Assembly: GCA_024451685.1 (NCBI GenBank)
Contig: JAMXCW010000004.1
Coordinates: forward strand, 62,001-126,000
Direction: 5' to 3'
Origin: Candidatus Bathyanammoxibius amoris
Lineage (GTDB): Bacteria > Planctomycetota > Brocadiia > Brocadiales > Bathyanammoxibiaceae
DNA: 64,000 bases
In this document: piece after piece, positions 1 through 64,000 of the stretch
How the letters are laid out: every line of letters starts with the position of its first letter
How positions within the stretch are numbered: the first letter of the stretch is position 1
Translations under genes and position numbers: made by a program
The notes under the pieces: generated by a model
Told to the model about the DNA's origin: nothing
Seen by the model: the letters and a program-made list of their open reading frames with translations, nothing else
The model's database searches: none

Positions 1-943
1 ATGTGCCAAAGACGCTGTTGCCGCTAATGCCCCGTATAAAAACCGCGATATCGTCTATCCATCCGGCGGAAATCAGTCCGCCAACAATAATAAATATCCC
101 CATCAGGAAAAGGGTGGTGTCCCAGTCGAGGACTTTAACAAACTCCCTCATGCTGTCTCCCGATGTGGCCTTATACCACACCAGCCCAAATATGCCGAAC
201 ACCATGCATATCAAACCAGCCATATATCCAAACCCCGGGTCGAGAAATGACGACAACGCCAGGGCAACCATAAGAAGCACCAGCATCCACGTCGGTACCC
301 ACGAGGTAACCTTTTCCACCTCTATCACGCCCACCGGCTGCTGGAACCTTCTAAACAAGAAATAGAGGACAAAGAATGACGCTACCGCCCCTATCTCAAC
401 CGCGAAGAATATGCTGGGCCTGCCCTGATAGAAGAAGAAGTCGTTAAAGGTCATCCCCGTCCAGCCCGCCAGGATCATACTCGGGGGGTCACCGATAAGT
501 GTCGCCGTGCCCTGGAGGTTAGAACATATCGCCAGGGCGATGATAAACAGGCTCGGGTTTACATCCAGCCTGTCCGCAATCGCCAGTGCGATAGGCGCTG
601 CGATAAGGACCGTAGCAACGTTTTCAGTAAAGGCCGACATAATGCTTGTCAGGCCACACACAAACAGCATGGCCACACACGTATTACTCGACCTGTTCAC
701 CAGGTGCTCAGCCAGGTATGCGGGCATTTTGGAAAACATAAAGAGTTCCGCCACAACCAGCGTGCCGACAAATATGCCCATAACGTTCCAGTTTATAGCC
801 TCCACGGCCTCCCACGGGCCTATTGCTCCAAACAATAACAACGCCAGGGCCCCTGCACAGGCACAGTAGGCGCGACGCGCGGGAAACATAATAAACCCCG
901 CGTATGAAAGGACAAAAACAAACAGAGAGAAATACTTTTCCAT
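1..943 (-). CDS. ArsB/NhaD-type ion permease, truncated at the window edge
   Basis: This is the N-terminal 314 codons of an integral membrane transporter that runs off the left end with no stop. Translation of the minus strand gives one hydrophobic segment after another. Two family signatures are visible: SAFTENVATVLIAAP near residue 100 and NLQGTATLIGDPPSMI near residue 145. These resemble the repeated half-site motifs of the ArsB/NhaD/SLC13-like (IT superfamily) permeases, which move anions, arsenite or Na+/H+. The substrate cannot be read from this fragment. The ATG start has no clear Shine-Dalgarno sequence. There is no arsenic operon partner in the window, so arsenite export is not supported by context. 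Confidence 0.8.
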   Translation of the reverse strand, partial: MEKYFSLFVFVLSYAGFIMFPARRAYCACAGALALLLFGAIGPWEAVEAINWNVMGIFVGTLVVAELFMFSKMPAYLAEHLVNRSSNTCVAMLFVCGLTSIMSAFTENVATVLIAAPIALAIADRLDVNPSLFIIALAICSNLQGTATLIGDPPSMILAGWTGMTFNDFFFYQGRPSIFFAVEIGAVASFFVLYFLFRRFQQPVGVIEVEKVTSWVPTWMLVLLMVALALSSFLDPGFGYMAGLICMVFGIFGLVWYKATSGDSMREFVKVLDWDTTLFLMGIFIIVGGLISAGWIDDIAVFIRGISGNSVFGT

Positions 944-1284
944 GGCAACCGTGTTTCGGCTAAAAGACAAAAGGAGACCGAAGGAAGCTTCTCTCTACCT
1001 CCGCCCCCCCTAAACAGGACACGTCAAGCAGGTCTTAACTTAATATCGAAGTTCTTTTATGTATCATATACTCACAGGGATGTCAATAATAGAAGCCTTC
1101 ACCCGCAAAGGCAGGTAGCTATTATGGAATAAGTACCGAATATTACAGGGCTTAAGATGTTTTTGCAACATCTCAGGCCGCCTTCTTTACCAGCATGGGC
1201 CTTCCGGGCAAAAGGATTGATTTTTAGGTATTCACCCATTAGAATTTTACCTTCTTGACCACCATTTTGTCTGGGAGAGAAACC
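944..1284. other. Intergenic, no gene seen
   Basis: No credible coding frame on either strand. It holds a weak 7-bp hairpin (AGATGTT/AACATCT, about 1154-1172) without a T-run. The stretch 1070-1140 superficially resembles a c-di-GMP riboswitch core but could not be folded convincingly. Confidence 0.4.
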
Positions 1285-1368
1285 GTGAAAACCGAGGAAA
1301 TATACAAGAAATCATTAAAACTCCACAAGTCTTACAAGGGGAAGATACAGGTCATCAGCAAGGTTCCG
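1285..1368 (+). pseudogene. Malic enzyme N-terminal remnant
   Basis: A GTG codon 6 nt after GGGAGAGA opens a frame of 28 codons with the pattern EEIYKKSLKLHKSYKGKI followed by VISKVP. This is the typical start of NAD(P)-dependent malic enzymes (bacterial MaeB/YtsJ type: ALxLHxxxxGKIEVxxKVP). The family's next motif, DLSLAYTPGVA, is missing. Instead the frame runs into a dispersed repeat and stops at about 1423. I read this as the 5' stub of a malic enzyme gene whose remainder was deleted when repeat DNA arrived. The match is short and made by eye. Confidence 0.6.
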
Positions 1369-1395
1369 TACAGGGGACATCTCGACGCATCTCAA

Positions 1396-1560
1396 ACAGG
1401 TCATCGCATTTCGTCATTCTGAGCCAAAGTCCTGAGTGTAGCGAAGGGGCGGTGAAGAATCTGACACGAAGTGTCACTCTGAGTCGAAGTCCTGAGCATA
1501 GCAAAGGAGCCAGCGAAGAGTCTAGATTCTTCGATCGTTTCACTCCCTCAGAATGACAGT
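1396..1560. repeat. Dispersed GTCATTCTGAG repeat, tandem plus inverted copy
   Basis: Two direct copies of a unit with the core ATTCTGAGCCAAAGTCCTGA then GYGTAGCGAAGG or GCATAGCAAAGG lie head to tail. An inverted end (CTCAGAATGACA) closes the block near 1558. The same unit recurs inverted at about 15815-15865, with a partial copy near 9652. It looks non-coding and non-autonomous (MITE- or REP-like). Confidence 0.7.
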
Positions 1561-1682
1561 GTTTTGTAGGGACAGCCCTTGTGGCTGTCCGCGGACAGGC
1601 CCGCTCAAAAAATAGCGGGTCCGCCTCTGGCGTGAGACAAACCCTGTCCCCACATTTTGCCTGATAAATCAGGCAACTACGT
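1561..1682. repeat. Short hairpin repeats
   Basis: Contains GTAGGGACAGCC...GGCTGTCC, a second hairpin (GCGGACAGGCCCGCT...AGCGGGTCCGC), and the hairpin GCCTGATAAATCAGGC followed by AACTAC at 1659-1680. The last is a stem-compensated version of GCCCGATAAATCGGGC found near 51.4 and 56.3 kb. Confidence 0.65.
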
Positions 1683-1690
1683 ATCGCAAT

Positions 1691-1716
1691 AAAAAAAGCA
1701 GGCGTTTAGCCTGCCA
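1691..1716 (-). terminator. Intrinsic terminator of ftsH
   Basis: On the minus strand a 6-bp stem GCAGGC/GCCTGC with a 5-nt loop is followed by a run of seven T. It lies 46 nt past the ftsH stop codon. Confidence 0.75.
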
Positions 1717-1761
1717 TTTAATTCATACCTGGAACTCTTGCTTTCCAACCCCCGCGCCCTT

Positions 1762-3711
1762 TTAGCTGCTACCCGAGCCCTCCGGCTTTGAAAAGGTTGT
1801 AACCCCCTCAACGGTCTTCTTCTTCTCGTACGCCTCCTTCTTCTTCGCGTATCTTTCCCTCTTTTCTTTCTCCTTCCCTTCAAGGCCCAGGAGTTCTATA
1901 ATCTGCTCGCCCTCCAGTATCTCAACCTCCTCCAGCTTACTGGCCAGGAGCTCTAGTTTGTCCCTGTTTACAGACAGCATCTGGTAGGCCTTCTCATAAC
2001 TATCCTTTATGATCCGGGTGACCTCCTCATCGATGAGAATGGCCGTATTCTCACTATATTCCTTTTCCTGTACCAGGTCATGGCCTAAAAAGATATTGCC
2101 CGACTGTCGGCCAAACGTCTGCGGCCCGAGCTTTTTGCTCATACCGAACTTGCATACATAGTCCCTGGCCACGTGTGTCACCTTTTCAATGTCGTTGTGC
2201 GCGCCGGTAGAAATCTCACCGAAGATCAGAGACTCGGCAGCCCTTCCACCCAGCAGGACACACAGTGTGCCCATGATCTCCGACTCAGTGGTAAGGTACT
2301 TGTCCTCCATGGGCAGCTGGAGCGTATAGCCCAGCGCGGCAGAACCCCTTGGTATTATGGAGACCTTGTGCACAGGGTCCGTATTCGGCAACAGGGCGGC
2401 CACAAGTGTATGGCCGGACTCATGATAGGCCACCGTCTTTTTTTCCACCGTACTCATTACCCTGCTCTTACGTTCCGGGCCGGCTATCACCCTGTCGATG
2501 GCCTCTTCCATCTCTTCCATCTCTACGCATTCCTTATCGCGTCTGGACGCCAGCAGCGCCGCCTCGTTTACCACGTTGGCCAGGTCCGCGCCCGAAAACC
2601 CCGGAGTGCGCTTGGCGATAACCTTTAGGTCTACCTCCGGACCCAGCTTTACGCCCTTTATGTGGACCTTTAAGATTGCTTCCCTGCCGATGAGGTCGGG
2701 CCTGTCAACGGTTATCTGGCGGTCAAACCTCCCGGGCCTCAGTAAGGCAGCATCCAGGACGTCCGGACGGTTCGTCGCCGCCATAATAATGACCCCCTTC
2801 TGGGAAGAGAACCCATCCATCTCGGCCAGCAGCTGGTTGAGGGTCTGCTCCCTCTCGTCGTGTCCACCCCCCAGTCCGGCTCCCCTCTGCCGGCCCACGC
2901 TGTCTAGCTCATCAATAAATACGATACACGGGGCCTTCTCCTTTGCCTGCTCAAACATGTCTCGCACCCTGGCGGCGCCCATACCCACAAACATCTCGAC
3001 AAAATCAGAACCGCTTATGCTGAAGAACGGCACTTTCGCCTCCCCGGCGACTGCCCTGGCCAGCAGGGTCTTGCCCGTACCGGGCGCACCGACCAGCAGC
3101 ACGCCTTTAGGAATCTTGCCCCCCAACTTCTGAAACCGTTCTGGATAGGAAAGGAAGGCGATTATCTCTTTAAGCTCCTCCTTGGCCTCATCACAGCCTG
3201 CCACGTCCGCAAACGTCGTCTTCTCCGTTTCGCTCTCGGTATAAAGTTTTGTCTTCGCCTTGCCGAACGACATGAAGGGTGAACCCATACCCCCCATCCG
3301 CCTGAACAGAAAGAACCATATGAGGCCCATCATCGCAAGGGGGAACAGCCACCACATCAGGAAGTTCCCCAGGAAGTTGTTCTCCGCCTCCCCCCTGAAG
3401 GTGATATTGCTTGCCTCCAGCTCATCGACCAGCTTCGGGTCATGGACGGATACGGTAAAGAAAGGCACCTCCTCCCAGCCCTCACCCTCCTGGGCGGGTC
3501 TCCGGTAGCGGCCCTTTATGTAAGTCTGCCCCACGGAACAGTCTACTATCTCGCCGTTCTTAAGATATTCCTTAAACTGTGTATACGTAACCTCCTCCGA
3601 CTTGGGTGTCACCATCACCTGTAGCGCATACATTACCAGCAGGAAGAGAATAAGATATCCGATGGAGAAGGTGGCCTTGGATTTTTGCTTCTTTTTTGGC
3701 TTTTTTTTCAT
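1762..3711 (-). CDS. ftsH: ATP-dependent zinc metalloprotease FtsH
   Basis: Membrane-anchored AAA+ protease that degrades misfolded membrane proteins and short-lived regulators as a hexamer. The 649-residue protein has the usual length. It shows a Lys-rich N-terminus, a first membrane helix (about 16-34), an exposed domain, a second helix (about 115-136), and Walker A GAPGTGKT at 208-215. The second region of homology (RPGRFDRQ) is near 330, and the zinc-binding HESGH is at 430-434. All catalytic motifs are intact. It is monocistronic, with its own terminator downstream. The start ATG precedes a lysine-rich stretch and has AAAGG very close to it. Confidence 0.97.
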
Positions 3712-3953
3712 ACCTTTGTCAGGCAGTACTAATTAAATTGGCTCTACTGCAATTCCAGAAAAGTGGCGGGGAAGACCTTTTTCCTGCCGCCATCCCCACA
3801 AACGTTAATTATATGTCAAGGTTTCGCGGAAGTCAAAACAATATAAGGTGCTTTTCCATTGACATTTACCACCGTTTATGTCTAAATCGTTTTAAGCTTT
3901 TTTCGGCCGAAAATGCAGCCCACACAGGCTGTTACAAGCAGGAAATTTCTTGT

Positions 3954-4032
3954 CGGGGCGTGGCGCAGCCTGGCTTAGCGCGCTACCTTGGGGTGGTAGA
4001 GGTCGCTGGTTCGAATCCAGTCGCCCCGACCA
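3954..4032 (+). tRNA. tRNA-Pro(GGG)
   Basis: Complete cloverleaf. The acceptor stem CGGGGCG/CGCCCCG encloses the other arms, and the anticodon stem CTACC/GGTAG holds loop TTGGGGT (anticodon GGG). The T-arm has GGTTCGAATCC, and CCA is encoded in the DNA. It sits between ftsH (divergent) and a small membrane protein gene. Confidence 0.95.
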
Positions 4033-4120
4033 TTTTTGGTCTTTGAGGGCCAATTTTCCGCCCACCACACCACACTGCAGACGATAACGCGGACTTCAAA
4101 TCATTAGGATTAGAATAATT

Positions 4121-4540
4121 GTGAAGACGCTCGACAAATCTTGCGTTTGGGGGGCGATTGGCGGTTTTATAGTTGCCGGTCTGATTGCTCTCGCATCCCT
4201 TACCGGTATCGAGGGGAATGTGTATCTGGAAGGTGTGAGAAACTTCCTGAGCGCCCTTCCACTCTTCGTGGTAATGAAGTTGTGGCCGGGTGCCCCGGAA
4301 GTCCTTCTTGCACTTACACTCTTTGTCTACTGGATCGGCCTGGGGGCACTGATAGCATGGGGTGCAGGCAAAGGACGCACCGGGAAGATAGCAGTAACCG
4401 TGGGCATCCTCGTCCTCGCCTTCGCCCACTTCGAGGCGAAACTGAACATAGAACACCAGTTAGAAGGCGCCGGAAAGGCTTTTGAGTTCTTTATCCGGGA
4501 AATCGACCGGTCGCTGCGAGGCGGGGGGGCCGGGAAATGA
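4121..4540 (+). CDS. Small membrane protein of unknown function
   Basis: A 139-residue protein with a GTG start. Three hydrophobic stretches (about 9-28, 58-80 and 87-110) look like membrane helices. The C-terminal tail is charged and amphipathic and ends Gly-rich. I do not recognise a family. A strong hairpin lies shortly after the stop, which supports a real transcription unit. It is alone between a tRNA and a convergent secreted-protein gene. Confidence 0.6.
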   Translation: MKTLDKSCVWGAIGGFIVAGLIALASLTGIEGNVYLEGVRNFLSALPLFVVMKLWPGAPEVLLALTLFVYWIGLGALIAWGAGKGRTGKIAVTVGILVLAFAHFEAKLNIEHQLEGAGKAFEFFIREIDRSLRGGGAGK

Positions 4541-4591
4541 AATTGCCGGAGAACTCACGGTAAAACATTCAGAACACCACACCGCTAAAAA

Positions 4592-4638
4592 CAAAAAAGG
4601 CGTGAAAGGTTTTGTGAAAAAACCTCCACGCCTTTTGT
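4592..4638. terminator. Bidirectional terminator hairpin
   Basis: Long A-tract, stem AAAGGCGTG ... CACGCCTTT with an inner AAAGGTTTT/AAAAAACCT pairing, then a T-rich tract. It lies between two convergent genes and could serve both. Confidence 0.75.
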
Positions 4639-4686
4639 TTATCCAAAATATCACTAACAGCGCTACGAGTTTTATTTACTAATCTA

Positions 4687-5124
4687 CTACTTCGCGTCCT
4701 CGTAGAGGCTGTGATGCTCTTTCCAGGCAGAGCACTCGAAGTTTGCGCTGCCGCTGCCGCTGGTTATCTTCATACGGCAAGCTACTACCGGTGCATGATG
4801 ACCGCTGACATATACGGGCAATGTGCTGTCCACAAGGCCATACTCCGTATTCCAGGGGAAACATCTTACTTCATACTGTTTGCCGGTATCGGGCACGTTT
4901 ATGGTGCAGCCAGAACCACTGGTATCGATGCACACATGAGTCTCGTCTATAGAGTTCTTTACCCTGGCGCTAAACTCGGCAGGATGACCCTTACCTGTAT
5001 CCTTGTTCACCAGCTTACACTTAATGCCTGCAACAGCCTGGTCGCTGAAGGAGTACGATGCCACAGAAAAACACACAAGGCTCCCCAGAACTACAGCTCC
5101 TGCCAGCCTCAACAAACTCCTCAT
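4687..5124 (-). CDS. Secreted protein of unknown function
   Basis: A 145-residue exported protein. The start was chosen at the ATG preceded by AAAGGAGGG. From there a clear Sec signal peptide follows (MRSLLRLAGAVVLGSLVCFS, cleavage near SFSDQAVAG). The mature part is about 115 residues with four to six cysteines, including an SGSGC segment, and looks like a small beta-rich fold. No family is recognised. The cysteine spacing (V-C-I-D...G-C-T and R-C-F-P...A-C-R...F-E-C-S) suggests disulfides outside the cytoplasm. It is convergent with the gene to its left and divergent from a parvulin gene. Confidence 0.65.
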   Translation of the reverse strand: MRSLLRLAGAVVLGSLVCFSVASYSFSDQAVAGIKCKLVNKDTGKGHPAEFSARVKNSIDETHVCIDTSGSGCTINVPDTGKQYEVRCFPWNTEYGLVDSTLPVYVSGHHAPVVACRMKITSGSGSANFECSAWKEHHSLYEDAK

Positions 5125-5217
5125 ATCAAACCCTCCTTTCTCAGCTTGGGTCTTATTTACCTGTACAGTAAACCCCAAAAATTTCGAGCCGACATGCTAC
5201 TAAATATATCCCGTCAA

Positions 5218-5286
5218 TGTCAAGTGAAAATATGAAATCCGGGTTTGCTTGATTTCACTTGACAACGTAAGTTTTTTAATTAGAAT
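5218..5286 (+). promoter_or_regulatory. Inverted repeat overlapping a sigma-70-like promoter
   Basis: A perfect 12-bp inverted repeat, TGTCAAGTGAAA (5218-5229) and TTTCACTTGACA (5253-5264), lies between two divergent genes. Its right arm ends in TTGACA (-35), followed 16 bp later by TAGAAT (-10, 5281-5286), pointing towards the parvulin gene. A nested TGAAATC/GATTTCA pair could form an alternative hairpin. The layout suits an operator, but no regulator is identified. Confidence 0.5.
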
Positions 5287-5455
5287 AGATTACGAATTAC
5301 CATGCGGCCCGCGACTCGCAAGCCCTATCGCCTAATATTAAGCAGAGACGGCATCTGCTATGACCAAACACCCGACGGGCAGAAACGTCCGGTCTAACGG
5401 CACTTTTGCTTACCTTTGACCAATGATATCGTGATATAAATGAAAGGGCCTTCCC

Positions 5456-6400
5456 GTGAACACAGTAATCAAAGCCTTAATTGTTCCCACTATGTCCATT
5501 TTAGCCCTGTCATTAGCCTTTACTTCAATGGTTCTGCATGCACAGGGAGACAGGGTAGTGGCAATCGTAAACGGCGAGAAGGTCTATAATAATGCGATAG
5601 AAAAGCGTTTGAAAAGGTTGAAAGGTACAGACCCTTCCCAGATGTCAGGTGCCAGGGATATAATCCTCAATGAAATCCTGACAGACATCGTGGTAAATCA
5701 GTTTGTAGAAAAGGAAGGGATTCGGGCAAAAGACGAAGAAGTAGAAATCGTTATCAACGGCATGCGGAAAACTCTGAGAGACAACCCCCGCTACAACGGA
5801 AAGACGCTGGAAGATATACTGTCAGCGGGGGGTACCAGTATAGAAGAGTTTAAGAAAAAGATAAACAATACCGTCGCCCTGAGAAAGTATTTCACACAAA
5901 AGGTTAATTATGACGTGCTCATAGAGCACTTTAACGAGAACAAAGATGCCTTTACCGGCGAGGAGGTCAGGGCCAGTCACATCCTTATAGATACCCAGTC
6001 CCTCAAGTCAAAAAAGGACTATGCCGCAGCATTTGGCAGGGTACATAAAATAAAGAAACAGCTTGATGACGGCGCGGATTTCGCCGAGCTTGCCAAGACA
6101 AATTCGGCCTGCCCTTCAGCTCAAAAGGGGGGAGACCTTGGGTTTTTCACCAGAAGCGGGATGATGACTGAACCGTTTGCCGCCGCGGCCTTCAAACTGA
6201 AAGTGGGGGAGATAAGCGAACCCGTTCAGACGGAGTTCGGCTTCCATATCATAAAGCTAACAGACAGAAAAGGGGGCGGGAAAGTAGTCTTTGAGGACGT
6301 TAAAGACCAGGTTGAAGAACACTACATTGACCATCAAATAGAGAATCTCATAAGGACACAACTATCCGGAGATGGAATTGAGATAAAAGGCTTTGATTAG
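5456..6400 (+). CDS. Periplasmic parvulin-type peptidyl-prolyl isomerase (SurA/PpiC-like)
   Basis: Exported folding catalyst/chaperone of 314 residues starting at GTG. An N-terminal hydrophobic signal segment (about 8-29, ending VLHAQG) is followed by a SurA-type N-domain (VVAIVNGEKVYNNAIEKRL). One rotamase domain follows, with ASHIL near 182, GGDLGFFTRSGM near 225 and FGFHIIKL near 265. The key parvulin residues are present. It would help fold outer-membrane or secreted proteins. It is convergent with comEC (4 nt between stops). A second, more divergent member lies at 10109. Confidence 0.88.
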   Translation: MNTVIKALIVPTMSILALSLAFTSMVLHAQGDRVVAIVNGEKVYNNAIEKRLKRLKGTDPSQMSGARDIILNEILTDIVVNQFVEKEGIRAKDEEVEIVINGMRKTLRDNPRYNGKTLEDILSAGGTSIEEFKKKINNTVALRKYFTQKVNYDVLIEHFNENKDAFTGEEVRASHILIDTQSLKSKKDYAAAFGRVHKIKKQLDDGADFAELAKTNSACPSAQKGGDLGFFTRSGMMTEPFAAAAFKLKVGEISEPVQTEFGFHIIKLTDRKGGGKVVFEDVKDQVEEHYIDHQIENLIRTQLSGDGIEIKGFD

Positions 6401-6404
6401 CCGG

Positions 6405-8867
6405 TTACAGTTCCCCGTCCTTATAAGTCCACACCTCGGTACCTTGCCCGCTTATCTTGACAAAGACGGCCCCCGTGTCACGTGTCTGCAGTACAAGACT
6501 GCCTTCCGGCTTCTGAGCTGACAGGTCCTTTATCGAACCGGCACTTACAAGTATATAGCGAGGGCTCGCTGCCGCGTACAGGTCGGCAACATTACTTATG
6601 TAGTTACCATGGTGTGGGGCCTGGACGACGTCTGCCTTGAGGCTATATCCCGAATCCAGCAGGGCCTCTATACCACGCCTTTCTATGTCTCCGCAGAGAA
6701 GGATTCTTTTACCGCAGTATTCTATTAGCAGCACACTGGAGGTGTCGTTGCGGGAAAGCCCTTCCGCACTGCCTGGCGGATTAAGAACCTTTGCCTTTAC
6801 CCTGCCCAAACCCCCGAGTTCCACCCCTTTTTCAATAACCTCAACCGAAACGCCCTCATCACCAAGAAATTCCAGGAACCTTCCAGCGCCGGGTGAATGC
6901 AAGAACTGTTCGTTCAGCAGGACCTTGCGGACGCAAAATCTTTCAACCAGGGCAGGCAACCCGTTATAGTGGTCTTCATCCCCATGAGATACGATGACAG
7001 CATCAAGCGTTCTGACACCGTTTTGCCACAGAAACGGGGTGATGACCCTCTCCCCCACGTCAGACCTCCCCCGTTTCCCGGCGTCATAAAGCACGTTCTT
7101 ACCGTTGGGGAACTGGACGAACACACAACTCCCGTGCCCTACGTCCAGTTCCGTGAGCAAGAGCGCACCATCACCCTTGAGCCATACGCCGGGGATTATC
7201 TGGCCATAAACATATATATTACCCACGATAAGGCTGAGGCAGATAATGTAGCCGGGCCTTAACCCCATTACCCCCCTTAACAGAAACAACACGGCCAACG
7301 CATACAGCCCGGCAAGCCACGGCCAGGAAGGCGCAGGACTATAAAATGAGCATCCCGGTACGGAAGAAGCGAAGGAGATAATGGCCTTTGTTGCCATATC
7401 GGCACCCTGAGCCACATACGCCACAGGGGTTGCCAGGGTGGGAGATACCGCACCCAGGGGCAGTATAATAAACCCGCAGACGGTAATGACCCATATCAGC
7501 GGAAAAACAATAACGCTGAGCGGGGCCCCCAACGGTACGATTCGGTGAAAATAATAGAGTATAAGAGGTGAGGTCGCAATCCAGGCCCCAAGTGAGATAC
7601 AGATGCCCGCGCGGAGATACGGCCACAGCTTATGGTACATCCGCGGGCGTTCCGCATCCACCTGGAGACGTTCCACAAACATCGATTCACCCCAGAAAAA
7701 GGTCTCTATCCTGGGCGCCAGGTAGACTATACCCAGCACCCCGGACACCGATAACTGGAAACCTATGTTAAACAGGTCGTTCGGATTCAAAATAAGCATG
7801 ACCATCACCGCGGCCGCAATCCCGCTCGCGAAGTCCCACTGCCTTCTGACCAGATACGCGCCAAATATGAATATCACCATCAGCGTCGCCCTGAACACCG
7901 GCGGCTTCAGGCCCGTCATTAGCGCGTAAGTGCCGGCAAGGACAATGATTAGCAGGACGATTGCCATCTTCGGCACCCTGAGAATCTGTAAGAGCGAATA
8001 GACCGTTAACACAAGTATGCCTACGTGTAGCCCGCTTATGGCAAGGAAGTGCAAGGTGCCCGTTCTCTTGAAATCCTCTATCACCTCTCTGGGAATTTCG
8101 CTGCGGTCGCCGAGGATGAGTCCGGCCAGAGTGGTGTCGCTGCCCGGAAGGGCCGACGAATTGATGACGGCCAAAAGCCTGTCCTTGAGGCCGTATATAC
8201 CGCGGAAGAGAAGGTTGCCGTGGTTTTCTCCGGTTAACTTCACGTTACCGGCATTCTCCACGCCCATTATCACACGGATGTTATGGCCTTGCCTCTGTAG
8301 ATAACGTCTGTAGTCAAACTGTCCCGGGTTCCCCGGTCCATACGGGATAAAGACGTTCCCCAACACCTCTGCCACCTGTCCATAATCGTAGCGGGGAAAT
8401 TCATCGCCATAAATGTTTACCAGCACCACGCCCTTTACCTCGTGCCACCCCGTCCCGGTCTCCACCCCTTCCACCCTGAGAGGGAAACGCAGGTAAGACC
8501 TGCTACCACCCCACGACTGTCTCCAGGGTAATGGCGGCGGGGCTAACTGGCGCCTGACAGGCACGTCCGCGATAACCCCGCGAAGCCGCATCAGGCTCTT
8601 GTCTTCTGTGACCAGGTTTACAATCTCGTCTGAGGCGTGAGAGTAGAAGCGCACGTAGTGGTAAGAGGCCCCTGCCAGAAATGCAGCCATAAGGCAAACA
8701 GACATGTACACCAGACCTGAACGCCATGTGAACAGGGTGCCCCAGCAGACGGCAAGTACACTGACGGCGAGGGTAAGTAGAAGAGGGAAGGGCAGCTGTA
8801 CGGAGTAATCCAGAAAAATTCCCGCGGCGAACGCCAGGACAATAAAGAGGAGTGGTCTGTGCTTCAT
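6405..8867 (-). CDS. comEC: ComEC/Rec2 DNA-uptake channel protein
   Basis: Integral membrane protein that carries single-stranded DNA across the inner membrane in natural transformation. At 820 residues it is full length. It has several N-terminal helices and a soluble DUF4131-like part. The Competence domain begins near 250 (FLAISGLHVGILVLTVYSLL). A C-terminal metallo-beta-lactamase-like domain carries ELDVGHGSC near 570 and SHGDEDHYNGLP near 625, so the metal-binding HxDxDH is intact. No other competence gene is nearby. Presence of this gene alone does not prove competence. Confidence 0.93.
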   Translation of the reverse strand: MKHRPLLFIVLAFAAGIFLDYSVQLPFPLLLTLAVSVLAVCWGTLFTWRSGLVYMSVCLMAAFLAGASYHYVRFYSHASDEIVNLVTEDKSLMRLRGVIADVPVRRQLAPPPLPWRQSWGGSRSYLRFPLRVEGVETGTGWHEVKGVVLVNIYGDEFPRYDYGQVAEVLGNVFIPYGPGNPGQFDYRRYLQRQGHNIRVIMGVENAGNVKLTGENHGNLLFRGIYGLKDRLLAVINSSALPGSDTTLAGLILGDRSEIPREVIEDFKRTGTLHFLAISGLHVGILVLTVYSLLQILRVPKMAIVLLIIVLAGTYALMTGLKPPVFRATLMVIFIFGAYLVRRQWDFASGIAAAVMVMLILNPNDLFNIGFQLSVSGVLGIVYLAPRIETFFWGESMFVERLQVDAERPRMYHKLWPYLRAGICISLGAWIATSPLILYYFHRIVPLGAPLSVIVFPLIWVITVCGFIILPLGAVSPTLATPVAYVAQGADMATKAIISFASSVPGCSFYSPAPSWPWLAGLYALAVLFLLRGVMGLRPGYIICLSLIVGNIYVYGQIIPGVWLKGDGALLLTELDVGHGSCVFVQFPNGKNVLYDAGKRGRSDVGERVITPFLWQNGVRTLDAVIVSHGDEDHYNGLPALVERFCVRKVLLNEQFLHSPGAGRFLEFLGDEGVSVEVIEKGVELGGLGRVKAKVLNPPGSAEGLSRNDTSSVLLIEYCGKRILLCGDIERRGIEALLDSGYSLKADVVQAPHHGNYISNVADLYAAASPRYILVSAGSIKDLSAQKPEGSLVLQTRDTGAVFVKISGQGTEVWTYKDGEL

Positions 8868-8988
8868 GTGAAAAAAAACTCCCCATACGGATGTCCCTGA
8901 AACCTGTCGGCGTTACAGGGTTATTTTCTATATGCCTATCGTATGACGTCCGGCCGTGTCAGCCCGTAACGCGAGCAAGGCCCCGGGT

Positions 8989-9399
8989 TCAGCTCCCTGA
9001 CAGTGTTTCCTTTATCCTGTTGGTAAGGTCCCAGGCGTCTCTGAGGTCCCCGGCAAGCTCCTTGTAGGAATGTTCAACGAGTGGACCGCTGGGATAACAC
9101 TCGTTCGCGTAATACCCGGTAATCTTGTCGCAGAACTCCACGTACCCGCCGAGGCCGTCGTCAAGCTCCGCCGCCGCTTTGATAAGAATCCTGAGTTCAT
9201 GGGTATCCTGGGGACGTTTTCCGCTAACGACCAGATAGCCCTTTAGATACTTCTCCACTGCCTGATGTATGTGGAATGCGATTATGTCTGTGTAGCCCTG
9301 CCTGTCGAGCAGCAATTGCGCCGTCTCTATGTCGTGGCTTCCCCTCTCAAACCATGCGCCGGCCTGATCTTTTAATCCTTCGTCCAGCCCTTTGTCCAC
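8989..9399 (-). CDS. HEPN domain protein
   Basis: A 136-residue, all-helical HEPN protein starting at GTG, preceded by GGGGGAC. The family pattern is clear: DIETAQLLLD, FHIHQAVEKYLKGYLV, then RPQDTHEL, which contains the R-x4-H motif linked to RNase activity in active HEPN toxins. Such proteins are usually paired with an MNT nucleotidyltransferase antitoxin. No such partner is adjacent: a tRNA lies upstream and comEC downstream. It may be an orphan, a solitary sensor, or depend on a distant partner. Confidence 0.82.
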   Translation of the reverse strand: MDKGLDEGLKDQAGAWFERGSHDIETAQLLLDRQGYTDIIAFHIHQAVEKYLKGYLVVSGKRPQDTHELRILIKAAAELDDGLGGYVEFCDKITGYYANECYPSGPLVEHSYKELAGDLRDAWDLTNRIKETLSGS

Positions 9400-9420
9400 A
9401 ACACGTCCCCCTTTTTAAGA

Positions 9421-9497
9421 TGGCGCCCCCAGCAGGACTCAAACCTGCGGCCTTCGGTTCCGGAAACCGACGCTCTGTTCAACTGAGCTATAGGGGC
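9421..9497 (-). tRNA. tRNA-Arg(CCG)
   Basis: Minus-strand cloverleaf with acceptor GCCCCTA/TGGGGGC, D-arm AGCTCAGTTGAACAGAGC, anticodon stem TCGGT/ACCGA with loop TTCCGGA (anticodon CCG), a normal T-arm and encoded CCA. It lies 21 nt upstream of the HEPN gene on the same strand. Confidence 0.93.
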
Positions 9498-9639
9498 GTC
9501 TTTAACCCGGTACAAGAATCCCGTCCTTATCCGGGCAATAATACCGTATTCTCAAGAAAACTCAAGATGCAAGTCACTCCGAAACGCTTACCCGTCGGTC
9601 CCGGCCCAGGCAGACGGGGAACTCTGAAAAAGTCACCCC

Positions 9640-9960
9640 GGTGTTATTATGTCATTCTGAGTTTTTTAAGCGAAGTCACACCTGAGGCTGGAAGCCCGCC
9701 GGTTTGTTTGGAGGGCGGATGCGCCTCCGGTGCAGGTGGGGGTGAACAATCACCCTCCCCCTACCCCCTCCCCTCAAGGGAGGGGGAAATAAGGGAAGGC
9801 CCTTCAAGCCTATGGCAATACGACCTGAAGACCTGCCAAACTGTTACCTGAGTTTTTTTGAAGAATTACACTTTGGCGTGGCTTCCCCTCAAGGGAGGGG
9901 GAAAGGTGAGCCGTTCCCGTCGGGGCAGGAGAATCAATGGGGGAAGACCCGTTCAGGTGA
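9640..9960. repeat. Non-coding repeat-rich stretch
   Basis: The 600-nt gap between tRNA-Arg and the next gene has no credible CDS. It holds a partial GTCATTCTGAG element (about 9652) and two copies of CCCCTCAAGGGAGGGG (about 9770-9785 and 9885-9900), separated by unrelated sequence. Confidence 0.55.
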
Positions 9961-10108
9961 GGGGAATAAAGAGTCCTACGTCCACATACTCCACAAGGGC
10001 AAAAACCAAAAAGCAGTTGACAGTCAATACTGTCCCTGATATAATCCCGCGCTCCATGTTTATGTGTTTTTTAGACTTATATTTACGTTAAAGGGGCCAA
10101 CCTCGGAA

Positions 10109-11089
10109 ATGTCAATAATATCCTCTTTTTACAATAAGGCCCATTTTCTGTTCATAGTGACGGTGACGCTAGTTTTAACATGCCTGTTGCTTCCGTGTTG
10201 GAGTCTCATGGCCGAAGAGCAGATTACAGAAACAGAAGACGTAGCGCTTCTGGGACCTGAAAGTGAAATAGTCGCAGTGGTCAACGGCCAGAATCTGACC
10301 CGTGGTGCGCTCGCGGACCTGCTGATAGAGAGTTTCGGCGAACAGGGGCTCGACGTGCTGATACGAAGAGCCGTTATTTATCAACAGGCCGACACGCTGG
10401 GACTAAGCGTCAGTCCTGAAGAGGTAAACGAAAGACTGGAGAGGCTCCTTGCCAGGGAGATGGACAAGCTTATGAAGGCAAGAGGGCTTGAGAGCGAAGA
10501 GCAGCTTCAAGAGGAATTAAACAATATGGGGGTGGACCTGGAAGACTTGAAAGAGAATATGACAGATCGCCTGAGGAAGGGAATGGAGGTAGAAATACTG
10601 GCGGAAAAGATAGTGGAAACGACCGTAACCGTTACCGATGAAGACCTTGAAAGGGCTTATGAACAGCAATACGGCGAAAAGATAGAGGCAAGCCAGATTG
10701 TAGTAGACACGAGAAAAGAGGCCGATGAAGTATCAGGCAAGCTCCAGTCCGGGGCCGATTTTGAGGCCCTGGCCAGGAACGTCTCAATAGACCGTTTATC
10801 GGCCGCGGCCGGCGGCAGGATGAGGCCGTTCAGCCCCGACGAAGGGGTCTTCGGGCCAAAGGTCGCATATCTGGAGATAGGGCAGATAAGCGACATAATA
10901 AGGACCGATGACGGCTACCACATATTAAAGATAGTCGACATAAGAGAAAAGAGTTCAAAGGATTTTGAAGACGTTAAACTGGAACTGGAGAAAACCGTTA
11001 TACAACAAAAGGTGCAAAAAAGGCTCGCCCCCTGGTTAGCCAGCGTGCTTGAAAGAGCAGAAGTAAAGAAATATCTCGTCACATATTAA
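10109..11089 (+). CDS. Exported SurA/parvulin-like protein, divergent rotamase domain
   Basis: Exported chaperone-like protein of 326 residues. The ATG start was chosen because it gives a clean signal peptide (hydrophobic 11-33, then LMAEEQ); a GTG 45 nt upstream is the alternative. A SurA N-domain (IVAVVNGQNLTRGALADLL) and a long helical, Glu-rich linker precede a parvulin-like domain. There the family's ASHIL is ASQIV and GGDLG is GGRMR, so the conserved histidine is replaced by Gln. The C-terminal YHILKIVDI is kept. It may be a chaperone with weak or no isomerase activity. It lies 18 nt upstream of the aminotransferase gene. Confidence 0.82.
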   Translation: MSIISSFYNKAHFLFIVTVTLVLTCLLLPCWSLMAEEQITETEDVALLGPESEIVAVVNGQNLTRGALADLLIESFGEQGLDVLIRRAVIYQQADTLGLSVSPEEVNERLERLLAREMDKLMKARGLESEEQLQEELNNMGVDLEDLKENMTDRLRKGMEVEILAEKIVETTVTVTDEDLERAYEQQYGEKIEASQIVVDTRKEADEVSGKLQSGADFEALARNVSIDRLSAAAGGRMRPFSPDEGVFGPKVAYLEIGQISDIIRTDDGYHILKIVDIREKSSKDFEDVKLELEKTVIQQKVQKRLAPWLASVLERAEVKKYLVTY

Positions 11090-11107
11090 AGACCTCCTTC
11101 CAATCGC

Positions 11108-12325
11108 ATGAGAGACGCTAAACTAGAGACCACTCCCCAGGAATTTACCGTCAAGGTGTCCGGCCGTGTCAAACGCCTGCCCCCGTATTTGTTCGGCAAG
11201 CTCAACCAACTGAAATATGAAAAACGGAGCCAGGGAGTAGACGTCATAGACCTTGGAATGGGAAACCCAAATGACCCCACGCCGCCTCCTATCGTAGAGA
11301 AACTGTGCGAGGCAGTCCAAGACCCCAAGAGCCACCGCTACAGTGTCTCTGCCACCGGCATACCGCACCTGAGACGTGAGATTGCGCATTTCTATCAGAG
11401 GGAATGGGGTGTGGAGCTTGACCCGCGGAAGGAAGTCGTTGCCACCATCGGTTCAAAGGAGGGCATATCACATCTGTGCCTGGCACTGCTTGAGGACGGT
11501 GACATGACACTGGTGACCAGCCCGGCATTCCCGGTACACCTGCACGGACCGGAGCTGGCAGGTTCCGAAGTAACTACGATTCCTCTCAGGGACGAAAAAG
11601 AACTTCTGGCAGACATTACACGGGCCGTAGAGACCGTTCACCCCCGGCCCAAGGTGCTCATACTGAACTTTCCACACAACCCTACCGGCCGGACGGTGGA
11701 GCTTGGGTTTTTCGAGGAAATTGTCGACCTCGCGAGAAGATACAACATCATAGTAATACACGATTTCGCCTACTGCTGCCTGGGGTTTGACGGCTATAAA
11801 CCCCCCAGTTTTTTGCAGGTCAAAGGGGCCAAGGACGTGGGTATAGAGTTCAGCACCTTTTCAAAGAGCTACAACATGCCCGGGTGGAGGCTGGGATTCT
11901 GTGTGGGCAACCACAAGGTTGTCGATGCCCTGGCGAGGATAAAGGGATATTACGATTACGGAATATTCCCGCCCGTGCAGGTAGCCGGCATCATCGCGCT
12001 CAGGGACTGCAGGAAATACGCGGAACAGCAGGCCCTCACTTATCAGCAGCGCCGCGACGTGCTCTGTGACGGACTCAACCGCATAGGCTGGGAGGTAGAG
12101 AAACCCAGGGCCGCCATGTTCGTCTGGGCCCCCATTCTGGAAAGATACCGTTCCATGGGCTCCGTGGAGTTCAGCTATAAGCTCCTAAACGAGGCCCGGG
12201 TATCTGTGGCGCCTGGAATAGCTTTTGGAGAAGATGGCGAGGGTTTTGTAAGATTCGCCCTGGTGGAAAACGAGTTGCGCCTGAAGCAGGCCGTACGACA
12301 GATACACAAAGCACTGAACAAATGA
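11108..12325 (+). CDS. PLP-dependent aminotransferase, AlaC-like
   Basis: Fold-type I aminotransferase of 405 residues. Family features run in order: RLPPYLF near the start, DLGMGNPNDPTPP, GSKEGISHL, LNFPHNPTGR, HDFAYCCLGFDGYK, and STFSKSYNMPGWRLGF containing the PLP lysine. It resembles E. coli AlaC (glutamate-pyruvate aminotransferase) along its whole length. The related LL-diaminopimelate or aspartate aminotransferases are alternatives, since substrate cannot be settled by eye. It lies between a parvulin-like gene and rnfC on the same strand, probably co-transcribed with both (gaps 18 and 25 nt). Confidence 0.88.
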   Translation: MRDAKLETTPQEFTVKVSGRVKRLPPYLFGKLNQLKYEKRSQGVDVIDLGMGNPNDPTPPPIVEKLCEAVQDPKSHRYSVSATGIPHLRREIAHFYQREWGVELDPRKEVVATIGSKEGISHLCLALLEDGDMTLVTSPAFPVHLHGPELAGSEVTTIPLRDEKELLADITRAVETVHPRPKVLILNFPHNPTGRTVELGFFEEIVDLARRYNIIVIHDFAYCCLGFDGYKPPSFLQVKGAKDVGIEFSTFSKSYNMPGWRLGFCVGNHKVVDALARIKGYYDYGIFPPVQVAGIIALRDCRKYAEQQALTYQQRRDVLCDGLNRIGWEVEKPRAAMFVWAPILERYRSMGSVEFSYKLLNEARVSVAPGIAFGEDGEGFVRFALVENELRLKQAVRQIHKALNK

Positions 12326-12350
12326 GACGACAGCAACACGGGAGAGCGAA

Positions 12351-13733
12351 ATGGCAGTAACCGGAGGGCTTAAGAGCTTTGGCGGAGGGATACATCCCCC
12401 CATAGACTGGAAATCACTATCTAAGGACAAAGAGATAACACCGGCACCGCTGCCGGAAACGGCCTACGTATTAACGGCTCAAAATATAGGCGCGCCATCC
12501 AAACCCATAGTGGCCAAGGGCGATGAGGTGAAGAAAGGCCAGAAGATAGCCGAGGCCTCCGCCTTTATCTCGGCACACATCCACGCCCCGGTATCCGGAG
12601 TGGTGAAAGAGATAACGTTCAGACCCCATCCAGTTACCGGCGCGAGAACCCCCACAATAGTCATAAAAAGAGGTAATGATGACGAGTGGGCACCCGGCCT
12701 GAACGAAGAAACAGACGTAGACGCCCTTACACCGGACGACATCAGAAATATGGTAAAGGAGGCCGGCGTTGTGGGTCTGGGCGGAGCGGCATTCCCCAGC
12801 CACGTGAAATTGACCCCGCCTCCCGGCAAGACGGTTGACACTGTTATACTCAACGGCGCGGAATGTGAGCCATACCTCACCCGCGACTACCGTCAGATGA
12901 TGGAAAGGCCCGGGGAAGTGATCAAGGGCCTTCGGATTATCATGAAATGCCTGGGTGTGAGCGATGCCTATGTGGGAATAGAGGCCAACAAGATGGATGC
13001 CTACGAGAAGATGAAGTCTTTCTTGGGCGACGACTCGAACATAAAGGTGGAACTCCTTGAGGTGAAATACCCCCAGGGAGCGGAACATCAGCTGATAAAG
13101 TCCATAACGGGCCGCGAGTTCAAACCCAGCCAGCTGCCCCTGGAGGCAGGTTGTGTGGTACACAACATCAGTACCGCCTATGCCATTTACGAGGCCGTGA
13201 AGTGGAAGAGGCCCCTCATAGAGCAGATAGTGTCGGTTACGGGCGACGGCGTCGAAAACCCCGGAAATTTCCTCACCCGGATAGGGACGCCGGTGGAGAC
13301 GCTGCTATCCCTGGCGACCATGAAGGAAGACGCGAACAAGTTGATCTTCGGAGGCCCCATGATGGGCATAGCCCAGCAGAGCGCCGCCGGTAACACCATA
13401 AAGGGTACGGGCGGTATCCTGGTTATGCGAGGGGCCGAGACCTGGGAGTTCCGCGCGTGTATCCGGTGCGGGAAGTGCATTGATGCCTGTCCGTATGGCC
13501 TGAACCCCAGCTACCTGAGTATATTCTGCGAGGCCGAAAACTTCCAGGGTGCCATGGAGTACAACCTCATGGAGTGCAAGGAGTGTGGATGCTGTACCTA
13601 CACATGTACCTCCAGGAGACCCATCGTCCACCTGATAAAGATGGCCAAGTACGACCTGGGCCGAGAGAGGGCCCGGGAACAGGCCAAACAAAAGTCTAAA
13701 GGAGCCGAAAAACAAACAGTGGCCGCGAAATAA
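12351..13733 (+). CDS. rnfC: Rnf electron transport complex subunit C
   Basis: Peripheral NADH- and iron-sulfur-binding subunit of the Rnf ferredoxin:NAD+ oxidoreductase, 460 residues. It shows the typical N-terminus (FGGGIHPP, KGDEVKKGQKIAEA), the nucleotide/FMN-binding region (GLGGAAFPSHVK, LNGAECEPYLTRD), and two [4Fe-4S] motifs (CIRCGKCIDACPYG near 375 and CKECGCCTYTC near 415). The C-terminal tail is short, without the long repeats of proteobacterial RnfC. It is first in the rnfCDG run. Confidence 0.96.
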   Translation: MAVTGGLKSFGGGIHPPIDWKSLSKDKEITPAPLPETAYVLTAQNIGAPSKPIVAKGDEVKKGQKIAEASAFISAHIHAPVSGVVKEITFRPHPVTGARTPTIVIKRGNDDEWAPGLNEETDVDALTPDDIRNMVKEAGVVGLGGAAFPSHVKLTPPPGKTVDTVILNGAECEPYLTRDYRQMMERPGEVIKGLRIIMKCLGVSDAYVGIEANKMDAYEKMKSFLGDDSNIKVELLEVKYPQGAEHQLIKSITGREFKPSQLPLEAGCVVHNISTAYAIYEAVKWKRPLIEQIVSVTGDGVENPGNFLTRIGTPVETLLSLATMKEDANKLIFGGPMMGIAQQSAAGNTIKGTGGILVMRGAETWEFRACIRCGKCIDACPYGLNPSYLSIFCEAENFQGAMEYNLMECKECGCCTYTCTSRRPIVHLIKMAKYDLGRERAREQAKQKSKGAEKQTVAAK

Positions 13734-13816
13734 GGAAGTCTTTTTCTTAGCGAAGTTTTTTTCTATAAAAGTTTCCCCCTCGGCAAAGAGGGACCTTTAA
13801 CCTGAGGAGCGCTTTG

Positions 13817-14845
13817 ATGGCGGAGACACCGGAAAGAATTGGGTTAATTGTCAGTTCCTCTCCCCACATCCGAGGTCCTGAAGACATACCCAGGGTAATG
13901 TGGACAGTGATAGCTGCCCTGATACCCGCGGGCCTGGTGGGTGTTTATGTCTTTGGTTACTATGCCCTCGCAACCATCTTCCTGTGCGTGGCAAGCACCC
14001 TCGCAACGGAGGCGGCCTGCCAGAAACTCAGGGGCAGGCCCGTTACAATCACGGACGGCAGCGCCGTCATAACGGGAATACTGCTGGCGTACGTGCTGCC
14101 ACCCAGTGTCGCGTGGTACATCCCAGTGGTGGGCGGGGTATTTGCGATAGCCGTGGTAAAACATACCTTTGGGGGATTGGGAAACAATATATGGAATCCC
14201 GCGCTTGCGGCCAGGGCGTTCCTGCAGCTTGCCTATCCGGCGGCCATTAACTCCGACTGGCGCAGCCTTGAGAATGCGGGAGTCCTGCAGAATATAACAC
14301 TTACAGACGAGAACGGCCAGCTCATAGGCGCCGTCACCCGGGCCACCCCGCTGTTCAAAGAATCGGGGTGGGAGCAGTATGACTACATGAGCATGCTTAT
14401 CGGCAACATCCCCGGATGCATCGGAGAGACGTCGGCCGTCGCGCTGATGTTGGGAGGGTTTTACCTGATTTACAGGGGATACGTGGACTGGAGGATTCCG
14501 CTGGGTTTCATAGGCACGGTGTTCATCCTGACACAGGTCATGCCGTCGAGCATAGAGGCGCCCTGGGCCAACGACCCCTTCTACCACGTCCTGGCCGGAG
14601 GGCTTATGCTCGGGGCCTTCTTCATGGCCACCGACATGGTAACCACGCCTCTTACCAAAAGGGGCATGGCCATCTTCGGCATCGGCTGCGGGGTACTTAC
14701 CGTGTTAATCAGGTTCTACGCCGCATACCCTGAAGGGGTGTGTTACGCTATACTCCTCATGAATACCGTCACACCGCTTATTGACAGGTACACACAGCCT
14801 AGACTCATGGGAGTAGGAAAGGCCGCTTCGGGAGGAAAGGGATAA
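13817..14845 (+). CDS. rnfD: Rnf electron transport complex subunit D
   Basis: Integral membrane subunit with covalently bound FMN, 342 residues from the ATG; an adjacent TTG is a possible earlier start. Multiple helices and typical landmarks are present: SPHIRGPEDIPRVMW, TDGSAVITGILLAYVLPP, FGGLGNNIWNPALAARAFL. The expected flavinylation segment reads VTRATPLF, where many homologues have a small residue in place of Arg. The attachment Thr is present. It follows rnfC by about 80 nt and ends 2 nt before rnfG. Confidence 0.95.
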   Translation: MAETPERIGLIVSSSPHIRGPEDIPRVMWTVIAALIPAGLVGVYVFGYYALATIFLCVASTLATEAACQKLRGRPVTITDGSAVITGILLAYVLPPSVAWYIPVVGGVFAIAVVKHTFGGLGNNIWNPALAARAFLQLAYPAAINSDWRSLENAGVLQNITLTDENGQLIGAVTRATPLFKESGWEQYDYMSMLIGNIPGCIGETSAVALMLGGFYLIYRGYVDWRIPLGFIGTVFILTQVMPSSIEAPWANDPFYHVLAGGLMLGAFFMATDMVTTPLTKRGMAIFGIGCGVLTVLIRFYAAYPEGVCYAILLMNTVTPLIDRYTQPRLMGVGKAASGGKG

Positions 14846-14847
14846 CC

Positions 14848-15486
14848 ATGGGCAAGAGACTGCAATACACTCTGGTACTGGGCGTCATAGCTATGGTTAC
14901 GTCCGTCGGCGTAGGCGCCACCTACGTCTTAACAAAAGACCGGATAGCCCGGAAGGAAGCGGACCGGCGAATGGAGGCCCTCCTGACGGTCATGCCGGGG
15001 ATAGCCGGTGACCCCGTGCAGCTAACGCCTCCTGAGACGGCCCCGGAGGACAGGGTGTTCAAGGGCCAGGACAAAGACGGCAACGTGGTGGGTTACGCCG
15101 CCCTCGGCAGGTCTCAGGGATACTCCAGCACGTTGAAGGTGATGGTCGGTCTTACGCCGGACAAGGACAAAATCCTGGGAATCAAGGTGCTGTATCAGGC
15201 GGAGACGCCCGGCCTGGGCACGAGGATAGTGGAGATTGCCACCACCAAGACCCTCTGGACCATGATATTCGGCGGAGAAAAGGCCGCCGCCACAGAAGAG
15301 GCAGTAAGCCTGACACCCTGGTTCTGCGACCAGTTCAAGGGCAAGACCCTGAACCAGCTTGAAGTGGTGAGGCAAGAGGATCCGGCCAAAATCACCGCCA
15401 TAACCGGCGCCACCATAACCACCCGCGCGGTGGTAAAGGCCGTGGAAAACGCCATCGCAAAGGTAAAGAAAGCGCCACAGCCGTAG
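14848..15486 (+). CDS. rnfG: Rnf electron transport complex subunit G
   Basis: FMN-binding subunit of 212 residues. It has a single N-terminal membrane helix (about 6-26), a hydrophilic domain facing away from the cytoplasm, and the canonical flavinylation motif ITGATITTRAVV near 187, where Thr carries FMN via ApbE. rnfE, rnfA and rnfB normally follow. Here the operon stops and repeat DNA begins about 150 nt later. A short ACCCC/GGGGT stem with a T-run (15489-15518) may terminate it. Confidence 0.95.
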   Translation: MGKRLQYTLVLGVIAMVTSVGVGATYVLTKDRIARKEADRRMEALLTVMPGIAGDPVQLTPPETAPEDRVFKGQDKDGNVVGYAALGRSQGYSSTLKVMVGLTPDKDKILGIKVLYQAETPGLGTRIVEIATTKTLWTMIFGGEKAAATEEAVSLTPWFCDQFKGKTLNQLEVVRQEDPAKITAITGATITTRAVVKAVENAIAKVKKAPQP

Positions 15487-15640
15487 CAACCCCGGACCGG
15501 GGTCAAGAGCGGTTTTTCAGTCTACAAATTATCCCGCATTTCTCCCGTCATTATGAAGGTACAAGACGGAGAAAAATCTGCCCTGCCCGCAACGGTGTAT
15601 CAAGACAGACTTCATATGTTCCCTTGGTCTAAAACAATTT

Positions 15641-15870
15641 GTAGCGGCAGAGTTTACTCTGCTTCAACGACCGTAAAGGTCGTTGTCTACCATAATTGTC
15701 GAGCAAGCTCGAACGAAAGTGAGACCTGCCTCTGGCACGGCTCGACCACTACAGAAGGACTTTATTTGTGTAGCGTGCCAGCTTGCTCCCACGCTACATT
15801 ACCGCCAACCTCCCCAGCGTGCCCCTTCGCTATGCTCAGGGTTTTGGCTCAGAATGACGTAAGATACCGG
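15641..15870. repeat. Cluster of hairpin repeats plus inverted GTCATTCTGAG element
   Basis: Holds GTAGCG + GCAGAGTTTACTCTGC (15641-15662), AACGACC...GGTCGTTGTCTAC, GTCGAGCAAGCTCGA, and a 28-nt unit GTAGCG-TGCCAGCTTGCTCCCA-CGCTAC (15770-15797). An inverted copy of the 1.4-kb repeat lies at about 15815-15865. It fills most of the 410-nt gap between rnfG and the convergent dehydratase gene. No CDS seen. Confidence 0.8.
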
Positions 15871-15895
15871 GGTAGCTTTGGGTGTGGCACAGTTG

Positions 15896-17848
15896 TTAAT
15901 TCTTTGCGGTCTGGAGTTGTTCCAGGAAGGCCTCGATGCGGGTCTTTAGCTGGCCCTCGTTCTGGCGGCCATAGTCGCAGGTAAGGTGTAACACGGGGAC
16001 GTTGTGCTTATCAAATTCCTTCTTGATGAGCGGATAATCGTAGAGCGAGTGGTCACAGAATTTCAGGCTGTGATAAATCGCCCCATGGATAGACATCTCC
16101 TGGATCTTCGTGAGTACGTTACTTATCCTCTCAGAGGCGTTCACCATCCTTGAACAGGGAGACCTCTTCAGATACCTGTTTGCCAGCGACATAAACGGGT
16201 CCCCGTTGACCTCGACCAGCACGTCATAAAACCTGGTGCCGCTGCACAGGTCGTCGGCCACTACCCTGGCCCCCGCGTCCTCAATAATCTTCACTATCGC
16301 CTCGTCCTCCAGGATGCCGCCCCATATTAAAAGCCTGGGCGCGTTGTTGGTGTCCTTCACCCGCCTCTTATCCTTCATAAGCAGCTTCAGGTAATCGGTG
16401 AACTTCTCGGGCACGGCATTGATACCCTGTTTGAGGAGTGAAAACACCTCATAACCGGAGTGGCTGAGGTACCCGCTCCAGCACCTGTGCAAGAAGAGTT
16501 TTACCCGCTTGCGCATCCTGTTGTAGCGGTTTATGCTGTCCTTAATCTCCTCGTTGGTGATACGCCGTTTGGAATGAACCTCCAGTTTTTCCTTAAAGTT
16601 TACGATAAGTTTGGCGAAGTATTCGACGGCGGCATCGTCGTTGGTCTTGGGCATGTCGATGATGTAGTTAAACTTTTTGTCTCCGTCTATGGCACGCCAG
16701 GCGTCGTAGAGCCTTCTCATGCCGTCGCATGAATTCACAAAGACCATCCCCTCAAGGTCGTCCAGCGCCCCGGAAAGTTTTTCTTCCATGACCGACTTGA
16801 TGTAAGAGCAGAGGTTGGCGCATAGATGCTCCTCGGCGGCCCCGTCACAGTTCTCCGCGCCCTTTATCCGGACCGGATGGAAGCCCGCCGCGCGTATTAT
16901 CTCAACCGGGGTGTACGTGCAAAGATAGCCTATCCTGGGAAGGGTGTCATCTTCAAGGGAGGCTCCTGCTTTAAGGATGCTCTGGGCGTTTGAACCCTTC
17001 TCCGCCTTCAGCCCTGAGGAAACAGTTCGCGGCTCGGCGGCAGCGCCGGCAGTCACCTTCTTTTTCTCAGTCCTCTCAACGGCTTCCAGGCCGATAAGCG
17101 CGGCCCCGACGGCCCCTGTTATCTGAGGCTCTTCGGCTATCCTGAACTTTACCCCCAGGAGCTTCTCCAGCTCCTTGACCATACCCACGTTCTTCGCCAC
17201 ACCACCGCTCATCACTACCTGCCCTTCTACGCCCACGCGCCGGACCTGTGCGGCAATCCTCTTGGATATGGCCATATGCAGCGCACGGCATATATCCGGC
17301 ACCTTGTGGTCGGCACCGATAAGAGAGACCACCTCGGACTCGGCAAAGACCGTGCACAGACTGCTTATAGACAGCTTCCCACTCCCCTCCAGCGACAGAG
17401 GCCCCATCTCGTCGAGGTCTATCTCCAGCGTCCTCGCCATTACCTCAAGAAACCTGCCCGTGCCGGCGGCACATTTGTCGTTCATCACGAAATCGAGGAC
17501 GCTGCCGTTGGGGTCTACCTTAATGACCTTTGAGTCCTGCCCGCCTATGTCTATAACGGTCCTGGCGCGGGGGAAGAAGAAATGAGCGCCCTTTCCGTGA
17601 CAGGTTATCTCAGTGACCACTTCGTTCGCGAAGGGTACACGTATCCTTCCGTAACCTGTGGCAACCACATACCTTATGTCCTTTTCCAAAACCCCCGTGG
17701 TTGCGAGCATACTGGCCCATATCTTATCCGCCGCCTTTTTGCTGCTGGCACCGGTGGCAATTACCTCAGAGGCAATAACCTCCTTCTTATCATTCATCAG
17801 CACGGCATCCGTTGACAGGGAGCCAATGTCTATGCCAACGCAGAGCAT
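15896..17848 (-). CDS. Activase-dehydratase fusion (BadF/HgdC-type ATPase + HgdB-like subunit)
   Basis: A 650-residue fusion. The N-terminal ~270 residues form an ASKHA-fold ATPase of the 2-hydroxyacyl-CoA dehydratase/benzoyl-CoA reductase activator type. They show GIDIGSLSTDAV, IDIGGQDSKVI, and the bridging-cluster cysteines in NDKCAAGTGRFLE and SLCTVFAESEV. After a ~45-residue Ala/Lys-rich linker comes a dehydratase D-like domain with cysteines in YLCTYTPVE, HLCANLCSY, NSCDGM and LTCDYG, ending with KTRIEAFLEQL. Activator and dehydratase are usually separate proteins. The substrate is unknown. A stand-alone relative of the second half lies at 60657. The gene is convergent with rnfG. Confidence 0.88.
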   Translation of the reverse strand: MLCVGIDIGSLSTDAVLMNDKKEVIASEVIATGASSKKAADKIWASMLATTGVLEKDIRYVVATGYGRIRVPFANEVVTEITCHGKGAHFFFPRARTVIDIGGQDSKVIKVDPNGSVLDFVMNDKCAAGTGRFLEVMARTLEIDLDEMGPLSLEGSGKLSISSLCTVFAESEVVSLIGADHKVPDICRALHMAISKRIAAQVRRVGVEGQVVMSGGVAKNVGMVKELEKLLGVKFRIAEEPQITGAVGAALIGLEAVERTEKKKVTAGAAAEPRTVSSGLKAEKGSNAQSILKAGASLEDDTLPRIGYLCTYTPVEIIRAAGFHPVRIKGAENCDGAAEEHLCANLCSYIKSVMEEKLSGALDDLEGMVFVNSCDGMRRLYDAWRAIDGDKKFNYIIDMPKTNDDAAVEYFAKLIVNFKEKLEVHSKRRITNEEIKDSINRYNRMRKRVKLFLHRCWSGYLSHSGYEVFSLLKQGINAVPEKFTDYLKLLMKDKRRVKDTNNAPRLLIWGGILEDEAIVKIIEDAGARVVADDLCSGTRFYDVLVEVNGDPFMSLANRYLKRSPCSRMVNASERISNVLTKIQEMSIHGAIYHSLKFCDHSLYDYPLIKKEFDKHNVPVLHLTCDYGRQNEGQLKTRIEAFLEQLQTAKN

Positions 17849-18017
17849 GAGCGGATTGTCCTCCTCCTAAAAATCATAAACCCCTCCTCAAGATTACGGC
17901 AACACCCGGCAGGAACTATTATGCAACTGGTAGAAGCGAATAATAGCAGACCACGTTTCTCATTGTCAAGAATGTATTTTTGTTTCTTCCAGTTACCCTT
18001 TGTGTATCCAAATGTGC

Positions 18018-18046
18018 TTGCAAAAAATCGGCCATAATGCTATTTT
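18018..18046 (+). promoter_or_regulatory. Possible sigma-70 promoter for yjbQ
   Basis: TTGCAA (18018-18023) and TATTTT (18041-18046) are spaced 17 bp, about 50 nt upstream of the start codon, in an AT-rich gap between divergent genes. It is a weak match. Confidence 0.3.
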
Positions 18047-18095
18047 CGTGTCGTATTATAAAAAGAAACGACATCGAATTATATGAAGGGAAGCC

Positions 18096-18518
18096 ATGCC
18101 TATCGTTAGCATTTCAAAGGAGATAGAAACAAACGGCTATTCAGATTGCCGCGACATAACCCCTGAGGTCGAGAAGGCCGTAAGGGACTCAGGCATAACC
18201 TCCGGCCTGGTAAACGTCTTTATACCGGGCTCAACGGCGGGCGTAACCACCATAGAGTTTGAGGACGGGGTGGTCAGTGACCTTTCCGGCGCAATGGAAA
18301 GGCTGTTCCCAAAAGGGATGTCCTACAAGCATAATGAGCGCTGGCACGACGGAAATGGTTTTTCTCATGTGAGGGCCGCGTTCTTAGGGCCTTCTCTTAC
18401 CGTGCCTTTCACGGACGGAAAGCTCCAACTGGGCACGTGGCAGCAGATTGTACTGCTCGACTTTGACAACCGAAAACGCGAACGCCGCTACCTGATAAAT
18501 GTTATGGGGGATAATTAA
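18096..18518 (+). CDS. yjbQ: YjbQ family protein (UPF0047)
   Basis: A 140-residue cytosolic protein of the YjbQ/UPF0047 family, sometimes annotated as secondary thiamine-phosphate synthase. Hallmarks are the start ITPEVEKAVRDSGI, VFIPGSTAGVTTIE, HNERWHDGNGFSHVRAAFLGPSLTVPF and GTWQQIVLLDFDNR. The histidines and acidic residues in these segments are the proposed metal/active-site residues. The ATG is preceded by GAAGGGAAG. It is a single-gene unit with no thiamine gene nearby, so its cellular role here is open. Confidence 0.93.
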   Translation: MPIVSISKEIETNGYSDCRDITPEVEKAVRDSGITSGLVNVFIPGSTAGVTTIEFEDGVVSDLSGAMERLFPKGMSYKHNERWHDGNGFSHVRAAFLGPSLTVPFTDGKLQLGTWQQIVLLDFDNRKRERRYLINVMGDN

Positions 18519-18707
18519 ACGGGATTGGCCGCAGCGCAGGGTTTTTGGCAGACCTTTGGATGGACGTGTTGCCTCGGATAGTGTGACTCAGTCGCTGCAA
18601 ATGCGCACAGGGAGCTTCCCCTCTTGGCTCGCATATCGGCCTGGAATCAAAGCCCTTGCTGCTCAGATTGTCACATCCTGATCCTGGATAACACCCGGGT
18701 ACTCAAC

Positions 18708-18866
18708 CTAATGCGCGTGTCCCCTGGGAAAGTAACGGTGCAGCCACTCGCCCGTTACGTGCCAGAGGCCTACAGCTATCTTCTTTACCCAGTGTCCAAG
18801 GAAATATACGGTGAGTACCAAGCATAACAGTATGGCAAATACCAGTATAGATATTTCCACTCCCAT
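18708..18866 (-). CDS. 52-residue single-helix membrane protein
   Basis: Small ORF with a strong ribosome-binding site (GGAGGGAAAGAGAC then ATG). The N-terminal ~24 residues (VEISILVFAILCLVLTVYFL) form one membrane helix. A basic, aromatic amphipathic tail with WVKK, GLWHVTGEW and LHRYFPRGH follows, rich in Trp and His. No family is recognised. It occupies an otherwise empty 580-nt gap, so the good RBS and coherent architecture are the support for it being real. Confidence 0.6.
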   Translation of the reverse strand: MGVEISILVFAILLCLVLTVYFLGHWVKKIAVGLWHVTGEWLHRYFPRGHAH

Positions 18867-19098
18867 GTCTCTTTCCCTCCATATATATTATACCACAGTT
18901 GTGATAGAGAGGATGAAAAGCCCGGTAGTCCATTAGTGAGGCCGTTGCGCCTTTGTGCAAAGACGGGTAAGCTGTGTCGTGGGGGCGAGTACGGGTTCCG
19001 TGTGAGTTCTCTCTATTCGCCGGAGAGAGCGGGGTCGCTGGCGGTTTTACTTCTCCGGCATACCCGGCTGGGAGAGGGGAGCATGACTTCAAGAAGGA

Positions 19099-19794
19099 TT
19101 ATTGAAAGTCTTCAATTTCTGTCTTTGTTATTACGCGTTTCCAACCGTCCTTAAATATCGGCCAGCCTGTAACACTCACCCCGTCATCCTTTAGCATCAC
19201 CTGCTCGGCCCTGTCGTTGACGGCCTTCATGCACTTTGTTTCCAGAGGGAATACCTTTTTTGCACGTGTTGCATAAGAACTCTTTCTCCTGTAAAGCTTA
19301 CCGTTATCGAAGATAGTTATTATAAGGGGTTTGAAGTCCACCATGCGGTATGCAATAATTTCGTTGCTTGCGGTAGAATAGAGATTCTTCAATGCGGTAA
19401 GATCAAATTCCGTGGCCTCGGCGTCTCTGTGGAACCAGTCCCCGGGCAGCAGCAGCGAGACGGCCATATGATTACTTGCATCCTCGACGTAGCCCTGTCC
19501 AACCTTACCTGCCAGCATCATCTCGCCTATCTCGTGGGCTACGGTGAAATGCTTCCTGACCGACATCCCGGGGTTATTACTGCCCAGCATAATTACGCCT
19601 ATGCCCCACCTGCTCCTGCTATAGCCTCTGGTGCCGAGTTCGCGGTCTATATGCACAGAGATGCCAAGCGCCTTTGCCAGGGCAAAGGCGTCGACAGGGG
19701 GGCCTTTGACATTGAGTCTTGAAAGTAGCGTCCTAGCTTTGTCTTCCACCATCTCGACGATGTCAGGCCATTCTGTAAGCTCGACCATGCTCAT
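19099..19794 (-). CDS. ImmA/IrrE-family metallopeptidase-like protein
   Basis: A 231-residue protein with the ImmA/IrrE fold: VDAFALAKALGISVHID near 40, the zinc-site helix HFTVAHEIGEMML near 85, and EDASNHMAVSLLLPGDWF near 110. Family members cleave XRE-type repressors or DdrO-like regulators. The canonical HExxH here reads HEIGE, with Glu in place of the second histidine, so metal binding or proteolysis may be altered. It is 44 nt downstream of an XRE regulator on the same strand, the usual partner arrangement. Confidence 0.85.
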   Translation of the reverse strand: MSMVELTEWPDIVEMVEDKARTLLSRLNVKGPPVDAFALAKALGISVHIDRELGTRGYSRSRWGIGVIMLGSNNPGMSVRKHFTVAHEIGEMMLAGKVGQGYVEDASNHMAVSLLLPGDWFHRDAEATEFDLTALKNLYSTASNEIIAYRMVDFKPLIITIFDNGKLYRRKSSYATRAKKVFPLETKCMKAVNDRAEQVMLKDDGVSVTGWPIFKDGWKRVITKTEIEDFQ

Positions 19795-19838
19795 TCAGGG
19801 CCTACACATTTAGGGAAAGCGAGTGGAAAAACGCTATT

Positions 19839-20375
19839 TTACTGGCCTTTATCTATGGAGTCAAGGAGGGATAAAAGCAGCGGACGGTTTGGGCCAATGA
19901 GGATACGCTTACATTTCTCCACGGCGTCGTTTTCCTCTATATGCCTGTTAACCCAGTACTCCGGGTCTACAGGAGAACCGCCGTAACCTCTTATAGAGGA
20001 AAGTTCATCAACGTCTTTTTGTGTGAAACCCATGAGCTTCTCGGGGTTTGTCTGGAAGTATTTCCTGAAATCCTCCGTGAGTGATGCCAGGTCGATAGCT
20101 TCACCCGTATCAGACATCATCTTCCTGGGCTTACTGTAGTGAACCCTGTCAAGGGGTCCGGGAGGGTAGCCTTTGCTATCATCTAGCAGATAATCCACCG
20201 TTACGCCAAAGGCCCTCGATATTTTTATAGCCGATTCGCCCTTTGGTTTCCTGTTCAATTTCTCGTATGCCTGATAAGTGGAGATGGGTATTTCGGACTG
20301 TCGTGCCGTCTCAGACCTGTTCCAACCCTTCTCCGCTCTGAGATGTCTCAGTTTTTCTGTTATCGTTATCGCCAT
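19839..20375 (-). CDS. XRE-family transcriptional regulator
   Basis: A 178-residue DNA-binding protein. The N-terminal ~65 residues form a helix-turn-helix (ITEKLRHLRAEKGWNRSETA, then IPISTYQAYEKLNRKPKGES, ending VTVDYLLDDS), as in lambda-Cro/XRE repressors. The C-terminal part is acidic and unrecognised. It is first of a two-gene unit with the ImmA/IrrE-like gene, so the latter probably controls or antagonises it. The AT-rich 300-nt region upstream is the likely promoter/operator. Confidence 0.9.
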   Translation of the reverse strand: MAITITEKLRHLRAEKGWNRSETARQSEIPISTYQAYEKLNRKPKGESAIKISRAFGVTVDYLLDDSKGYPPGPLDRVHYSKPRKMMSDTGEAIDLASLTEDFRKYFQTNPEKLMGFTQKDVDELSSIRGYGGSPVDPEYWVNRHIEENDAVEKCKRILIGPNRPLLLSLLDSIDKGQ

Positions 20376-20671
20376 AGCTCAATAAACTCCTATCATCTAA
20401 GGTGCTTCACTCTTTGATGCGCCAGTGGCTGGCCCCTATAAATATTATTTAGCTTTTTGCTACTTTCTTCAAACTTAATTTAATTATTGTATTATCCTGC
20501 ATCATAAGTTCAACGAAAATCACGTTTTACTGAAAATATTCTTTAAGTAAACACTGACTTTTTTGGTGATATTTGCACACACGACAGCCCGCTTGCCAGC
20601 TTAGTGTAAAAAATATATGTATGTGTATTGCGGTGGGGTGGGGAATTCTGCCAGCTTTTACGAAGTCTCCC
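20376..20671 (-). promoter_or_regulatory. AT-rich upstream region of the XRE/ImmA pair
   Basis: No gene. It is markedly more AT-rich than its surroundings. On the minus strand TTGAAG followed about 17 nt later by AATAAT/TAATAT gives a possible sigma-70 promoter near 20440-20475. No clear dyad operator was found. Confidence 0.35.
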
Positions 20672-23536
20672 TCATTTTTTCAAGTATTCTCTCAGGTACT
20701 TACCGGTGTAGGAATCCCTCATCCGGGCAATCTTTTCCGGCGTGCCTGTACCAACTATGTGGCCTCCTTTCTCTCCACCTTCAGGGCCAAGGTCTATGAT
20801 GTGATCGGCACACTTAACGATATCGAGATTGTGCTCTATAACGATTACCGAATGGCCCTCACAAATCAGCCTCTGAAAGCAGTCAAGCAACTTCCTTATA
20901 TCGTCAAAGTGCAGGCCGGTAGTAGGCTCATCAAAGAGAAAGAGTACGTCCTCCCGGCCTCTTTGTGCCAGGAAGCTGGCCAGTTTCAGCCTCTGTGCCT
21001 CTCCCCCCGAAAGAGTAGTTGCGGGCTGGCCGAGGTGAAGGTACCCCAGTCCAGTGTCCTCCAGGCATCGCAGGGCATTGACCGTAGCGGACGAACCTTC
21101 AAAAAATTTCTTGGCCTCCTCAACCGTCAATTCGAGAACATCATGTATGTTCTTCTCCCTGTACTTTATGTCTAACACGTCCCTTCTAAACCGTCTGCCA
21201 CGGCATTTTTCACAGGTAACAAAGACGTCGGCAAGAAACTGCATGTCCACCTTGCGGTACCCCTCCCCCTGACAGTTGTCGCACCTGCCGCCGGCAACAT
21301 TGAAGGAAAACGCGCTCGGCGTTAAATTCCTTATCCTGGCCTCTCTTGTCGACGCAAAGAGTTTACGTATCTCGTCAAACGTCTTCATATACGTAATGGG
21401 GTTTGACCTGGGAGTTCGTCCTATCGGCGACTGGTCTACTAACATCACATCACTAATATTTTCTATGCCGACGACATCTTGATGCTTCCCTACCGTTCCA
21501 CGATACCCACCAAACTTCTTTCTTAAGGCGGCATACAGCGTGTCTTCCAGCAGCGTGCTCTTTCCAGAACCGGACACACCCGTCACACAGACAAACATGT
21601 TTAACGGAAACGTTACGTCTATGTTTTTCAGGTTGTTCTGGCTTGCGCCCTTCAGGACTAAAGCCCCGCCAGCAGGCCTCTTCCTGACGGCAGGGACGTC
21701 GATGGTCCTTCTGCCGAGGAGGTAGTCGCCCGTAAGTGAACCGTTCCTCTTCGTGAGTTTCTCAATCGGACCCTGATAAACGACATGTCCACCCTTCTCT
21801 CCAGCCCCCGGCCCCAGGTCTATCAACTGGTCTGCTGAGTTTATGATGTCCCTGTCGTGCTCCACCACTACTATGGTGTTGCCCAGGTCCCTCAGGCTCT
21901 TGAGTGTGGTTATCAATCTCCTGGTATCTTTCGGATGAAGACCGATACTCGGCTCATCCAGTATATACAACACGTTAACGAGAGCGGACCCCAGGGACGT
22001 TGTTATATTTACCCTCTGGGCCTCACCTCCGGAAAGCGTCCTCGTAAGACGGTCAAGCGTAAGGTACCCAAGACCTATCCTGACCATGTAATCAAGCCTT
22101 TTTCTTATCTCATGGAGAATAAGCTTCGCCACCTCTTCCTCGTAATCGGTAAGCTTTATGTCCCGGAAGAAGTCACGGGACCGCTCTACCGTCAGGGCGC
22201 AAACGTCACCCATAGTGGCCCCGTTTATCTTCACGTTCCGGGCCTTGGGGTTGAGCCTTGTACCATTGCAGTCGAGGCATATAACATAACTTCTGTACTT
22301 GCTCAGGAAAACCCTGACGTACATCTTATACTTCTTGCGTTCGAGCCAACCGAAGAACTCCCGAATGCCACAAAACTTCGGTGTGCCATCCATAATAAGC
22401 TCCACCTGTTCAGCCGTCAGCTTATGGAACGGGACATCAAGCGGGATGTTGTAATCGGGAGCGGCGCACTCCAATTCTTCGTTTAGATGGCAATAGGCGG
22501 GCGTGCTCCAGGGCTGTATGGCGCATTCACGGATGGACTTCTCCCTGTCCGGCACGACAAGGTCCATATCTATTTCAATGGTGTTACCGAAGCCCTGACA
22601 CCTGGGACATGCCCCTATGGGACTGTTAAAGGAAAAGAGGTTGGGTGTGGGTTTAGGGTATTCAATCCCACAGTAATCACAATAAAAACGGTTGCAGAAC
22701 CTTAGTTCTTGTCCTTGTCCCATGTCCAAAAGGCATATTCTGAGATGTCCCGCACCCAGCCGGAAAGCCGTTTCCAGGGCATCCGCGAGGCGCTCTCTTA
22801 TCTCCGTTTTCACCACCAGTCTGTCCACCACCCCCTGCACGCTCCCGGCGCGGCGGAGATTAAACCCTGGCTCCTCTACAAGGTCAACCAGCCGGCCGTC
22901 AGACCAGAGTCTCACCAGGCCCTGCTCTTTAAGAAGGGCGGTCTGCTTTTTACTGGAGAGCCTGGGGCTGACGGTGAGAGGAAAGGTAACCAGGAACCGG
23001 GTGCCCCGGTCGAGAGACAGGACCTTTTCAACGACCTGTTCTACTGAATTACTTTCTACCATGCGGCCGCAGCCCTCGCAGCAGGTCTTCCCAATGCGGG
23101 CAAACAGTAGCCGGAGGTAGTCATTCAGCTCAGTAGCGGTACCAACCGTGCTTCGCCGGCTTTTTACGGGGTTCTTCTGCTGGATGGCTATGGCGGGCGG
23201 GATGCCTTCGATGTGGTCGACGTCCGGCTTGTCCATCCTGTCCAGAAACTGTCTGGCATAAGTGGAGAACGTCTCCACATATCGCCGCTGACCCTCGGCA
23301 AACAGGGTGTCAAAGACCAGGCTGGACTTTCCCGAGCCGGAAACACCCGAGACCACCACAAACTTCCTCAGGGGTATTTCCACGTCTATGTTCTTCAGGT
23401 TATGCACACGGATACCCCGTGCTATGATGGATTTTCCCCTGCTACTTTTGTGGTTGGGCATTCGTGGTTTCGGCATCGTGTCGGGGCAGAGTCCTTCTTG
23501 GTGTGTCTGGATTGTGAGGCCTTTACTAAACATCAC
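20672..23536 (-). CDS. uvrA: Excinuclease ABC subunit A (UvrA)
   Basis: DNA-damage recognition ATPase of nucleotide excision repair, 954 residues. It shows two ABC cassettes ([18 protein letters not shown] and [19 protein letters not shown]), signature motifs ([22 protein letters not shown]) and zinc-finger cysteines (CDYCGIEY..., CDNCQGEGY...CEKCRGRR). UvrA normally starts just before IxIRGxRxHNLKNI; here about 35 extra residues precede it. The internal ATG at 23476 or 23461 may be the true start, but neither has a good RBS. It is preceded by the ABC exporter gene on the same strand. Confidence 0.96.
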
Positions 23537-23631
23537 GTATTAACATCTTTAATCCCTGGCGCAGGCGTTTTCGCCCTGCAAAAACCGCTAAATCTGTCAG
23601 TCACGTCTCGACAGATTTTGGGAATACACCG

Positions 23632-25539
23632 TTACCCTTTACCGTCGGGTGTGACATATCCTTCTATTTGCATTTGATAGAGCCTCCAGTACTCGCCTCT
23701 CTTTTGTACAAGTTCATCGTGCGTCCCCATCTCTACTACGCGGCCCTCGTTAAGTACCACTATCTTGTCGCAATTTCTTACCGTGGATAGACGGTGGGCG
23801 ACCACAAAGGTGGTCTTCCCTTTCATGAGGTTGCCCAGGGCATCCTGTACAATCTTCTCTGATTCAGAGTCGAGGGCGCTGGTGGCCTCATCCAGTATGA
23901 GGATAGGCGCGTTCTTGAGTATTGCCCTGGCTATAGCGATTCGCTGCCGCTGCCCTCCTGACATCCTGACTCCCAACTCACCTACCTCTGTGTCATAACC
24001 CTTTGGCAGCATGCTGATGAAGTCATGTATATATGCGGCCCTTGCCGCCGCCTCCACCTCCGCCATACTCGCATTCCTCTTACCGTAGCGGATGTTGTCT
24101 GCGACGCTCCTGTTAAACAGAAAGGTTTGCTGTGTAACAATGGCAATGTTATTCAGGAGGGAATCGCTCCTTAAGAACCGCACATCCTGCCCGTCAATCT
24201 CCACGGTGCCGCGGCTGCTTTCGTAGAAACGTGGTATGAGATTCAGGAACGTGCTCTTGCCGGAACCACTCTCCCCTGCAATGGCCACTGCCTGGCCTTT
24301 CTTCACCGTAAGGTTTATGTTGGAAAGCACCTTTATGTCATCGTATGCGAAGTCAACGTTTTTGAAGGCAATCTCCTTCTCCACGCCGTTGAGCGGTACG
24401 GCCTGTGGGTGGTCCTTTATCTGTGGCTCGTGGTCGAGCAGCTCGAAGACCCGTCCGGCCCCCGCCAGGGACTCCTGGAGCCTTGAATAGCTCCGGGAGA
24501 GAAGCTTGGTGGACTTGAAGGTGAGTGTACTTGCGGCTATGAACCCCCCAAGTTCTCCCAGACCCACGCCGCCCGCTGTCATCACATAACCCCCTATTAT
24601 CACCATCATGCCCAGCCCTACGGCATACATTGCCTGGTTGGTGCTCTCGTTAAGTATGGCCGCCTTACTTACCCGCATCCTATTCCGGAAAAATTCATCG
24701 TTAATCCTCTGGAATTCACGGCTCTCCTCACGTTCCATCTTGTATGACTTGACTATGCGGACTCCCGCAAGCATCTCTCTCAATGCCTCGGTAAGCTGGG
24801 CCATGCGCACCAGGGTAGCCTCACCATGTTTCCTTACCTTCTTGCCAAAGATTAAGATGGGCAGCAGGAAGAACGGCAGGGCTATAATGGCCAGCAGGAA
24901 CAATTTCCAGCTAAAGTATAAAGCCAGTCCGAGACCGCAGAGAAAACGCATAGGTTGGAGCACAACGTCGCCAAAAAGCACTATGAGGCCCTGCTGTGTC
25001 ACCTGGAGGTCGTTTACCACCCTGGAGAGAAGTTCACCGCTTTTTCTGTTGTCAAAGAAACTTAGCGATTGAGAAAGCAGTCTCTCACACATACGGTTGC
25101 TTATGTCGACATACACCCTCCATATCACGAAATGTTTCAAATAGTTTTGGAAGTAATTGGACAGGAAGATTATGGGTGCCAGGATAATGGCCAGTATGCC
25201 GATATTTACGAAGGAGCTGGTCATCGTCCTAACCCAGGCCCTGAGCTCCTTTACCTGAGTAACGTCCTGAAGGCCTTTTTTAAGGTCTTTCTCCAAGCTC
25301 CAGACAGCGCTATTCTGCGCCCCGGTTTGTGTGCCTTCTGCCACGGGCGAGACGACACGTGTCTCTTTCTCCGAAAACTTGTCAAGGACCGGTTTTATGA
25401 GCGCCAGCTGTGCCCCGGCAGCAATCGTATAAAGCACCATAAACGCAAGGGCGACCACGGCCGTCTTCCAGTAGGGCTTTATAAAGGAGAAGAGCCTCAA
25501 ACACTCCAAGCCCATGATTTTGTATGATATGTGCGGCAT
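23632..25539 (-). CDS. MsbA-like ABC exporter
   Basis: A 635-residue half-transporter with fused membrane and ATPase domains. The N-terminal ~350 residues hold about six helices (WKTAVVALAFMVLYTIAAG, IGILAIILAPIIFLSNYF and others). The ATPase has Walker A GESGSGKST near 425, signature MSGGQRQRIAIARAI near 530 and Walker B ILILDEATSALD. It is most like lipid A/lipid flippases of the MsbA family. A charged insert of about 60 residues after the first helix is unusual. The likely role is lipid or glycolipid export; the substrate is inferred. Confidence 0.88.
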   Translation of the reverse strand: MPHISYKIMGLECLRLFSFIKPYWKTAVVALAFMVLYTIAAGAQLALIKPVLDKFSEKETRVVSPVAEGTQTGAQNSAVWSLEKDLKKGLQDVTQVKELRAWVRTMTSSFVNIGILAIILAPIIFLSNYFQNYLKHFVIWRVYVDISNRMCERLLSQSLSFFDNRKSGELLSRVVNDLQVTQQGLIVLFGDVVLQPMRFLCGLGLALYFSWKLFLLAIIALPFFLLPILIFGKKVRKHGEATLVRMAQLTEALREMLAGVRIVKSYKMEREESREFQRINDEFFRNRMRVSKAAILNESTNQAMYAVGLGMMVIIGGYVMTAGGVGLGELGGFIAASTLTFKSTKLLSRSYSRLQESLAGAGRVFELLDHEPQIKDHPQAVPLNGVEKEIAFKNVDFAYDDIKVLSNINLTVKKGQAVAIAGESGSGKSTFLNLIPRFYESSRGTVEIDGQDVRFLRSDSLLNNIAIVTQQTFLFNRSVADNIRYGKRNASMAEVEAAARAAYIHDFISMLPKGYDTEVGELGVRMSGGQRQRIAIARAILKNAPILILDEATSALDSESEKIVQDALGNLMKGKTTFVVAHRLSTVRNCDKIVVLNEGRVVEMGTHDELVQKRGEYWRLYQMQIEGYVTPDGKG

Positions 25540-26184
25540 TATTTGTGTTTATCTAATTTGGTCTTTTAACCAGACGTTCGTTCTTTTTGTCCGTTGTCCG
25601 GTCGTCCGGCCGGCGCGGCACCCCGTGGCTACAGGAATTTTTGTATGGACAAGGTTCTTCCCCGCAGCGTAAACGAGGAAGTTGTATCTGCGGGAGGGAC
25701 AGCCGTAAGGGTCGTCCCTGCGCCACTCCGGCAACAACCCCAGTTTCTCATAGCCAGGGTAATTCATTACAATATAACTTATCACAGCTGTTGTCAATAT
25801 AGTAAGGATACGTTGCTCAAGGCGTGAGCCTGCCATTTTGGCCCGGCGGAAACCCCCTTTACCTTATGTTTTCCCTAAAAAACCCTTCCTGGGTGTTTCG
25901 CTAAATCCCACAAGAGCAAAGCGTTATGCCCCTACGTGGCGCATTGAAAGCCAGACCCGGATTATCGTATGTATCCATCTTCTCTGCCGCGGAGAAAGCA
26001 GTCGCCGTCTCCACATTCATGGTAACAAGCGTTTATCTTTTGACACCCCCATCGCCCGATACGGACTTGCTTTTATTGAGGGCTTTATGGTAACTTTTCT
26101 ATAGAGGCAATAGTGCAGGCAAGGCAGAACGCTCTCAGGTAAAATCACGGTACCTCTTTATAGAATTGACAGGGTACGATTGCC
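25540..26184. other. Intergenic, no convincing gene
   Basis: A 645-nt gap. Short frames exist on both strands but lack RBS, composition or family signals. It contains a fragment TGCCCCTACG (about 25927) resembling one end of the hairpin repeat at 56.6 kb. Confidence 0.4.
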
Positions 26185-26823
26185 ATGAAACTCATAATTA
26201 CCATTCTGTCCGCTATCTTTCTTATTGAAATAGTGCCCGCAGCCCTCGGTGAGGAGGAGATTCGTCACTCAACGTTGGGTACAGCACCAAAAACAGTGAC
26301 AAAAGAGGCGGCGCTATACAATCTCGCCAACGAGCTAACAGAATTGCTGGAGTCTATGCGTTATGTTGTTGCAGTGAATCAGGTTCTGATAAATTCTTGT
26401 TCTGAGGGACACTACGACTTCAAGGGTCTTACTCCTGACCTCGTAGTCACCAAGATATGTAATGACTTCTATCCGAGGACAGGCATCATCATAAAGCAGA
26501 CAAGCCGGATGGTACGGAACCCCAAGAACGCTCCGGACAAGTGGGAAGAAAAGTCCCTTGAGATGTTCGATGTCTTAAACTACCCGAAAGGGACGGCCCA
26601 TACGGAGTTTACTACACGCCACGGGGAGGAGGTCTACCGCTTTATCAAGCCCATATACATCACCAAGACCTGCCTGCGATGTCATGGCCCAAGGAAAGAG
26701 ATTAGCGAAGACCTTCGTGAGTATCTGGACACCCATTATCCCAACGACATGTCCACCGGTTACAAGGAGGGAGAACTCCGCGGAGGCATAAGCATAACCA
26801 TACCGGTAGCCGGACAATTCTGA
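26185..26823 (+). CDS. Secreted DUF3365/Tll0287-like haem protein
   Basis: A 212-residue exported protein with a signal peptide (IITILSAIFLIEIVPAALG). A helical domain typical of DUF3365 (NELTELLESMRYVVAVNQ, YPRTGIIIKQTSRMVRNPKNAPDKWE) is followed by one c-type haem site, CLRCH, near 165. The end is RGGISITIPV. Relatives are periplasmic haem sensors, alone or fused to signalling domains. It lies 115 nt upstream of an HD-GYP receptor gene on the same strand, which suggests a redox- or ligand-sensing pair. Confidence 0.85.
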   Translation: MKLIITILSAIFLIEIVPAALGEEEIRHSTLGTAPKTVTKEAALYNLANELTELLESMRYVVAVNQVLINSCSEGHYDFKGLTPDLVVTKICNDFYPRTGIIIKQTSRMVRNPKNAPDKWEEKSLEMFDVLNYPKGTAHTEFTTRHGEEVYRFIKPIYITKTCLRCHGPRKEISEDLREYLDTHYPNDMSTGYKEGELRGGISITIPVAGQF

Positions 26824-26938
26824 GGGACGCCAACTCTTCATCAGATGTGCCGTCTCTGAAAATGCCATATCTCACATGCTGGTCAGGAACACCACAAAGG
26901 TTTACACAGGCAAAAGGACCTAACTGGGGCATGCGAAC

Positions 26939-29083
26939 ATGAAGGGCATCACCCGCTTCGGCAGAAACACCTTTCTCTGGTTCTTGCTGGTAGCCCTCCT
27001 CCCGCTTACGGCCGTAGGTGTCACCACCTACATAGACCTTCGACTCCACATTAAGGGTACGGCATTTGATGATCTTCAGCATGATGCCCATAAATATCGT
27101 GACCACACTCAAACCTTCCTTAATGCGTGGCTCTGGACGGCTGAAGCCTTCTGTTCAGACGGCTTCATTAAAGACGCAGTCCTGGAAATTACCAGCGGTA
27201 CGGGTAATAAGTCTGACATAGTTAAACAGTTAAATAAACACCTGCGCATAAGCAAGAAGGATCTTTACCGCGATATATCTGAGGTCTTCATACTTGATGA
27301 AAGCGGAATAGTCATCGCGTCCTCTAACGACGTGGAGGTAGGCGAGAACCTCTCAAGGATGGCTTATTTCAGGAAACCTTTTATCAATCTTGAGGAAACA
27401 GGCGGCAAGTTCGCGGGGGAGGTCGAATCACAAGCCGTCCCGGGCCGGTTTCATCTGGTATTTTCTCATATACTTAAAGACATGGACTACCAGTTGCCTG
27501 TAGGCGTCCTAGTGATGAAGGTCAAGTTAAACTCCCTTCAAATTATCACTAAACCCAGCGTCGCGACATTTACAGACACGACAAACACCGAATTGTTGGC
27601 CACGGCCTATATTACGAATAAAGATGGATGGCTATTAGCCTACTCCTCCCCTCCAGGTCAGGAAACGAGCAGCCAGCATATTGATACCAAGAACGTATTT
27701 CGCGTATTCGAGACGGGGACGGAATCGGTCGGAGAATACAAGAACTACCTGGGCACCGAGGTGCTGGGTGCCACGCTGCTCGTAAGTGAAACAGATTGGG
27801 CTGTGACTACAGAGATAAACGCGCATGAGATACTTGCGCCCCTGAGGAGACTTGGGTATATGTTTGGAGGTATTGCCGGTTTCTCACTACTACTCATATT
27901 CGGCCTGTCCTTCGCAATCTCCCGCGGCATAAACAAATCTATCAAAGAGCTTATACTCGGGACGGAAAGGATTGCAACGGGAGATTTGGATTACAAAATA
28001 TCGCTGAAAAGAAAGGATGAGCTGCGAACGCTCTCTGATTCGTTCAACACTATGACGCATTCGCTAAAGACATCTAACGAAGAAAGGGAAAGGCTCTTTT
28101 CTGTCGTCGAGAAGGCGAAGATTGAGTGGGAAAACACCTTTGACTCCATCCATGACGCCATATTAAGCTGCGATGCCAATCACAAAATAATCAGGGTCAA
28201 CCGGGGTGCGTCCAGGATACTCGGCATTGACCTGAACGAACTGATTAACATGAAATGGCATGACGTAGTGGGCAAGCTCTCCGGCTTCGAGCAACTGGCC
28301 CGGGACGCCCTGGAAGGTCTGGAACCATTGAGCCGAGAGGTGTGTGACCGTGAAAAGGACAAGACATTTCTGGCAAGCATATACCCCATGGTCGGCAACG
28401 ATGGCACATTCCAGGGTTCTGTGCAGATACTGCACGACATCACCGATATTAAGAAGGCCGAGATAGAGCTTGAGGAACGGCGCGTAATCGCGATGGCAAA
28501 ATTGGCGGAACTGGCCGAGAAAAGAGACCTGGAGACTGGCCACCACCTGATCAGGATCAGAGGCTACTGCCAAGTTCTGGCCGATGAGCTGAGGAAACAG
28601 CCCAAATACAGCGGTATCATTGATGACCAGTTCATAAAATCCCTGCCCGACGCCAGCATGCTGCACGACATAGGCAAGGTCGGGATACCCGACTCGGTGC
28701 TCTTAAAACCCGGACGCCTCGACCCGGAAGAGTTTGCGATTATAAAGACCCATACCGTTACGGGTGACGAGGTGCTCGCAGGGCCGGAGTACTTTAAGAT
28801 GGCAAGGGAGATATGCCGGCATCACCACGAGAGGTACGACGGGAAGGGTTACCCGGACGGTCTGAAAGGAGAAGATATACCGCTTTCGGCCCGGATTGTC
28901 ACACTTGCCGACACCTACGACGCCATTGTTTCAGAAAGGCCGTACAGTAAATCGAGGACACATGAGCAGGCCCGCGCCATAATCCTCCAGGAGTCGGGCA
29001 AGCAGTTCTGCCCCGACGTGGTCAGGGCCTTCATCGGCAGGGAGAATGACTTCCGGGCGCTGAGCAGAAGCACTCCCGGATGA
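26939..29083 (+). CDS. Cache-HAMP-PAS-HD-GYP receptor (predicted c-di-GMP phosphodiesterase)
   Basis: Membrane receptor of 714 residues. Helix 1 (about 12-32) is followed by a large extracytoplasmic Cache-type domain to about 300, then helix 2 (GIAGFSLLLIFGLSFAIS). HAMP follows at about 330-385, then PAS (DAILSCDANHKIIRVNRGAS, about 400-500), and a C-terminal HD-GYP domain. In that domain HDIGKVGIPD, the downstream HHHERYDGKGYPDGL and ADTYDAI keep the metal ligands and the GYP motif. It probably hydrolyses c-di-GMP in response to an external signal. The upstream haem protein is a candidate input partner. Confidence 0.92.
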   Translation: MKGITRFGRNTFLWFLLVALLPLTAVGVTTYIDLRLHIKGTAFDDLQHDAHKYRDHTQTFLNAWLWTAEAFCSDGFIKDAVLEITSGTGNKSDIVKQLNKHLRISKKDLYRDISEVFILDESGIVIASSNDVEVGENLSRMAYFRKPFINLEETGGKFAGEVESQAVPGRFHLVFSHILKDMDYQLPVGVLVMKVKLNSLQIITKPSVATFTDTTNTELLATAYITNKDGWLLAYSSPPGQETSSQHIDTKNVFRVFETGTESVGEYKNYLGTEVLGATLLVSETDWAVTTEINAHEILAPLRRLGYMFGGIAGFSLLLIFGLSFAISRGINKSIKELILGTERIATGDLDYKISLKRKDELRTLSDSFNTMTHSLKTSNEERERLFSVVEKAKIEWENTFDSIHDAILSCDANHKIIRVNRGASRILGIDLNELINMKWHDVVGKLSGFEQLARDALEGLEPLSREVCDREKDKTFLASIYPMVGNDGTFQGSVQILHDITDIKKAEIELEERRVIAMAKLAELAEKRDLETGHHLIRIRGYCQVLADELRKQPKYSGIIDDQFIKSLPDASMLHDIGKVGIPDSVLLKPGRLDPEEFAIIKTHTVTGDEVLAGPEYFKMAREICRHHHERYDGKGYPDGLKGEDIPLSARIVTLADTYDAIVSERPYSKSRTHEQARAIILQESGKQFCPDVVRAFIGRENDFRALSRSTPG

Positions 29084-29118
29084 GACGCTTACGGCTGCCG
29101 GCCCTGCAACAAACACGG

Positions 29119-29856
29119 TTAAGAAGAAAACGGGCTGGTAATGTCCTTTATCGTAAACACCTTGCCCAACTTGTCCATTCTTTCCCGGCTCTCCACCGTA
29201 ATCACCAGCGTGCCGACCTTGCTGTCAAGGGTGACGTTTTCCGACTCTCCCTTTCGCAGTACGGCCTGGAAACTGGGCGACCACTCATAATCGTCCACAG
29301 TCGGTTGAAAACCGCTGCTTATGGCCCTGGCCAGTGTGGAACTCTCCGGTATCATGAATGTCACGGCAACTTCACCGGTGGGGACCAGTTCCTGCTGGTG
29401 CACTGAGACACCGGGCGCGGTGGCGACGTTGAACTCGGGTACCAGGTTGGGTAGCTCCGAGAGCGTAACCGGTGTATCTTTAAAATAAGCCCAGCACTTC
29501 GCCACCCTCAATACCGGTTGTGATTCCTGGCTTTTATCCCATTCATAGTGCACCCTGAACAAAAACTTCTTACCGTCTTTTTCTACGGGAAAGACGTCAT
29601 CTATGGGTATGTCCGGGCGGGACCATAACTGCGGCCGCACGTTGTCTATATCCTCCACTGGAAAGAACCAGTACCTTCTGGAATGATTTTCATCGATGTA
29701 ATAATGTGATGGCTCGCCCATTTTTGCCCGCACCTCTTCCTTGGTAGCGCCCAGGGTTCCACCCGGAAGGGTTTCTGCCGCAGAAACGGGATAACTATAC
29801 GAAAACAGTGCAAAAGCAAGAGACAAGCCAACAAATGACAACAACTTAGGTTTCAT
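29119..29856 (-). CDS. Secreted protein of unknown function
   Basis: A 245-residue exported protein: signal peptide (LLSFVGLSLAFALFSYSYPV, cleavage near SAAET), then a beta-rich mature region with many aromatic residues (RRYWFFPVED, FRVHYEWDKS). The opening motif GGTLGATKEEVRAKMGEPSHYY resembles the small-protein A/BamE-like pattern of a turn followed by a helix ending in GxP, but the rest does not match that family. The RBS GGAGGAGGGATTAG precedes the ATG. It is convergent with the HD-GYP gene. Confidence 0.7.
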   Translation of the reverse strand: MKPKLLSFVGLSLAFALFSYSYPVSAAETLPGGTLGATKEEVRAKMGEPSHYYIDENHSRRYWFFPVEDIDNVRPQLWSRPDIPIDDVFPVEKDGKKFLFRVHYEWDKSQESQPVLRVAKCWAYFKDTPVTLSELPNLVPEFNVATAPGVSVHQQELVPTGEVAVTFMIPESSTLARAISSGFQPTVDDYEWSPSFQAVLRKGESENVTLDSKVGTLVITVESRERMDKLGKVFTIKDITSPFSS

Positions 29857-30132
29857 TCTAATCCCTCCTCCTTAATGGAAAGGCAGAATATAACATATTC
29901 GTCTCAACACTGTCAAATAGACTCCTTAACTTATCGGCACAAAATTTATGCTGACACGATAATGTCAAACGGGTAGGACTATTACACACCATGAGATTTA
30001 TTGGATTAGACCCGGCATGGTCCGTAAGAAACAACCTCAGCGGTCCCGGTACTTGAGACCTCTGGTGGTCCCGCAGGGGCACTTGTACACTACCAGGAAA
30101 GACTCCACATGAAACCTTTCGCTTTTATCTTG

Positions 30133-31263
30133 TTACTCCACCGCCTCTTCCGTCAAAACGCCTTCTTCCTTAACCTCGCCTTCTTCAACGATCTTGCCTC
30201 TGTATAAGACCGCGCTTCTCTCTACGACCTCTTCTTGTTCCTGCGCCTCGATTTCTTCTTTGGCCCCCTTTTTCTTTGTAATCTCTTGCTTCTCTACAAT
30301 CTCGCCTTTCTCCACTACCTCTTCCTTCCCCGCGGCCATGGACTTCTCTTCGAGTTCTACCTTTCCTTCAATCTCCTTCTTCTCCACAACCCCGCCCTTC
30401 TCGGTTACCGTGGTTTCTTCCACCACCTCCTCCACAATCTCCTTTTCCTCCCCTTCTTTCTCAACTTCTTCTTCTTCGGGTTTCGGGAGTAACGCCTCCG
30501 TCAACCTCTCAGCCTCCTGAAACTCCTTTTCCGCCTCCTCCTTAAACCCCTGCTTCTCCAGGAGCAGGCCGTAGGTATAGTGGGCCTCCGGCAGTTCGGG
30601 GTGGGCGGCCACGATGGACTTAACGTCCTTTACGGCCTTATCCACCCTCCCCAGCCCGGCCAGGCTCCTGTTCAGGCCCAGACGTGCGTCAATAAAATCC
30701 CTGTTAATGTCCAGGGCCTTACCGTAAGAACCCATGGCATCACGAAACTCCCCCCTGGCAAGATAGGCGTCGCCGAGATTATAGTATGCCATTACACTCC
30801 GGGGGTTGAGCGTCAGCGCCCTTCTCAGGTAAGAAATGGCCTTGTCCGGCTTTCCTTCTTCAAGGTACATGAGTCCCAGGCAGGAAAGGGCGTCAGCGTT
30901 GGACGGGTCGAGTTCCAGGGTTCTTCCCCAGGCCGCAGCTGCTCTCTCCTGCATGCCTTTTCTGCTGTATATGATGCCCAGGTTATACCAGGCCTCAATA
31001 TGATTTGGGTTCAACTCAAGGGCCCGTTCGTATTCCTTGATGGCGTCGTCCAGCCTGTCCATGAGATAGTATTTGTTACCCATGCTCATGTGCTTCTCTA
31101 CCCCGCCTGGCTCCATAATGGGGTCTTTCTGAAGTTTCAGGGCCGCTTCCGCGGGGTTAAAGGTGGGGGTTTCCAACGGCTCTTCATTCCTGGAGAACCA
31201 GCAGGACGAGAGCAATATCATCGGCAGTAACACGATGCACAAGCATTTCGGGTCCTTTATCAT
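30133..31263 (-). CDS. TPR lipoprotein with Glu/Lys-rich C-terminal tail
   Basis: A 376-residue envelope protein. The N-terminal lipoprotein signal (LCIVLLPMILLSSC, lipobox LSSC) predicts lipid anchoring. Residues about 55-250 hold five to six tetratricopeptide repeats (for example NPNHIEAWYNLGIIYSRKGM and LNPRSVMAYYNLGDAYLARG). The last ~115 residues are a low-complexity, highly charged tail built from variants of VEKGEIVEKxEI, probably an extended helix or coiled coil. TPR domains bind partner proteins; the partner is unknown. A similar TPR lipoprotein lies at 47561. Confidence 0.85.
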   Translation of the reverse strand: MIKDPKCLCIVLLPMILLSSCWFSRNEEPLETPTFNPAEAALKLQKDPIMEPGGVEKHMSMGNKYYLMDRLDDAIKEYERALELNPNHIEAWYNLGIIYSRKGMQERAAAAWGRTLELDPSNADALSCLGLMYLEEGKPDKAISYLRRALTLNPRSVMAYYNLGDAYLARGEFRDAMGSYGKALDINRDFIDARLGLNRSLAGLGRVDKAVKDVKSIVAAHPELPEAHYTYGLLLEKQGFKEEAEKEFQEAERLTEALLPKPEEEEVEKEGEEKEIVEEVVEETTVTEKGGVVEKKEIEGKVELEEKSMAAGKEEVVEKGEIVEKQEITKKKGAKEEIEAQEQEEVVERSAVLYRGKIVEEGEVKEEGVLTEEAVE

Positions 31264-31300
31264 ATATCTGCCTTCTGTTCCGTGTTACAGGGGTGTCTGC

Positions 31301-31738
31301 TCAGGCATGACGCACGGTAAGCACCGCACAGGGGGCCCTGCGCACCACGTTTTCGGCCACACTGCCGATGATAAGATGGGGAATACCCGTTCTGCCATGA
31401 GTGCCCAGCACTATCAGGTCAACATCTTTTTCCTTCGCCGTGTCCACGATGTCATTTACCGGCACGCCAACGACAACGACCGTCTCTATGTCAACCCCTT
31501 TCACCTCATCGGCGGCTTTCTTGCTAAGCTCTTCTTTAATATGCTTTATCGCGTCATCACCGGGCTTGGGCACGTTAAAGTCTAGCGCGCTCTCATGCCC
31601 GAAACTGCGAACGTCGATGACATGCATAAGGTACAACTTTGCCGATTCAGTGCGTGCTATATGTACGGCATATTTAAAGGCCTCTTGTGAACAGACAGAA
31701 TAATCAACGGGGCACAGTATCTTCTTTATGTCACGCAT
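31301..31738 (-). CDS. Universal stress protein UspA family (last of five)
   Basis: A 145-residue single-domain USP. KILCPVDYSVCSQEA opens the fold. The ATP-binding signature GTHGRTGIPHLIIGSVAEN (G-2x-G-9x-G-S) is complete, which puts it in the ATP-binding subgroup. It is the most promoter-distal of five tandem paralogues, with a 113-nt gap to the next. Confidence 0.93.
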   Translation of the reverse strand: MRDIKKILCPVDYSVCSQEAFKYAVHIARTESAKLYLMHVIDVRSFGHESALDFNVPKPGDDAIKHIKEELSKKAADEVKGVDIETVVVVGVPVNDIVDTAKEKDVDLIVLGTHGRTGIPHLIIGSVAENVVRRAPCAVLTVRHA

Positions 31739-31851
31739 TCTTGCTTGTCTCCTACGGTTATGGAATTATGCCAGCCTGTCGTCTCAGGACTTAATTCTTG
31801 ATCTTGAGGGACAATTACAACAACGTCACTACCGCCAGTGAAAAGACCGGT

Positions 31852-32295
31852 TCAGGGAAGACGTACAGTCAACACGGGACAGGGGGCCTTTCTCACCAAA
31901 TTCTCCGCCACACTGCCGACAATTATGTGGGGTATCCCGGTTCTGCCATGTGTACCCATTACTATCATATCCATCTCTTGTTCCTTGGCAACATTCACGA
32001 TCTCAGTGACAGGTTTACCCATCACAACGATGGCTTCTACCTCTACCTTTTTTCCTCCCTTCTCATGAACAAGGTCTTCAATAAGTTCTTTTCTCATGCG
32101 CTCTATGTTCTCCGGGGTGGGTTCGGGTATTTCAAGGTCAAGGGGGCTCTCATGTCCAAAACTGCGAACATCTACTACGTGCATCAGATAGACCTTGGCA
32201 TCTTCCACAGCGGCAATGTGTGCCGCATACTTCATTGCCTCCGAAGAGCATTCGGAGTAATCTACCGGGCAAAGTATCTTCTTTATACTCACCAT
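31852..32295 (-). CDS. Universal stress protein UspA family (fourth of five)
   Basis: A 147-residue USP with KKILCPVDYSECSSEAMKYA at the start and an intact ATP signature GTHGRTGIPHIIVGSVAEN. By eye it is closest to the 31301 copy: both share the segment YLMHVVDVRSFGHES or a near version, so these two look like the most recent duplication in the array. Confidence 0.93.
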   Translation of the reverse strand: MVSIKKILCPVDYSECSSEAMKYAAHIAAVEDAKVYLMHVVDVRSFGHESPLDLEIPEPTPENIERMRKELIEDLVHEKGGKKVEVEAIVVMGKPVTEIVNVAKEQEMDMIVMGTHGRTGIPHIIVGSVAENLVRKAPCPVLTVRLP

Positions 32296-32387
32296 TTCAT
32301 GCGCCTCTTTTTTTTATCTTGCTGGTTCATTAAAAAAACCGTCCTGGCCTCAAACGTTGTCTTCCAATCATTTCTCCTGCAGAAGCG

Positions 32388-32822
32388 TCACGGCTGGCGC
32401 ACCGTCAGAACGGCGCAGGGTGCCCTTCTTACAACGTTCTCCGCTACACTACCCATAATCACGTGCGCTATCCCCGTCCTGCCGTGTGTACCCATTACTA
32501 TTACGTCAACCTCTTTCTCTTTCGTGGCATTTACGATCTCCAGAACCGGGATACCTACCGTGACAATACTTTCCACGTCAATTTTTTTCCTTGCGTCCTC
32601 AGGCACATGCTCGTCCAGCTCCTTTTTCAGACGGTTTATGGTCTCAGAATCAGGGTTGGCAACCTCCAACGGGGCATAACCCTCCAGGTACCGGATGTCA
32701 ATCACGTGTATGAGGTAGAGCTTCGCGGTCTCCCTGAGTGCGATATGCACGGCATAATCCAGTGCCGTTAAAGAGCCCTTGGAATAGTCTATAGGGCAGA
32801 GTATAGTCTTCATCTTTATCAT
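32388..32822 (-). CDS. Universal stress protein UspA family (third of five)
   Basis: A 144-residue USP beginning MIKMKTILCPIDYSKGSLTA, with ATP signature GTHGRTGIAHVIMGSVAEN. Here the helix after the first strand reads KGSLTALDYAVHIALRE. It is 31 nt downstream of the next USP gene and probably on the same transcript. Confidence 0.93.
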   Translation of the reverse strand: MIKMKTILCPIDYSKGSLTALDYAVHIALRETAKLYLIHVIDIRYLEGYAPLEVANPDSETINRLKKELDEHVPEDARKKIDVESIVTVGIPVLEIVNATKEKEVDVIVMGTHGRTGIAHVIMGSVAENVVRRAPCAVLTVRQP

Positions 32823-32853
32823 CTGGTAATCTCCCGTAAATCACGAGGGTTCG

Positions 32854-33291
32854 CTAAGATGACAGCCGCACGGTAAGCACGGGGCAGCTCGCCTTCCTCA
32901 ATACGCTGGAGGCCACACTGCCCATAAACGCATGTGACACACCCATCCGGCCATGCGTTCCCATCACTATCATGTCAACGTTTCTCTCCTTTGCTACACT
33001 CAATATTTTCTGAACAGGTATGCCGGCGGTCACAACGGTTTCCACCTTTATCTTCGACCTTACTTCATCTGGAATCTTCCGGGCAAGATTTCCCTCGATA
33101 CGAACCACGGTCTGCGAACCCGGACCGGGAAACTCAAAAGGAGGAAAGTCGTCAAAGTGGCGCATATCGATTACATAGAGTATACACAGTTCCGCCGAAC
33201 TCTTTAAGGCATAGTGCATTGCATGTGCCAATGCCTCCAGTGAACACTTTGAGTTGTCAACCGCGCACAGTATCCTCTTAAATTTAATCAT
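32854..33291 (-). CDS. Universal stress protein UspA family (second of five)
   Basis: A 145-residue USP, the most divergent of the set: FKRILCAVDNSKCSLEALAH at the start and GTHGRMGVSHAFMGSVASSV at the nucleotide site, where Arg-Met replaces Arg-Thr but the glycines and serine remain. It probably still binds ATP. Gaps of 31 and 25 nt to its neighbours indicate co-transcription. Confidence 0.92.
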   Translation of the reverse strand: MIKFKRILCAVDNSKCSLEALAHAMHYALKSSAELCILYVIDMRHFDDFPPFEFPGPGSQTVVRIEGNLARKIPDEVRSKIKVETVVTAGIPVQKILSVAKERNVDMIVMGTHGRMGVSHAFMGSVASSVLRKASCPVLTVRLSS

Positions 33292-33316
33292 CCCGTTACC
33301 CTGAAAAAGTGACCGC

Positions 33317-33763
33317 CTATTTCTTGGCCAGGCGTACCGTTAGTACGGGGCAGAGAGCCTTTCTTGTAACGTTCTCCGCTACGCTGCCCATGACCACATG
33401 CGCAACGCCCGTCCTTCCATGCGTACCCATTACTATTATGTCCACTTCCTTCTCATGGGCGGCGTTAACAATTTCTTGAGCGGGTATACCTACAGAGACA
33501 ATCGTTTCGATCTCGATATCCCCCCTTATCTCCTTTGGCACACTCTCCGCCAGCTTTTCCTTCAGCCGCGCGATGGTCTCTTCATCCGGACTTGGCTGAA
33601 CCTCGTATATAGGCCCCCCGTAGTCATATATACGCTTGTCAATCGTGTGCATCAAATAAAGTCTGCCAGAATCCTTCAACGCCAGACCCGCCGCGTATCT
33701 CAGCGCCATTGCCGAGCAATCAGAATAATCAATCGGACAAAGTATCTTCTTGAATGTAATCAT
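33317..33763 (-). CDS. Universal stress protein UspA family (first of five)
   Basis: A 148-residue USP: FKKILCPIDYSDCSAMALRY at the start, GTHGRTGVAHVVMGSVAEN at the nucleotide site. It follows an antiporter gene by 15 nt, so translation of the stress proteins is tied to antiporter expression. Confidence 0.93.
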   Translation of the reverse strand: MITFKKILCPIDYSDCSAMALRYAAGLALKDSGRLYLMHTIDKRIYDYGGPIYEVQPSPDEETIARLKEKLAESVPKEIRGDIEIETIVSVGIPAQEIVNAAHEKEVDIIVMGTHGRTGVAHVVMGSVAENVTRKALCPVLTVRLAKK

Positions 33764-33778
33764 CTTACACCTGGTCTC

Positions 33779-35113
33779 CTAAGCCTTAGAACGTGGCCTC
33801 TCCGCTTCCATTGCGACTTTAGCATAAGATCGTTCTCTGAGAACGAATTTCAGCAAAAGAGGTGCCATAACCGCCACAATTGCCACCATCATTATTATAG
33901 CCGAAAACAGGTCCTCGCTTAACACTCCCAGAGTAATCCCGATGCCGGCCAGGGTCACGGTCACCTCGGCTCTTGGTATCATGCCGATGCCAATTGCGAG
34001 GCGGTTTACACCCTTTTCCACCACGCAGAGACTGCAGAAAAGCTTGCCCAGTATGGCAGCCCCGGTAATACTAAACCCAATGAGTATGGAGTGCCAGTTC
34101 AAAAAGCTCTCCAGCCTCACCTGCGTACCCACATATACAAAGAAGATGGGAACAAATACCATATAGGCAGGCCGCACGATTTCCTCCAGGCCGTGCACGT
34201 CTCCGTCCGGGTCCTTCATGTGAATGTGCCGGAGGAGCAAACCCGCCCCAAAAGACCCCACTATTGTAGCAAGCCCGATGGACTCCGCCAGATACGCAAG
34301 CAGGAGACATATAACTACTACGAGAAACACTTTCATTGGCTCAGAAAACTTTCTGGTCACAACGTTTCCAAAGGGTTTGCTTAACTTCAGGGCTATCACC
34401 GTTACCACACCCACAAACCCCACCGCCATACCGCCCGATATGGCCAAACTGTGTACGGCCAGGCTGCCGGTAAGCATCATGCCGCTAAAAATGCCCAGGA
34501 CGATAAGCACCAGGATGTCATCGATTATAGCCGCTCCTATTATTATCCTCGCCTCGTTGCTCTGTAACTTACCCAGCTCCTCAAACACCCTTACCGTAAG
34601 CCCGACACTTGTAGCACTGAGGGTTATCGCCAGAAAGATGTGGGTGGAGAAGGAGGCGTCGGGTAGTAGAAAGTACGCAACGAGATATCCCAGTCCCGCA
34701 GGGGCAATTACACCTCCCAAAGCGACAAGGAATGACGAACTCCCCGCCCGGAGCATCTTATTGAGGTCCGTATGCAGGCCGACACTCAGCAGAAGTATTA
34801 TGGTGCCAAAATCCGCCGGTATCTTCAGGCTGGGCGTTGTCTGCAGGAGCTCAAAAAACCCCCATCCGCTGAAGAAATACACGTTCGCCAACAGTATGCC
34901 CATAAGCAGTTCACCAAGGACTACCGGGAACTTAAGCGCCCTGGCCACGTGCTTACCACTCTCCCCGGCCACAACAAGGATTAGTATCGCCAGCAAGAAG
35001 TCTGTAATGGGCCCTGAATGCCATATATCCATCCCAGGTGCACCACCCACATACTCCTTCGCGGCAGTGAAATTATGTCCGCTCAATGCTACCGGGAATG
35101 ACAGGCCATTCAT
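33779..35113 (-). CDS. CPA2-family cation:proton antiporter
   Basis: Integral membrane protein of 444 residues with about 12-13 helices and the Na+/H+ exchanger fold. Visible landmarks: ARALKFPVVLGELLMGILLANV, GTIILLLSVGLHTDLNKML, LSATSVGLTVRVFEELG, GAAIIDDILVLIVLGI (the conserved DD of the ion-binding centre) and GIGMIPRAEVTVTLAGIG. It ends soon after the transport domain, with no TrkA/KTN regulatory domain. It probably exchanges Na+ or K+ for H+. The five USP proteins encoded directly downstream could be separately encoded nucleotide-binding regulators. Confidence 0.9.
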   Translation of the reverse strand: MNGLSFPVALSGHNFTAAKEYVGGAPGMDIWHSGPITDFLLAILILVVAGESGKHVARALKFPVVLGELLMGILLANVYFFSGWGFFELLQTTPSLKIPADFGTIILLLSVGLHTDLNKMLRAGSSSFLVALGGVIAPAGLGYLVAYFLLPDASFSTHIFLAITLSATSVGLTVRVFEELGKLQSNEARIIIGAAIIDDILVLIVLGIFSGMMLTGSLAVHSLAISGGMAVGFVGVVTVIALKLSKPFGNVVTRKFSEPMKVFLVVVICLLLAYLAESIGLATIVGSFGAGLLLRHIHMKDPDGDVHGLEEIVRPAYMVFVPIFFVYVGTQVRLESFLNWHSILIGFSITGAAILGKLFCSLCVVEKGVNRLAIGIGMIPRAEVTVTLAGIGITLGVLSEDLFSAIIMMVAIVAVMAPLLLKFVLRERSYAKVAMEAERPRSKA

Positions 35114-35194
35114 TGTTTTCTTTTCTTTCTATCTACAGAAAAACCACAGCGAGGTATATCATGCCACGCAACCCAACATCTAACTCTTGTCCGG

Positions 35195-36673
35195 TTAACG
35201 CAACCTTAGCGGCTCCCTCATGGTCTCATTACTTATAGGACCGGGCACAACAGGGGACTCAGGCACAGTCTTCTCAGACCTGGTCAAGACCAGCTTTAAG
35301 AGCGGAGGGCTCATCAGGGCCGTAATTGCGACCATGACTATTATAGCTGAGAACAAGGTATCGTCTAAGACCCCAATCGCCTTCCCTACACTCGCTACTA
35401 TCAGCGCCACTTCAAGCCTTGGTATCATGGCAATACCAATTGCCAGACGATTCACACCTTTTTCCACCACGCAGACGCTGGTGAAAAATTTTCCCACGAT
35501 AGCAACCACTGTAATACTCAACCCTAACACCACGGCGTTCACATCCATGAAACTTTCCAGATTTACCTGTGCACCCACAAGTACAAAGAAGATAGGCACC
35601 AGCACCAGGTAGGCAGGCCGAATCAATTCCTCCATAGTGCGCTCCTTACCCAGCAGGCTCTTTGCCCTCACGTGCCTGAGGAACAGCCCCGCGCTGAAGG
35701 CCCCCACTATAGTCGCAAGCCCGATAGACTCCGCAAGATAGGCAAGGCCGAGGCACACCACCACGATGATGAATATCTTGACACCTTCCGGACATTTTCT
35801 GCTGACAATCTGTCCGAAGGCCTCCCCATAAAACAGGCTAATCGCGCCCAGGGCCGTTAAGAAGGCAACGGCAATTACTCCCGTTATGACTATGCCTTCC
35901 GGAGAGAACTGGCCCGTCAGGGCGATACCGGTTATCCCGGCGAGTATCAGCAGGACTATAACGTCGTCAATCACGGCCGCCCCTATCACTATCTTTGCCT
36001 CGGTAGTGTGCAGCCTGCCAAGCTCGTGGAACACCTTAAGCTTTATTGCCACGCTGGTGGCACAGAGGCTCGCCGCCAGGAACAAACGGGTGTGTATAGA
36101 CGCATCGGGAAGCAACAGATAACTCAGAAGAAATCCAAGCCCCGCCGGCATCAGTATGCCCCCGAGGGCAACCAGAAATGCAGAAAGCCCCACCTTCAAC
36201 ATCGCCCTCAGGTCTGTGTGGATGCCCACCACCAGGAGAAGTACTATGATGCCAATCTCCGACAGGATTTTCAAAAAAGACATCTCATGGAGAAAGTTAA
36301 AAAAGTCCCATCCACTAAACAGGAACATGTTCCCCAGGATTATGCCCATAACCAGCTCACCCACTACTTGAGGGATTCCCAGTCTCCTGGCGGCTTCCTC
36401 CCCTGCCTTCGCCGCACAAACAACTATCACTATCGCCAGCAGGACGCTGTTTGCCGGGTCCGTGTGCCATATTCTCGGCCCCATCTCTACATCTTCAAGA
36501 CCGGGGGCAGAGAGTTCCGGCACAGCCGGAACCTCCTTAACATTAAACCCCTCGGCTGTGTATTCAACCTCATCCACGCGGGTAGGGGTCTCCGGTTCTT
36601 GATCAACGTCCGGAAACGGTTCCATCGGCCACCCGTAATTGCCCATCGTAAACGGTGTGCTAGTAACATTCAT
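35195..36673 (-). CDS. CPA2-family cation:proton antiporter with acidic N-terminal extension
   Basis: A 492-residue paralogue of the next gene. The transport core matches the other copy segment by segment: IPQVVGELVMGIILGNM, GIIVLLLVVGIHTDLRAML, GAAVIDDVIVLLILAGI, GIAMIPRLEVALIVASV. It differs in an ~80-residue acidic, Pro-rich N-terminal extension before the first helix. There is no KTN domain. The ion is unknown. It is first in a seven-gene run (two antiporters, five USPs) with gaps of 15-113 nt, so a promoter upstream of this gene may drive the set. Confidence 0.9.
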   Translation of the reverse strand: MNVTSTPFTMGNYGWPMEPFPDVDQEPETPTRVDEVEYTAEGFNVKEVPAVPELSAPGLEDVEMGPRIWHTDPANSVLLAIVIVVCAAKAGEEAARRLGIPQVVGELVMGIILGNMFLFSGWDFFNFLHEMSFLKILSEIGIIVLLLVVGIHTDLRAMLKVGLSAFLVALGGILMPAGLGFLLSYLLLPDASIHTRLFLAASLCATSVAIKLKVFHELGRLHTTEAKIVIGAAVIDDVIVLLILAGITGIALTGQFSPEGIVITGVIAVAFLTALGAISLFYGEAFGQIVSRKCPEGVKIFIIVVVCLGLAYLAESIGLATIVGAFSAGLFLRHVRAKSLLGKERTMEELIRPAYLVLVPIFFVLVGAQVNLESFMDVNAVVLGLSITVVAIVGKFFTSVCVVEKGVNRLAIGIAMIPRLEVALIVASVGKAIGVLDDTLFSAIIVMVAITALMSPPLLKLVLTRSEKTVPESPVVPGPISNETMREPLRLR

Positions 36674-37136
36674 GTCTCGTACCTGTCGGCCTCTCGCTCA
36701 AAAGTCTGGAATTCCTCGACGATGTAAAACGTCTCCCTCAGTAGCGGCAGGGTCATAAGTGTGGTGAACATTGCCCTTTGACATTTATGGGCATGTCAGT
36801 AGTCTGGTATATTGTCCTATATAGCATAAGCAGGACATTTTACCCCAAAAGGAGGGCGTAAAGAAACATTTTTTGCCTGGATTTTACTTCAGAAATGGTC
36901 CTGGGATGGAGGGCGGTTGGAGTGTGCGGTTAAAGGTATCTGAGAATGTAACTGAGAAGCTTATTGGGTTGGAGTGTGCAGAAACAGGTATTTGTTGGGA
37001 TGTCCGCCTAAAGCCGGACAAAAGGGCACGACACCTGCTCCTGGAACAATCTGTGAGGCGTCAAACTCCCCAAAGTGTCGACAACGAGACCAAAGACCCT
37101 GTCGGCCCCAGTTGACCTCTTGTCTGTGGTAAAAGG
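36674..37136. other. Intergenic; likely promoter region of the antiporter/USP array
   Basis: An 80-codon plus-strand frame with a TTG start (36873) lies here after AAGGAGGGCG but has no recognisable fold and sits too far from that RBS. I do not call it. The 200 nt next to the antiporter start should hold its promoter; no strong consensus was found. Confidence 0.4.
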
Positions 37137-37508
37137 CTAATCTGCCGGGATCTCCAGGCTCATAGGCCCACCCTGCATGCTGCCTGAACCTTCCAGCTTG
37201 ACACGCGCTCTTACCTCGCCATTTGTAAGAATATCAACCTTGGTGGGTTGCTCTATACTTGCCTGCATAACCGTATCTGCCAGGTCTATCTGAAGGCTGG
37301 CAGGCTCTGTAGTTACCTCCATGCCACTCAAGCGAATGAAGGGTAAGAACCACAGCTTCATCCTGATTTCCGGCAGTTTTACCTTCACTGCGGGGAGTGT
37401 AATTGTAACCTTTCCAGCAGGGTTCACCTTTAGTTCAGTGGGCTGAACCTCTATTGAACTTTTTACGTCTAAAGTTGTAGTGGCATCTGTCTCGCCCTTG
37501 AGCGGCAT
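37137..37508 (-). CDS. Small beta-rich protein of unknown function
   Basis: A 123-residue soluble protein. The ATG was chosen because AAGAGGAGG stands 10 nt upstream. The sequence is strongly alternating (IEVQPTELKV, KVTITLPAVKVKLPEIRMK, EVTTEPASLQIDLAD, VRARVKLEGSGS), so it should be an all-beta fold. It has no signal peptide, no cysteine after the start and no recognised family. It is a lone gene between the antiporter array and the respiratory operon. Confidence 0.6.
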   Translation of the reverse strand: MPLKGETDATTTLDVKSSIEVQPTELKVNPAGKVTITLPAVKVKLPEIRMKLWFLPFIRLSGMEVTTEPASLQIDLADTVMQASIEQPTKVDILTNGEVRARVKLEGSGSMQGGPMSLEIPAD

Positions 37509-38154
37509 CGCTGGTATCCTCCTCTTCTTACAAAAGTGAAACGTGGGCCCCACAAAACTCTCGAACAAACACTACTATTAAATAATCCGGCCCTCAGAAC
37601 TCACGCCTCAAAAGACAAACCTATGTTGAGATAGTCTCACCTGCATAGAATCTGCCACACGCTATACCAGCACCAAACCTCAGACTCACTCATTTTGATG
37701 GGCACGCAGGCAGTACCTCATTTTTCTTCTATAACTATCGGCCCTTCGTATCGCAGAAAACACCGTAACTTCTGGCACACACTACGCCTACAATGAAGAG
37801 CAATTAGCATACCATTTATAACGTGCCTGTTTTCATACGAATAAAGGGATAATACAACAATCGTATTGAAAACAAAGCCGTTAGTAAAGAGAAATTTGGC
37901 ACATTGTCAAAACGGCAACAGACCGTGTGTTGCACACATTTCACGAAAGCGGTTATATGTCATGTAACTCAAGACCATAACATGGCTTGAGGCTGTACCC
38001 ATGCATACACACTATTGTGTACCCAAGTGTGCGCATTCTTCCGTCGGCGGTCTACAGGGACTAAATCCTTGATGCAGAATATTTCTTCAGGCAGACCAGC
38101 TTTCTTGATTATCTGGTGAGGGTACAATTCTCAAACAGCAGGGCACATAAGACC
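37509..38154. other. Intergenic, no gene seen
   Basis: About 650 nt without a credible CDS or tRNA. AT-rich parts around 37800-37900 and a GTGTGTTGCACACA-like dyad near 37925-37940 are the only visible structure. Confidence 0.4.
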
Positions 38155-38204
38155 ATTAAAAAGTAGGAGGCGCCGCCCGTTTTTAAACGGACGGCAGCCT
38201 CCCA
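38155..38204 (-). terminator. Terminator of the respiratory operon
   Basis: On the minus strand a long stem GGAGGCTGCCGTCCGTTT / AACGGGCGGCGCCTCC closes on a short A loop and is followed by a T-rich tract (TACTTTTTAA). It lies 15 nt past the stop of the octahaem cytochrome gene. Confidence 0.85.
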
Positions 38205-38218
38205 CAAAACGGCCGAAA

Positions 38219-39976
38219 CTACTTCTTCTCCTCTGGATCGGCTGTTGTTCTGTCTATACCAGGACCGCCCGTTTCATACAGCGGCGTATGCGCGTATATG
38301 ATCGGGTCGCTGGGCAGTTGCCCGAGGGCAGTTATACCCAGCTTCTTCTCGACGGCCTGCAACCTGCGCAGGTTAACCGCCATGGTCTGAATCTTGGCCT
38401 GGCCTTGCACCATAGGCGCCCAACCGTACCACCAGGAGTAATCCTGCTGGGCGTGCGCAGTGCCTTTGAAGCCCTTCAACAGACTACTGAACCACTGCTC
38501 GTCAAGAAGGAGTTCTATCGTGTGCGGCCTACCAGGACCTACCAGATAGTGGTCACCAGTGGCCAGGATAGGCCCATAAATCGGGAAGTAACCCTTCGTC
38601 GTGTTGAAGGCATTGTAAAGGTCCTGACCCAGCTTTTTCGGGCCCAGAATGCCTGCAAGCACGTCACCCAGATACCACGGGTCACGATTCGTGGGCGTTG
38701 GTATGATAGCCCCTTCTGCGTACAATGTGTCCAGAACGGCCATGGAGGCGTCCGTGTGCTGCCACCCTATCAACATGTACGTATCCAGGTTATCCAACCA
38801 GAGTCTGGCAAACCTGGGGCTGTGGCAGTTGGCGCACAGTTCAATCCAAATCTCCCTGTTCCTCTTATTGTCAGGAGAGTCAATGTCGATTATCCTGTTA
38901 AGAGGCGGTATGTTTATACCGTAGGGAGCGTTCTTCAAAGCGGACTTGTACTCATAGTTCCGCTGCTTGGGCTTGTAGACGCCCATACGCCAGATGTTCT
39001 TGGAAGTCACGTTATGTCCCCACTTCCCGCTGCCCTGATACATGTGGCAGTAGGCGCAGGTCGGTGCCTTCCAGTCTTTTCCGGGAACTATGTCTGCCAG
39101 GTTCAGGTCCCAGTTCCAAGAACTGCCCGTGTCCTGGTAGACAACACCCATTGCGGACTTGATGTATGTCTCGTAGTCCGGGTGGTCATAACCCATGTGA
39201 CATTTCCCGCAGGTACCCGGCTTCTTTGCCGTCTTGGTACCGAAGGTGTGCCTCATGTGGCAGCCGTCACAGCGCTGCATTTCAGGGTGACATACGTCGC
39301 AGCCAATCTGGCCGGCGCCTTCACCTCTCCGGTAGTTCTCAATATACCAGGGAGGTACAACCTCTGAAATCCAGCTAGCATAGTGACTCGGCCTGCCTTG
39401 CTTCTTCTCCGAGACAAACTCCTTACACTGCGTCAAGTGACAGTGGGAGCAGGAGTTGTCAAGGTACGGCATCTGAAGCACCTCATGGCTGGAGCCATGA
39501 CATTCGGCGCAGCCAACCTTGTCAATCGGTCTGCCCAGTGCCTTTTCTATCTTGGCGGTCTTTGCAGCCCATTTTGCACTGTCCCTCGGATTGCCGTGGG
39601 CCGAATCATTCCACATGTGCACCCAGCCGGGAGTTACCTCAAGATGGCACTCCTCGCACTGGTCGGGTTTGAACTTCTCGAACATCTTTGCAAACCCGGA
39701 CATGTCCGGTCTGATGTAGTGCTTCGTTGGGGCAATGTACATATGCATGGGTATTGGCTTATAGAGCTTTCTGAACGGGCCGGAGCCCATCTCAAGCCCT
39801 ACCCACTCGGCCCATGGCACCCTCATCTTCCCCGGATACATCAGGTCAGTTTCGGGCATGTCTGCGGCCACTTTGGAATCGGGCGTGGTCACATGTTGTG
39901 CCTGGGCTGTATTAAGCGCTACTCCCAAAACGAGCGCCGTACAGGCCAGCACAGCTAGTATGTTCCATAATTTCAT
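38219..39976 (-). CDS. Octahaem hydroxylamine-oxidoreductase-like cytochrome c
   Basis: Exported multihaem protein of 585 residues. The Sec signal is LWNILAVLACTALVLGVALN (cleavage near AQAQ). Eight CxxCH sites are visible in order: CEECH, CAECH, CSHCH, CDVCH, CDGCH, CGKCH, CAYCH, CANCH. After the eighth haem the C-terminal half shows the HAO-family segments CHSPRFARLWLD, NRDPWYLGD and TAHAQQDYSWWYG. Location would be the anammoxosome lumen. It matches kuste4574 of Kuenenia in position. Whether it oxidises hydroxylamine/hydrazine or reduces nitrogen oxides depends on the cross-linking Tyr, which cannot be assigned without alignment. It is last gene of the operon; its RBS is AAGAAGGGGG. Confidence 0.92.
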   Translation of the reverse strand: MKLWNILAVLACTALVLGVALNTAQAQHVTTPDSKVAADMPETDLMYPGKMRVPWAEWVGLEMGSGPFRKLYKPIPMHMYIAPTKHYIRPDMSGFAKMFEKFKPDQCEECHLEVTPGWVHMWNDSAHGNPRDSAKWAAKTAKIEKALGRPIDKVGCAECHGSSHEVLQMPYLDNSCSHCHLTQCKEFVSEKKQGRPSHYASWISEVVPPWYIENYRRGEGAGQIGCDVCHPEMQRCDGCHMRHTFGTKTAKKPGTCGKCHMGYDHPDYETYIKSAMGVVYQDTGSSWNWDLNLADIVPGKDWKAPTCAYCHMYQGSGKWGHNVTSKNIWRMGVYKPKQRNYEYKSALKNAPYGINIPPLNRIIDIDSPDNKRNREIWIELCANCHSPRFARLWLDNLDTYMLIGWQHTDASMAVLDTLYAEGAIIPTPTNRDPWYLGDVLAGILGPKKLGQDLYNAFNTTKGYFPIYGPILATGDHYLVGPGRPHTIELLLDEQWFSSLLKGFKGTAHAQQDYSWWYGWAPMVQGQAKIQTMAVNLRRLQAVEKKLGITALGQLPSDPIIYAHTPLYETGGPGIDRTTADPEEKK

Positions 39977-40199
39977 ACTCAGTTTCCCCCTTCTTTGAAG
40001 TTTCTTACTACTAACAGAGAATTAACTATACTTTTCTCCCTTTCCCACCACCTCCCTTCGTTACACTCACTCACAATGAATGTATGTGTGCAATAGACTG
40101 CACTGGTTTATAAACTGCTCTTCCTGCAGAGACGCCGATGCAGACTGCTTCAAGACCCGCCCCGAGCGGAATGAACCAGGTCCCGCAATTAAAGAAACG

Positions 40200-41549
40200 T
40201 CAAGACGCCTCCTTGGATACAAACAATTTCTCTGAGGTCTCCGCCTGCACCTCCTGTGAATCTGTGCCAAGAGGTTCATGAAGCTCCAGTCCGGCCCTGA
40301 ACGGACGCGGCGACCCTTCTTCATCAAGCTCCACTTCCTCAACCGTCTGAATGGACCTTTCCTGCTCGGACAGTAAATCCCTCATTTCTTCTAACATCAT
40401 GTCCAGCTCGTTCCCCACGTCTTTCAATCTACTCAACCCTTCAAGCACAGAGTCTTCCGATTCTCCAGAGATGCCAGCGTAAATGTCGTCAGATTTCGTG
40501 TCAAACGTCGATACCAGCCAGTCTGAGAAATCGTCCTCTTTAGCAGCCACCAGCATGGCCTCTCTCATATCGTGCCTGCGCGGCACATGACACCTGCCGC
40601 ATACCTTGTAGCTGAACACGTCGTGAGTCACCATGGCGGCCTCCGCCAGCCTATCGTTCCTCATGTATTTTGAGAATAACTCTCCCGGCCCGTGGCATGC
40701 CTCACAGGTAACGTTTTCTTCCGCATATTCGCCTGTCTTTTCGTCGTAACCCGTAGTGTGGCACTTCAGACACTTTTTCCGGTAATTTTCGTCACCTTCA
40801 ACATAATCCTTTGCGTCCACCACCTTTTGCCAGGTCTTGAACTTATTTTTCCATGCTTTAACGTGGCGAGGGTTCAGTAATTTATGACACTTCAAACAGG
40901 CAAAGCTGCCCACGTATACCATTTTCTCCCCGGCGGGGTTGTAGTCTCTAAAATCAAACGCCGTCAGGTCGTTTTGGATAGAGAGTTTGGCCATCCTGTC
41001 CCATAACGCCAATATCTCCTCGGGTTTGTCCTCCCTTTTCATCATTTCCGCCCTGTTACTAAGCACTCCCTTGTGGGCCTCCGCCTTCGTTCTCAACACC
41101 CTGCCCTGCCCTCCATGGCACATCGTGCACCCGTAGACGTTGAAGGGAAAGTAGTCTTTTATGTCAGGGTGCAGTTTGTCAAGCTTGTCTTCGTCTATGT
41201 GACAGGTCATGCATCTGTCAACCGGTACGCCTGAAGTGCCTTCCTTCCAGTTTCCATGGCCCTTCAGTATTATCTGTTTTATCTGGTAGTCCGGCCTCTC
41301 GAGAAATCCCAGGGACGTCCTCACTATCTTTGCCTTTGCCGGGTCACCCCACTTCGGGTCCTCCAGGACTACCAGTTCTTTTTCCAGGTTGTCCCGCATC
41401 TCGACAAGTTCCTTTGCCTGATATTGCTTCCAGATAGGTTCGCCCCATTCTGAGAATATCCATACGGCCGCAACTGCCACGAGACCGCACGAGGCCACAA
41501 CAAACGCGATAAGCCACGGAAGACTCAGGTTAATTGGAAATGGCAACAT
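40200..41549 (-). CDS. Membrane-anchored hexahaem cytochrome c
   Basis: A 449-residue cytochrome with one N-terminal membrane anchor (LPWLIAFVVASCGLVAVAAV) and six CxxCH sites (CMTCH, CTMCH, CLKCH, CLKCH, CEACH, CGRCH) spread over residues about 100-330. The last ~90 residues are haem-free, acidic and helical (SEDSVLEGLSRLKDVGNEL and following), probably coiled coil. It would take electrons from the Rieske/cytochrome b core in place of cytochrome c1. It is 12 nt downstream of the cytochrome b C-terminal gene and co-transcribed. Confidence 0.92.
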   Translation of the reverse strand: MLPFPINLSLPWLIAFVVASCGLVAVAAVWIFSEWGEPIWKQYQAKELVEMRDNLEKELVVLEDPKWGDPAKAKIVRTSLGFLERPDYQIKQIILKGHGNWKEGTSGVPVDRCMTCHIDEDKLDKLHPDIKDYFPFNVYGCTMCHGGQGRVLRTKAEAHKGVLSNRAEMMKREDKPEEILALWDRMAKLSIQNDLTAFDFRDYNPAGEKMVYVGSFACLKCHKLLNPRHVKAWKNKFKTWQKVVDAKDYVEGDENYRKKCLKCHTTGYDEKTGEYAEENVTCEACHGPGELFSKYMRNDRLAEAAMVTHDVFSYKVCGRCHVPRRHDMREAMLVAAKEDDFSDWLVSTFDTKSDDIYAGISGESEDSVLEGLSRLKDVGNELDMMLEEMRDLLSEQERSIQTVEEVELDEEGSPRPFRAGLELHEPLGTDSQEVQAETSEKLFVSKEAS

Positions 41550-41561
41550 GTCTCATCACTT

Positions 41562-42341
41562 TCATACGTTAAACCAGGGTGTAACAAGTATATACTTGAC
41601 GTGAAGGGCGTTTTTCAAAAATATCTTCGCCACAACAAAGAGCATTCCCGTCCACAGCGACATGGTTATGACATACCTTATTATTCCCATGCGATAAAAG
41701 AATTTCGGGAAAATAATTGCAGGAATGATAACCCCGAGTGCGAAGAACACCATTATGTAGGCTATACCTGCCGGCAGCGGAAAGTCCCACATTATGGTCG
41801 ATGAGGTCTTTAGAACGTGCTGGTCCTCCCACGGCCAGTAAAAGGCCCACAACGGCCCCCTGAAATACCATCCTACTATTACCAGCAACCACCAGAACGC
41901 GAAACCCCCGACGAAAGTACTCATCGCAAACGTCCTCTCCCTCCAGGCGAACCGGCCAATTCCTTTCACCGGATCGGGGTCAAGAAAAGGTGTGAGGTAA
42001 AGACCCGCTAAGATGCTGCTTGGGATTATTACCCCCGCCAGATAGGGGTCAAAGTAGGTCAGCAACTCCTGCAGCCCTACAAAGTACCAGGCTGCCTTTA
42101 TGTGTTCCGGGGTATGAGTGGGGTCTGCCAATTCGAACAGAGGCGCGTTCTTGTAGTACGCCCACACAAAGATGATAATCAGGAAGAAGAGTCCGACGCA
42201 GAGTTCCTTCATCACAAAATTGGGAAAGAAGAGCTCGTACCCGGGGGGCCTTTCGTATATATCCCTCGAGGTGAGGGCCTCACCCTTAACGACGGTCATT
42301 ACCCGGTATCGCTCTTCTCCGGTATGCGGTCCAGAAGACAC
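41562..42341 (-). CDS. Cytochrome b C-terminal subunit (subunit IV-like)
   Basis: A 259-residue membrane protein corresponding to the C-terminal half of cytochrome b in split b6f-type complexes. After a soluble N-terminus come helices (KELCVGLFFLIIIFVWAYYK, ending in several more). The quinol-site region shows TPEHIKAAWYFVGLQELLTYFDPYLAGVIIP, the family's PxxIxPxWYF analogue. A GTG start was chosen because AGGAGGT precedes it by 10 nt; an ATG 14 codons later is the alternative. It is longer than plant subunit IV, with about two extra C-terminal helices. Confidence 0.9.
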   Translation of the reverse strand: MSSGPHTGEERYRVMTVVKGEALTSRDIYERPPGYELFFPNFVMKELCVGLFFLIIIFVWAYYKNAPLFELADPTHTPEHIKAAWYFVGLQELLTYFDPYLAGVIIPSSILAGLYLTPFLDPDPVKGIGRFAWRERTFAMSTFVGGFAFWWLLVIVGWYFRGPLWAFYWPWEDQHVLKTSSTIMWDFPLPAGIAYIMVFFALGVIIPAIIFPKFFYRMGIIRYVITMSLWTGMLFVVAKIFLKNALHVKYILVTPWFNV

Positions 42342-42417
42342 TGTTGCTTATACCTCCTGTAAGTTAACTCATCCAGCAAGCCTTATTGTCACGTCTACAA
42401 AATCACAAACCAAGGTC

Positions 42418-43038
42418 TTACAGGGGACCGGACATCCCGCCAGCCTTGTGTATATTAAAGAAATGAAGACCCATCAACCCGGCCATCGCCCCGGGTATGG
42501 CCACACAGTGGGCGAAGAAGAAACGCGTCAGAGACGCCTGTTCCAGCATCGTACCGCCTAATAAGACGTAATGGATGTCCTTGTCCGGAGGCAGGATGCT
42601 GAACGGGCCCTTGGCCCCAATTATCGGGCTGTTCTCCGCCATCGTCATGCCCACGGTCGCCGCCCAGTAGGCCTCATTATCCCACGGCAGGAGATAACCC
42701 GTGAAGGCCATCATATATGTCAGTAACAGCAGCGTAATCCCCACAAGCCAGTTGAGCTGCCTGGGAGGCTTGTATGCGGCCTGCAGGAACACCCTTAACA
42801 TGTGGAGGGGTACACAGATGACCATAAGACATGCCGACCACCTGTGAACGTTCCTGAGAAACCTGCCAAAGGGCACCACATTGCTCAGGTCCTGGACGTC
42901 CGCCCACGCCCTGTCTACGCTGGGTATGTAATACATCATCAGAAACGGTCCAGTAAGGATACATAACAGGAAAAAAAAAACACTGAGCCCGCCCAGACAA
43001 AACGTATATCCAACAAGTCCTAAAGGAACCCATTTCAT
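42418..43038 (-). CDS. Cytochrome b N-terminal subunit (b6-like)
   Basis: A 206-residue, four-helix dihaem cytochrome. Haem-ligand histidines are in NVHRWSACLMVICVPLHML (13 residues between) and FFFAHCVAIPGAMAGLMGLH (14 between). The second spacing is that of cytochrome b6 rather than mitochondrial b. GYLLPWDNEAYWAATV follows the third helix and belongs to the quinol site. It sits 10 nt after the Rieske gene; the ATG follows GAGGG. It forms the quinol-oxidising core with the next gene and the Rieske protein. Confidence 0.93.
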   Translation of the reverse strand: MKWVPLGLVGYTFCLGGLSVFFFLLCILTGPFLMMYYIPSVDRAWADVQDLSNVVPFGRFLRNVHRWSACLMVICVPLHMLRVFLQAAYKPPRQLNWLVGITLLLLTYMMAFTGYLLPWDNEAYWAATVGMTMAENSPIIGAKGPFSILPPDKDIHYVLLGGTMLEQASLTRFFFAHCVAIPGAMAGLMGLHFFNIHKAGGMSGPL

Positions 43039-43048
43039 GTTAAAACCC

Positions 43049-43564
43049 TCATACCTTCAGATAAAAGCTCATATCAACTTCTTTCGACTTATCCACCATC
43101 ATACGGCCATCGGGGGCAAACCTCATGAAATACCTCGGCAAGGGCCTCGGCGGTGGGCCGGCAAAGTTTATACCGTTTTTATAGAAACGTCCGCCGTGAC
43201 ATGGACACATGAATATCTGATTGTCTTCCTCCCAGATGGGCTGACAAGCCAGGTGGGTGCATATGGCCGAAAGGGCATAAAAACCCTTCTCGTCCCTGAT
43301 AAGAAACACCCTCCGGCCTTCGATTACAGTAACCTCACCCACATTGTACTCGTCAGGCTTACCTACCTTGAACAGACTTGAGGGCTCAAACATCACCCTC
43401 GGATATACAAAACGCACAATACTTATGCCTAACATGCCCGCGAAGCCCAGGAATACACCCCAGCAGGCGAAAAACAGGACTTTTCTCAACGTCTCCCGGC
43501 GTGTAGTCTTTGCCACCCTCTCCGCCTTTGACGTCTTTTTTGCCTTCGATGCAACTTTAGCCAT
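43049..43564 (-). CDS. Rieske iron-sulfur protein
   Basis: A 171-residue protein with an Ala/Lys-rich N-terminus, one membrane anchor (VLFFACWGVFLGFAGMLGIS) and a Rieske domain. The [2Fe-2S] ligands are in CTHLAC and CPCHGGRF. The disulfide cysteines and the Ser/Tyr environment look normal. It accepts the first electron from quinol. The product lies between the NAD(P)/FAD protein and cytochrome b in the operon, with 12- and 10-nt gaps. Confidence 0.95.
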   Translation of the reverse strand: MAKVASKAKKTSKAERVAKTTRRETLRKVLFFACWGVFLGFAGMLGISIVRFVYPRVMFEPSSLFKVGKPDEYNVGEVTVIEGRRVFLIRDEKGFYALSAICTHLACQPIWEEDNQIFMCPCHGGRFYKNGINFAGPPPRPLPRYFMRFAPDGRMMVDKSKEVDMSFYLKV

Positions 43565-43576
43565 TAAAGTCCTCTT

Positions 43577-45487
43577 TTATTCGGTAACTTCTTCGAACTT
43601 TACCATATGTATAGAGTCTTCCGAACACGCCTCTGCACATGCGCCACAGCGTACACAAGCGTTGTCATCTATTATCAGCCCCACCCAGGGACCATTACCA
43701 TCGGCCCCCTCCACTTTTTTGGTGGAGCCGTTCATGTCAGCCTTGTTCATAAACCTCATAGATATGCACTCGGCCGGACATGAATCCACACAGGACCCAC
43801 ATACCGTACAGGGATGGTAAGGGCTTATCATCGGGAACTTACTACAGTCGATGCATCTGTCTCCCTGTTTTTTGGCCTCGTAAACAGGGTAGCTTCCCTC
43901 CACAAGTTCCATATTTCTCTTTCTTTGCCTGGGGGACAATGCGGGCGGGAGTGTTCTGCCTATCGTGCCTTTCAGGGCAAAGGTGTCGTGTCTTTCATGA
44001 TGATGAACAGGTCGAATCTCCTTCAAACTCCCAAGTTCCAGCGAGCCCGTTCCTCCCAGATATTCATGGATTGACTGCGCGGCCTTCTGTCCGGAGGCTA
44101 CGGCATCTACAATATGTCCCGGACTTACCATGTCCCCGCACGAGAACAGCCCCTCCCTGGCAGTCATCATGGTCCCAGCGTGTACCTTAAGCAAGCCGTC
44201 AGCCGTAAGTCTAAGGCCCTTGCTCTTTTCTTTAAACAAGCTGTCCAGCTCCTGACCATATCCAAGTATAACGGTATCCGCCTTTAAGACTTCAACTTTA
44301 GTATCACTGAAGGCGGGGTTAAAACATCCTTTATCGTCGTAAACAGTGCTGACATGTCTTACCTTGAGGCCCTTAACCTCTCCATACTCCCCGGTAATCT
44401 CCTTGGGCGCCAGAGAGTTAAGGAAGGTGATCCCTTCCTGTTTGGCTGCGTATATCTCGGAGGAATCGGCCGGCATCTCATCTTCAGTGTTGTATGGTTT
44501 AGAACCCTCTGCGGCCTCAATGCAGACCACACCAATTCGTATATTCCTTGCCCCCACGCGCCGGGCCGTACGGGCAATGTCCAGGGCGACGTTCCCTCCT
44601 CCCCCCAGGACCAGGACTGTTTCTCCCAGAAATACCCTGTCACCGGCGAAGACATGTTTCAAGAAATCCACTCCATGGAGTACACCCTGAAGCTCGGTAC
44701 CGGGTATGTCCGGCAACTTGCCCTTCTGAAGGCCCGTGGCTAACAACACGGCGTCATACTGCCCTAGCGCCTCATCAATACTGAAATCCGTTCCGCATGT
44801 CCGATTTGTTTCCACCTCAACGCCTAAATAGAGTATGTTGTCAATATCCTTTTTTATCGATTCCTTATCCAGTTTGTATCTGGGTGTCGCATTTAACATA
44901 CCACCCAGCCTGCTTGTCGCCTCAATGACCTTTACCTTGTAGCCCATAAGGGCCAGGTCGTGCGCAGCAGACAGACCGGCCGGACCGCCCCCTATAATAG
45001 CGATACGTGGAGGCTCCTCTCCCTTGCGCAACTTTACTTTTGACTTCTTTGTATCCAGCCACTTGTAGACCTCTTGTGTGCTAAACCTGTTCCTTTCCAC
45101 GGCGAAATCCTTGAGTGCCCTCAAGGCTACGGGTGAATCTATCTTCGCCCTCTGACAAACGTCCTCACAGGGCGCGTTACAGGCCTTTCCAAGGACGGCC
45201 ACAAACGGGTTATTCTGTCTGGCGATAAGATATGCAAGCTGGTTCTGGCCTTTGGAGATTGCCAGTGAATATGACCTGGCATCGGTATTTATGGGGCAAG
45301 ACGTTCTGCAGTATATGTTTTGGGAAAACCAGTCCTGGTCTGAGGAGGTAGCCACGTCAATTGTTTTCTCTTCACGCAGCTTTTTTTGAGAGCCCTTGTA
45401 AAGTATAACGGTAGGGTCTGCTATAGATACATCCAGCTTAGGCTGCTTAAACTCAATGGTAACGCTTCCCTTGAGAGCCTTCGCCAT
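43577..45487 (-). CDS. GltD-like NAD(P)/FAD oxidoreductase with C-terminal ferredoxin domain
   Basis: A 636-residue cytosolic-side flavoprotein. The ATG was chosen because AAGGAGGAGGG directly precedes it; an upstream frame of 30 codons is unlikely to be used. Order of domains: an N-terminal helical Fe-S region (YCRTSCPINTDARSYS, GKACNAPCEDVCQR), FAD-binding IAIIGGGPAGLSAAHDLALMG, NAD(P)-binding VLVLGGGGNVALDIARTARRVG, FAD end CGDMVSPGHIVDAVASG, then two [4Fe-4S] sites (CTVCGSCVDSCPAEC, CVRCGACAEACSED). It resembles the small subunit of glutamate synthase. As first gene of the bc operon it probably links the complex to NAD(P)H or ferredoxin. Confidence 0.92.
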   Translation of the reverse strand: MAKALKGSVTIEFKQPKLDVSIADPTVILYKGSQKKLREEKTIDVATSSDQDWFSQNIYCRTSCPINTDARSYSLAISKGQNQLAYLIARQNNPFVAVLGKACNAPCEDVCQRAKIDSPVALRALKDFAVERNRFSTQEVYKWLDTKKSKVKLRKGEEPPRIAIIGGGPAGLSAAHDLALMGYKVKVIEATSRLGGMLNATPRYKLDKESIKKDIDNILYLGVEVETNRTCGTDFSIDEALGQYDAVLLATGLQKGKLPDIPGTELQGVLHGVDFLKHVFAGDRVFLGETVLVLGGGGNVALDIARTARRVGARNIRIGVVCIEAAEGSKPYNTEDEMPADSSEIYAAKQEGITFLNSLAPKEITGEYGEVKGLKVRHVSTVYDDKGCFNPAFSDTKVEVLKADTVILGYGQELDSLFKEKSKGLRLTADGLLKVHAGTMMTAREGLFSCGDMVSPGHIVDAVASGQKAAQSIHEYLGGTGSLELGSLKEIRPVHHHERHDTFALKGTIGRTLPPALSPRQRKRNMELVEGSYPVYEAKKQGDRCIDCSKFPMISPYHPCTVCGSCVDSCPAECISMRFMNKADMNGSTKKVEGADGNGPWVGLIIDDNACVRCGACAEACSEDSIHMVKFEEVTE

Positions 45488-45773
45488 TCCCTCCTCCTTA
45501 GGAAAACAACACATCTCGACATTTAACGGCATTAAGACATCTTTAAGGCAAAAAAACAAGCTTATACTTGCGGACAAAAAGACATGAGGTCTTCAGATTG
45601 AGCGCAGTCCTTCCCCATACAAAAGCGACTACCGTGGCAGTTTGATAAAGACACAACTTTTAGTCCAGCAGGAGAACAGACTATTCTACCCCCTCCTCCT
45701 GGGGAAGGAGTGTTAAGTATACTACTTACAACATAAATGTCAAACATAATAATGAAATGTCGTAAGATTTTGC

Positions 45774-46829
45774 TTAAACCATAACCGGTCTACCTGCAAG
45801 TCTGGCCGCGAGCTTCCAGGATGCCAGCGTCTCTCTTCGCTCACGGCCGGAAAGCTCTGTGTAAATCTCGTGGGCGCCTTTGTCCGAGCCGGAATCAGCC
45901 TGAACTACCGCCTGACCTGCCAGCAGGCCTGTGGCCAGTGCCGAGGAGATGCCCTCACCAAACATGTTAAGAAACCCTGCCGCCTCCCCAGCCAGCAACA
46001 CCCTGTCCTTGCCAAGGTAGAAGTTCCCTGTAGCACACATGTTAGTGCCCAGGCAACTTGATTTCCTAACCAATCTGCCCAACCTCAAACCGAAGTGTTT
46101 CTTCAAAAACTGTGTAAAATTCTCAAGATACGGGCCGAACCTCCCGCCCTTCCTGCATGACGTACCAAATATAACGTAATCATCCTTAACGTTATACCAT
46201 CCGTATATCTCACCAAACGCGGGGTCGAGGAACCCATGATACCACTCGGGGTCAAGCACCGAACTGCCTTCGTAGTAATTTTGATATGCCAGGAACCAGT
46301 GGGATCTTTTTTCAAGTTCAGGGTTCAGCTTGGCGCGTACGGAGGAGAGTGAACCTTCGGCACTAATCAAATACTTGCAGTCTATTTCTAAGAGCCCCTC
46401 TTGGGAGTCTTTGCAGTACAACCGGACAACCCTGCCGCCGTCCATTACAAAATCCTTTAGGAGACACAGGTCTCTTACTTCAGCCCCTGAGCGTCTGACC
46501 AGCCACTCATCATACTGCGCGCGCCACACATTGGGCGCGCCATTCTCACCAAACGGCCAGTTCCTGGAACGTTTCGCGTCATACCAGAGCCTGACACCCT
46601 TAATTATGCGCGGTTTGCAGTAACATTCAACCGGAATATCGCCAAAATGTTCTTTCGTAAGTTTCAGCGATTTCTCATTTATGAGACCTGAACATATCTT
46701 ATACCTGGGCAGCTTCTTACGCTCTATCACCAGCACCGTGAGACCGGCCTCCACCACTACCTTTGCCGCTGCCGCCCCGGCAGGTCCGGCACCCACCACC
46801 ACCACGTCATATTCCCTCTTCAAAGACAT
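45774..46829 (-). CDS. Geranylgeranyl-reductase-family flavoprotein
   Basis: A 351-residue FAD-dependent oxidoreductase: VVVVGAGPAGAAAAKVVVEAG at the start (Rossmann motif), PRYKICSGLI (family-specific C-x-G loop), and VLLAGEAAGFLNMFGEGISSAL near 290 (FAD-binding GD analogue, here GE). Relatives reduce double bonds of isoprenoid chains in lipids or quinones, or act on other hydrophobic substrates. It precedes the respiratory operon on the same strand but is separated by 286 nt, so it likely has its own transcript. GGGAGGT precedes the ATG. Confidence 0.82.
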   Translation of the reverse strand: MSLKREYDVVVVGAGPAGAAAAKVVVEAGLTVLVIERKKLPRYKICSGLINEKSLKLTKEHFGDIPVECYCKPRIIKGVRLWYDAKRSRNWPFGENGAPNVWRAQYDEWLVRRSGAEVRDLCLLKDFVMDGGRVVRLYCKDSQEGLLEIDCKYLISAEGSLSSVRAKLNPELEKRSHWFLAYQNYYEGSSVLDPEWYHGFLDPAFGEIYGWYNVKDDYVIFGTSCRKGGRFGPYLENFTQFLKKHFGLRLGRLVRKSSCLGTNMCATGNFYLGKDRVLLAGEAAGFLNMFGEGISSALATGLLAGQAVVQADSGSDKGAHEIYTELSGRERRETLASWKLAARLAGRPVMV

Positions 46830-47123
46830 TTATGGACGTACCTCCCGTTTGGAAAGGCGTGCATTATACGAACACAGGCACGCAAAATCAATTTGAGACT
46901 GCCGGGACTATAATAAATACTGAAGATTCAGGTCACCGTAGCGGTGTTTACAAACGTATCCACTTACTAACCTAATTCCACGTTGATTTTTTGACCGGCC
47001 GTTTGTAGGATGTCCCGTGACCGTTTCCGCACATCTGCGGCGACATACGGCCTGTGGCTTTTTTTACGAACCTTTAGACGAATCACAAGACTTTTGGGTT
47101 TAAATTGTTCCAGGGTAAAGAAA

Positions 47124-47564
47124 ATGGAATATTCCCAGTGTAACGTAGGCAGGGTGTTTGTGGTCAGGTTTGACCACGGGGACGACCTGCTGGCCGAACT
47201 CACGTCGCTCATTAAAAAAGAAAATATCAGGGCCGGGTTGCTGCACTTTCTAGGCGCCCTGGAAAAGGCCGAAATCGTGGTCGGACCTGAGAAGGTGGAG
47301 GTGCCGCCCGTGCCGATGTGGAGAGATTTTGCCGACGGCCGGGAGGTCTTGGGGCTGGGTACTATTTTTTGGAAGGACGACACCCCAAAAATCCACGTCC
47401 ACAGCGGGATAGGTAGAGACAACCTTGTCAACCTGGGCTGCATAAGGAAGGACGCAAAGGTCTATCTCACCATAGAGGCGGTAATAATAGAGCTAAAGGG
47501 CCTGTCGGCGGAGAGAAAGCCTGACGAAAGGACCAAGTTAGACCTGCTGAAGTTTAAGGACTAG
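47124..47564 (+). CDS. PCC/DUF296-domain protein
   Basis: A 146-residue protein of the plants-and-prokaryotes-conserved (PPC/PCC, DUF296) fold: RVFVVRFDHGDDLLAELTSL, IRAGLLHFLGALEKAEIVV and PKIHVHSGIGRD, where the histidines may bind metal. The frame is open for 38 codons further upstream, but the internal ATG fits the start of the domain. Bacterial members are trimeric and of uncertain function. It overlaps the convergent TPR gene by 4 nt. Confidence 0.82.
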   Translation: MEYSQCNVGRVFVVRFDHGDDLLAELTSLIKKENIRAGLLHFLGALEKAEIVVGPEKVEVPPVPMWRDFADGREVLGLGTIFWKDDTPKIHVHSGIGRDNLVNLGCIRKDAKVYLTIEAVIIELKGLSAERKPDERTKLDLLKFKD

Positions 47565-49027
47565 GGCCACCATTCCTCCTCTATACGTTTCTTTCCTTCC
47601 TTTGCCCGGGCCTTTTCTTGACTTCTGCGTACCCTTTTCAGGGCCTGGCGGAAGGCGAGATTCTTTGGTCGTGCGCTGACGGCCGTGTTTAAAGAATTAA
47701 TGGCTGCCGCCAGTTTACCCTCGCGCATATATGCCATACCGAGTCTGTAATGTGCCTCTGCCATTGAGGGCCTGACCTCCAGGACCCGTTTCCACACCTT
47801 TATTGCCATCGTGGGGTCCATCTCAGCGGCCCTCTCCCACTGAAGAAGGGCCAGGGAAAATCTGCCGCTCCGGGCATAAGCATCACCCAGTTCATAGACC
47901 GCCTCCGCGCTGGCCGGCATAATCTCCACGACCCGGGTATAATGATCGAGGCCGTCAACGTGGTCTCCCCTGTCCAGATATAACTTGCCCAACGCCTTTT
48001 GGGTGTTGATGTCGTAAGGGTTGTTCTCAAGCTCCACTTTGTACTCAGAAACGGCCTCTTCAATAAATTCTTCACGCCTGGGCACATCTTTTCCACTACC
48101 ACTCGCGGCCCTGGCCTCATAAACAGCACCCAGCAGGTAATGGGCTTCAGGATACTCAGGGTCCAGCTCGATCAAAACTTCAAGCTCGGCGGTCGCCTCT
48201 CTAAAGGCCTCCAGCTTCTTCAACGTTATCGCCCTCTGGAAGTGCGCCTCTTTAAAGTCGGGCTTGATATCGACGGCATACGTATACTCTCTAAGCGCAC
48301 CCACCAGATAACCCTGGTCAAAGTAGATGTTCCCCAGGTTCCAGTGGGTCTCCGCATCATGGGGGTTAAGTCTCAAGGACTCTCTGTAAGCTGATATTGC
48401 GGCGCGAATATCCCCCATTTCTTCACTGGCTATACCTATATACTTGTATGCGTCTGCGTTACCGGGTTCAATTTCCAGGACCTTATTGAATTCGGTTACT
48501 GCCTCGTAAAGTCTCCCCTGCTTGAGAAGACTTAGACCAAAACCCTCGCGGGCGGTGACGTTATCGGGATGTTTATTCAAAACTATCTCGAAGTGTGACC
48601 CTGCCTCCTTGAACATACCGGCCAGATAATAGGCCAGTCCGAGGTTTATCCTTGCCGGCGTGAAATCACGCTCCAGCTGCAGGGACTTCAGGTACGCGGT
48701 TACGGCCTTTCCAAGCCTGCCCTCTCCTACGTAAGCCAGCCCCAGATTGTTCCAGGCATAAGGAAGGTTTGGATTCATCCCGACTACGGTCTTAAGTTCC
48801 CTCACTGCGCCTGCATAATCCCTGGCCTTGTAATAGTTGACTCCCAGTCCGTAGCGGGCGTCGATGTCGTCCGGGAGGGCTCTCAGCTCCCTTTTGTACA
48901 GGGCTATGTCATCCTTTATTTCGTAGGAGACGTCCTCGTTCTTTGCGCACGAAGTAAGGGGCAGAACAAGCAGTATCACAAATAGCATACCGGCGGAGCC
49001 TCGCACCCTAGATTCTTTGAGAGGCAT
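47561..49027 (-). CDS. TPR lipoprotein
   Basis: A 488-residue protein with lipoprotein signal (GMLFVILLVLPLTSC, lipobox LTSC at about 24-27) and about ten tetratricopeptide repeats covering most of its length, e.g. NPNLPYAWNNLGLAYVGEG and NPHDAETHWNLGNIYFDQG. The end is basic. It probably serves as an envelope scaffold for protein assembly. Its start overlaps the end of the amidotransferase gene by 20 nt, so it is translationally coupled to an apparently metabolic operon. Confidence 0.88.
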   Translation of the reverse strand: MPLKESRVRGSAGMLFVILLVLPLTSCAKNEDVSYEIKDDIALYKRELRALPDDIDARYGLGVNYYKARDYAGAVRELKTVVGMNPNLPYAWNNLGLAYVGEGRLGKAVTAYLKSLQLERDFTPARINLGLAYYLAGMFKEAGSHFEIVLNKHPDNVTAREGFGLSLLKQGRLYEAVTEFNKVLEIEPGNADAYKYIGIASEEMGDIRAAISAYRESLRLNPHDAETHWNLGNIYFDQGYLVGALREYTYAVDIKPDFKEAHFQRAITLKKLEAFREATAELEVLIELDPEYPEAHYLLGAVYEARAASGSGKDVPRREEFIEEAVSEYKVELENNPYDINTQKALGKLYLDRGDHVDGLDHYTRVVEIMPASAEAVYELGDAYARSGRFSLALLQWERAAEMDPTMAIKVWKRVLEVRPSMAEAHYRLGMAYMREGKLAAAINSLNTAVSARPKNLAFRQALKRVRRSQEKARAKEGKKRIEEEWWP

Positions 49028-49736
49028 AGGCCCTTACCTCCTTAATGAAGCTTGAGAACAGGCCCCGCTCAACCGGTTCATCCAACATCGTCTCCGGGTG
49101 CCACTGTACCGCCACCACGAACGTGTGCCTGTCACTCTCTACGGCCTCAATCACCCCGTCCTCTGTTCTCGCGCAGACCTTCAGGCCGTTACCCAGACGG
49201 TCTACAGTCTGATGGTGCGCGCTGTTGGTGTCTACGGCGTCCACACCTAACATCCTGTGAAGCCTTGAGCCTTTTTCTATTAACACCTTGTGGCGTCCTC
49301 CGGGAGGGTTACGGTGGTTGATGGAGGTATTCATGTGTGCCGGTATGTCCTGAAAAAGACTGCCCCCCAGGCTGACGTTTAACAACTGCTCACCGTAACA
49401 TATCCCAAGAATGGGCATATCGAGCTTTAGGGCGCTTCTGATCAATTTAAAATCAAATTCCTCCTTCTCCACCGGCATCGGCACCATGCTCGGGTGTGCC
49501 TTCTGGCCGTAGCGCGATGGGTCTATGTCTGTACCTCCACTGAGAATCAGGCCGTCCAGCATACCTAAGACATTCTCAATACCGTCTTCTTCCACCCGCG
49601 GGAGAAGCACCGGAATTCCACCCACGAGCTCCACGGCCATGCAGTAGTCTCTATCCAGGTAATAGCGCGGCCGCGTATCTTCTACTACTACGACCTCTTC
49701 TTCATAATTACAGTTTATACCTATTACGGGTCTCAT
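49008..49736 (-). CDS. Class I glutamine amidotransferase, PuuD-like (peptidase C26)
   Basis: A 242-residue cytosolic hydrolase. It shows LILSGGTDIDPSRYGQ, the nucleophile elbow GICYGEQLLNVSLGG (Cys), NSAHHQTVD and the catalytic His/Glu in QWHPE. This is the pattern of gamma-glutamyl-GABA hydrolase and relatives that cleave gamma-glutamyl amides. The nucleophile elbow has Tyr-Gly where PuuD has Arg-Gly, a minor change. It overlaps the D-aminoacylase stop codon by 4 nt (ATGA type), so the two are coupled and may act on a common gamma-glutamyl or N-acyl amino acid substrate. Confidence 0.88.
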   Translation of the reverse strand: MRPVIGINCNYEEEVVVVEDTRPRYYLDRDYCMAVELVGGIPVLLPRVEEDGIENVLGMLDGLILSGGTDIDPSRYGQKAHPSMVPMPVEKEEFDFKLIRSALKLDMPILGICYGEQLLNVSLGGSLFQDIPAHMNTSINHRNPPGGRHKVLIEKGSRLHRMLGVDAVDTNSAHHQTVDRLGNGLKVCARTEDGVIEAVESDRHTFVVAVQWHPETMLDEPVERGLFSSFIKEVRAYASQRI

Positions 49737-51331
49737 TCCCTCCTCAGGACCTTTCCCGCCGCCGCTCCGGTGTGGCTGCCGCCATCTACAGTAATCTGCC
49801 CGTTCACTATCACGTACCCGATACCCGCCGAATATTGATGTGGTTCTTGATACGTGGCCCTGTCCTTTACGTCTTCAGGATCAAAGACGGTGATATCGGC
49901 AAAATAACCCTCCCTGACCTCCCCCCTGTTTTCCAGACGCATCTTCCTCGCAGAAAACCCCGTCATCTTATGAACCGCCTCCTCCAGCGACAATACACCT
50001 CTGTCCCTTGAATACCGGCCAAGCACCCTGGAAAAGGTACCGTACGCGCGGGGGTGCGGTCTGCCCTGCCCCAACATGCCGTCTCGCGCCCGAAGCGAAC
50101 TGTCGGAACCTATACCGACAAAATCCCAACTCAAAATCTCTTCCAGGTTGTCTTCGCTCATGCTGAAGGCCACTATCCACACGCGCCCCTTCTGCTCTAT
50201 CAAGAGGTCAAGCGCCACCTCCAGCGGCGGTTTATCATGTTCCCTGCCCAGTTCGGCAAGTGTCTTACCCACCACGCGGGCCTTGTGTTCAGCAGTCCCC
50301 GCGTGTACGTCCGAGATAAGTATAGTCTCACCGTACCACTCATCGTTACTTCTATCCAGTATCTCCTCCGTAACCTTCATGCGTGTGCGCGGACCGGTAA
50401 GCCTCTCCATCTGTTTCTCCATCCCTCCCTCCTGGACCCAGTTGGGAAGAATTACGTTGAGGTCGGTTGCCGCCGCCACGTAAGGGTATCTGTCACACGA
50501 GACCGGAAGCCCCTCTGCTATGGCCGAATCAAGCAGCCCCTTCACCGAAGAGAGCTTTGACCAGTTTTCCCTGCCCGCAGTCTTGATGTGGGATATTTGA
50601 AGACCCACTTCGGCCCTGCGTGATACTTCCAGGGCCTCTTTGATTGCATCAAGGAGTTTTTCCCCCTCGCTCCTCATGTGTGTGGTATAAACGCCGCCGA
50701 GCCGGCCAACCTCCCGGCAGATCTCAATAAGCTCCTCCCTGCCGGCAAAACATCCGGGCGGATATATAAGACCGCTGGAGAGTCCAAGGGCGCCGGCCTC
50801 CATTGCCCTTGTTACCTCGTCCTTCATCCCGGATAGTTCCCCGCCGGCGGGTGGTCTGCTGTCATAACCGATGACAAAATCCCTGATACTTGAATGGCCC
50901 GCAAGGAAGCCCCTGTTTATAGAGCTGCGTTGTGACTCCACTCTCCTGAAAAAACCCTCGGCGTCCCGCCAGTCTATTACCAGACCAAACTTGCTGTAGT
51001 TCTCCTGTTTCCTCTTCAGCGTCTCCTTCGAGAGGGGGAAGGGTGAAGAGCCGCAGTTCCCGCATATTTCGGTGGTCACGCCGTCGAGCACCTTGCTCTC
51101 GCTTCCGGGGCTGATGAAACAGAGGAAGTCGCTGTGGGAATGTATGTCTATAAACCCGGGGGCCACTATTAAACCCGCAGCGTCTATTACGGTTTGATTG
51201 TCCTGCGGTTCTATGTCCCCTATGAAGCTTATCTTGTCCCCCTTTATACCCAGGTCGGATTTCCTGCCGGACGCACCCGTACCGTCTATAATGGTCCCGC
51301 TTTTTATGACTATGTCAAAATTATTCACCAC
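49733..51331 (-). CDS. N-acyl-D-amino-acid deacylase family amidohydrolase
   Basis: A 532-residue metallo-amidohydrolase: DIVIKSGTIIDGTGASG at the start, VAPGFIDIHSHSDF (metal-binding HxH), GNCGSSPFP (the conserved Cys ligand), TTHMRSEG, LQISHIKTAG, and GIGSDSSLRARDG (metal-binding Asp). The C-terminal beta-sandwich (YFADITVFDPEDVKDRATY) is normal. These enzymes deacylate N-acyl-D-amino acids; some act on D-Glu or D-Asp derivatives. It is first gene of a three-gene overlapping set with the amidotransferase and a TPR lipoprotein, perhaps for peptidoglycan-derived or D-amino acid recycling (inference). Confidence 0.9.
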   Translation of the reverse strand: MVNNFDIVIKSGTIIDGTGASGRKSDLGIKGDKISFIGDIEPQDNQTVIDAAGLIVAPGFIDIHSHSDFLCFISPGSESKVLDGVTTEICGNCGSSPFPLSKETLKRKQENYSKFGLVIDWRDAEGFFRRVESQRSSINRGFLAGHSSIRDFVIGYDSRPPAGGELSGMKDEVTRAMEAGALGLSSGLIYPPGCFAGREELIEICREVGRLGGVYTTHMRSEGEKLLDAIKEALEVSRRAEVGLQISHIKTAGRENWSKLSSVKGLLDSAIAEGLPVSCDRYPYVAAATDLNVILPNWVQEGGMEKQMERLTGPRTRMKVTEEILDRSNDEWYGETILISDVHAGTAEHKARVVGKTLAELGREHDKPPLEVALDLLIEQKGRVWIVAFSMSEDNLEEILSWDFVGIGSDSSLRARDGMLGQGRPHPRAYGTFSRVLGRYSRDRGVLSLEEAVHKMTGFSARKMRLENRGEVREGYFADITVFDPEDVKDRATYQEPHQYSAGIGYVIVNGQITVDGGSHTGAAAGKVLRRE

Positions 51332-51384
51332 AACAATTCAGATTATAGGCTTTATCGGCTGGTATTCAAGGGTGGGTTGATCGG

Positions 51385-51606
51385 GGCAGGCGCAAGACCT
51401 GCCGCTACGTACTGAATGGTATTTCTCGCCGGGCCATTTGTAGCTGCCCGATTTATCGGGCCGGATTACCTCGCAGGGCTGAAACCCTGCGGCACCCTGG
51501 CGAGGTTGGTAGTAATGTAGCGTGCCAGCTTGCTCCCACGTCAAAACGTGCCAGCAAGCTGGCACGCTACATTATTGCGTATAAGCAGAGTAAACTCTGC
51601 CGCTGC
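51385..51606. repeat. Cluster of hairpin repeats including a 54-bp double-hairpin cassette
   Basis: In order: GGCAGG..CCTGCC-GCTAC; GTAGCT + GCCCGATTTATCGGGC; CGCAGGG..CCCTGCG; the cassette at 51517-51570 (GTAGCG, 16-nt arm TGCCAGCTTGCTCCCA, spacer CGTCAAAACG, 16-nt hairpin TGCCAGCAAGCTGGCA, CGCTAC); then GCAGAGTAAACTCTGC-CGCTGC. No CDS in the 330-nt gap between the D-aminoacylase and rpoN genes. Confidence 0.85.
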
Positions 51607-51660
51607 AGGGACAAGAATCTGTCTAACAAAAGTATGCAGGGGGAATAAGGGGCGCCAGTT

Positions 51661-53076
51661 TTAGTACTGCCGTCTCTGACGGGAGGAGGGGAACTTCATG
51701 AGTTTTCTGTACTTGGTCACGGTGCGCCGTGCTACGTCGACACCCTTGGCCTTAAGCGCGGCGACTATTTCTTCATCGCTCAGGGGGTGTTTCTTGTCCT
51801 CTTTGTCTATTATCTCCCTGAGCCTCTGTCTTGTGGCTTCCCACGACTCCGTGTCGCCGTCGCCGCTGCTGAAACCGCCCGTAAAGAAGTACTTCATCTC
51901 GAATATGCCCCTGGGCGTCTGTATGTACTTCCTGGCCAGGGCACGGCTCACGGTGGAGACGTGTATGCCCAGACGGTCCGCAAGTTCCTGCATCTTAAGC
52001 GGTTTAAGGCTGGAGACGCCCTCCTCAAAGAAATCTTGCTGTAACTCTACAAGGTTGGTCGCGACCTTATACAGCGTGGCCCTTCTCTGCTCTATGGCGT
52101 CTATCAGCCATCTGGCCGATTCTATCTTCTTTTTTATGTACTCCTTGGTCTTGTTGTCTGAGTTGCGCTGGTTGAGGTACGTCCTGTAGGTACTGTTGAT
52201 GGATAGGTATGGGAGGGCGTAGTCCTCGTTCAGGGTGACCTCATACCGGCCGTCTACGTACTCGACCTTAACGTCCGGCACAACGTATGCAATCGGTTCA
52301 CAACAAAAAACCGAACCTGGTTTTGGGTTTAAACTGCCGATATGTTCTACCACCTTCTTTATGGTTTCCAGACTCCTGCCCGTCTTCTTGGCCACCTGAG
52401 GATACCTCTTCATCTCTATGTCCTTGAGATAATGGAGGATTAGCTCCTCGGCCAGTTCATATTCCTCGTATTTCTTGTCCATCTGGAGCAGCAGGCACTC
52501 CTCAAGGTTTCTGGCCCCCACACCAAGAGGCTCCATCGACTGCACCATACGCAGCGCCTTCCCGGCATCTTCAACGGCGACGGGCTGCTCAAGTTCATTT
52601 ACAATCTCATCTAAAGGGGTAGAGAGGTATCCGTTATCGTCCATGTTACATATTATGTGTTCACAGAGGTCTCGCATGAACCCTGTCATATCCATAAGGG
52701 AGAGCTGTCCAAAAAGATACTCGTGGAATGAGATGGGTTTGGCCGAGGTGTTTTCCAGCGCCTCCTGCTTTTTGTCCCTCTCGTCCCGTCTCGCAGACCT
52801 GCTTCTCGGCCTGGAATAGCTCTGCCACTCCTCCGGCAGCACGTCAACACGTTCTTCTTCCGCCGCTTCCGTCTCTTCGCCGTCTGGAGGGTTGTCCTCA
52901 ACCTCCGCATCCAGGACCGTTTCCTCTTCGAGTACGGGGTTTTCCTCCATCTCCGTCTGTACATGCTCAAGCAGGGCCAGTAGAGGGAGCTGTAGTATCT
53001 CTATCGATTGAATTATCTGCGGCGCCAGCTTCATCTTCAGTTGAAGCTGCACGCGCGGTGTCATCTCAAGCTTCAT
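51661..53076 (-). CDS. rpoN: RNA polymerase sigma-54 factor
   Basis: A 471-residue sigma factor that directs polymerase to -24/-12 promoters and needs AAA+ activators. Region I is Gln-rich (MTPRVQLQLKMKLAPQIIQS), followed by an acidic region II and a core-binding domain. A helix-turn-helix (MQELADRLGIHVSTVSRALA) follows near 370, then the RpoN box ARRTVTKYRKLM near 450. All landmarks are present. It is last in the dnaX-ybaB-recR-rpoN row, 13 nt after recR. Confidence 0.97.
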   Translation of the reverse strand: MKLEMTPRVQLQLKMKLAPQIIQSIEILQLPLLALLEHVQTEMEENPVLEEETVLDAEVEDNPPDGEETEAAEEERVDVLPEEWQSYSRPRSRSARRDERDKKQEALENTSAKPISFHEYLFGQLSLMDMTGFMRDLCEHIICNMDDNGYLSTPLDEIVNELEQPVAVEDAGKALRMVQSMEPLGVGARNLEECLLLQMDKKYEEYELAEELILHYLKDIEMKRYPQVAKKTGRSLETIKKVVEHIGSLNPKPGSVFCCEPIAYVVPDVKVEYVDGRYEVTLNEDYALPYLSINSTYRTYLNQRNSDNKTKEYIKKKIESARWLIDAIEQRRATLYKVATNLVELQQDFFEEGVSSLKPLKMQELADRLGIHVSTVSRALARKYIQTPRGIFEMKYFFTGGFSSGDGDTESWEATRQRLREIIDKEDKKHPLSDEEIVAALKAKGVDVARRTVTKYRKLMKFPSSRQRRQY

Positions 53077-53089
53077 AACACGTCACCCG

Positions 53090-53698
53090 CTAAAAGGCCC
53101 TCCTTTCGTCCATGGCATCCGCCAACACGCTGTTAGACAGGTACTCAAGGTGGCTTCCCTGCGGAATACCCCTGGCCGGACGCGTGATTTTCATATCCTT
53201 CCAGCCCAGCGCAGACAGTCTCTTCTGGATATACGCGGCGGTGGTGTCCCCCTCCACGTTAAAATTGGTGGCCAGTATAACCTCCTTCACCGTGCCGTTC
53301 CCGACCCTGTCTATGAGCTTTTCTATGGTAAGGTCTTCCGGGTGGACGTTGTCCAGGGGGGAGATATGCCCCAGCAGAACGTGATAGACCCCTTTATAGT
53401 GTCCGGTCCTCTCTATACTGAAGAAGTCTTTATGTTCTTCCACCACGCATATCACGGTGTTGTCGCGTCCCGGGTCTGAGCATACCTGACAGATTCCGTC
53501 TACCGTAACGCCGAAGCACCCGGGACAGAATTTGCTATTCTGTTTCAGCTCCTCTATGGCGCCGGAGAGCTCTCCGGCCTCCTGCGCGGGGAGCCTGAGT
53601 ATATAATAAGCCAGCCTCTCGGCAGTCTTCCGCCCTATACCGGGCATCTTCGCCAGCTCTTTTATTAACTTCTCCATATGTCGTGGATAGCCCTTCAA
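53090..53698 (-). CDS. recR: Recombination protein RecR
   Basis: A 202-residue recombination mediator working with RecO/RecF. It has the helix-hairpin-helix MPGIGRKTAERLAYYIL, a zinc finger CPGCFGVTVDGICQVC, and a Toprim domain (VICVVEEHKDFFSIE, ATNFNVEGDTTAAYI). A TTG start with AGGAA upstream gives the family-typical N-terminus (YP..MEKLIKEL); the ATG seven codons later is possible. It is in its usual place after ybaB. Confidence 0.96.
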   Translation of the reverse strand: MKGYPRHMEKLIKELAKMPGIGRKTAERLAYYILRLPAQEAGELSGAIEELKQNSKFCPGCFGVTVDGICQVCSDPGRDNTVICVVEEHKDFFSIERTGHYKGVYHVLLGHISPLDNVHPEDLTIEKLIDRVGNGTVKEVILATNFNVEGDTTAAYIQKRLSALGWKDMKITRPARGIPQGSHLEYLSNSVLADAMDERRAF

Positions 53699-53796
53699 GA
53701 TTATCAGTTCCTGTCTTTAGTATACCGTTCCATTCTATAAAACAATTCTACCCTAAGATTCCCATACAAACTCCAGCCGCCCCGCGCGTATGCCTT

Positions 53797-54141
53797 CTAG
53801 GGTGCGCCAAAGGGCATTCCCCCCGGGAGGCCGGGCAAGTTCAATCCCCCGGTAAGCTTTGCCATCTCCTGTTCACACAATTCCCGGGACTTCTTTGCCG
53901 CCTGGTTTACCGCGGCAACCACCAGGTCCTCAAGCATATCCACGTCCTCCGGGTCAACCACCTCGGGGTCTATCTTTACCGCCAGAAGTTCCTGACTTCC
54001 GTTCATCTTGGCCGTGACCATGCCACCGCCTGAACTGGCCTCCACCACGCGATCCTTGAGCTCGTTCTGTATCTCCTCCATCTTTCTTTGCATCTTCTGG
54101 GCCTGTTTCATTATGTCGCCAAAGTTGCCTAAACCCTTCAT
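53797..54141 (-). CDS. ybaB: YbaB/EbfC nucleoid-associated protein
   Basis: A 114-residue DNA-binding protein. The N-terminal Gln/Lys-rich helix (IMKQAQKMQRKMEEIQNELK) and the GGGMVTAKMNGSQELLAVKIDPEVV strand region are typical. The C-terminus ends in a Pro/Gly tail. AAAGGAGGAG precedes the ATG. It follows dnaX by 14 nt and precedes recR, the common bacterial order. Confidence 0.95.
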   Translation of the reverse strand: MKGLGNFGDIMKQAQKMQRKMEEIQNELKDRVVEASSGGGMVTAKMNGSQELLAVKIDPEVVDPEDVDMLEDLVVAAVNQAAKKSRELCEQEMAKLTGGLNLPGLPGGMPFGAP

Positions 54142-54155
54142 CTACACTCCTCCTT

Positions 54156-55826
54156 TTACTTAAGGATTTCTCCTTCAAAAAATGATACAACCTTCCCGAC
54201 CTTTGACTTCTCCGGTGATTCCGCGTGGGGTCCGTCGTCTGACATATTCGCCGCAGGCCCGCTGGCTTCCGCTACGACCGGAACGTCGTCGGAAAGTACC
54301 ACACTGAGGCGCAACCGTTTGCCCGTTACGTCCTTTAAACAATCCTCTATCTGCTTTAACCCCTCGGTGTCTTTCTCCACTGACGACTTGACAAACGGGC
54401 GTCCCTTTGGAAAGGCTATAACCGCGTCTTTACTGCCAAGACTGCTTAACCGTCCATTTTTCAGCCGCGACCACAACAAAGGTCTGGCCTTGTGAAAGTG
54501 GTTCATAACCCTCTCCCACACCTCGTTGACGTCCTGTGAAGAAACCGACTTCGCTGTGGCTTTTCCAGTCTTTGCAGGGTCCACTTCAGCACGGGCCGTC
54601 TCTGCCTGCTTCATACCTGTTTTAATGCCGGTATCTTTATGTTTACCCGTGGAAGGTGTCACTGAAGACGCCGCGCCCCGGGAGACGTTCTTCTCAAGCT
54701 CCTCAAGCCTGTGGAGGATGCTATCAAGAGGTTCAAGGTCCTCTATCCCCGCCAGCCTCACCATCGCCATCTCCAAAAATATCCTCTCCTGCAGGTCGTC
54801 AACCGCCTTTCTCTTCATCTCGGTAAGGACCTGAATCATGTACATTAATGTGTCCGGCCCAAAATCCTTCGCCTGTCTCTCCAGGAGTTGTTTCTCCCGC
54901 CAGGGATTTTCCAGCAGCTCGGCATTGAAGCCACAGGTGGCTACCACAAGCAGGTCCCGCAGGTACCAGACCAACTGGTCGACAAAGACGCCCGTGTCCC
55001 TGCCTTCGCTGATTACCCCGTGCACCACCTTCAGCGCGCCGGCGGCATCCTTATTCATTAAACTATCCACCAGGGTCTCCACCTTCTCTTCGCTCACCGT
55101 GCCGAGCAGGCCCTGTACGTCCTCAAGGGTTATCCCGCCCTCAGAGAACGACCCCAACTGGTCAAGCAGCGACTGCGCGTCCCTCAGCCCGCCTCTGGAG
55201 TGCCGCGCGATGGCCTTAAGCGCCTCTTCCGCTATGTCCATCTCCTCCTGTTTTGCTATCTGACTCAGGCGTTTCACTATGTCGGAAGGGGTGACGTTCT
55301 TCAGGTCAAAACGCTGGCAGCGTGACTGGACCGTCTCGGGGAGCTTGCCCGGGGCCGTGGTGGCAAAGAAGAATTTTACGTGGGAAGGCGGTTCCTCAAG
55401 TGTCTTCAGCAAGGCGTTAAATGCCTCGCGCGTCAGCATGTGGACCTCGTCGATTATGTATATCTTGAACCGGGAGCGGCTGGGCAGATACTTGACGTTC
55501 CCGCGGATAGTCCTTACCTCGTCGATGCCCCTGTTAGAGGCGCCGTCTATCTCCAGGACGTCCATATCACTTCCCTCAGAGATTGACCGGCAGATGTCGC
55601 ACTTGTTGCAGGGCTTATCCGTCGGGCCCTTCTGGCAGTTAAGGGCCTTTGCCAGTATCCTGGTCAGAGAGGTCTTGCCGACGCCCCTGGGCCCGGTGAA
55701 CAGATAGGCATGAGCCACACGGCCCTGCTTCAGGGCGTTCTTGAGGGTGGTGACGACGGGGTCCTGCCCCACCACCTCGTCAAAACTCTGCGGCCTGTAC
55801 TTTCTTGCGAATACGGTGTAACTCAT
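54156..55826 (-). CDS. dnaX: DNA polymerase III subunits gamma and tau
   Basis: Clamp-loader ATPase of 556 residues. Walker A is [16 protein letters not shown] near 45; zinc-binding cysteines follow in [19 protein letters not shown]; Walker B/sensor regions are IIDEVHML and [19 protein letters not shown]. Domain III follows, then a low-complexity linker and a short C-terminal tau-like domain. I did not find an obvious slippery A-run for frameshifting. The SRP RNA gene lies just upstream on the same strand. Confidence 0.96.
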
Positions 55827-55902
55827 ACCTTCCCCGTTTTAATAACGGCCGTGCACCTTTCCTCGATCCACTTTCCCCCGGCACACGCCTGCAGCCAGCT
55901 CG

Positions 55903-55999
55903 GGCCAGGCAACCTCACGGCACATAAGTACAGATGTTTATGGCTGCTGGCTTCCGCCCCTGACCAGGTTCACACTGCCCTATTGCATGAGACCCAACC
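55903..55999 (-). ncRNA. ffs: Small signal recognition particle RNA (4.5S type)
   Basis: The minus strand contains the conserved apical core GTGAACCTGGTCAGG, then GGCGGAAGCCAGCAGCC, which is the Ffh-binding S-domain. Flanking segments GGTTGGG and CCTGGCC can pair as the base stem (with G-U pairs), giving about 97 nt, the usual bacterial short form without an Alu domain. Ends are approximate. The position upstream of dnaX is common in bacteria. Confidence 0.88.
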
Positions 56000-56182
56000 T
56001 TCAACGCCGCTTACAGAGATGCAACCGGGAGTCCGGATGACCTCAAAAAGGCGATTGACCCTGCATAAGCGGATTTCAGGTCACAAGGAACCGCTAGCTC
56101 CCCGTCTAGCACGGCCAAAAATTTTACCCTATTTACCTCAACTGATGTCTCAGCATAATACCCTTCTTAACTACAGCCCTCA

Positions 56183-56272
56183 TGGCGGAGAGGGTGGGAT
56201 TCGAACCCACGAGGCAGTTGCCCGCCTACACGCTTTCCAAGCGTGCTCCTTCGGCCACTCGGACACCTCTCC
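56183..56272 (-). tRNA. tRNA-Ser(GGA)
   Basis: Type II tRNA with a long variable arm. Acceptor GGAGAGG/CCTCTCC, D-arm GTCCGAGTGGCCGAAGGAGC, anticodon stem CACGC/GCGTG with loop TTGGAAA (GGA), variable arm GGCGGGCAACTGCC, T-arm GGGTTCGAATCCC, encoded CCA. Confidence 0.95.
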
Positions 56273-56320
56273 CGCAGCCGTTTTAATTGTAACACAACAA
56301 CCTGTCGTGCTAACATTCCG

Positions 56321-56655
56321 CCCGATAAATCGGGCAGCTACAAACATCCCTGCCGGGTGCCGCAGGGCTTTAGCCCTGCGAAACAATCCGGCCCGATAAA
56401 TCGGGCAACTACAAACAACGTTATATTTCATGCACCCGGCATGTAGCGGCAGAGTTTACTCTGCTCTGTGCGTTATTATGTAGTGGCAGAGCTTGCTCTG
56501 CATGTTGTCGAGCAAGCTCGACCGCTACAAAAAGTTTTTTGTGTAGCGTGCCGGCTTGCTGGCACGTTTTGACGTGGGAGCAAGCTCCCACGCTACAAAA
56601 GATATCTCTTGTCGGATGCATCGTAGGGGTACGGCATACCGTGCCCCTACGTTCC
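56321..56655. repeat. Densest cluster of hairpin repeats in the window
   Basis: Between the two tRNA-Ser genes. In order: GCCCGATAAATCGGGC-AGCTAC; GCAGGGCTTTAGCCCTGC; GCCCGATAAATCGGGC-AACTAC; GTAGCG+GCAGAGTTTACTCTGC (56443-56464); GTAGTG+GCAGAGCTTGCTCTGC (56480-56501); GTCGAGCAAGCTCGAC-CGCTAC; the 54-bp cassette 56543-56596 (GTAGCG, TGCCGGCTTGCTGGCA, CGTTTTGACG, TGGGAGCAAGCTCCCA, CGCTAC); and GTAGGGGTACGGCA...CCGTGCCCCTAC. No CDS. Confidence 0.88.
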
Positions 56656-56681
56656 CTATATTTAATACCTTATTCTTATTA

Positions 56682-56771
56682 TGGCGGAGAGAGAGGGATT
56701 CGAACCCCCGGTCCGCTTACGCGGACAGCGGTTTTCGAGACCGCCCCGTTCGGCCGCTCCGGCATCTCTCC
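56682..56771 (-). tRNA. tRNA-Ser(CGA), overlapping the 3' end of tadA
   Basis: Type II tRNA. Acceptor GGAGAGA/TCTCTCC, anticodon stem GCGGT/ACCGC with loop CTCGAAA (CGA), variable arm GTCCGCGTAAGCGGAC, T-arm GGGTTCGAATCCC, encoded CCA. The first 55 nt lie inside the open frame of tadA on the same strand. Confidence 0.95.
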
Positions 56772-57214
56772 TGGAAAAATTCTCTGAGCAGCCTGCCTGA
56801 CTCCTCCGCAAGCACCCCGGAGACTACCTTCACCCGGTGGTTAAACCTCGGTTCATCAACCAGGTTGACCACAGAACCCGCCGCCCCTGCCTTCTCATCC
56901 AGTGCGCCAAAAACCAGCGTATCAACGCGGGCCTGCACCATTGCGCCCGCGCACATGATACACGGCTCCTTGGTCACATAAAGCGTGGCACCCTCAAGCC
57001 GCCAGTTATCAAGCGCATCGGCGGCCTGGGTGATGGCTATCATCTCGGCGTGTGCGGTGGGGTCGCGCAGCGTCTCGCGCTGGTTGTGGGCCCTGGCTAT
57101 TATCCGCCCATCATGCACTATCAGCGCCCCTACCGGCACCTCATCGGCATCAAGGGCCCTTTCAGCCAGAGTCAGGGCCTCACGCATATAATACTGGTGG
57201 GTATCAGCTAACAA
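56717..57214 (-). CDS. tadA: tRNA-specific adenosine deaminase TadA
   Basis: Zinc enzyme converting A34 to inosine in tRNA-Arg(ACG), 165 residues. Active-site motifs are intact: PTAHAEMIAI (His zinc ligand and catalytic Glu) and EPCIMCAGAM (PCxxC). A TTG start preceded by AGAGGGGGGG gives the normal N-terminus (YYMREALTLAERAL); an ATG nine codons later is possible. The fold should end near LLREFFQER. The frame continues about 18 residues into the tRNA-Ser(CGA) gene and stops inside its variable arm, giving a basic tail. tRNA-Arg(ACG), its substrate, lies 146 nt upstream on the same strand. Confidence 0.94.
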   Translation of the reverse strand: MLADTHQYYMREALTLAERALDADEVPVGALIVHDGRIIARAHNQRETLRDPTAHAEMIAITQAADALDNWRLEGATLYVTKEPCIMCAGAMVQARVDTLVFGALDEKAGAAGSVVNLVDEPRFNHRVKVVSGVLAEESGRLLREFFQERCRSGRTGRSRKPLSA

Positions 57215-57359
57215 TCAGCCATCCCCCCCTCTTAAATTTAATGGCAACCCGGCAACTCATCCCCGCTGTGCGGCGCGCAGGCAGGTAGATAGAGGTGTCC
57301 ATTTCGCCCCAAAAAATACCCTTAAACCAAAAATAAACCCAAATTAGCAATCCGAATTA

Positions 57360-57436
57360 TGGCGCGCCCAGGAGGACTCGAACCTCCAACCTCCGGATTC
57401 GTAGTCCGTGACTCTATCCAATTGAGCTATGGGCGC
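57360..57436 (-). tRNA. tRNA-Arg(ACG)
   Basis: Cloverleaf with acceptor GCGCCCA/TGGGCGC, D-arm AGCTCAATTGGATAGAGT, anticodon loop CTACGAA (ACG), T-arm GGAGGTTCGAGTCCTCC and encoded CCA. The anticodon stem ACGGA/TCCGG has an A-G mismatch at its outer pair. A34 is the target of TadA, encoded next downstream. Confidence 0.92.
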
Positions 57437-57567
57437 ACTCGTAGTCTATACGATTATTATCTGGAACTGGAAATCTCTATGGAAGTATATCCCGTAAAGT
57501 GCCGTTAGTCAAGGAGAAACCGTCAATTGGCCTAGCATTTGCTATGGCGCTGGCGGCCGGAGAGGGT

Positions 57568-58653
57568 CTACATAAGCCCTTTGTCCTTGAGACTTACGTA
57601 ACTCCCCGCCCCGATTATAACATGGTCGAGCACCTTGATGCCTACCACGTCCGAGACCTCTTTGAGGCGGCTGGTGATATCGATGTCATCCTGGCTGGGT
57701 GTGGGGTCGCCGCTTGGGTGGTTATGTACGAAAATGACGGAGGCGGCGGATTCCCTTATGGCGGGGGCGAAGACCTCCCTCGGGTGCACCACGCTTGAGG
57801 AAAGACTCCCGGCGGATACCTGTAAGTCCTTTATAATCTTACCCTTACTATCGAGAAGCAGGAGATGGAAGGTTTCCTGCCGCCTGTCCCTGAGCCGTTC
57901 GTGCATGTGTTCAAAGACGTCTTTGCTTGACTTCACTCGTTCTCCGCTTGTGAGAGGGGTGGCGGCGAAACGCCTGGCTATGGCCATAGCGGCCTTTACC
58001 TGGGCGGCCTTCGCGGGGCCGATGCCCTTTATCAAGGTAAGCTCACCAACGGTCTTCGTAGCTAACTTCCGAAAATCGCCATGCTTAGTCAAAATCTTCC
58101 TGGCCAGGTCCACGGCGCTTGCCTCGGGGGTGCCGTCCCTGATGATTATCCCCAAGAGTTCGGCGTCTGAGAGCGATTCCTCCCCCACGGTGATAAGCCG
58201 TTCCCGGGGCCTTTCCGCCTGAGGGAGTTCTTTTATTGTGGGCCGCCTGCGGAAGTATCTGCAGAGTTCGGTTAGGACACACTCCCCGCAGACCGGGGCT
58301 TCAAGACAGCACACTGCCTGTGGCCCGGCGGCATAGGCGGCAAAGACCGCCTTTACCACGGGTTCCCCATCACCTGAGACGGTGGAGACGTCACCAATTA
58401 TCTTCCGGATGCGTTCCCTTGCGGCGGGTGAATCCTTCGGGGTCTTCACGAGTCCTATCCGGTGGAACATCTGTCTTGCGGCAGGGTTGGTTTCAAGGGC
58501 GGCGTACTCGGCAGCAGATGGATTTTTTTCGGACACAGATAAATCTGACTGCGACGAGGTCCCGGCGGAAAATTTTTCCGTTATCAGTCTGTAGACCTTG
58601 CAGGCGTGGCTGTTACCTGACGGTGATGGCTTATCCGGACCGTTCATTATCAA
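57568..58653 (-). CDS. radC: RadC/JAB-domain protein with an N-terminal iron-sulfur-like extension
   Basis: A 361-residue RadC, about 130 longer than usual. The C-terminal part is canonical: helix-hairpin-helix (LTLIKGIGPAKAAQVKAAM) and the JAB/MPN metal motif FVHNHPSGDPTPSQDD. The extra N-terminus carries CCLEAPVCGECVLTELC (about 114-130), which fits C-x6-C-x2-C-x5-C of the endonuclease III/MutY [4Fe-4S] loop. It is preceded by FHRIGLVKTP and a helical stretch resembling the region before that loop. The catalytic HhH-GPD half of a glycosylase is absent. It suggests an Fe-S DNA-binding module joined to RadC. It is upstream of tRNA-Arg(ACG) and tadA. Confidence 0.88.
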   Translation of the reverse strand: MIMNGPDKPSPSGNSHACKVYRLITEKFSAGTSSQSDLSVSEKNPSAAEYAALETNPAARQMFHRIGLVKTPKDSPAARERIRKIIGDVSTVSGDGEPVVKAVFAAYAAGPQAVCCLEAPVCGECVLTELCRYFRRRPTIKELPQAERPRERLITVGEESLSDAELLGIIIRDGTPEASAVDLARKILTKHGDFRKLATKTVGELTLIKGIGPAKAAQVKAAMAIARRFAATPLTSGERVKSSKDVFEHMHERLRDRRQETFHLLLLDSKGKIIKDLQVSAGSLSSSVVHPREVFAPAIRESAASVIFVHNHPSGDPTPSQDDIDITSRLKEVSDVVGIKVLDHVIIGAGSYVSLKDKGLM

Positions 58654-58671
58654 CCGTTATTATAAAAGTTT

Positions 58672-58693
58672 GCAGAGCAAGCTCTGCCACTAC
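58672..58693. repeat. Single hairpin repeat
   Basis: GCAGAGCAAGCTCTGC followed by CACTAC. It is the exact reverse complement of the 22-nt unit at 56480-56501. It lies in the short gap between radC and the DUF190 gene. Confidence 0.8.
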
Positions 58694-58736
58694 ATAAACG
58701 CATGAAAACCCCCAAAACCCCCGGCGACAGCTCTTA

Positions 58737-59069
58737 CTACGGCGAGTATTTAATTACCTTCACATCCGACACCACCGTTACCGTGCCCTCTTCCATAATC
58801 TCGTCGAGACACGTGAGAAAGGTTTCTATCTTCTCCCGGCTGTCTATAATCTCAATTACCATTGGAAGGTCTTCAGCGGCCCTCAGTATCCTGGTGGTAT
58901 GGACCTTGTGATGGCTGCCGAAACTCTCCACCCCCTTAAGCACGGTCGCGCCGGCCAGACCCTGCTCCATCGCCTTCTGGATTATGGCCTCATACAGCGG
59001 CATACCCTTGTAGCGGTGGTCCTCCCCTATAAATATACTGAGACGTCTCCCGTCCTCTATCTTTTTCAT
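58737..59069 (-). CDS. DUF190 family protein
   Basis: A 110-residue soluble protein with the DUF190 pattern (RLSIFIGEDHRYKGMPLYEAI, QGLAGATVLKGVESFG, LPMVIEIIDSREKIETFL). The fold is PII/CutA1-like, and such proteins are typically encoded beside crcB. A regulatory role in fluoride export is presumed from that linkage, not proven. It is 10 nt downstream of crcB. Confidence 0.9.
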   Translation of the reverse strand: MKKIEDGRRLSIFIGEDHRYKGMPLYEAIIQKAMEQGLAGATVLKGVESFGSHHKVHTTRILRAAEDLPMVIEIIDSREKIETFLTCLDEIMEEGTVTVVSDVKVIKYSP

Positions 59070-59079
59070 GACAGTAATC

Positions 59080-59472
59080 TCACTGTAATTTCAACACCGT
59101 TATGTAACCGAGCCACACAAAGAGCAGACAAAAGACATAGTTGCCTGCTATATAGAGAGCGCCCAGAAAGTAACTCCGTTCTTTAAAAAGTTCAAGGGCC
59201 TCGTAGCTGAAAGTGGAGAACGTGGTAAAACCCCCCAGGATTCCTATAAACAGGAACTGCTGCCTCAGGGTGGGTGTGAGGAATAACCTTTGCTCGGCAA
59301 ATGTGGCCAGAAGACCTATGAGGTAACAGCCGAGGAGGTTTACAAGCAGTGTGCCGTAGGGGAATCTGATGCCAAGGAGTTCAATCATGCCGTAGCCGAC
59401 CCAGTAGCGCATTATGCTGCCGAGAAACCCGCCGAAGCCTACCCACATTGTGAGCGTAAAGCTCTTTAGCAT
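59080..59472 (-). CDS. crcB: Fluoride channel/exporter CrcB (Fluc)
   Basis: A 130-residue, four-helix membrane protein that lets F- leave the cell as a dual-topology dimer. Motifs: GFGGFLGSIMRYWVGYG, FPYGTLLVNLLGCYLIG (pore Asn) and GGFTTFSTFSYE (the Phe-box/Thr track). GAGGCG precedes the ATG. No crcB-type fluoride riboswitch was found upstream. A 38-residue membrane ORF precedes it by 17 nt. Confidence 0.94.
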   Translation of the reverse strand: MLKSFTLTMWVGFGGFLGSIMRYWVGYGMIELLGIRFPYGTLLVNLLGCYLIGLLATFAEQRLFLTPTLRQQFLFIGILGGFTTFSTFSYEALELFKERSYFLGALYIAGNYVFCLLFVWLGYITVLKLQ

Positions 59473-59489
59473 TTTTTCGCCTCAAAACC

Positions 59490-59606
59490 TCAGAAACCGA
59501 AGAGGTGAAACCGCTTTATAAGCACAGCCCCGACAATCCCCATCGTTATCAGCATGAAAACTACGTAACTGAAAACAAACTTCTTGAAAAAACCATCCGG
59601 GCCCAT
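59490..59606 (-). CDS. 38-residue membrane ORF upstream of crcB
   Basis: ATG preceded by GAGAGGG. The product has a basic amphipathic start (DGFFKKF), one membrane helix (VFSYVVFMLITMGIVGAVLI) and the end KRFHLFGF. It lies 17 nt before crcB on the same strand, as an operon gene or leader would. No known family. Codon pattern and RBS are reasonable, but at this length chance is not excluded. Confidence 0.5.
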   Translation of the reverse strand: MGPDGFFKKFVFSYVVFMLITMGIVGAVLIKRFHLFGF

Positions 59607-59758
59607 ATATCCCTCTCAAAAAAGACAGCCCCAAAATGAATTACCCCCCGGCCAGCCACGCTTTATAGTATCTCCCGGCTACCCCTACAAGGCCATTCTT
59701 TTTATTTCTCTGGCCTTCTCCGTGAGCACGGGCGTTTTCAGCCCGAAGAAACCACTGA

Positions 59759-60595
59759 TTATCGCTTTGTAACCTCAAGGTCTCTAATACCCGGCCTCAC
59801 TCCATAATCGGCCTCTCTGCACAACTTTTGATACTCGTCCTTATCAATGACAACGGCCTTAGTCACACCGGCGGGTATAGAGTACTTACCGTCCGCTCTT
59901 CTGTAGCGGCCCAACCATTTGGGCAGCCTGCTAAACGGATGGCTGTAGGCCGCGTCCAGTATCATCCAGCAGTGACCGTATTCGGGATACTCATCAAAGC
60001 TCCACTGCCGGACAGGGGCCTCCCCGGGTTGAACCCTGACAATACAAAACACGTGGCGAAAGTCTGTCTCCGGGTCATAAATCCTGACCAGCCCCGATTC
60101 AAAACCGGCGAGCTTGAGCATAACGGCAAGAAGCATCGCCTGGTCTTCACAGTCCCCCCTCCCCGACTGCAACGTCTCGTAGGGAAACTTGGGGATGTTG
60201 CCTTTTTCCGTTGAATACCTGATTCCTTTTCTTACGTATTCAAAGATGCTCTTAATTCCCTCAATATTCCTCTTTCCGGAAGCAAGCCCTTCCGCCAGCT
60301 GTTCAAGCCTTGCTCTAACGGGGCCATTGCAGTCCTTACCCTGTCCTTGCCGGTAATGCTCACATGCAGGCCATTCGATCCCGGCCAAATCATGGAGCGA
60401 TGCCGCTACGTAGAACCTGATGTGGCGCCGGTTCCTCCCCATAAGGTAACCTTCGTAGATTTCTTCCCTTAAGCAATCGTAATGCTTCTGAAGGTCGGGA
60501 ACAAGTTTACTATAGTTCAACCATCTCCTGGCCTTCGCCTCATCCGGGAAGCTAAAAAGAATCAAACCCGCCAGAAGTATATGGCAGAAGAACAT
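59759..60595 (-). CDS. Exported transglutaminase-like cysteine protein
   Basis: A 278-residue exported protein from the chosen ATG (AAAGG upstream; signal FFCHILLAGLILFSFPDEAKA). A longer frame would overlap the dehydratase gene. The transglutaminase-like core has the Cys-His-Asp triad: GRGDCEDQAMLLAVML, FRHVFCIV and WMILDAAYSHPF. The family includes periplasmic proteases and peptide-processing enzymes. Early cysteines (YDCLREE, PACEHYRQG, KDCNGP) could form disulfides. Confidence 0.8.
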   Translation of the reverse strand: MFFCHILLAGLILFSFPDEAKARRWLNYSKLVPDLQKHYDCLREEIYEGYLMGRNRRHIRFYVAASLHDLAGIEWPACEHYRQGQGKDCNGPVRARLEQLAEGLASGKRNIEGIKSIFEYVRKGIRYSTEKGNIPKFPYETLQSGRGDCEDQAMLLAVMLKLAGFESGLVRIYDPETDFRHVFCIVRVQPGEAPVRQWSFDEYPEYGHCWMILDAAYSHPFSRLPKWLGRYRRADGKYSIPAGVTKAVVIDKDEYQKLCREADYGVRPGIRDLEVTKR

Positions 60596-60656
60596 GGTGT
60601 AACCTTTGCCACTTATCTTTACCTGTATTATGGAAAACACTATGGCAACCGTTGCG

Positions 60657-61706
60657 TTATCCTTTCTTCCGCAGCATCTCGACAAATGCCTCAATGCGCG
60701 TCTTCATCTGGCCGTCAACCCCGCCCGGACGGTCGCACTCAAGCGTCAGGATGGGCACGTCCAGGCCCTTCCTGAATACAGTGTCAAAAATATTCCTGAA
60801 GCAAAAGCTCTGTACGTAGTGGATTATGCCGTGAATATTGCGCCGCCCGACCTCGCGGGCTATGTCCTCAAGCCTGCCCTGCGCGTCGTATGGATACGTG
60901 TACCGCGCGTATTGCTCCACAAGACCGTCAGTCTTATACGGCATACTGAACTGACGCTGTATCTCGTTAAAGACCACGTGGACGTCAAGGCCCTCTACAA
61001 AATCATATATTCCACCGCATATCGGGGGGATACCGATATAGCCCAGTCTCACCGTGTGGGGGATGGGCGGCCTACCCCTTGCCTCTTCAATAAATGCCCT
61101 TGCCTTCTCCTCAAAGAGACCCACGTTGCCCATCATGTCGCTGGTAGAGACGTTCCAGATATGGTTCTCCTCGCCGGTGACCTTTGAGTCCTCATGGGTG
61201 AGGCGGTCTATCTCATGGACAAGGGCGCGCACCCGGTCAAGCTCTCGCTTTACGGCCTCGGCCTTTTCCATGTTTGTAACGAGCGTGCGGGCAAGTTCCT
61301 TGAGTTGTGCCCGCAGGAGTATCCTGTTCCTTCCATATGGATACTTGAAGGGTATTACGTCCACACCCTCCGCCCCCAGCACCTCCATAAGGGCGTGGGT
61401 ATTACTGCAGTCTCCCTCTATGACGCCGATGATTTTTTTCGTGTTCAGTCTCTTTACGGCCGAGAAGAGACCCTTTATCCAGGCGCAGTTGTTCCGGGGG
61501 AGTCCGGCGTTTTCGGCCTTCTCTACGAGCCATGAGGGGTCGTCGTCGGTTATAAATATGTTATTAAGGTCAACGGGCACCCGCCCCGCGGCGAAGATTA
61601 TCTCGATTGGTACGGTAGTGGTAATGCCCACCGAGTTCTCAGGGGAAGGTTCCCTGGGGACGAGTAAGGCCGGGAATGTAGTCGTATCAGGAAAGGCAAA
61701 CTCCAC
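60657..61706 (-). CDS. 2-hydroxyacyl-CoA dehydratase D-subunit-like protein
   Basis: A 349-residue protein of the HgdB/BcrC/FldC superfamily. Candidate cluster cysteines lie in PRNNCAWIKGL, EGDCSNTHAL, VQSFCFRNIF and LECDRPGG. The end KTRIEAFVEMLRKK matches the end of the activase fusion at 15896, so the two are related. No activator or second subunit gene is adjacent. It may be served by the fused activase 43 kb away. The substrate is unknown. It is divergent from acsA. Confidence 0.85.
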   Translation of the reverse strand: MEFAFPDTTTFPALLVPREPSPENSVGITTTVPIEIIFAAGRVPVDLNNIFITDDDPSWLVEKAENAGLPRNNCAWIKGLFSAVKRLNTKKIIGVIEGDCSNTHALMEVLGAEGVDVIPFKYPYGRNRILLRAQLKELARTLVTNMEKAEAVKRELDRVRALVHEIDRLTHEDSKVTGEENHIWNVSTSDMMGNVGLFEEKARAFIEEARGRPPIPHTVRLGYIGIPPICGGIYDFVEGLDVHVVFNEIQRQFSMPYKTDGLVEQYARYTYPYDAQGRLEDIAREVGRRNIHGIIHYVQSFCFRNIFDTVFRKGLDVPILTLECDRPGGVDGQMKTRIEAFVEMLRKKG

Positions 61707-61873
61707 GGGATTAACCCCCTACGCAGAATGGCACATGGCACTGGACTTTAAGACATAATTACAACAGAGCAATAAAAATAAGTCAAGGAGATACTATGCC
61801 TCCCCTGAGGGCACCATTCATTTGACACGGGTAATCTCCGGGGCTAGAATGTCTCAGCCTTCCGGGTGATATC

Positions 61874-63607
61874 ATGGAAAAAGAGATACACAAAAAAGAC
61901 CAAAAAATCCTGCCGAACCTGAAGGATTACAAGAAGGCCTGCGAGAAGTTCCGCTGGGAAGACATTGAAAAAGAACTCGGCCTTGATATCAAAGGCGGGA
62001 TAAACATCGCCACAAACGCCATCGACGCACACGCGGCTGGCCGGCGCAAGGACAAGACTGCCCTCTACTGGGAGGGCGCGGGGGGAGAGCGCAAGAAATA
62101 CACCTTCGCCGAGCTGGCGCGGGAGTCAAACCGTGTGGGCAACATGCTGAAGTCGCTCGGTGTCAAAAAGGGCGACCGGGTGTTCGTGTTCCTGCCCCGT
62201 ATACCGGAACTCTATATCAGCATCATCGGCATCGCTAAGATAGGCGCGGTGACGGGCCCCATGTTCAGCGCGTTCGGTCCTGAGGCCATCCGCGACCGCC
62301 TTAAAGACAGCGGCGCCACGGTGCTTATAACGGACTCCTCTCTCAGGGGAAGGGTCCACCAGGTCTGGGAGGAGTTCCCTGAATTGAAGACGGTAGTGGT
62401 ATTGCGCATGACAAAGGACGGAAAACTCCGGAAGGGTGAACTCCGTTATGAAGAGGAGATAGAAAAGGCCTCGCATGACCTGAAGGCAGAGCCGATGTCG
62501 CCGGAAGACCCTTTTTACATGCTCTACACGTCGGGCACGACCGGCAGGCCCAAGGGTGTGGTGCACGTGCATAATGACATGCTTTCACACTATATCACCA
62601 CCCGGTGGGTGCTCGACCTGCACGAAGAGGACGTGTACTGGTGCCCGGCAGACCCGGGCTGGGTAACCGGCACCGTGTACGGGCTGTGGGGTCCGTGGCT
62701 CAACGGCGTCTCGCAGGTAGTCTTTGAGGGCAGGTATGACGCCGAACGCTGGTACTCCGTTATGGAATACTACGGCGTGACGGTCTGGTACACCGCGCCG
62801 ACAGCGCTGAGGATGCTGATGAAGGCGGGCGATGAACCGGTAAAGAAATCCGACCTCAGCAGCCTCAGATATATTTGTAGCGTGGGCGAGCCCCTGAACC
62901 CGGAGGTAATACGCTGGGGGATGGACGTCTACGGGCTCTGCATACACGACACCTGGTGGCAGACCGAGACGGGCGCTATCATGATAACCAACTACCCGTC
63001 GATGCCGGTGCGTCCGGGCTCCATGGGGAAGCCGTTCCCCGGGACCAGGGCGGCCGTCATTGACGCGCAGGGCAAGGAGCTACGCCCGGGGAGTTCCGGT
63101 ATCCTGGCACTCAAACCCGGCTGGCCGTCTATGATGCGCTCCATATGGCAGGATAAGAAACGTTACAATGAATATTTTAAGATATCCGGATGGTACACTA
63201 CGGGCGACACGGCGCACATGGATAAGGACGGCTACTTCTGGTTTATCGGCAGGGCGGACGACGTGATAATGACGGCGGGCCACCGCGTGGGTCCCTTTGA
63301 GGTGGAGAGCGTGCTGGTCGAGCACAAAGCAGTGGCGGAGGCGGGCGTTATCGGGAAGCCAGACCCTGAGAGGGGACAGATAATCAAGGCCTTCCTTGTA
63401 CTTCGCGAGGGTTTCAGTCCATCTGACAATTTAAAGGAAGATATTACGGAGTTTATCAAACACCGGCTCTCGGCACACGCCTACCCGAGGGAGATAGACT
63501 TCTGCCAGAGCGTCCCCAAGACACGGAGCGGAAAGATAATGCGCCGGCTTCTCAAGGCGCGCGAGCTGGGACTTCCGGAAGGGGACCTCTCCACACTGGA
63601 GGACTAA
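61874..63607 (+). CDS. acsA: Acetyl-CoA synthetase
   Basis: AMP-forming acetate-CoA ligase of 577 residues (short AcsA form). Adenylation motifs: YTSGTTGRPKGVVHVHND near 218, YWCPADPGWVTGT, HDTWWQTETGA (A5, acetate-pocket Trp) and YTTGDTAHMDKDGYFWFIGRADDVI. The C-terminal PKTRSGKIMRRLLKA contains the catalytic Lys that is commonly acetylated. A role in acetate assimilation or oxidation is consistent with anammox metabolism. No acuABC genes nearby. Confidence 0.96.
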   Translation: MEKEIHKKDQKILPNLKDYKKACEKFRWEDIEKELGLDIKGGINIATNAIDAHAAGRRKDKTALYWEGAGGERKKYTFAELARESNRVGNMLKSLGVKKGDRVFVFLPRIPELYISIIGIAKIGAVTGPMFSAFGPEAIRDRLKDSGATVLITDSSLRGRVHQVWEEFPELKTVVVLRMTKDGKLRKGELRYEEEIEKASHDLKAEPMSPEDPFYMLYTSGTTGRPKGVVHVHNDMLSHYITTRWVLDLHEEDVYWCPADPGWVTGTVYGLWGPWLNGVSQVVFEGRYDAERWYSVMEYYGVTVWYTAPTALRMLMKAGDEPVKKSDLSSLRYICSVGEPLNPEVIRWGMDVYGLCIHDTWWQTETGAIMITNYPSMPVRPGSMGKPFPGTRAAVIDAQGKELRPGSSGILALKPGWPSMMRSIWQDKKRYNEYFKISGWYTTGDTAHMDKDGYFWFIGRADDVIMTAGHRVGPFEVESVLVEHKAVAEAGVIGKPDPERGQIIKAFLVLREGFSPSDNLKEDITEFIKHRLSAHAYPREIDFCQSVPKTRSGKIMRRLLKARELGLPEGDLSTLED

Positions 63608-63685
63608 CCAGGAGAACGACAGCTTAATGAGCGTTCATTTCATCTTATTTAACGACTACAACTTCTTTTTGCAGTAAGGAGCTGA

Positions 63686-63913
63686 ATGAAAGACTTACAC
63701 ATAAAAGTGAAGGCGTATGCCGGCCACAAGGCGGGAGAAAAGCCGTTCGGTTTTACCCTCCAGGACAAAGAGTACCGTATAGAGGAGATAATGGAGACCG
63801 CCGTTGAGGAGAGGGCGGGACACCGGCGGGTGACATTTCGCGTGCGCACCGAAGACGGCGTCTTCAAGATATATTGTTCCCAGAAAGACGGGGAGTGGTA
63901 CCTGGAGAAATAA
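63686..63913 (+). CDS. Small protein of unknown function
   Basis: A 75-residue soluble protein with AAGGAGCTGA before the ATG. Alternating charged and hydrophobic residues (IKVKAYAGHKAGEKPFGFTL, RRVTFRVRTEDGVFKIYCS, GEWYLEK) suggest a small beta-barrel-like fold. No family is assigned. It lies 80 nt after acsA and 21 nt before the last partial gene, probably co-transcribed with the latter. Confidence 0.65.
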   Translation: MKDLHIKVKAYAGHKAGEKPFGFTLQDKEYRIEEIMETAVEERAGHRRVTFRVRTEDGVFKIYCSQKDGEWYLEK

Positions 63914-63934
63914 ACTCTTGAAAGGAGGGCTGGT

Positions 63935-64000
63935 ATGAGCGCAAAGCTCGACGTTAGGGCTATGGGGCTTGCCTTTGGGATAGTGTGGTCTTTCTCCGTG
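63935..64000 (+). CDS. Start of a small membrane protein (holin-like), cut by the window edge
   Basis: ATG preceded by GAAAGGAGGG. The first 22 codons read MSAKLDVRAMGLAFGIVWSF and continue hydrophobic. The pattern K-L-D-V-x-A-x-G-L-A-x-G-I-V-W resembles small membrane proteins often labelled bacteriophage holin in planctomycete and archaeal genomes. Too short to be sure. Confidence 0.5.
   Translation, partial: MSAKLDVRAMGLAFGIVWSFSV

Follow-up and report, generated by a model that had tools for sequence, protein, structure and literature searches.

The RadC protein encoded in a 64,000-nucleotide stretch of the Candidatus Bathyanammoxibius amoris genome (the whole stretch is referred to below as the window) carries, ahead of the two domains usual for its family, an additional N-terminal domain of ~137 residues. 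Profile comparisons confirm its homology to the Fe-S half at the C-terminal end of HhH-GPD DNA glycosylases, and the combination is a new domain architecture of the known RadC family. To judge from this homology, the metal that it binds is very likely a [4Fe-4S] cluster, and we consider that the grafted domain most probably serves RadC as an extra DNA-binding arm. RadC is found in most free-living bacteria and has no agreed function, the proposals including a part in recombinational repair and, by inference from its domain company, a nuclease activity (PMC2474590, PMC5512222); the radC gene of B. subtilis is likewise of unknown function (PMC4474612).

Domain organization and genomic setting

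A preliminary description of the window, made from its letters alone, had assigned the open reading frame (Table 1) to RadC with a helix-hairpin-helix (HhH) and a JAB domain. Family searches bear this out: PF20582, PF04002 and the RadC equivalog NF000642 are all matched, the last with an E of 2.5e-75 (NCBIfam), and the UPF0758_N and RadC JAB matches both exceed the curated cut-offs (Pfam/NCBIfam). The E...HxH...D set of the JAMM metal site is complete (E293, H310, H312 and D323). A Foldseek search with the full-length model gave significant matches to RadC and JAB structures only, with 46% identity between the JAB part and 2QLC (E 4.5e-11). Residues 1-139 matched no family above cut-off in the Pfam/NCBIfam scan. 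Comparison with relatives that start MTS-x-x-x-PS makes the ATG at 58647 a likelier start codon than the TTG at 58653.

The additional domain ends in CCLEAPVCGECVLTELC. The conservation pattern of its first helix is [PH]Y/x-x-x-[IV]Y-x-x-[IL], with Tyr21 nearly invariant in two 13-sequence alignments. The segment comprising residues 52-137 consists of a helix with the invariant R65-x-G67, two more helices and then the Fe-S loop. AlphaFold, supplied with eight sequences, predicted confident helices at residues 16-30, 57-65, 76-93 and 97-109 and modelled the loop poorly; for the isolated domain (8 sequences) the pLDDT was 69, falling to about 50 in the loop, and the first helix was placed at residues 10-24. 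The C-x6-C-x2-C-x5-C spacing given in the preliminary description corresponds to C115, C122, C125 and C131. C116 is an additional cysteine, because a sister protein (L003) has a single cysteine with the same x6 spacing. Among the window's stop-to-stop frames of 100 aa or more, no other matches the motif, and it was reproduced in none of 20,000 shuffles of the RadC protein.

Between positions 53093 and 59472 of the window the gene order is recR, ebfC/ybaB, dnaX, tRNA-Ser, tadA, tRNA-Arg, radC, DUF190 and crcB, and most of these neighbours also surround radC in other family members. Gene context revealed no functional partner beyond this conserved neighbourhood of recR, ebfC/ybaB, dnaX, tadA, DUF190 and crcB.

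Table 1. Features of the window RadC gene (window positions; residue numbers refer to the encoded protein)
Feature	Position	Strand	Remarks
RadC coding sequence with N-terminal Fe-S domain	57568..58653	-	361 aa, stop included
N-terminal helix, residues 16-30 (SHACKVYRLITEKFS)	58564..58608	-	AlphaFold helix; alignment conservation
EndoIII/Tag-type C-terminal segment, residues 52-137	58243..58500	-	hhalign to EndoIII and L149; hmmsearch against PDB
Putative Fe-S cluster loop, C115-x6-C122-x2-C125-x5-C131	58261..58311	-	Invariant in 37/37; sub-threshold PF10576 match
UPF0758_N helix-hairpin-helix domain of RadC, residues 140-217	58003..58236	-	PF20582, E 1.8e-27
RadC JAB (JAMM) domain, residues 241-360	57574..57933	-	PF04002, E 4.5e-45
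JAMM metal motif HNHPSG...D, residues 310-323	57685..57726	-	Intact in window protein

Relationship to Fe-S DNA glycosylases

Searches with the single N-domain sequence (phmmer against the PDB and tblastn against plasmids) gave no useful match, so a family profile was required. Comparison of the N-domain profile with an EndoIII alignment (hhalign) found similarity over 75 collinear columns (probability 58-89%, P 4e-6 to 1e-4), which in EndoIII run from the helix past the catalytic Asp through the whole of the cluster loop. The stretch preceding the loop had been described as resembling EndoIII/MutY, and this likeness persists with the loop removed: after it had been cut from both profiles, the same segment was aligned with a score of 23-28, compared with no more than 13-15 in 100 column shuffles. 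When a profile of 33 N-domains was searched against the PDB (hmmsearch), the best 12 matches were all EndoIII, MutY, ROS1 or Mig (best E 9e-4) and spanned the R-x-G helix and the cluster loop. The helix order of the shallow AlphaFold model is compatible with the C-terminal half of EndoIII; Foldseek with the isolated-domain model, which is shallow and of middling confidence, gave no significant PDB match. In HhH-GPD Fe-S glycosylases, an N-terminal helix packs against the Fe-S domain.

The Pfam scan found no PF00730 match in the protein, in agreement with the preliminary description, according to which the active-site half of the glycosylase is missing; the position of the catalytic Asp is occupied by N, D, S, G or other residues in the relatives. 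The Pfam model of the EndoIII Fe-S loop, PF10576, scores 12.5-14.4 bits in the window protein, below its gathering score of 20.5, and at most 19.6 bits among the matches listed for relatives (10 relatives), all below the cut-off. With the window protein and ten relatives falling short in this way, the architecture is easily overlooked.

The joining of an EndoIII-type Fe-S module to RadC thus stands as far as homology is concerned, but the closest relative found is not EndoIII itself. It lies instead at the C-terminal end of a Tag-type glycosylase (L149:884-1684, - strand), where a Tag core (residues 45-172; PF03352, E 1.5e-13) is followed by an Fe-S segment (residues 177-263). The N-domain profile matched this segment with an E of 2.3e-11 in hmmsearch and a probability of 97% in hhalign (P 3e-11); the same protein was recovered independently at 7e-12 in a whole-genome search, and blastp aligned it with the window N-domain at 28% identity over 83 residues. 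Since the Fe-S segment of L149 lies after the catalytic core, as in EndoIII, the arrangement is most simply explained by RadC having taken up a detached Fe-S part, and the direction of transfer would then be from glycosylase to RadC.

The pairing of PF03352 with an EndoIII-like Fe-S tail is unexpected for Tag enzymes; one intact protein of this kind (L149) and one fragment (in L083) were seen. Planctomycete EndoIII-like proteins with a cluster loop were also encountered (L151, L152, L158 and L159). In two of them, L151 and L158, the C-terminal tail is histone-like and rich in lysine and alanine; L158 apparently lacks the catalytic Lys/Asp.

Distribution and conservation of the domain

The fusion had been regarded as lineage-specific, which proved to be wrong. 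With the 33-sequence profile, the N-domain was found on RadC in about 40 of the 392 Planctomycetota genomes sampled, belonging to at least 14 families (E 1e-9 or better, plus one at 3e-9; L149 excluded), and much of the order to which the window belongs is without it. Among the 62 genomes of the order that were searched, the full-length architecture was found in two families, the window's own and another represented by Candidatus Anammoxibacter; in the order's largest family RadC begins directly before the HhH domain. An eight-sequence profile detected the same architecture in further families of the class, and a 13-sequence profile detected it across the phylum. Weak profile matches in frames of 203-300 aa were mostly to glycosylases and not to RadC. 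Many RadC proteins, on the other hand, lack the domain, and some form of RadC is present in 67 of 73 genomes of the class.

From this distribution, the Fe-S domain on RadC looks old within the Planctomycetota. A tree of the RadC core requires two changes to account for its presence and absence. As the domain is widespread on deep branches, both are read as losses, one in a large family (f3) and one in genome G001, so that the domain has apparently been lost twice within the window's order. The radC of G001 is located before a chorismate synthase gene, the same position as that of the domain-keeping radC of its sister G002. No remnants of the domain were found beside RadC genes that lack it, including upstream of the G001 radC.

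In G002 (Candidatus Anammoxibacter; locus L187) there are 13 RadC-like matches, of which one includes the Fe-S domain and the majority of the rest cover the JAB part alone. At L082:1228-2325 (+ strand) the RadC N-domain is split over two reading frames, representing a frameshift either in the gene or in the assembly.

Alignment of the first eight N-domains, with identity down to 29%, left the four cysteines, R-x-G and a few other residues invariant; R65, G67 and the four cysteines remain invariant across 33-37 sequences with a mean identity of 25%. The spacing between the first two cysteines is x5 in most relatives, compared with x6 in the window protein. The cysteines are retained in close homologues, and indeed in all 37 of the aligned RadC relatives. 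In the same set the JAMM glutamate is replaced by Asp in five, the HxH pair is gone in one and the second HhH glycine is gone in 14. With the cysteines kept throughout while the JAMM and HhH motifs decay in some members, the cluster site is the most constant feature of the family. The proteins with Asp in place of the JAMM glutamate and with their Fe-S cysteines retained are L102, L107, L111, L112 and L116; the HxH pair is gone in L116. The dN/dS ratio is 0.17-0.31 for the N-domain versus 0.04-0.07 for the RadC core; the N-domain is therefore under purifying selection, while evolving faster than the core.

Proposed function and comparison with known systems

The grafted module would comprise the N-terminal helix, the three C-terminal helices and the cluster loop of an EndoIII/Tag-type enzyme, the six-helix barrel having been omitted. 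The cluster would serve to fold the arm, which would hold duplex DNA beside RadC's own HhH domain, and the JAMM site (a nuclease according to earlier proposals) would thereby be positioned on the DNA. Clusters of the EndoIII type are [4Fe-4S] (PMC9266487). From its domain company, a nuclease activity has been suggested for the JAB domain of RadC (PMC3482391, PMC5512222), a proposal that a DNA-gripping Fe-S arm before the HhH and JAB domains would fit. The N-domain is likely to bind DNA. A close copy of the EndoIII DNA contact, in which basic loop residues face the phosphates, is argued against by the loop itself: K or R is present in 20 of 37 loops, and basic residues are absent from the other 17, the window protein (CLEAPV) included.

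Because these basic residues are inconsistently kept, we leave redox sensing as a rival and not as the main claim. The Fe-S domain might be a sensor of redox state or damage, with charge transfer along DNA, or damage to the cluster by oxidation or NO, altering its DNA affinity and so switching the RadC metal site on or off; we regard this as unlikely, though worth weighing. In the homologous EndoIII and MutY, oxidation of the cluster has been reported to tighten DNA binding 100-1000 fold, the meaning of which is debated (PMC9266487), and by analogy it is possible that the oxidation state tunes DNA affinity in RadC. Retention of the cysteines in proteins whose JAMM and HhH motifs are degenerate is consistent with a sensor, as is the absence of the domain from one large family of the order; however, that family copes without it, and the redox behaviour of the EndoIII Nth2 from D. 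radiodurans is DNA-independent (PMC9266487), so that homology does not imply sensing. It is rather doubtful whether the RadC of Planctomycetota could be a redox-gated DNA-processing enzyme, with the Fe-S module finding or gripping damaged DNA through redox signalling of the kind proposed for EndoIII and MutY and placing the JAMM site as a nuclease. If it were, those members of the order that have lost the domain would be lineages in which this control had been replaced or given up.

A role as a protein-interaction or folding element, kept for the stability of RadC and with no part in DNA binding, also seems improbable. On average the cluster region carries almost no net charge, its loop is not consistently basic and the domain evolves faster than the core, all as might be expected of such an element; against this, the characterized relatives of the module named in PMC9266487 are all DNA enzymes and the domain directly precedes the DNA-binding HhH domain. 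Much less probable still is a structural knuckle in which the four cysteines hold zinc or another single metal and the likeness to the EndoIII loop is convergent. Four-cysteine loops of short spacing do bind zinc, the prevailing x5 spacing differs from the x6 of the EndoIII loop and PF10576 remains below threshold, but the similarity extends into the sequence before the loop and persists when the loop is cut out, and the strong match to L149 is to a full-length glycosylase with the segment in its native position. An artefact of gene calling or assembly that fused an upstream frame to RadC, for which a start codon uncertain by two codons might be cited, is refuted by the comparative data, since the same architecture recurs phylum-wide in independent assemblies and is under purifying selection.

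The presence of a glycosylase Fe-S module, conserved over the phylum immediately before the HhH and JAB domains, is strong contextual evidence that RadC acts on DNA. The module offers an experimental handle on RadC through colour, redox state and cysteine mutants, and it shows that a glycosylase Fe-S domain can be transferred intact to a non-glycosylase enzyme. A search of the open literature (subscription papers being outside it) for RadC with iron-sulfur or 4Fe-4S found no paper.

With the RadC/UPF0758 family (PF04002 and PF20582, NF000642; 2QLC) the window protein has in common the HhH and JAB domains, with an intact JAMM motif, whereas the family models are without its N-terminal Fe-S domain. 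The Fe-S domain of EndoIII/Nth and MutY (PF10576) shares with the N-domain the R-x-G helix, the helices that follow and the C-x6-C-x2-C-x5-C loop. In contrast to these enzymes, the N-domain has neither the six-helix barrel nor the catalytic Lys, the Asp position is variable, the loop in RadC is usually one residue shorter and the module stands at the N-terminus of another enzyme. The Tag-type L149 has the same loop spacing and helix order, but keeps the Tag catalytic core, of which the RadC N-domain has no counterpart. That the module is separable is seen in the plant enzymes DME and ROS1, whose EndoIII core is split and rearranged and includes the cluster loop (PMC9266487); unlike the window RadC, these enzymes remain glycosylases and have no JAB domain.
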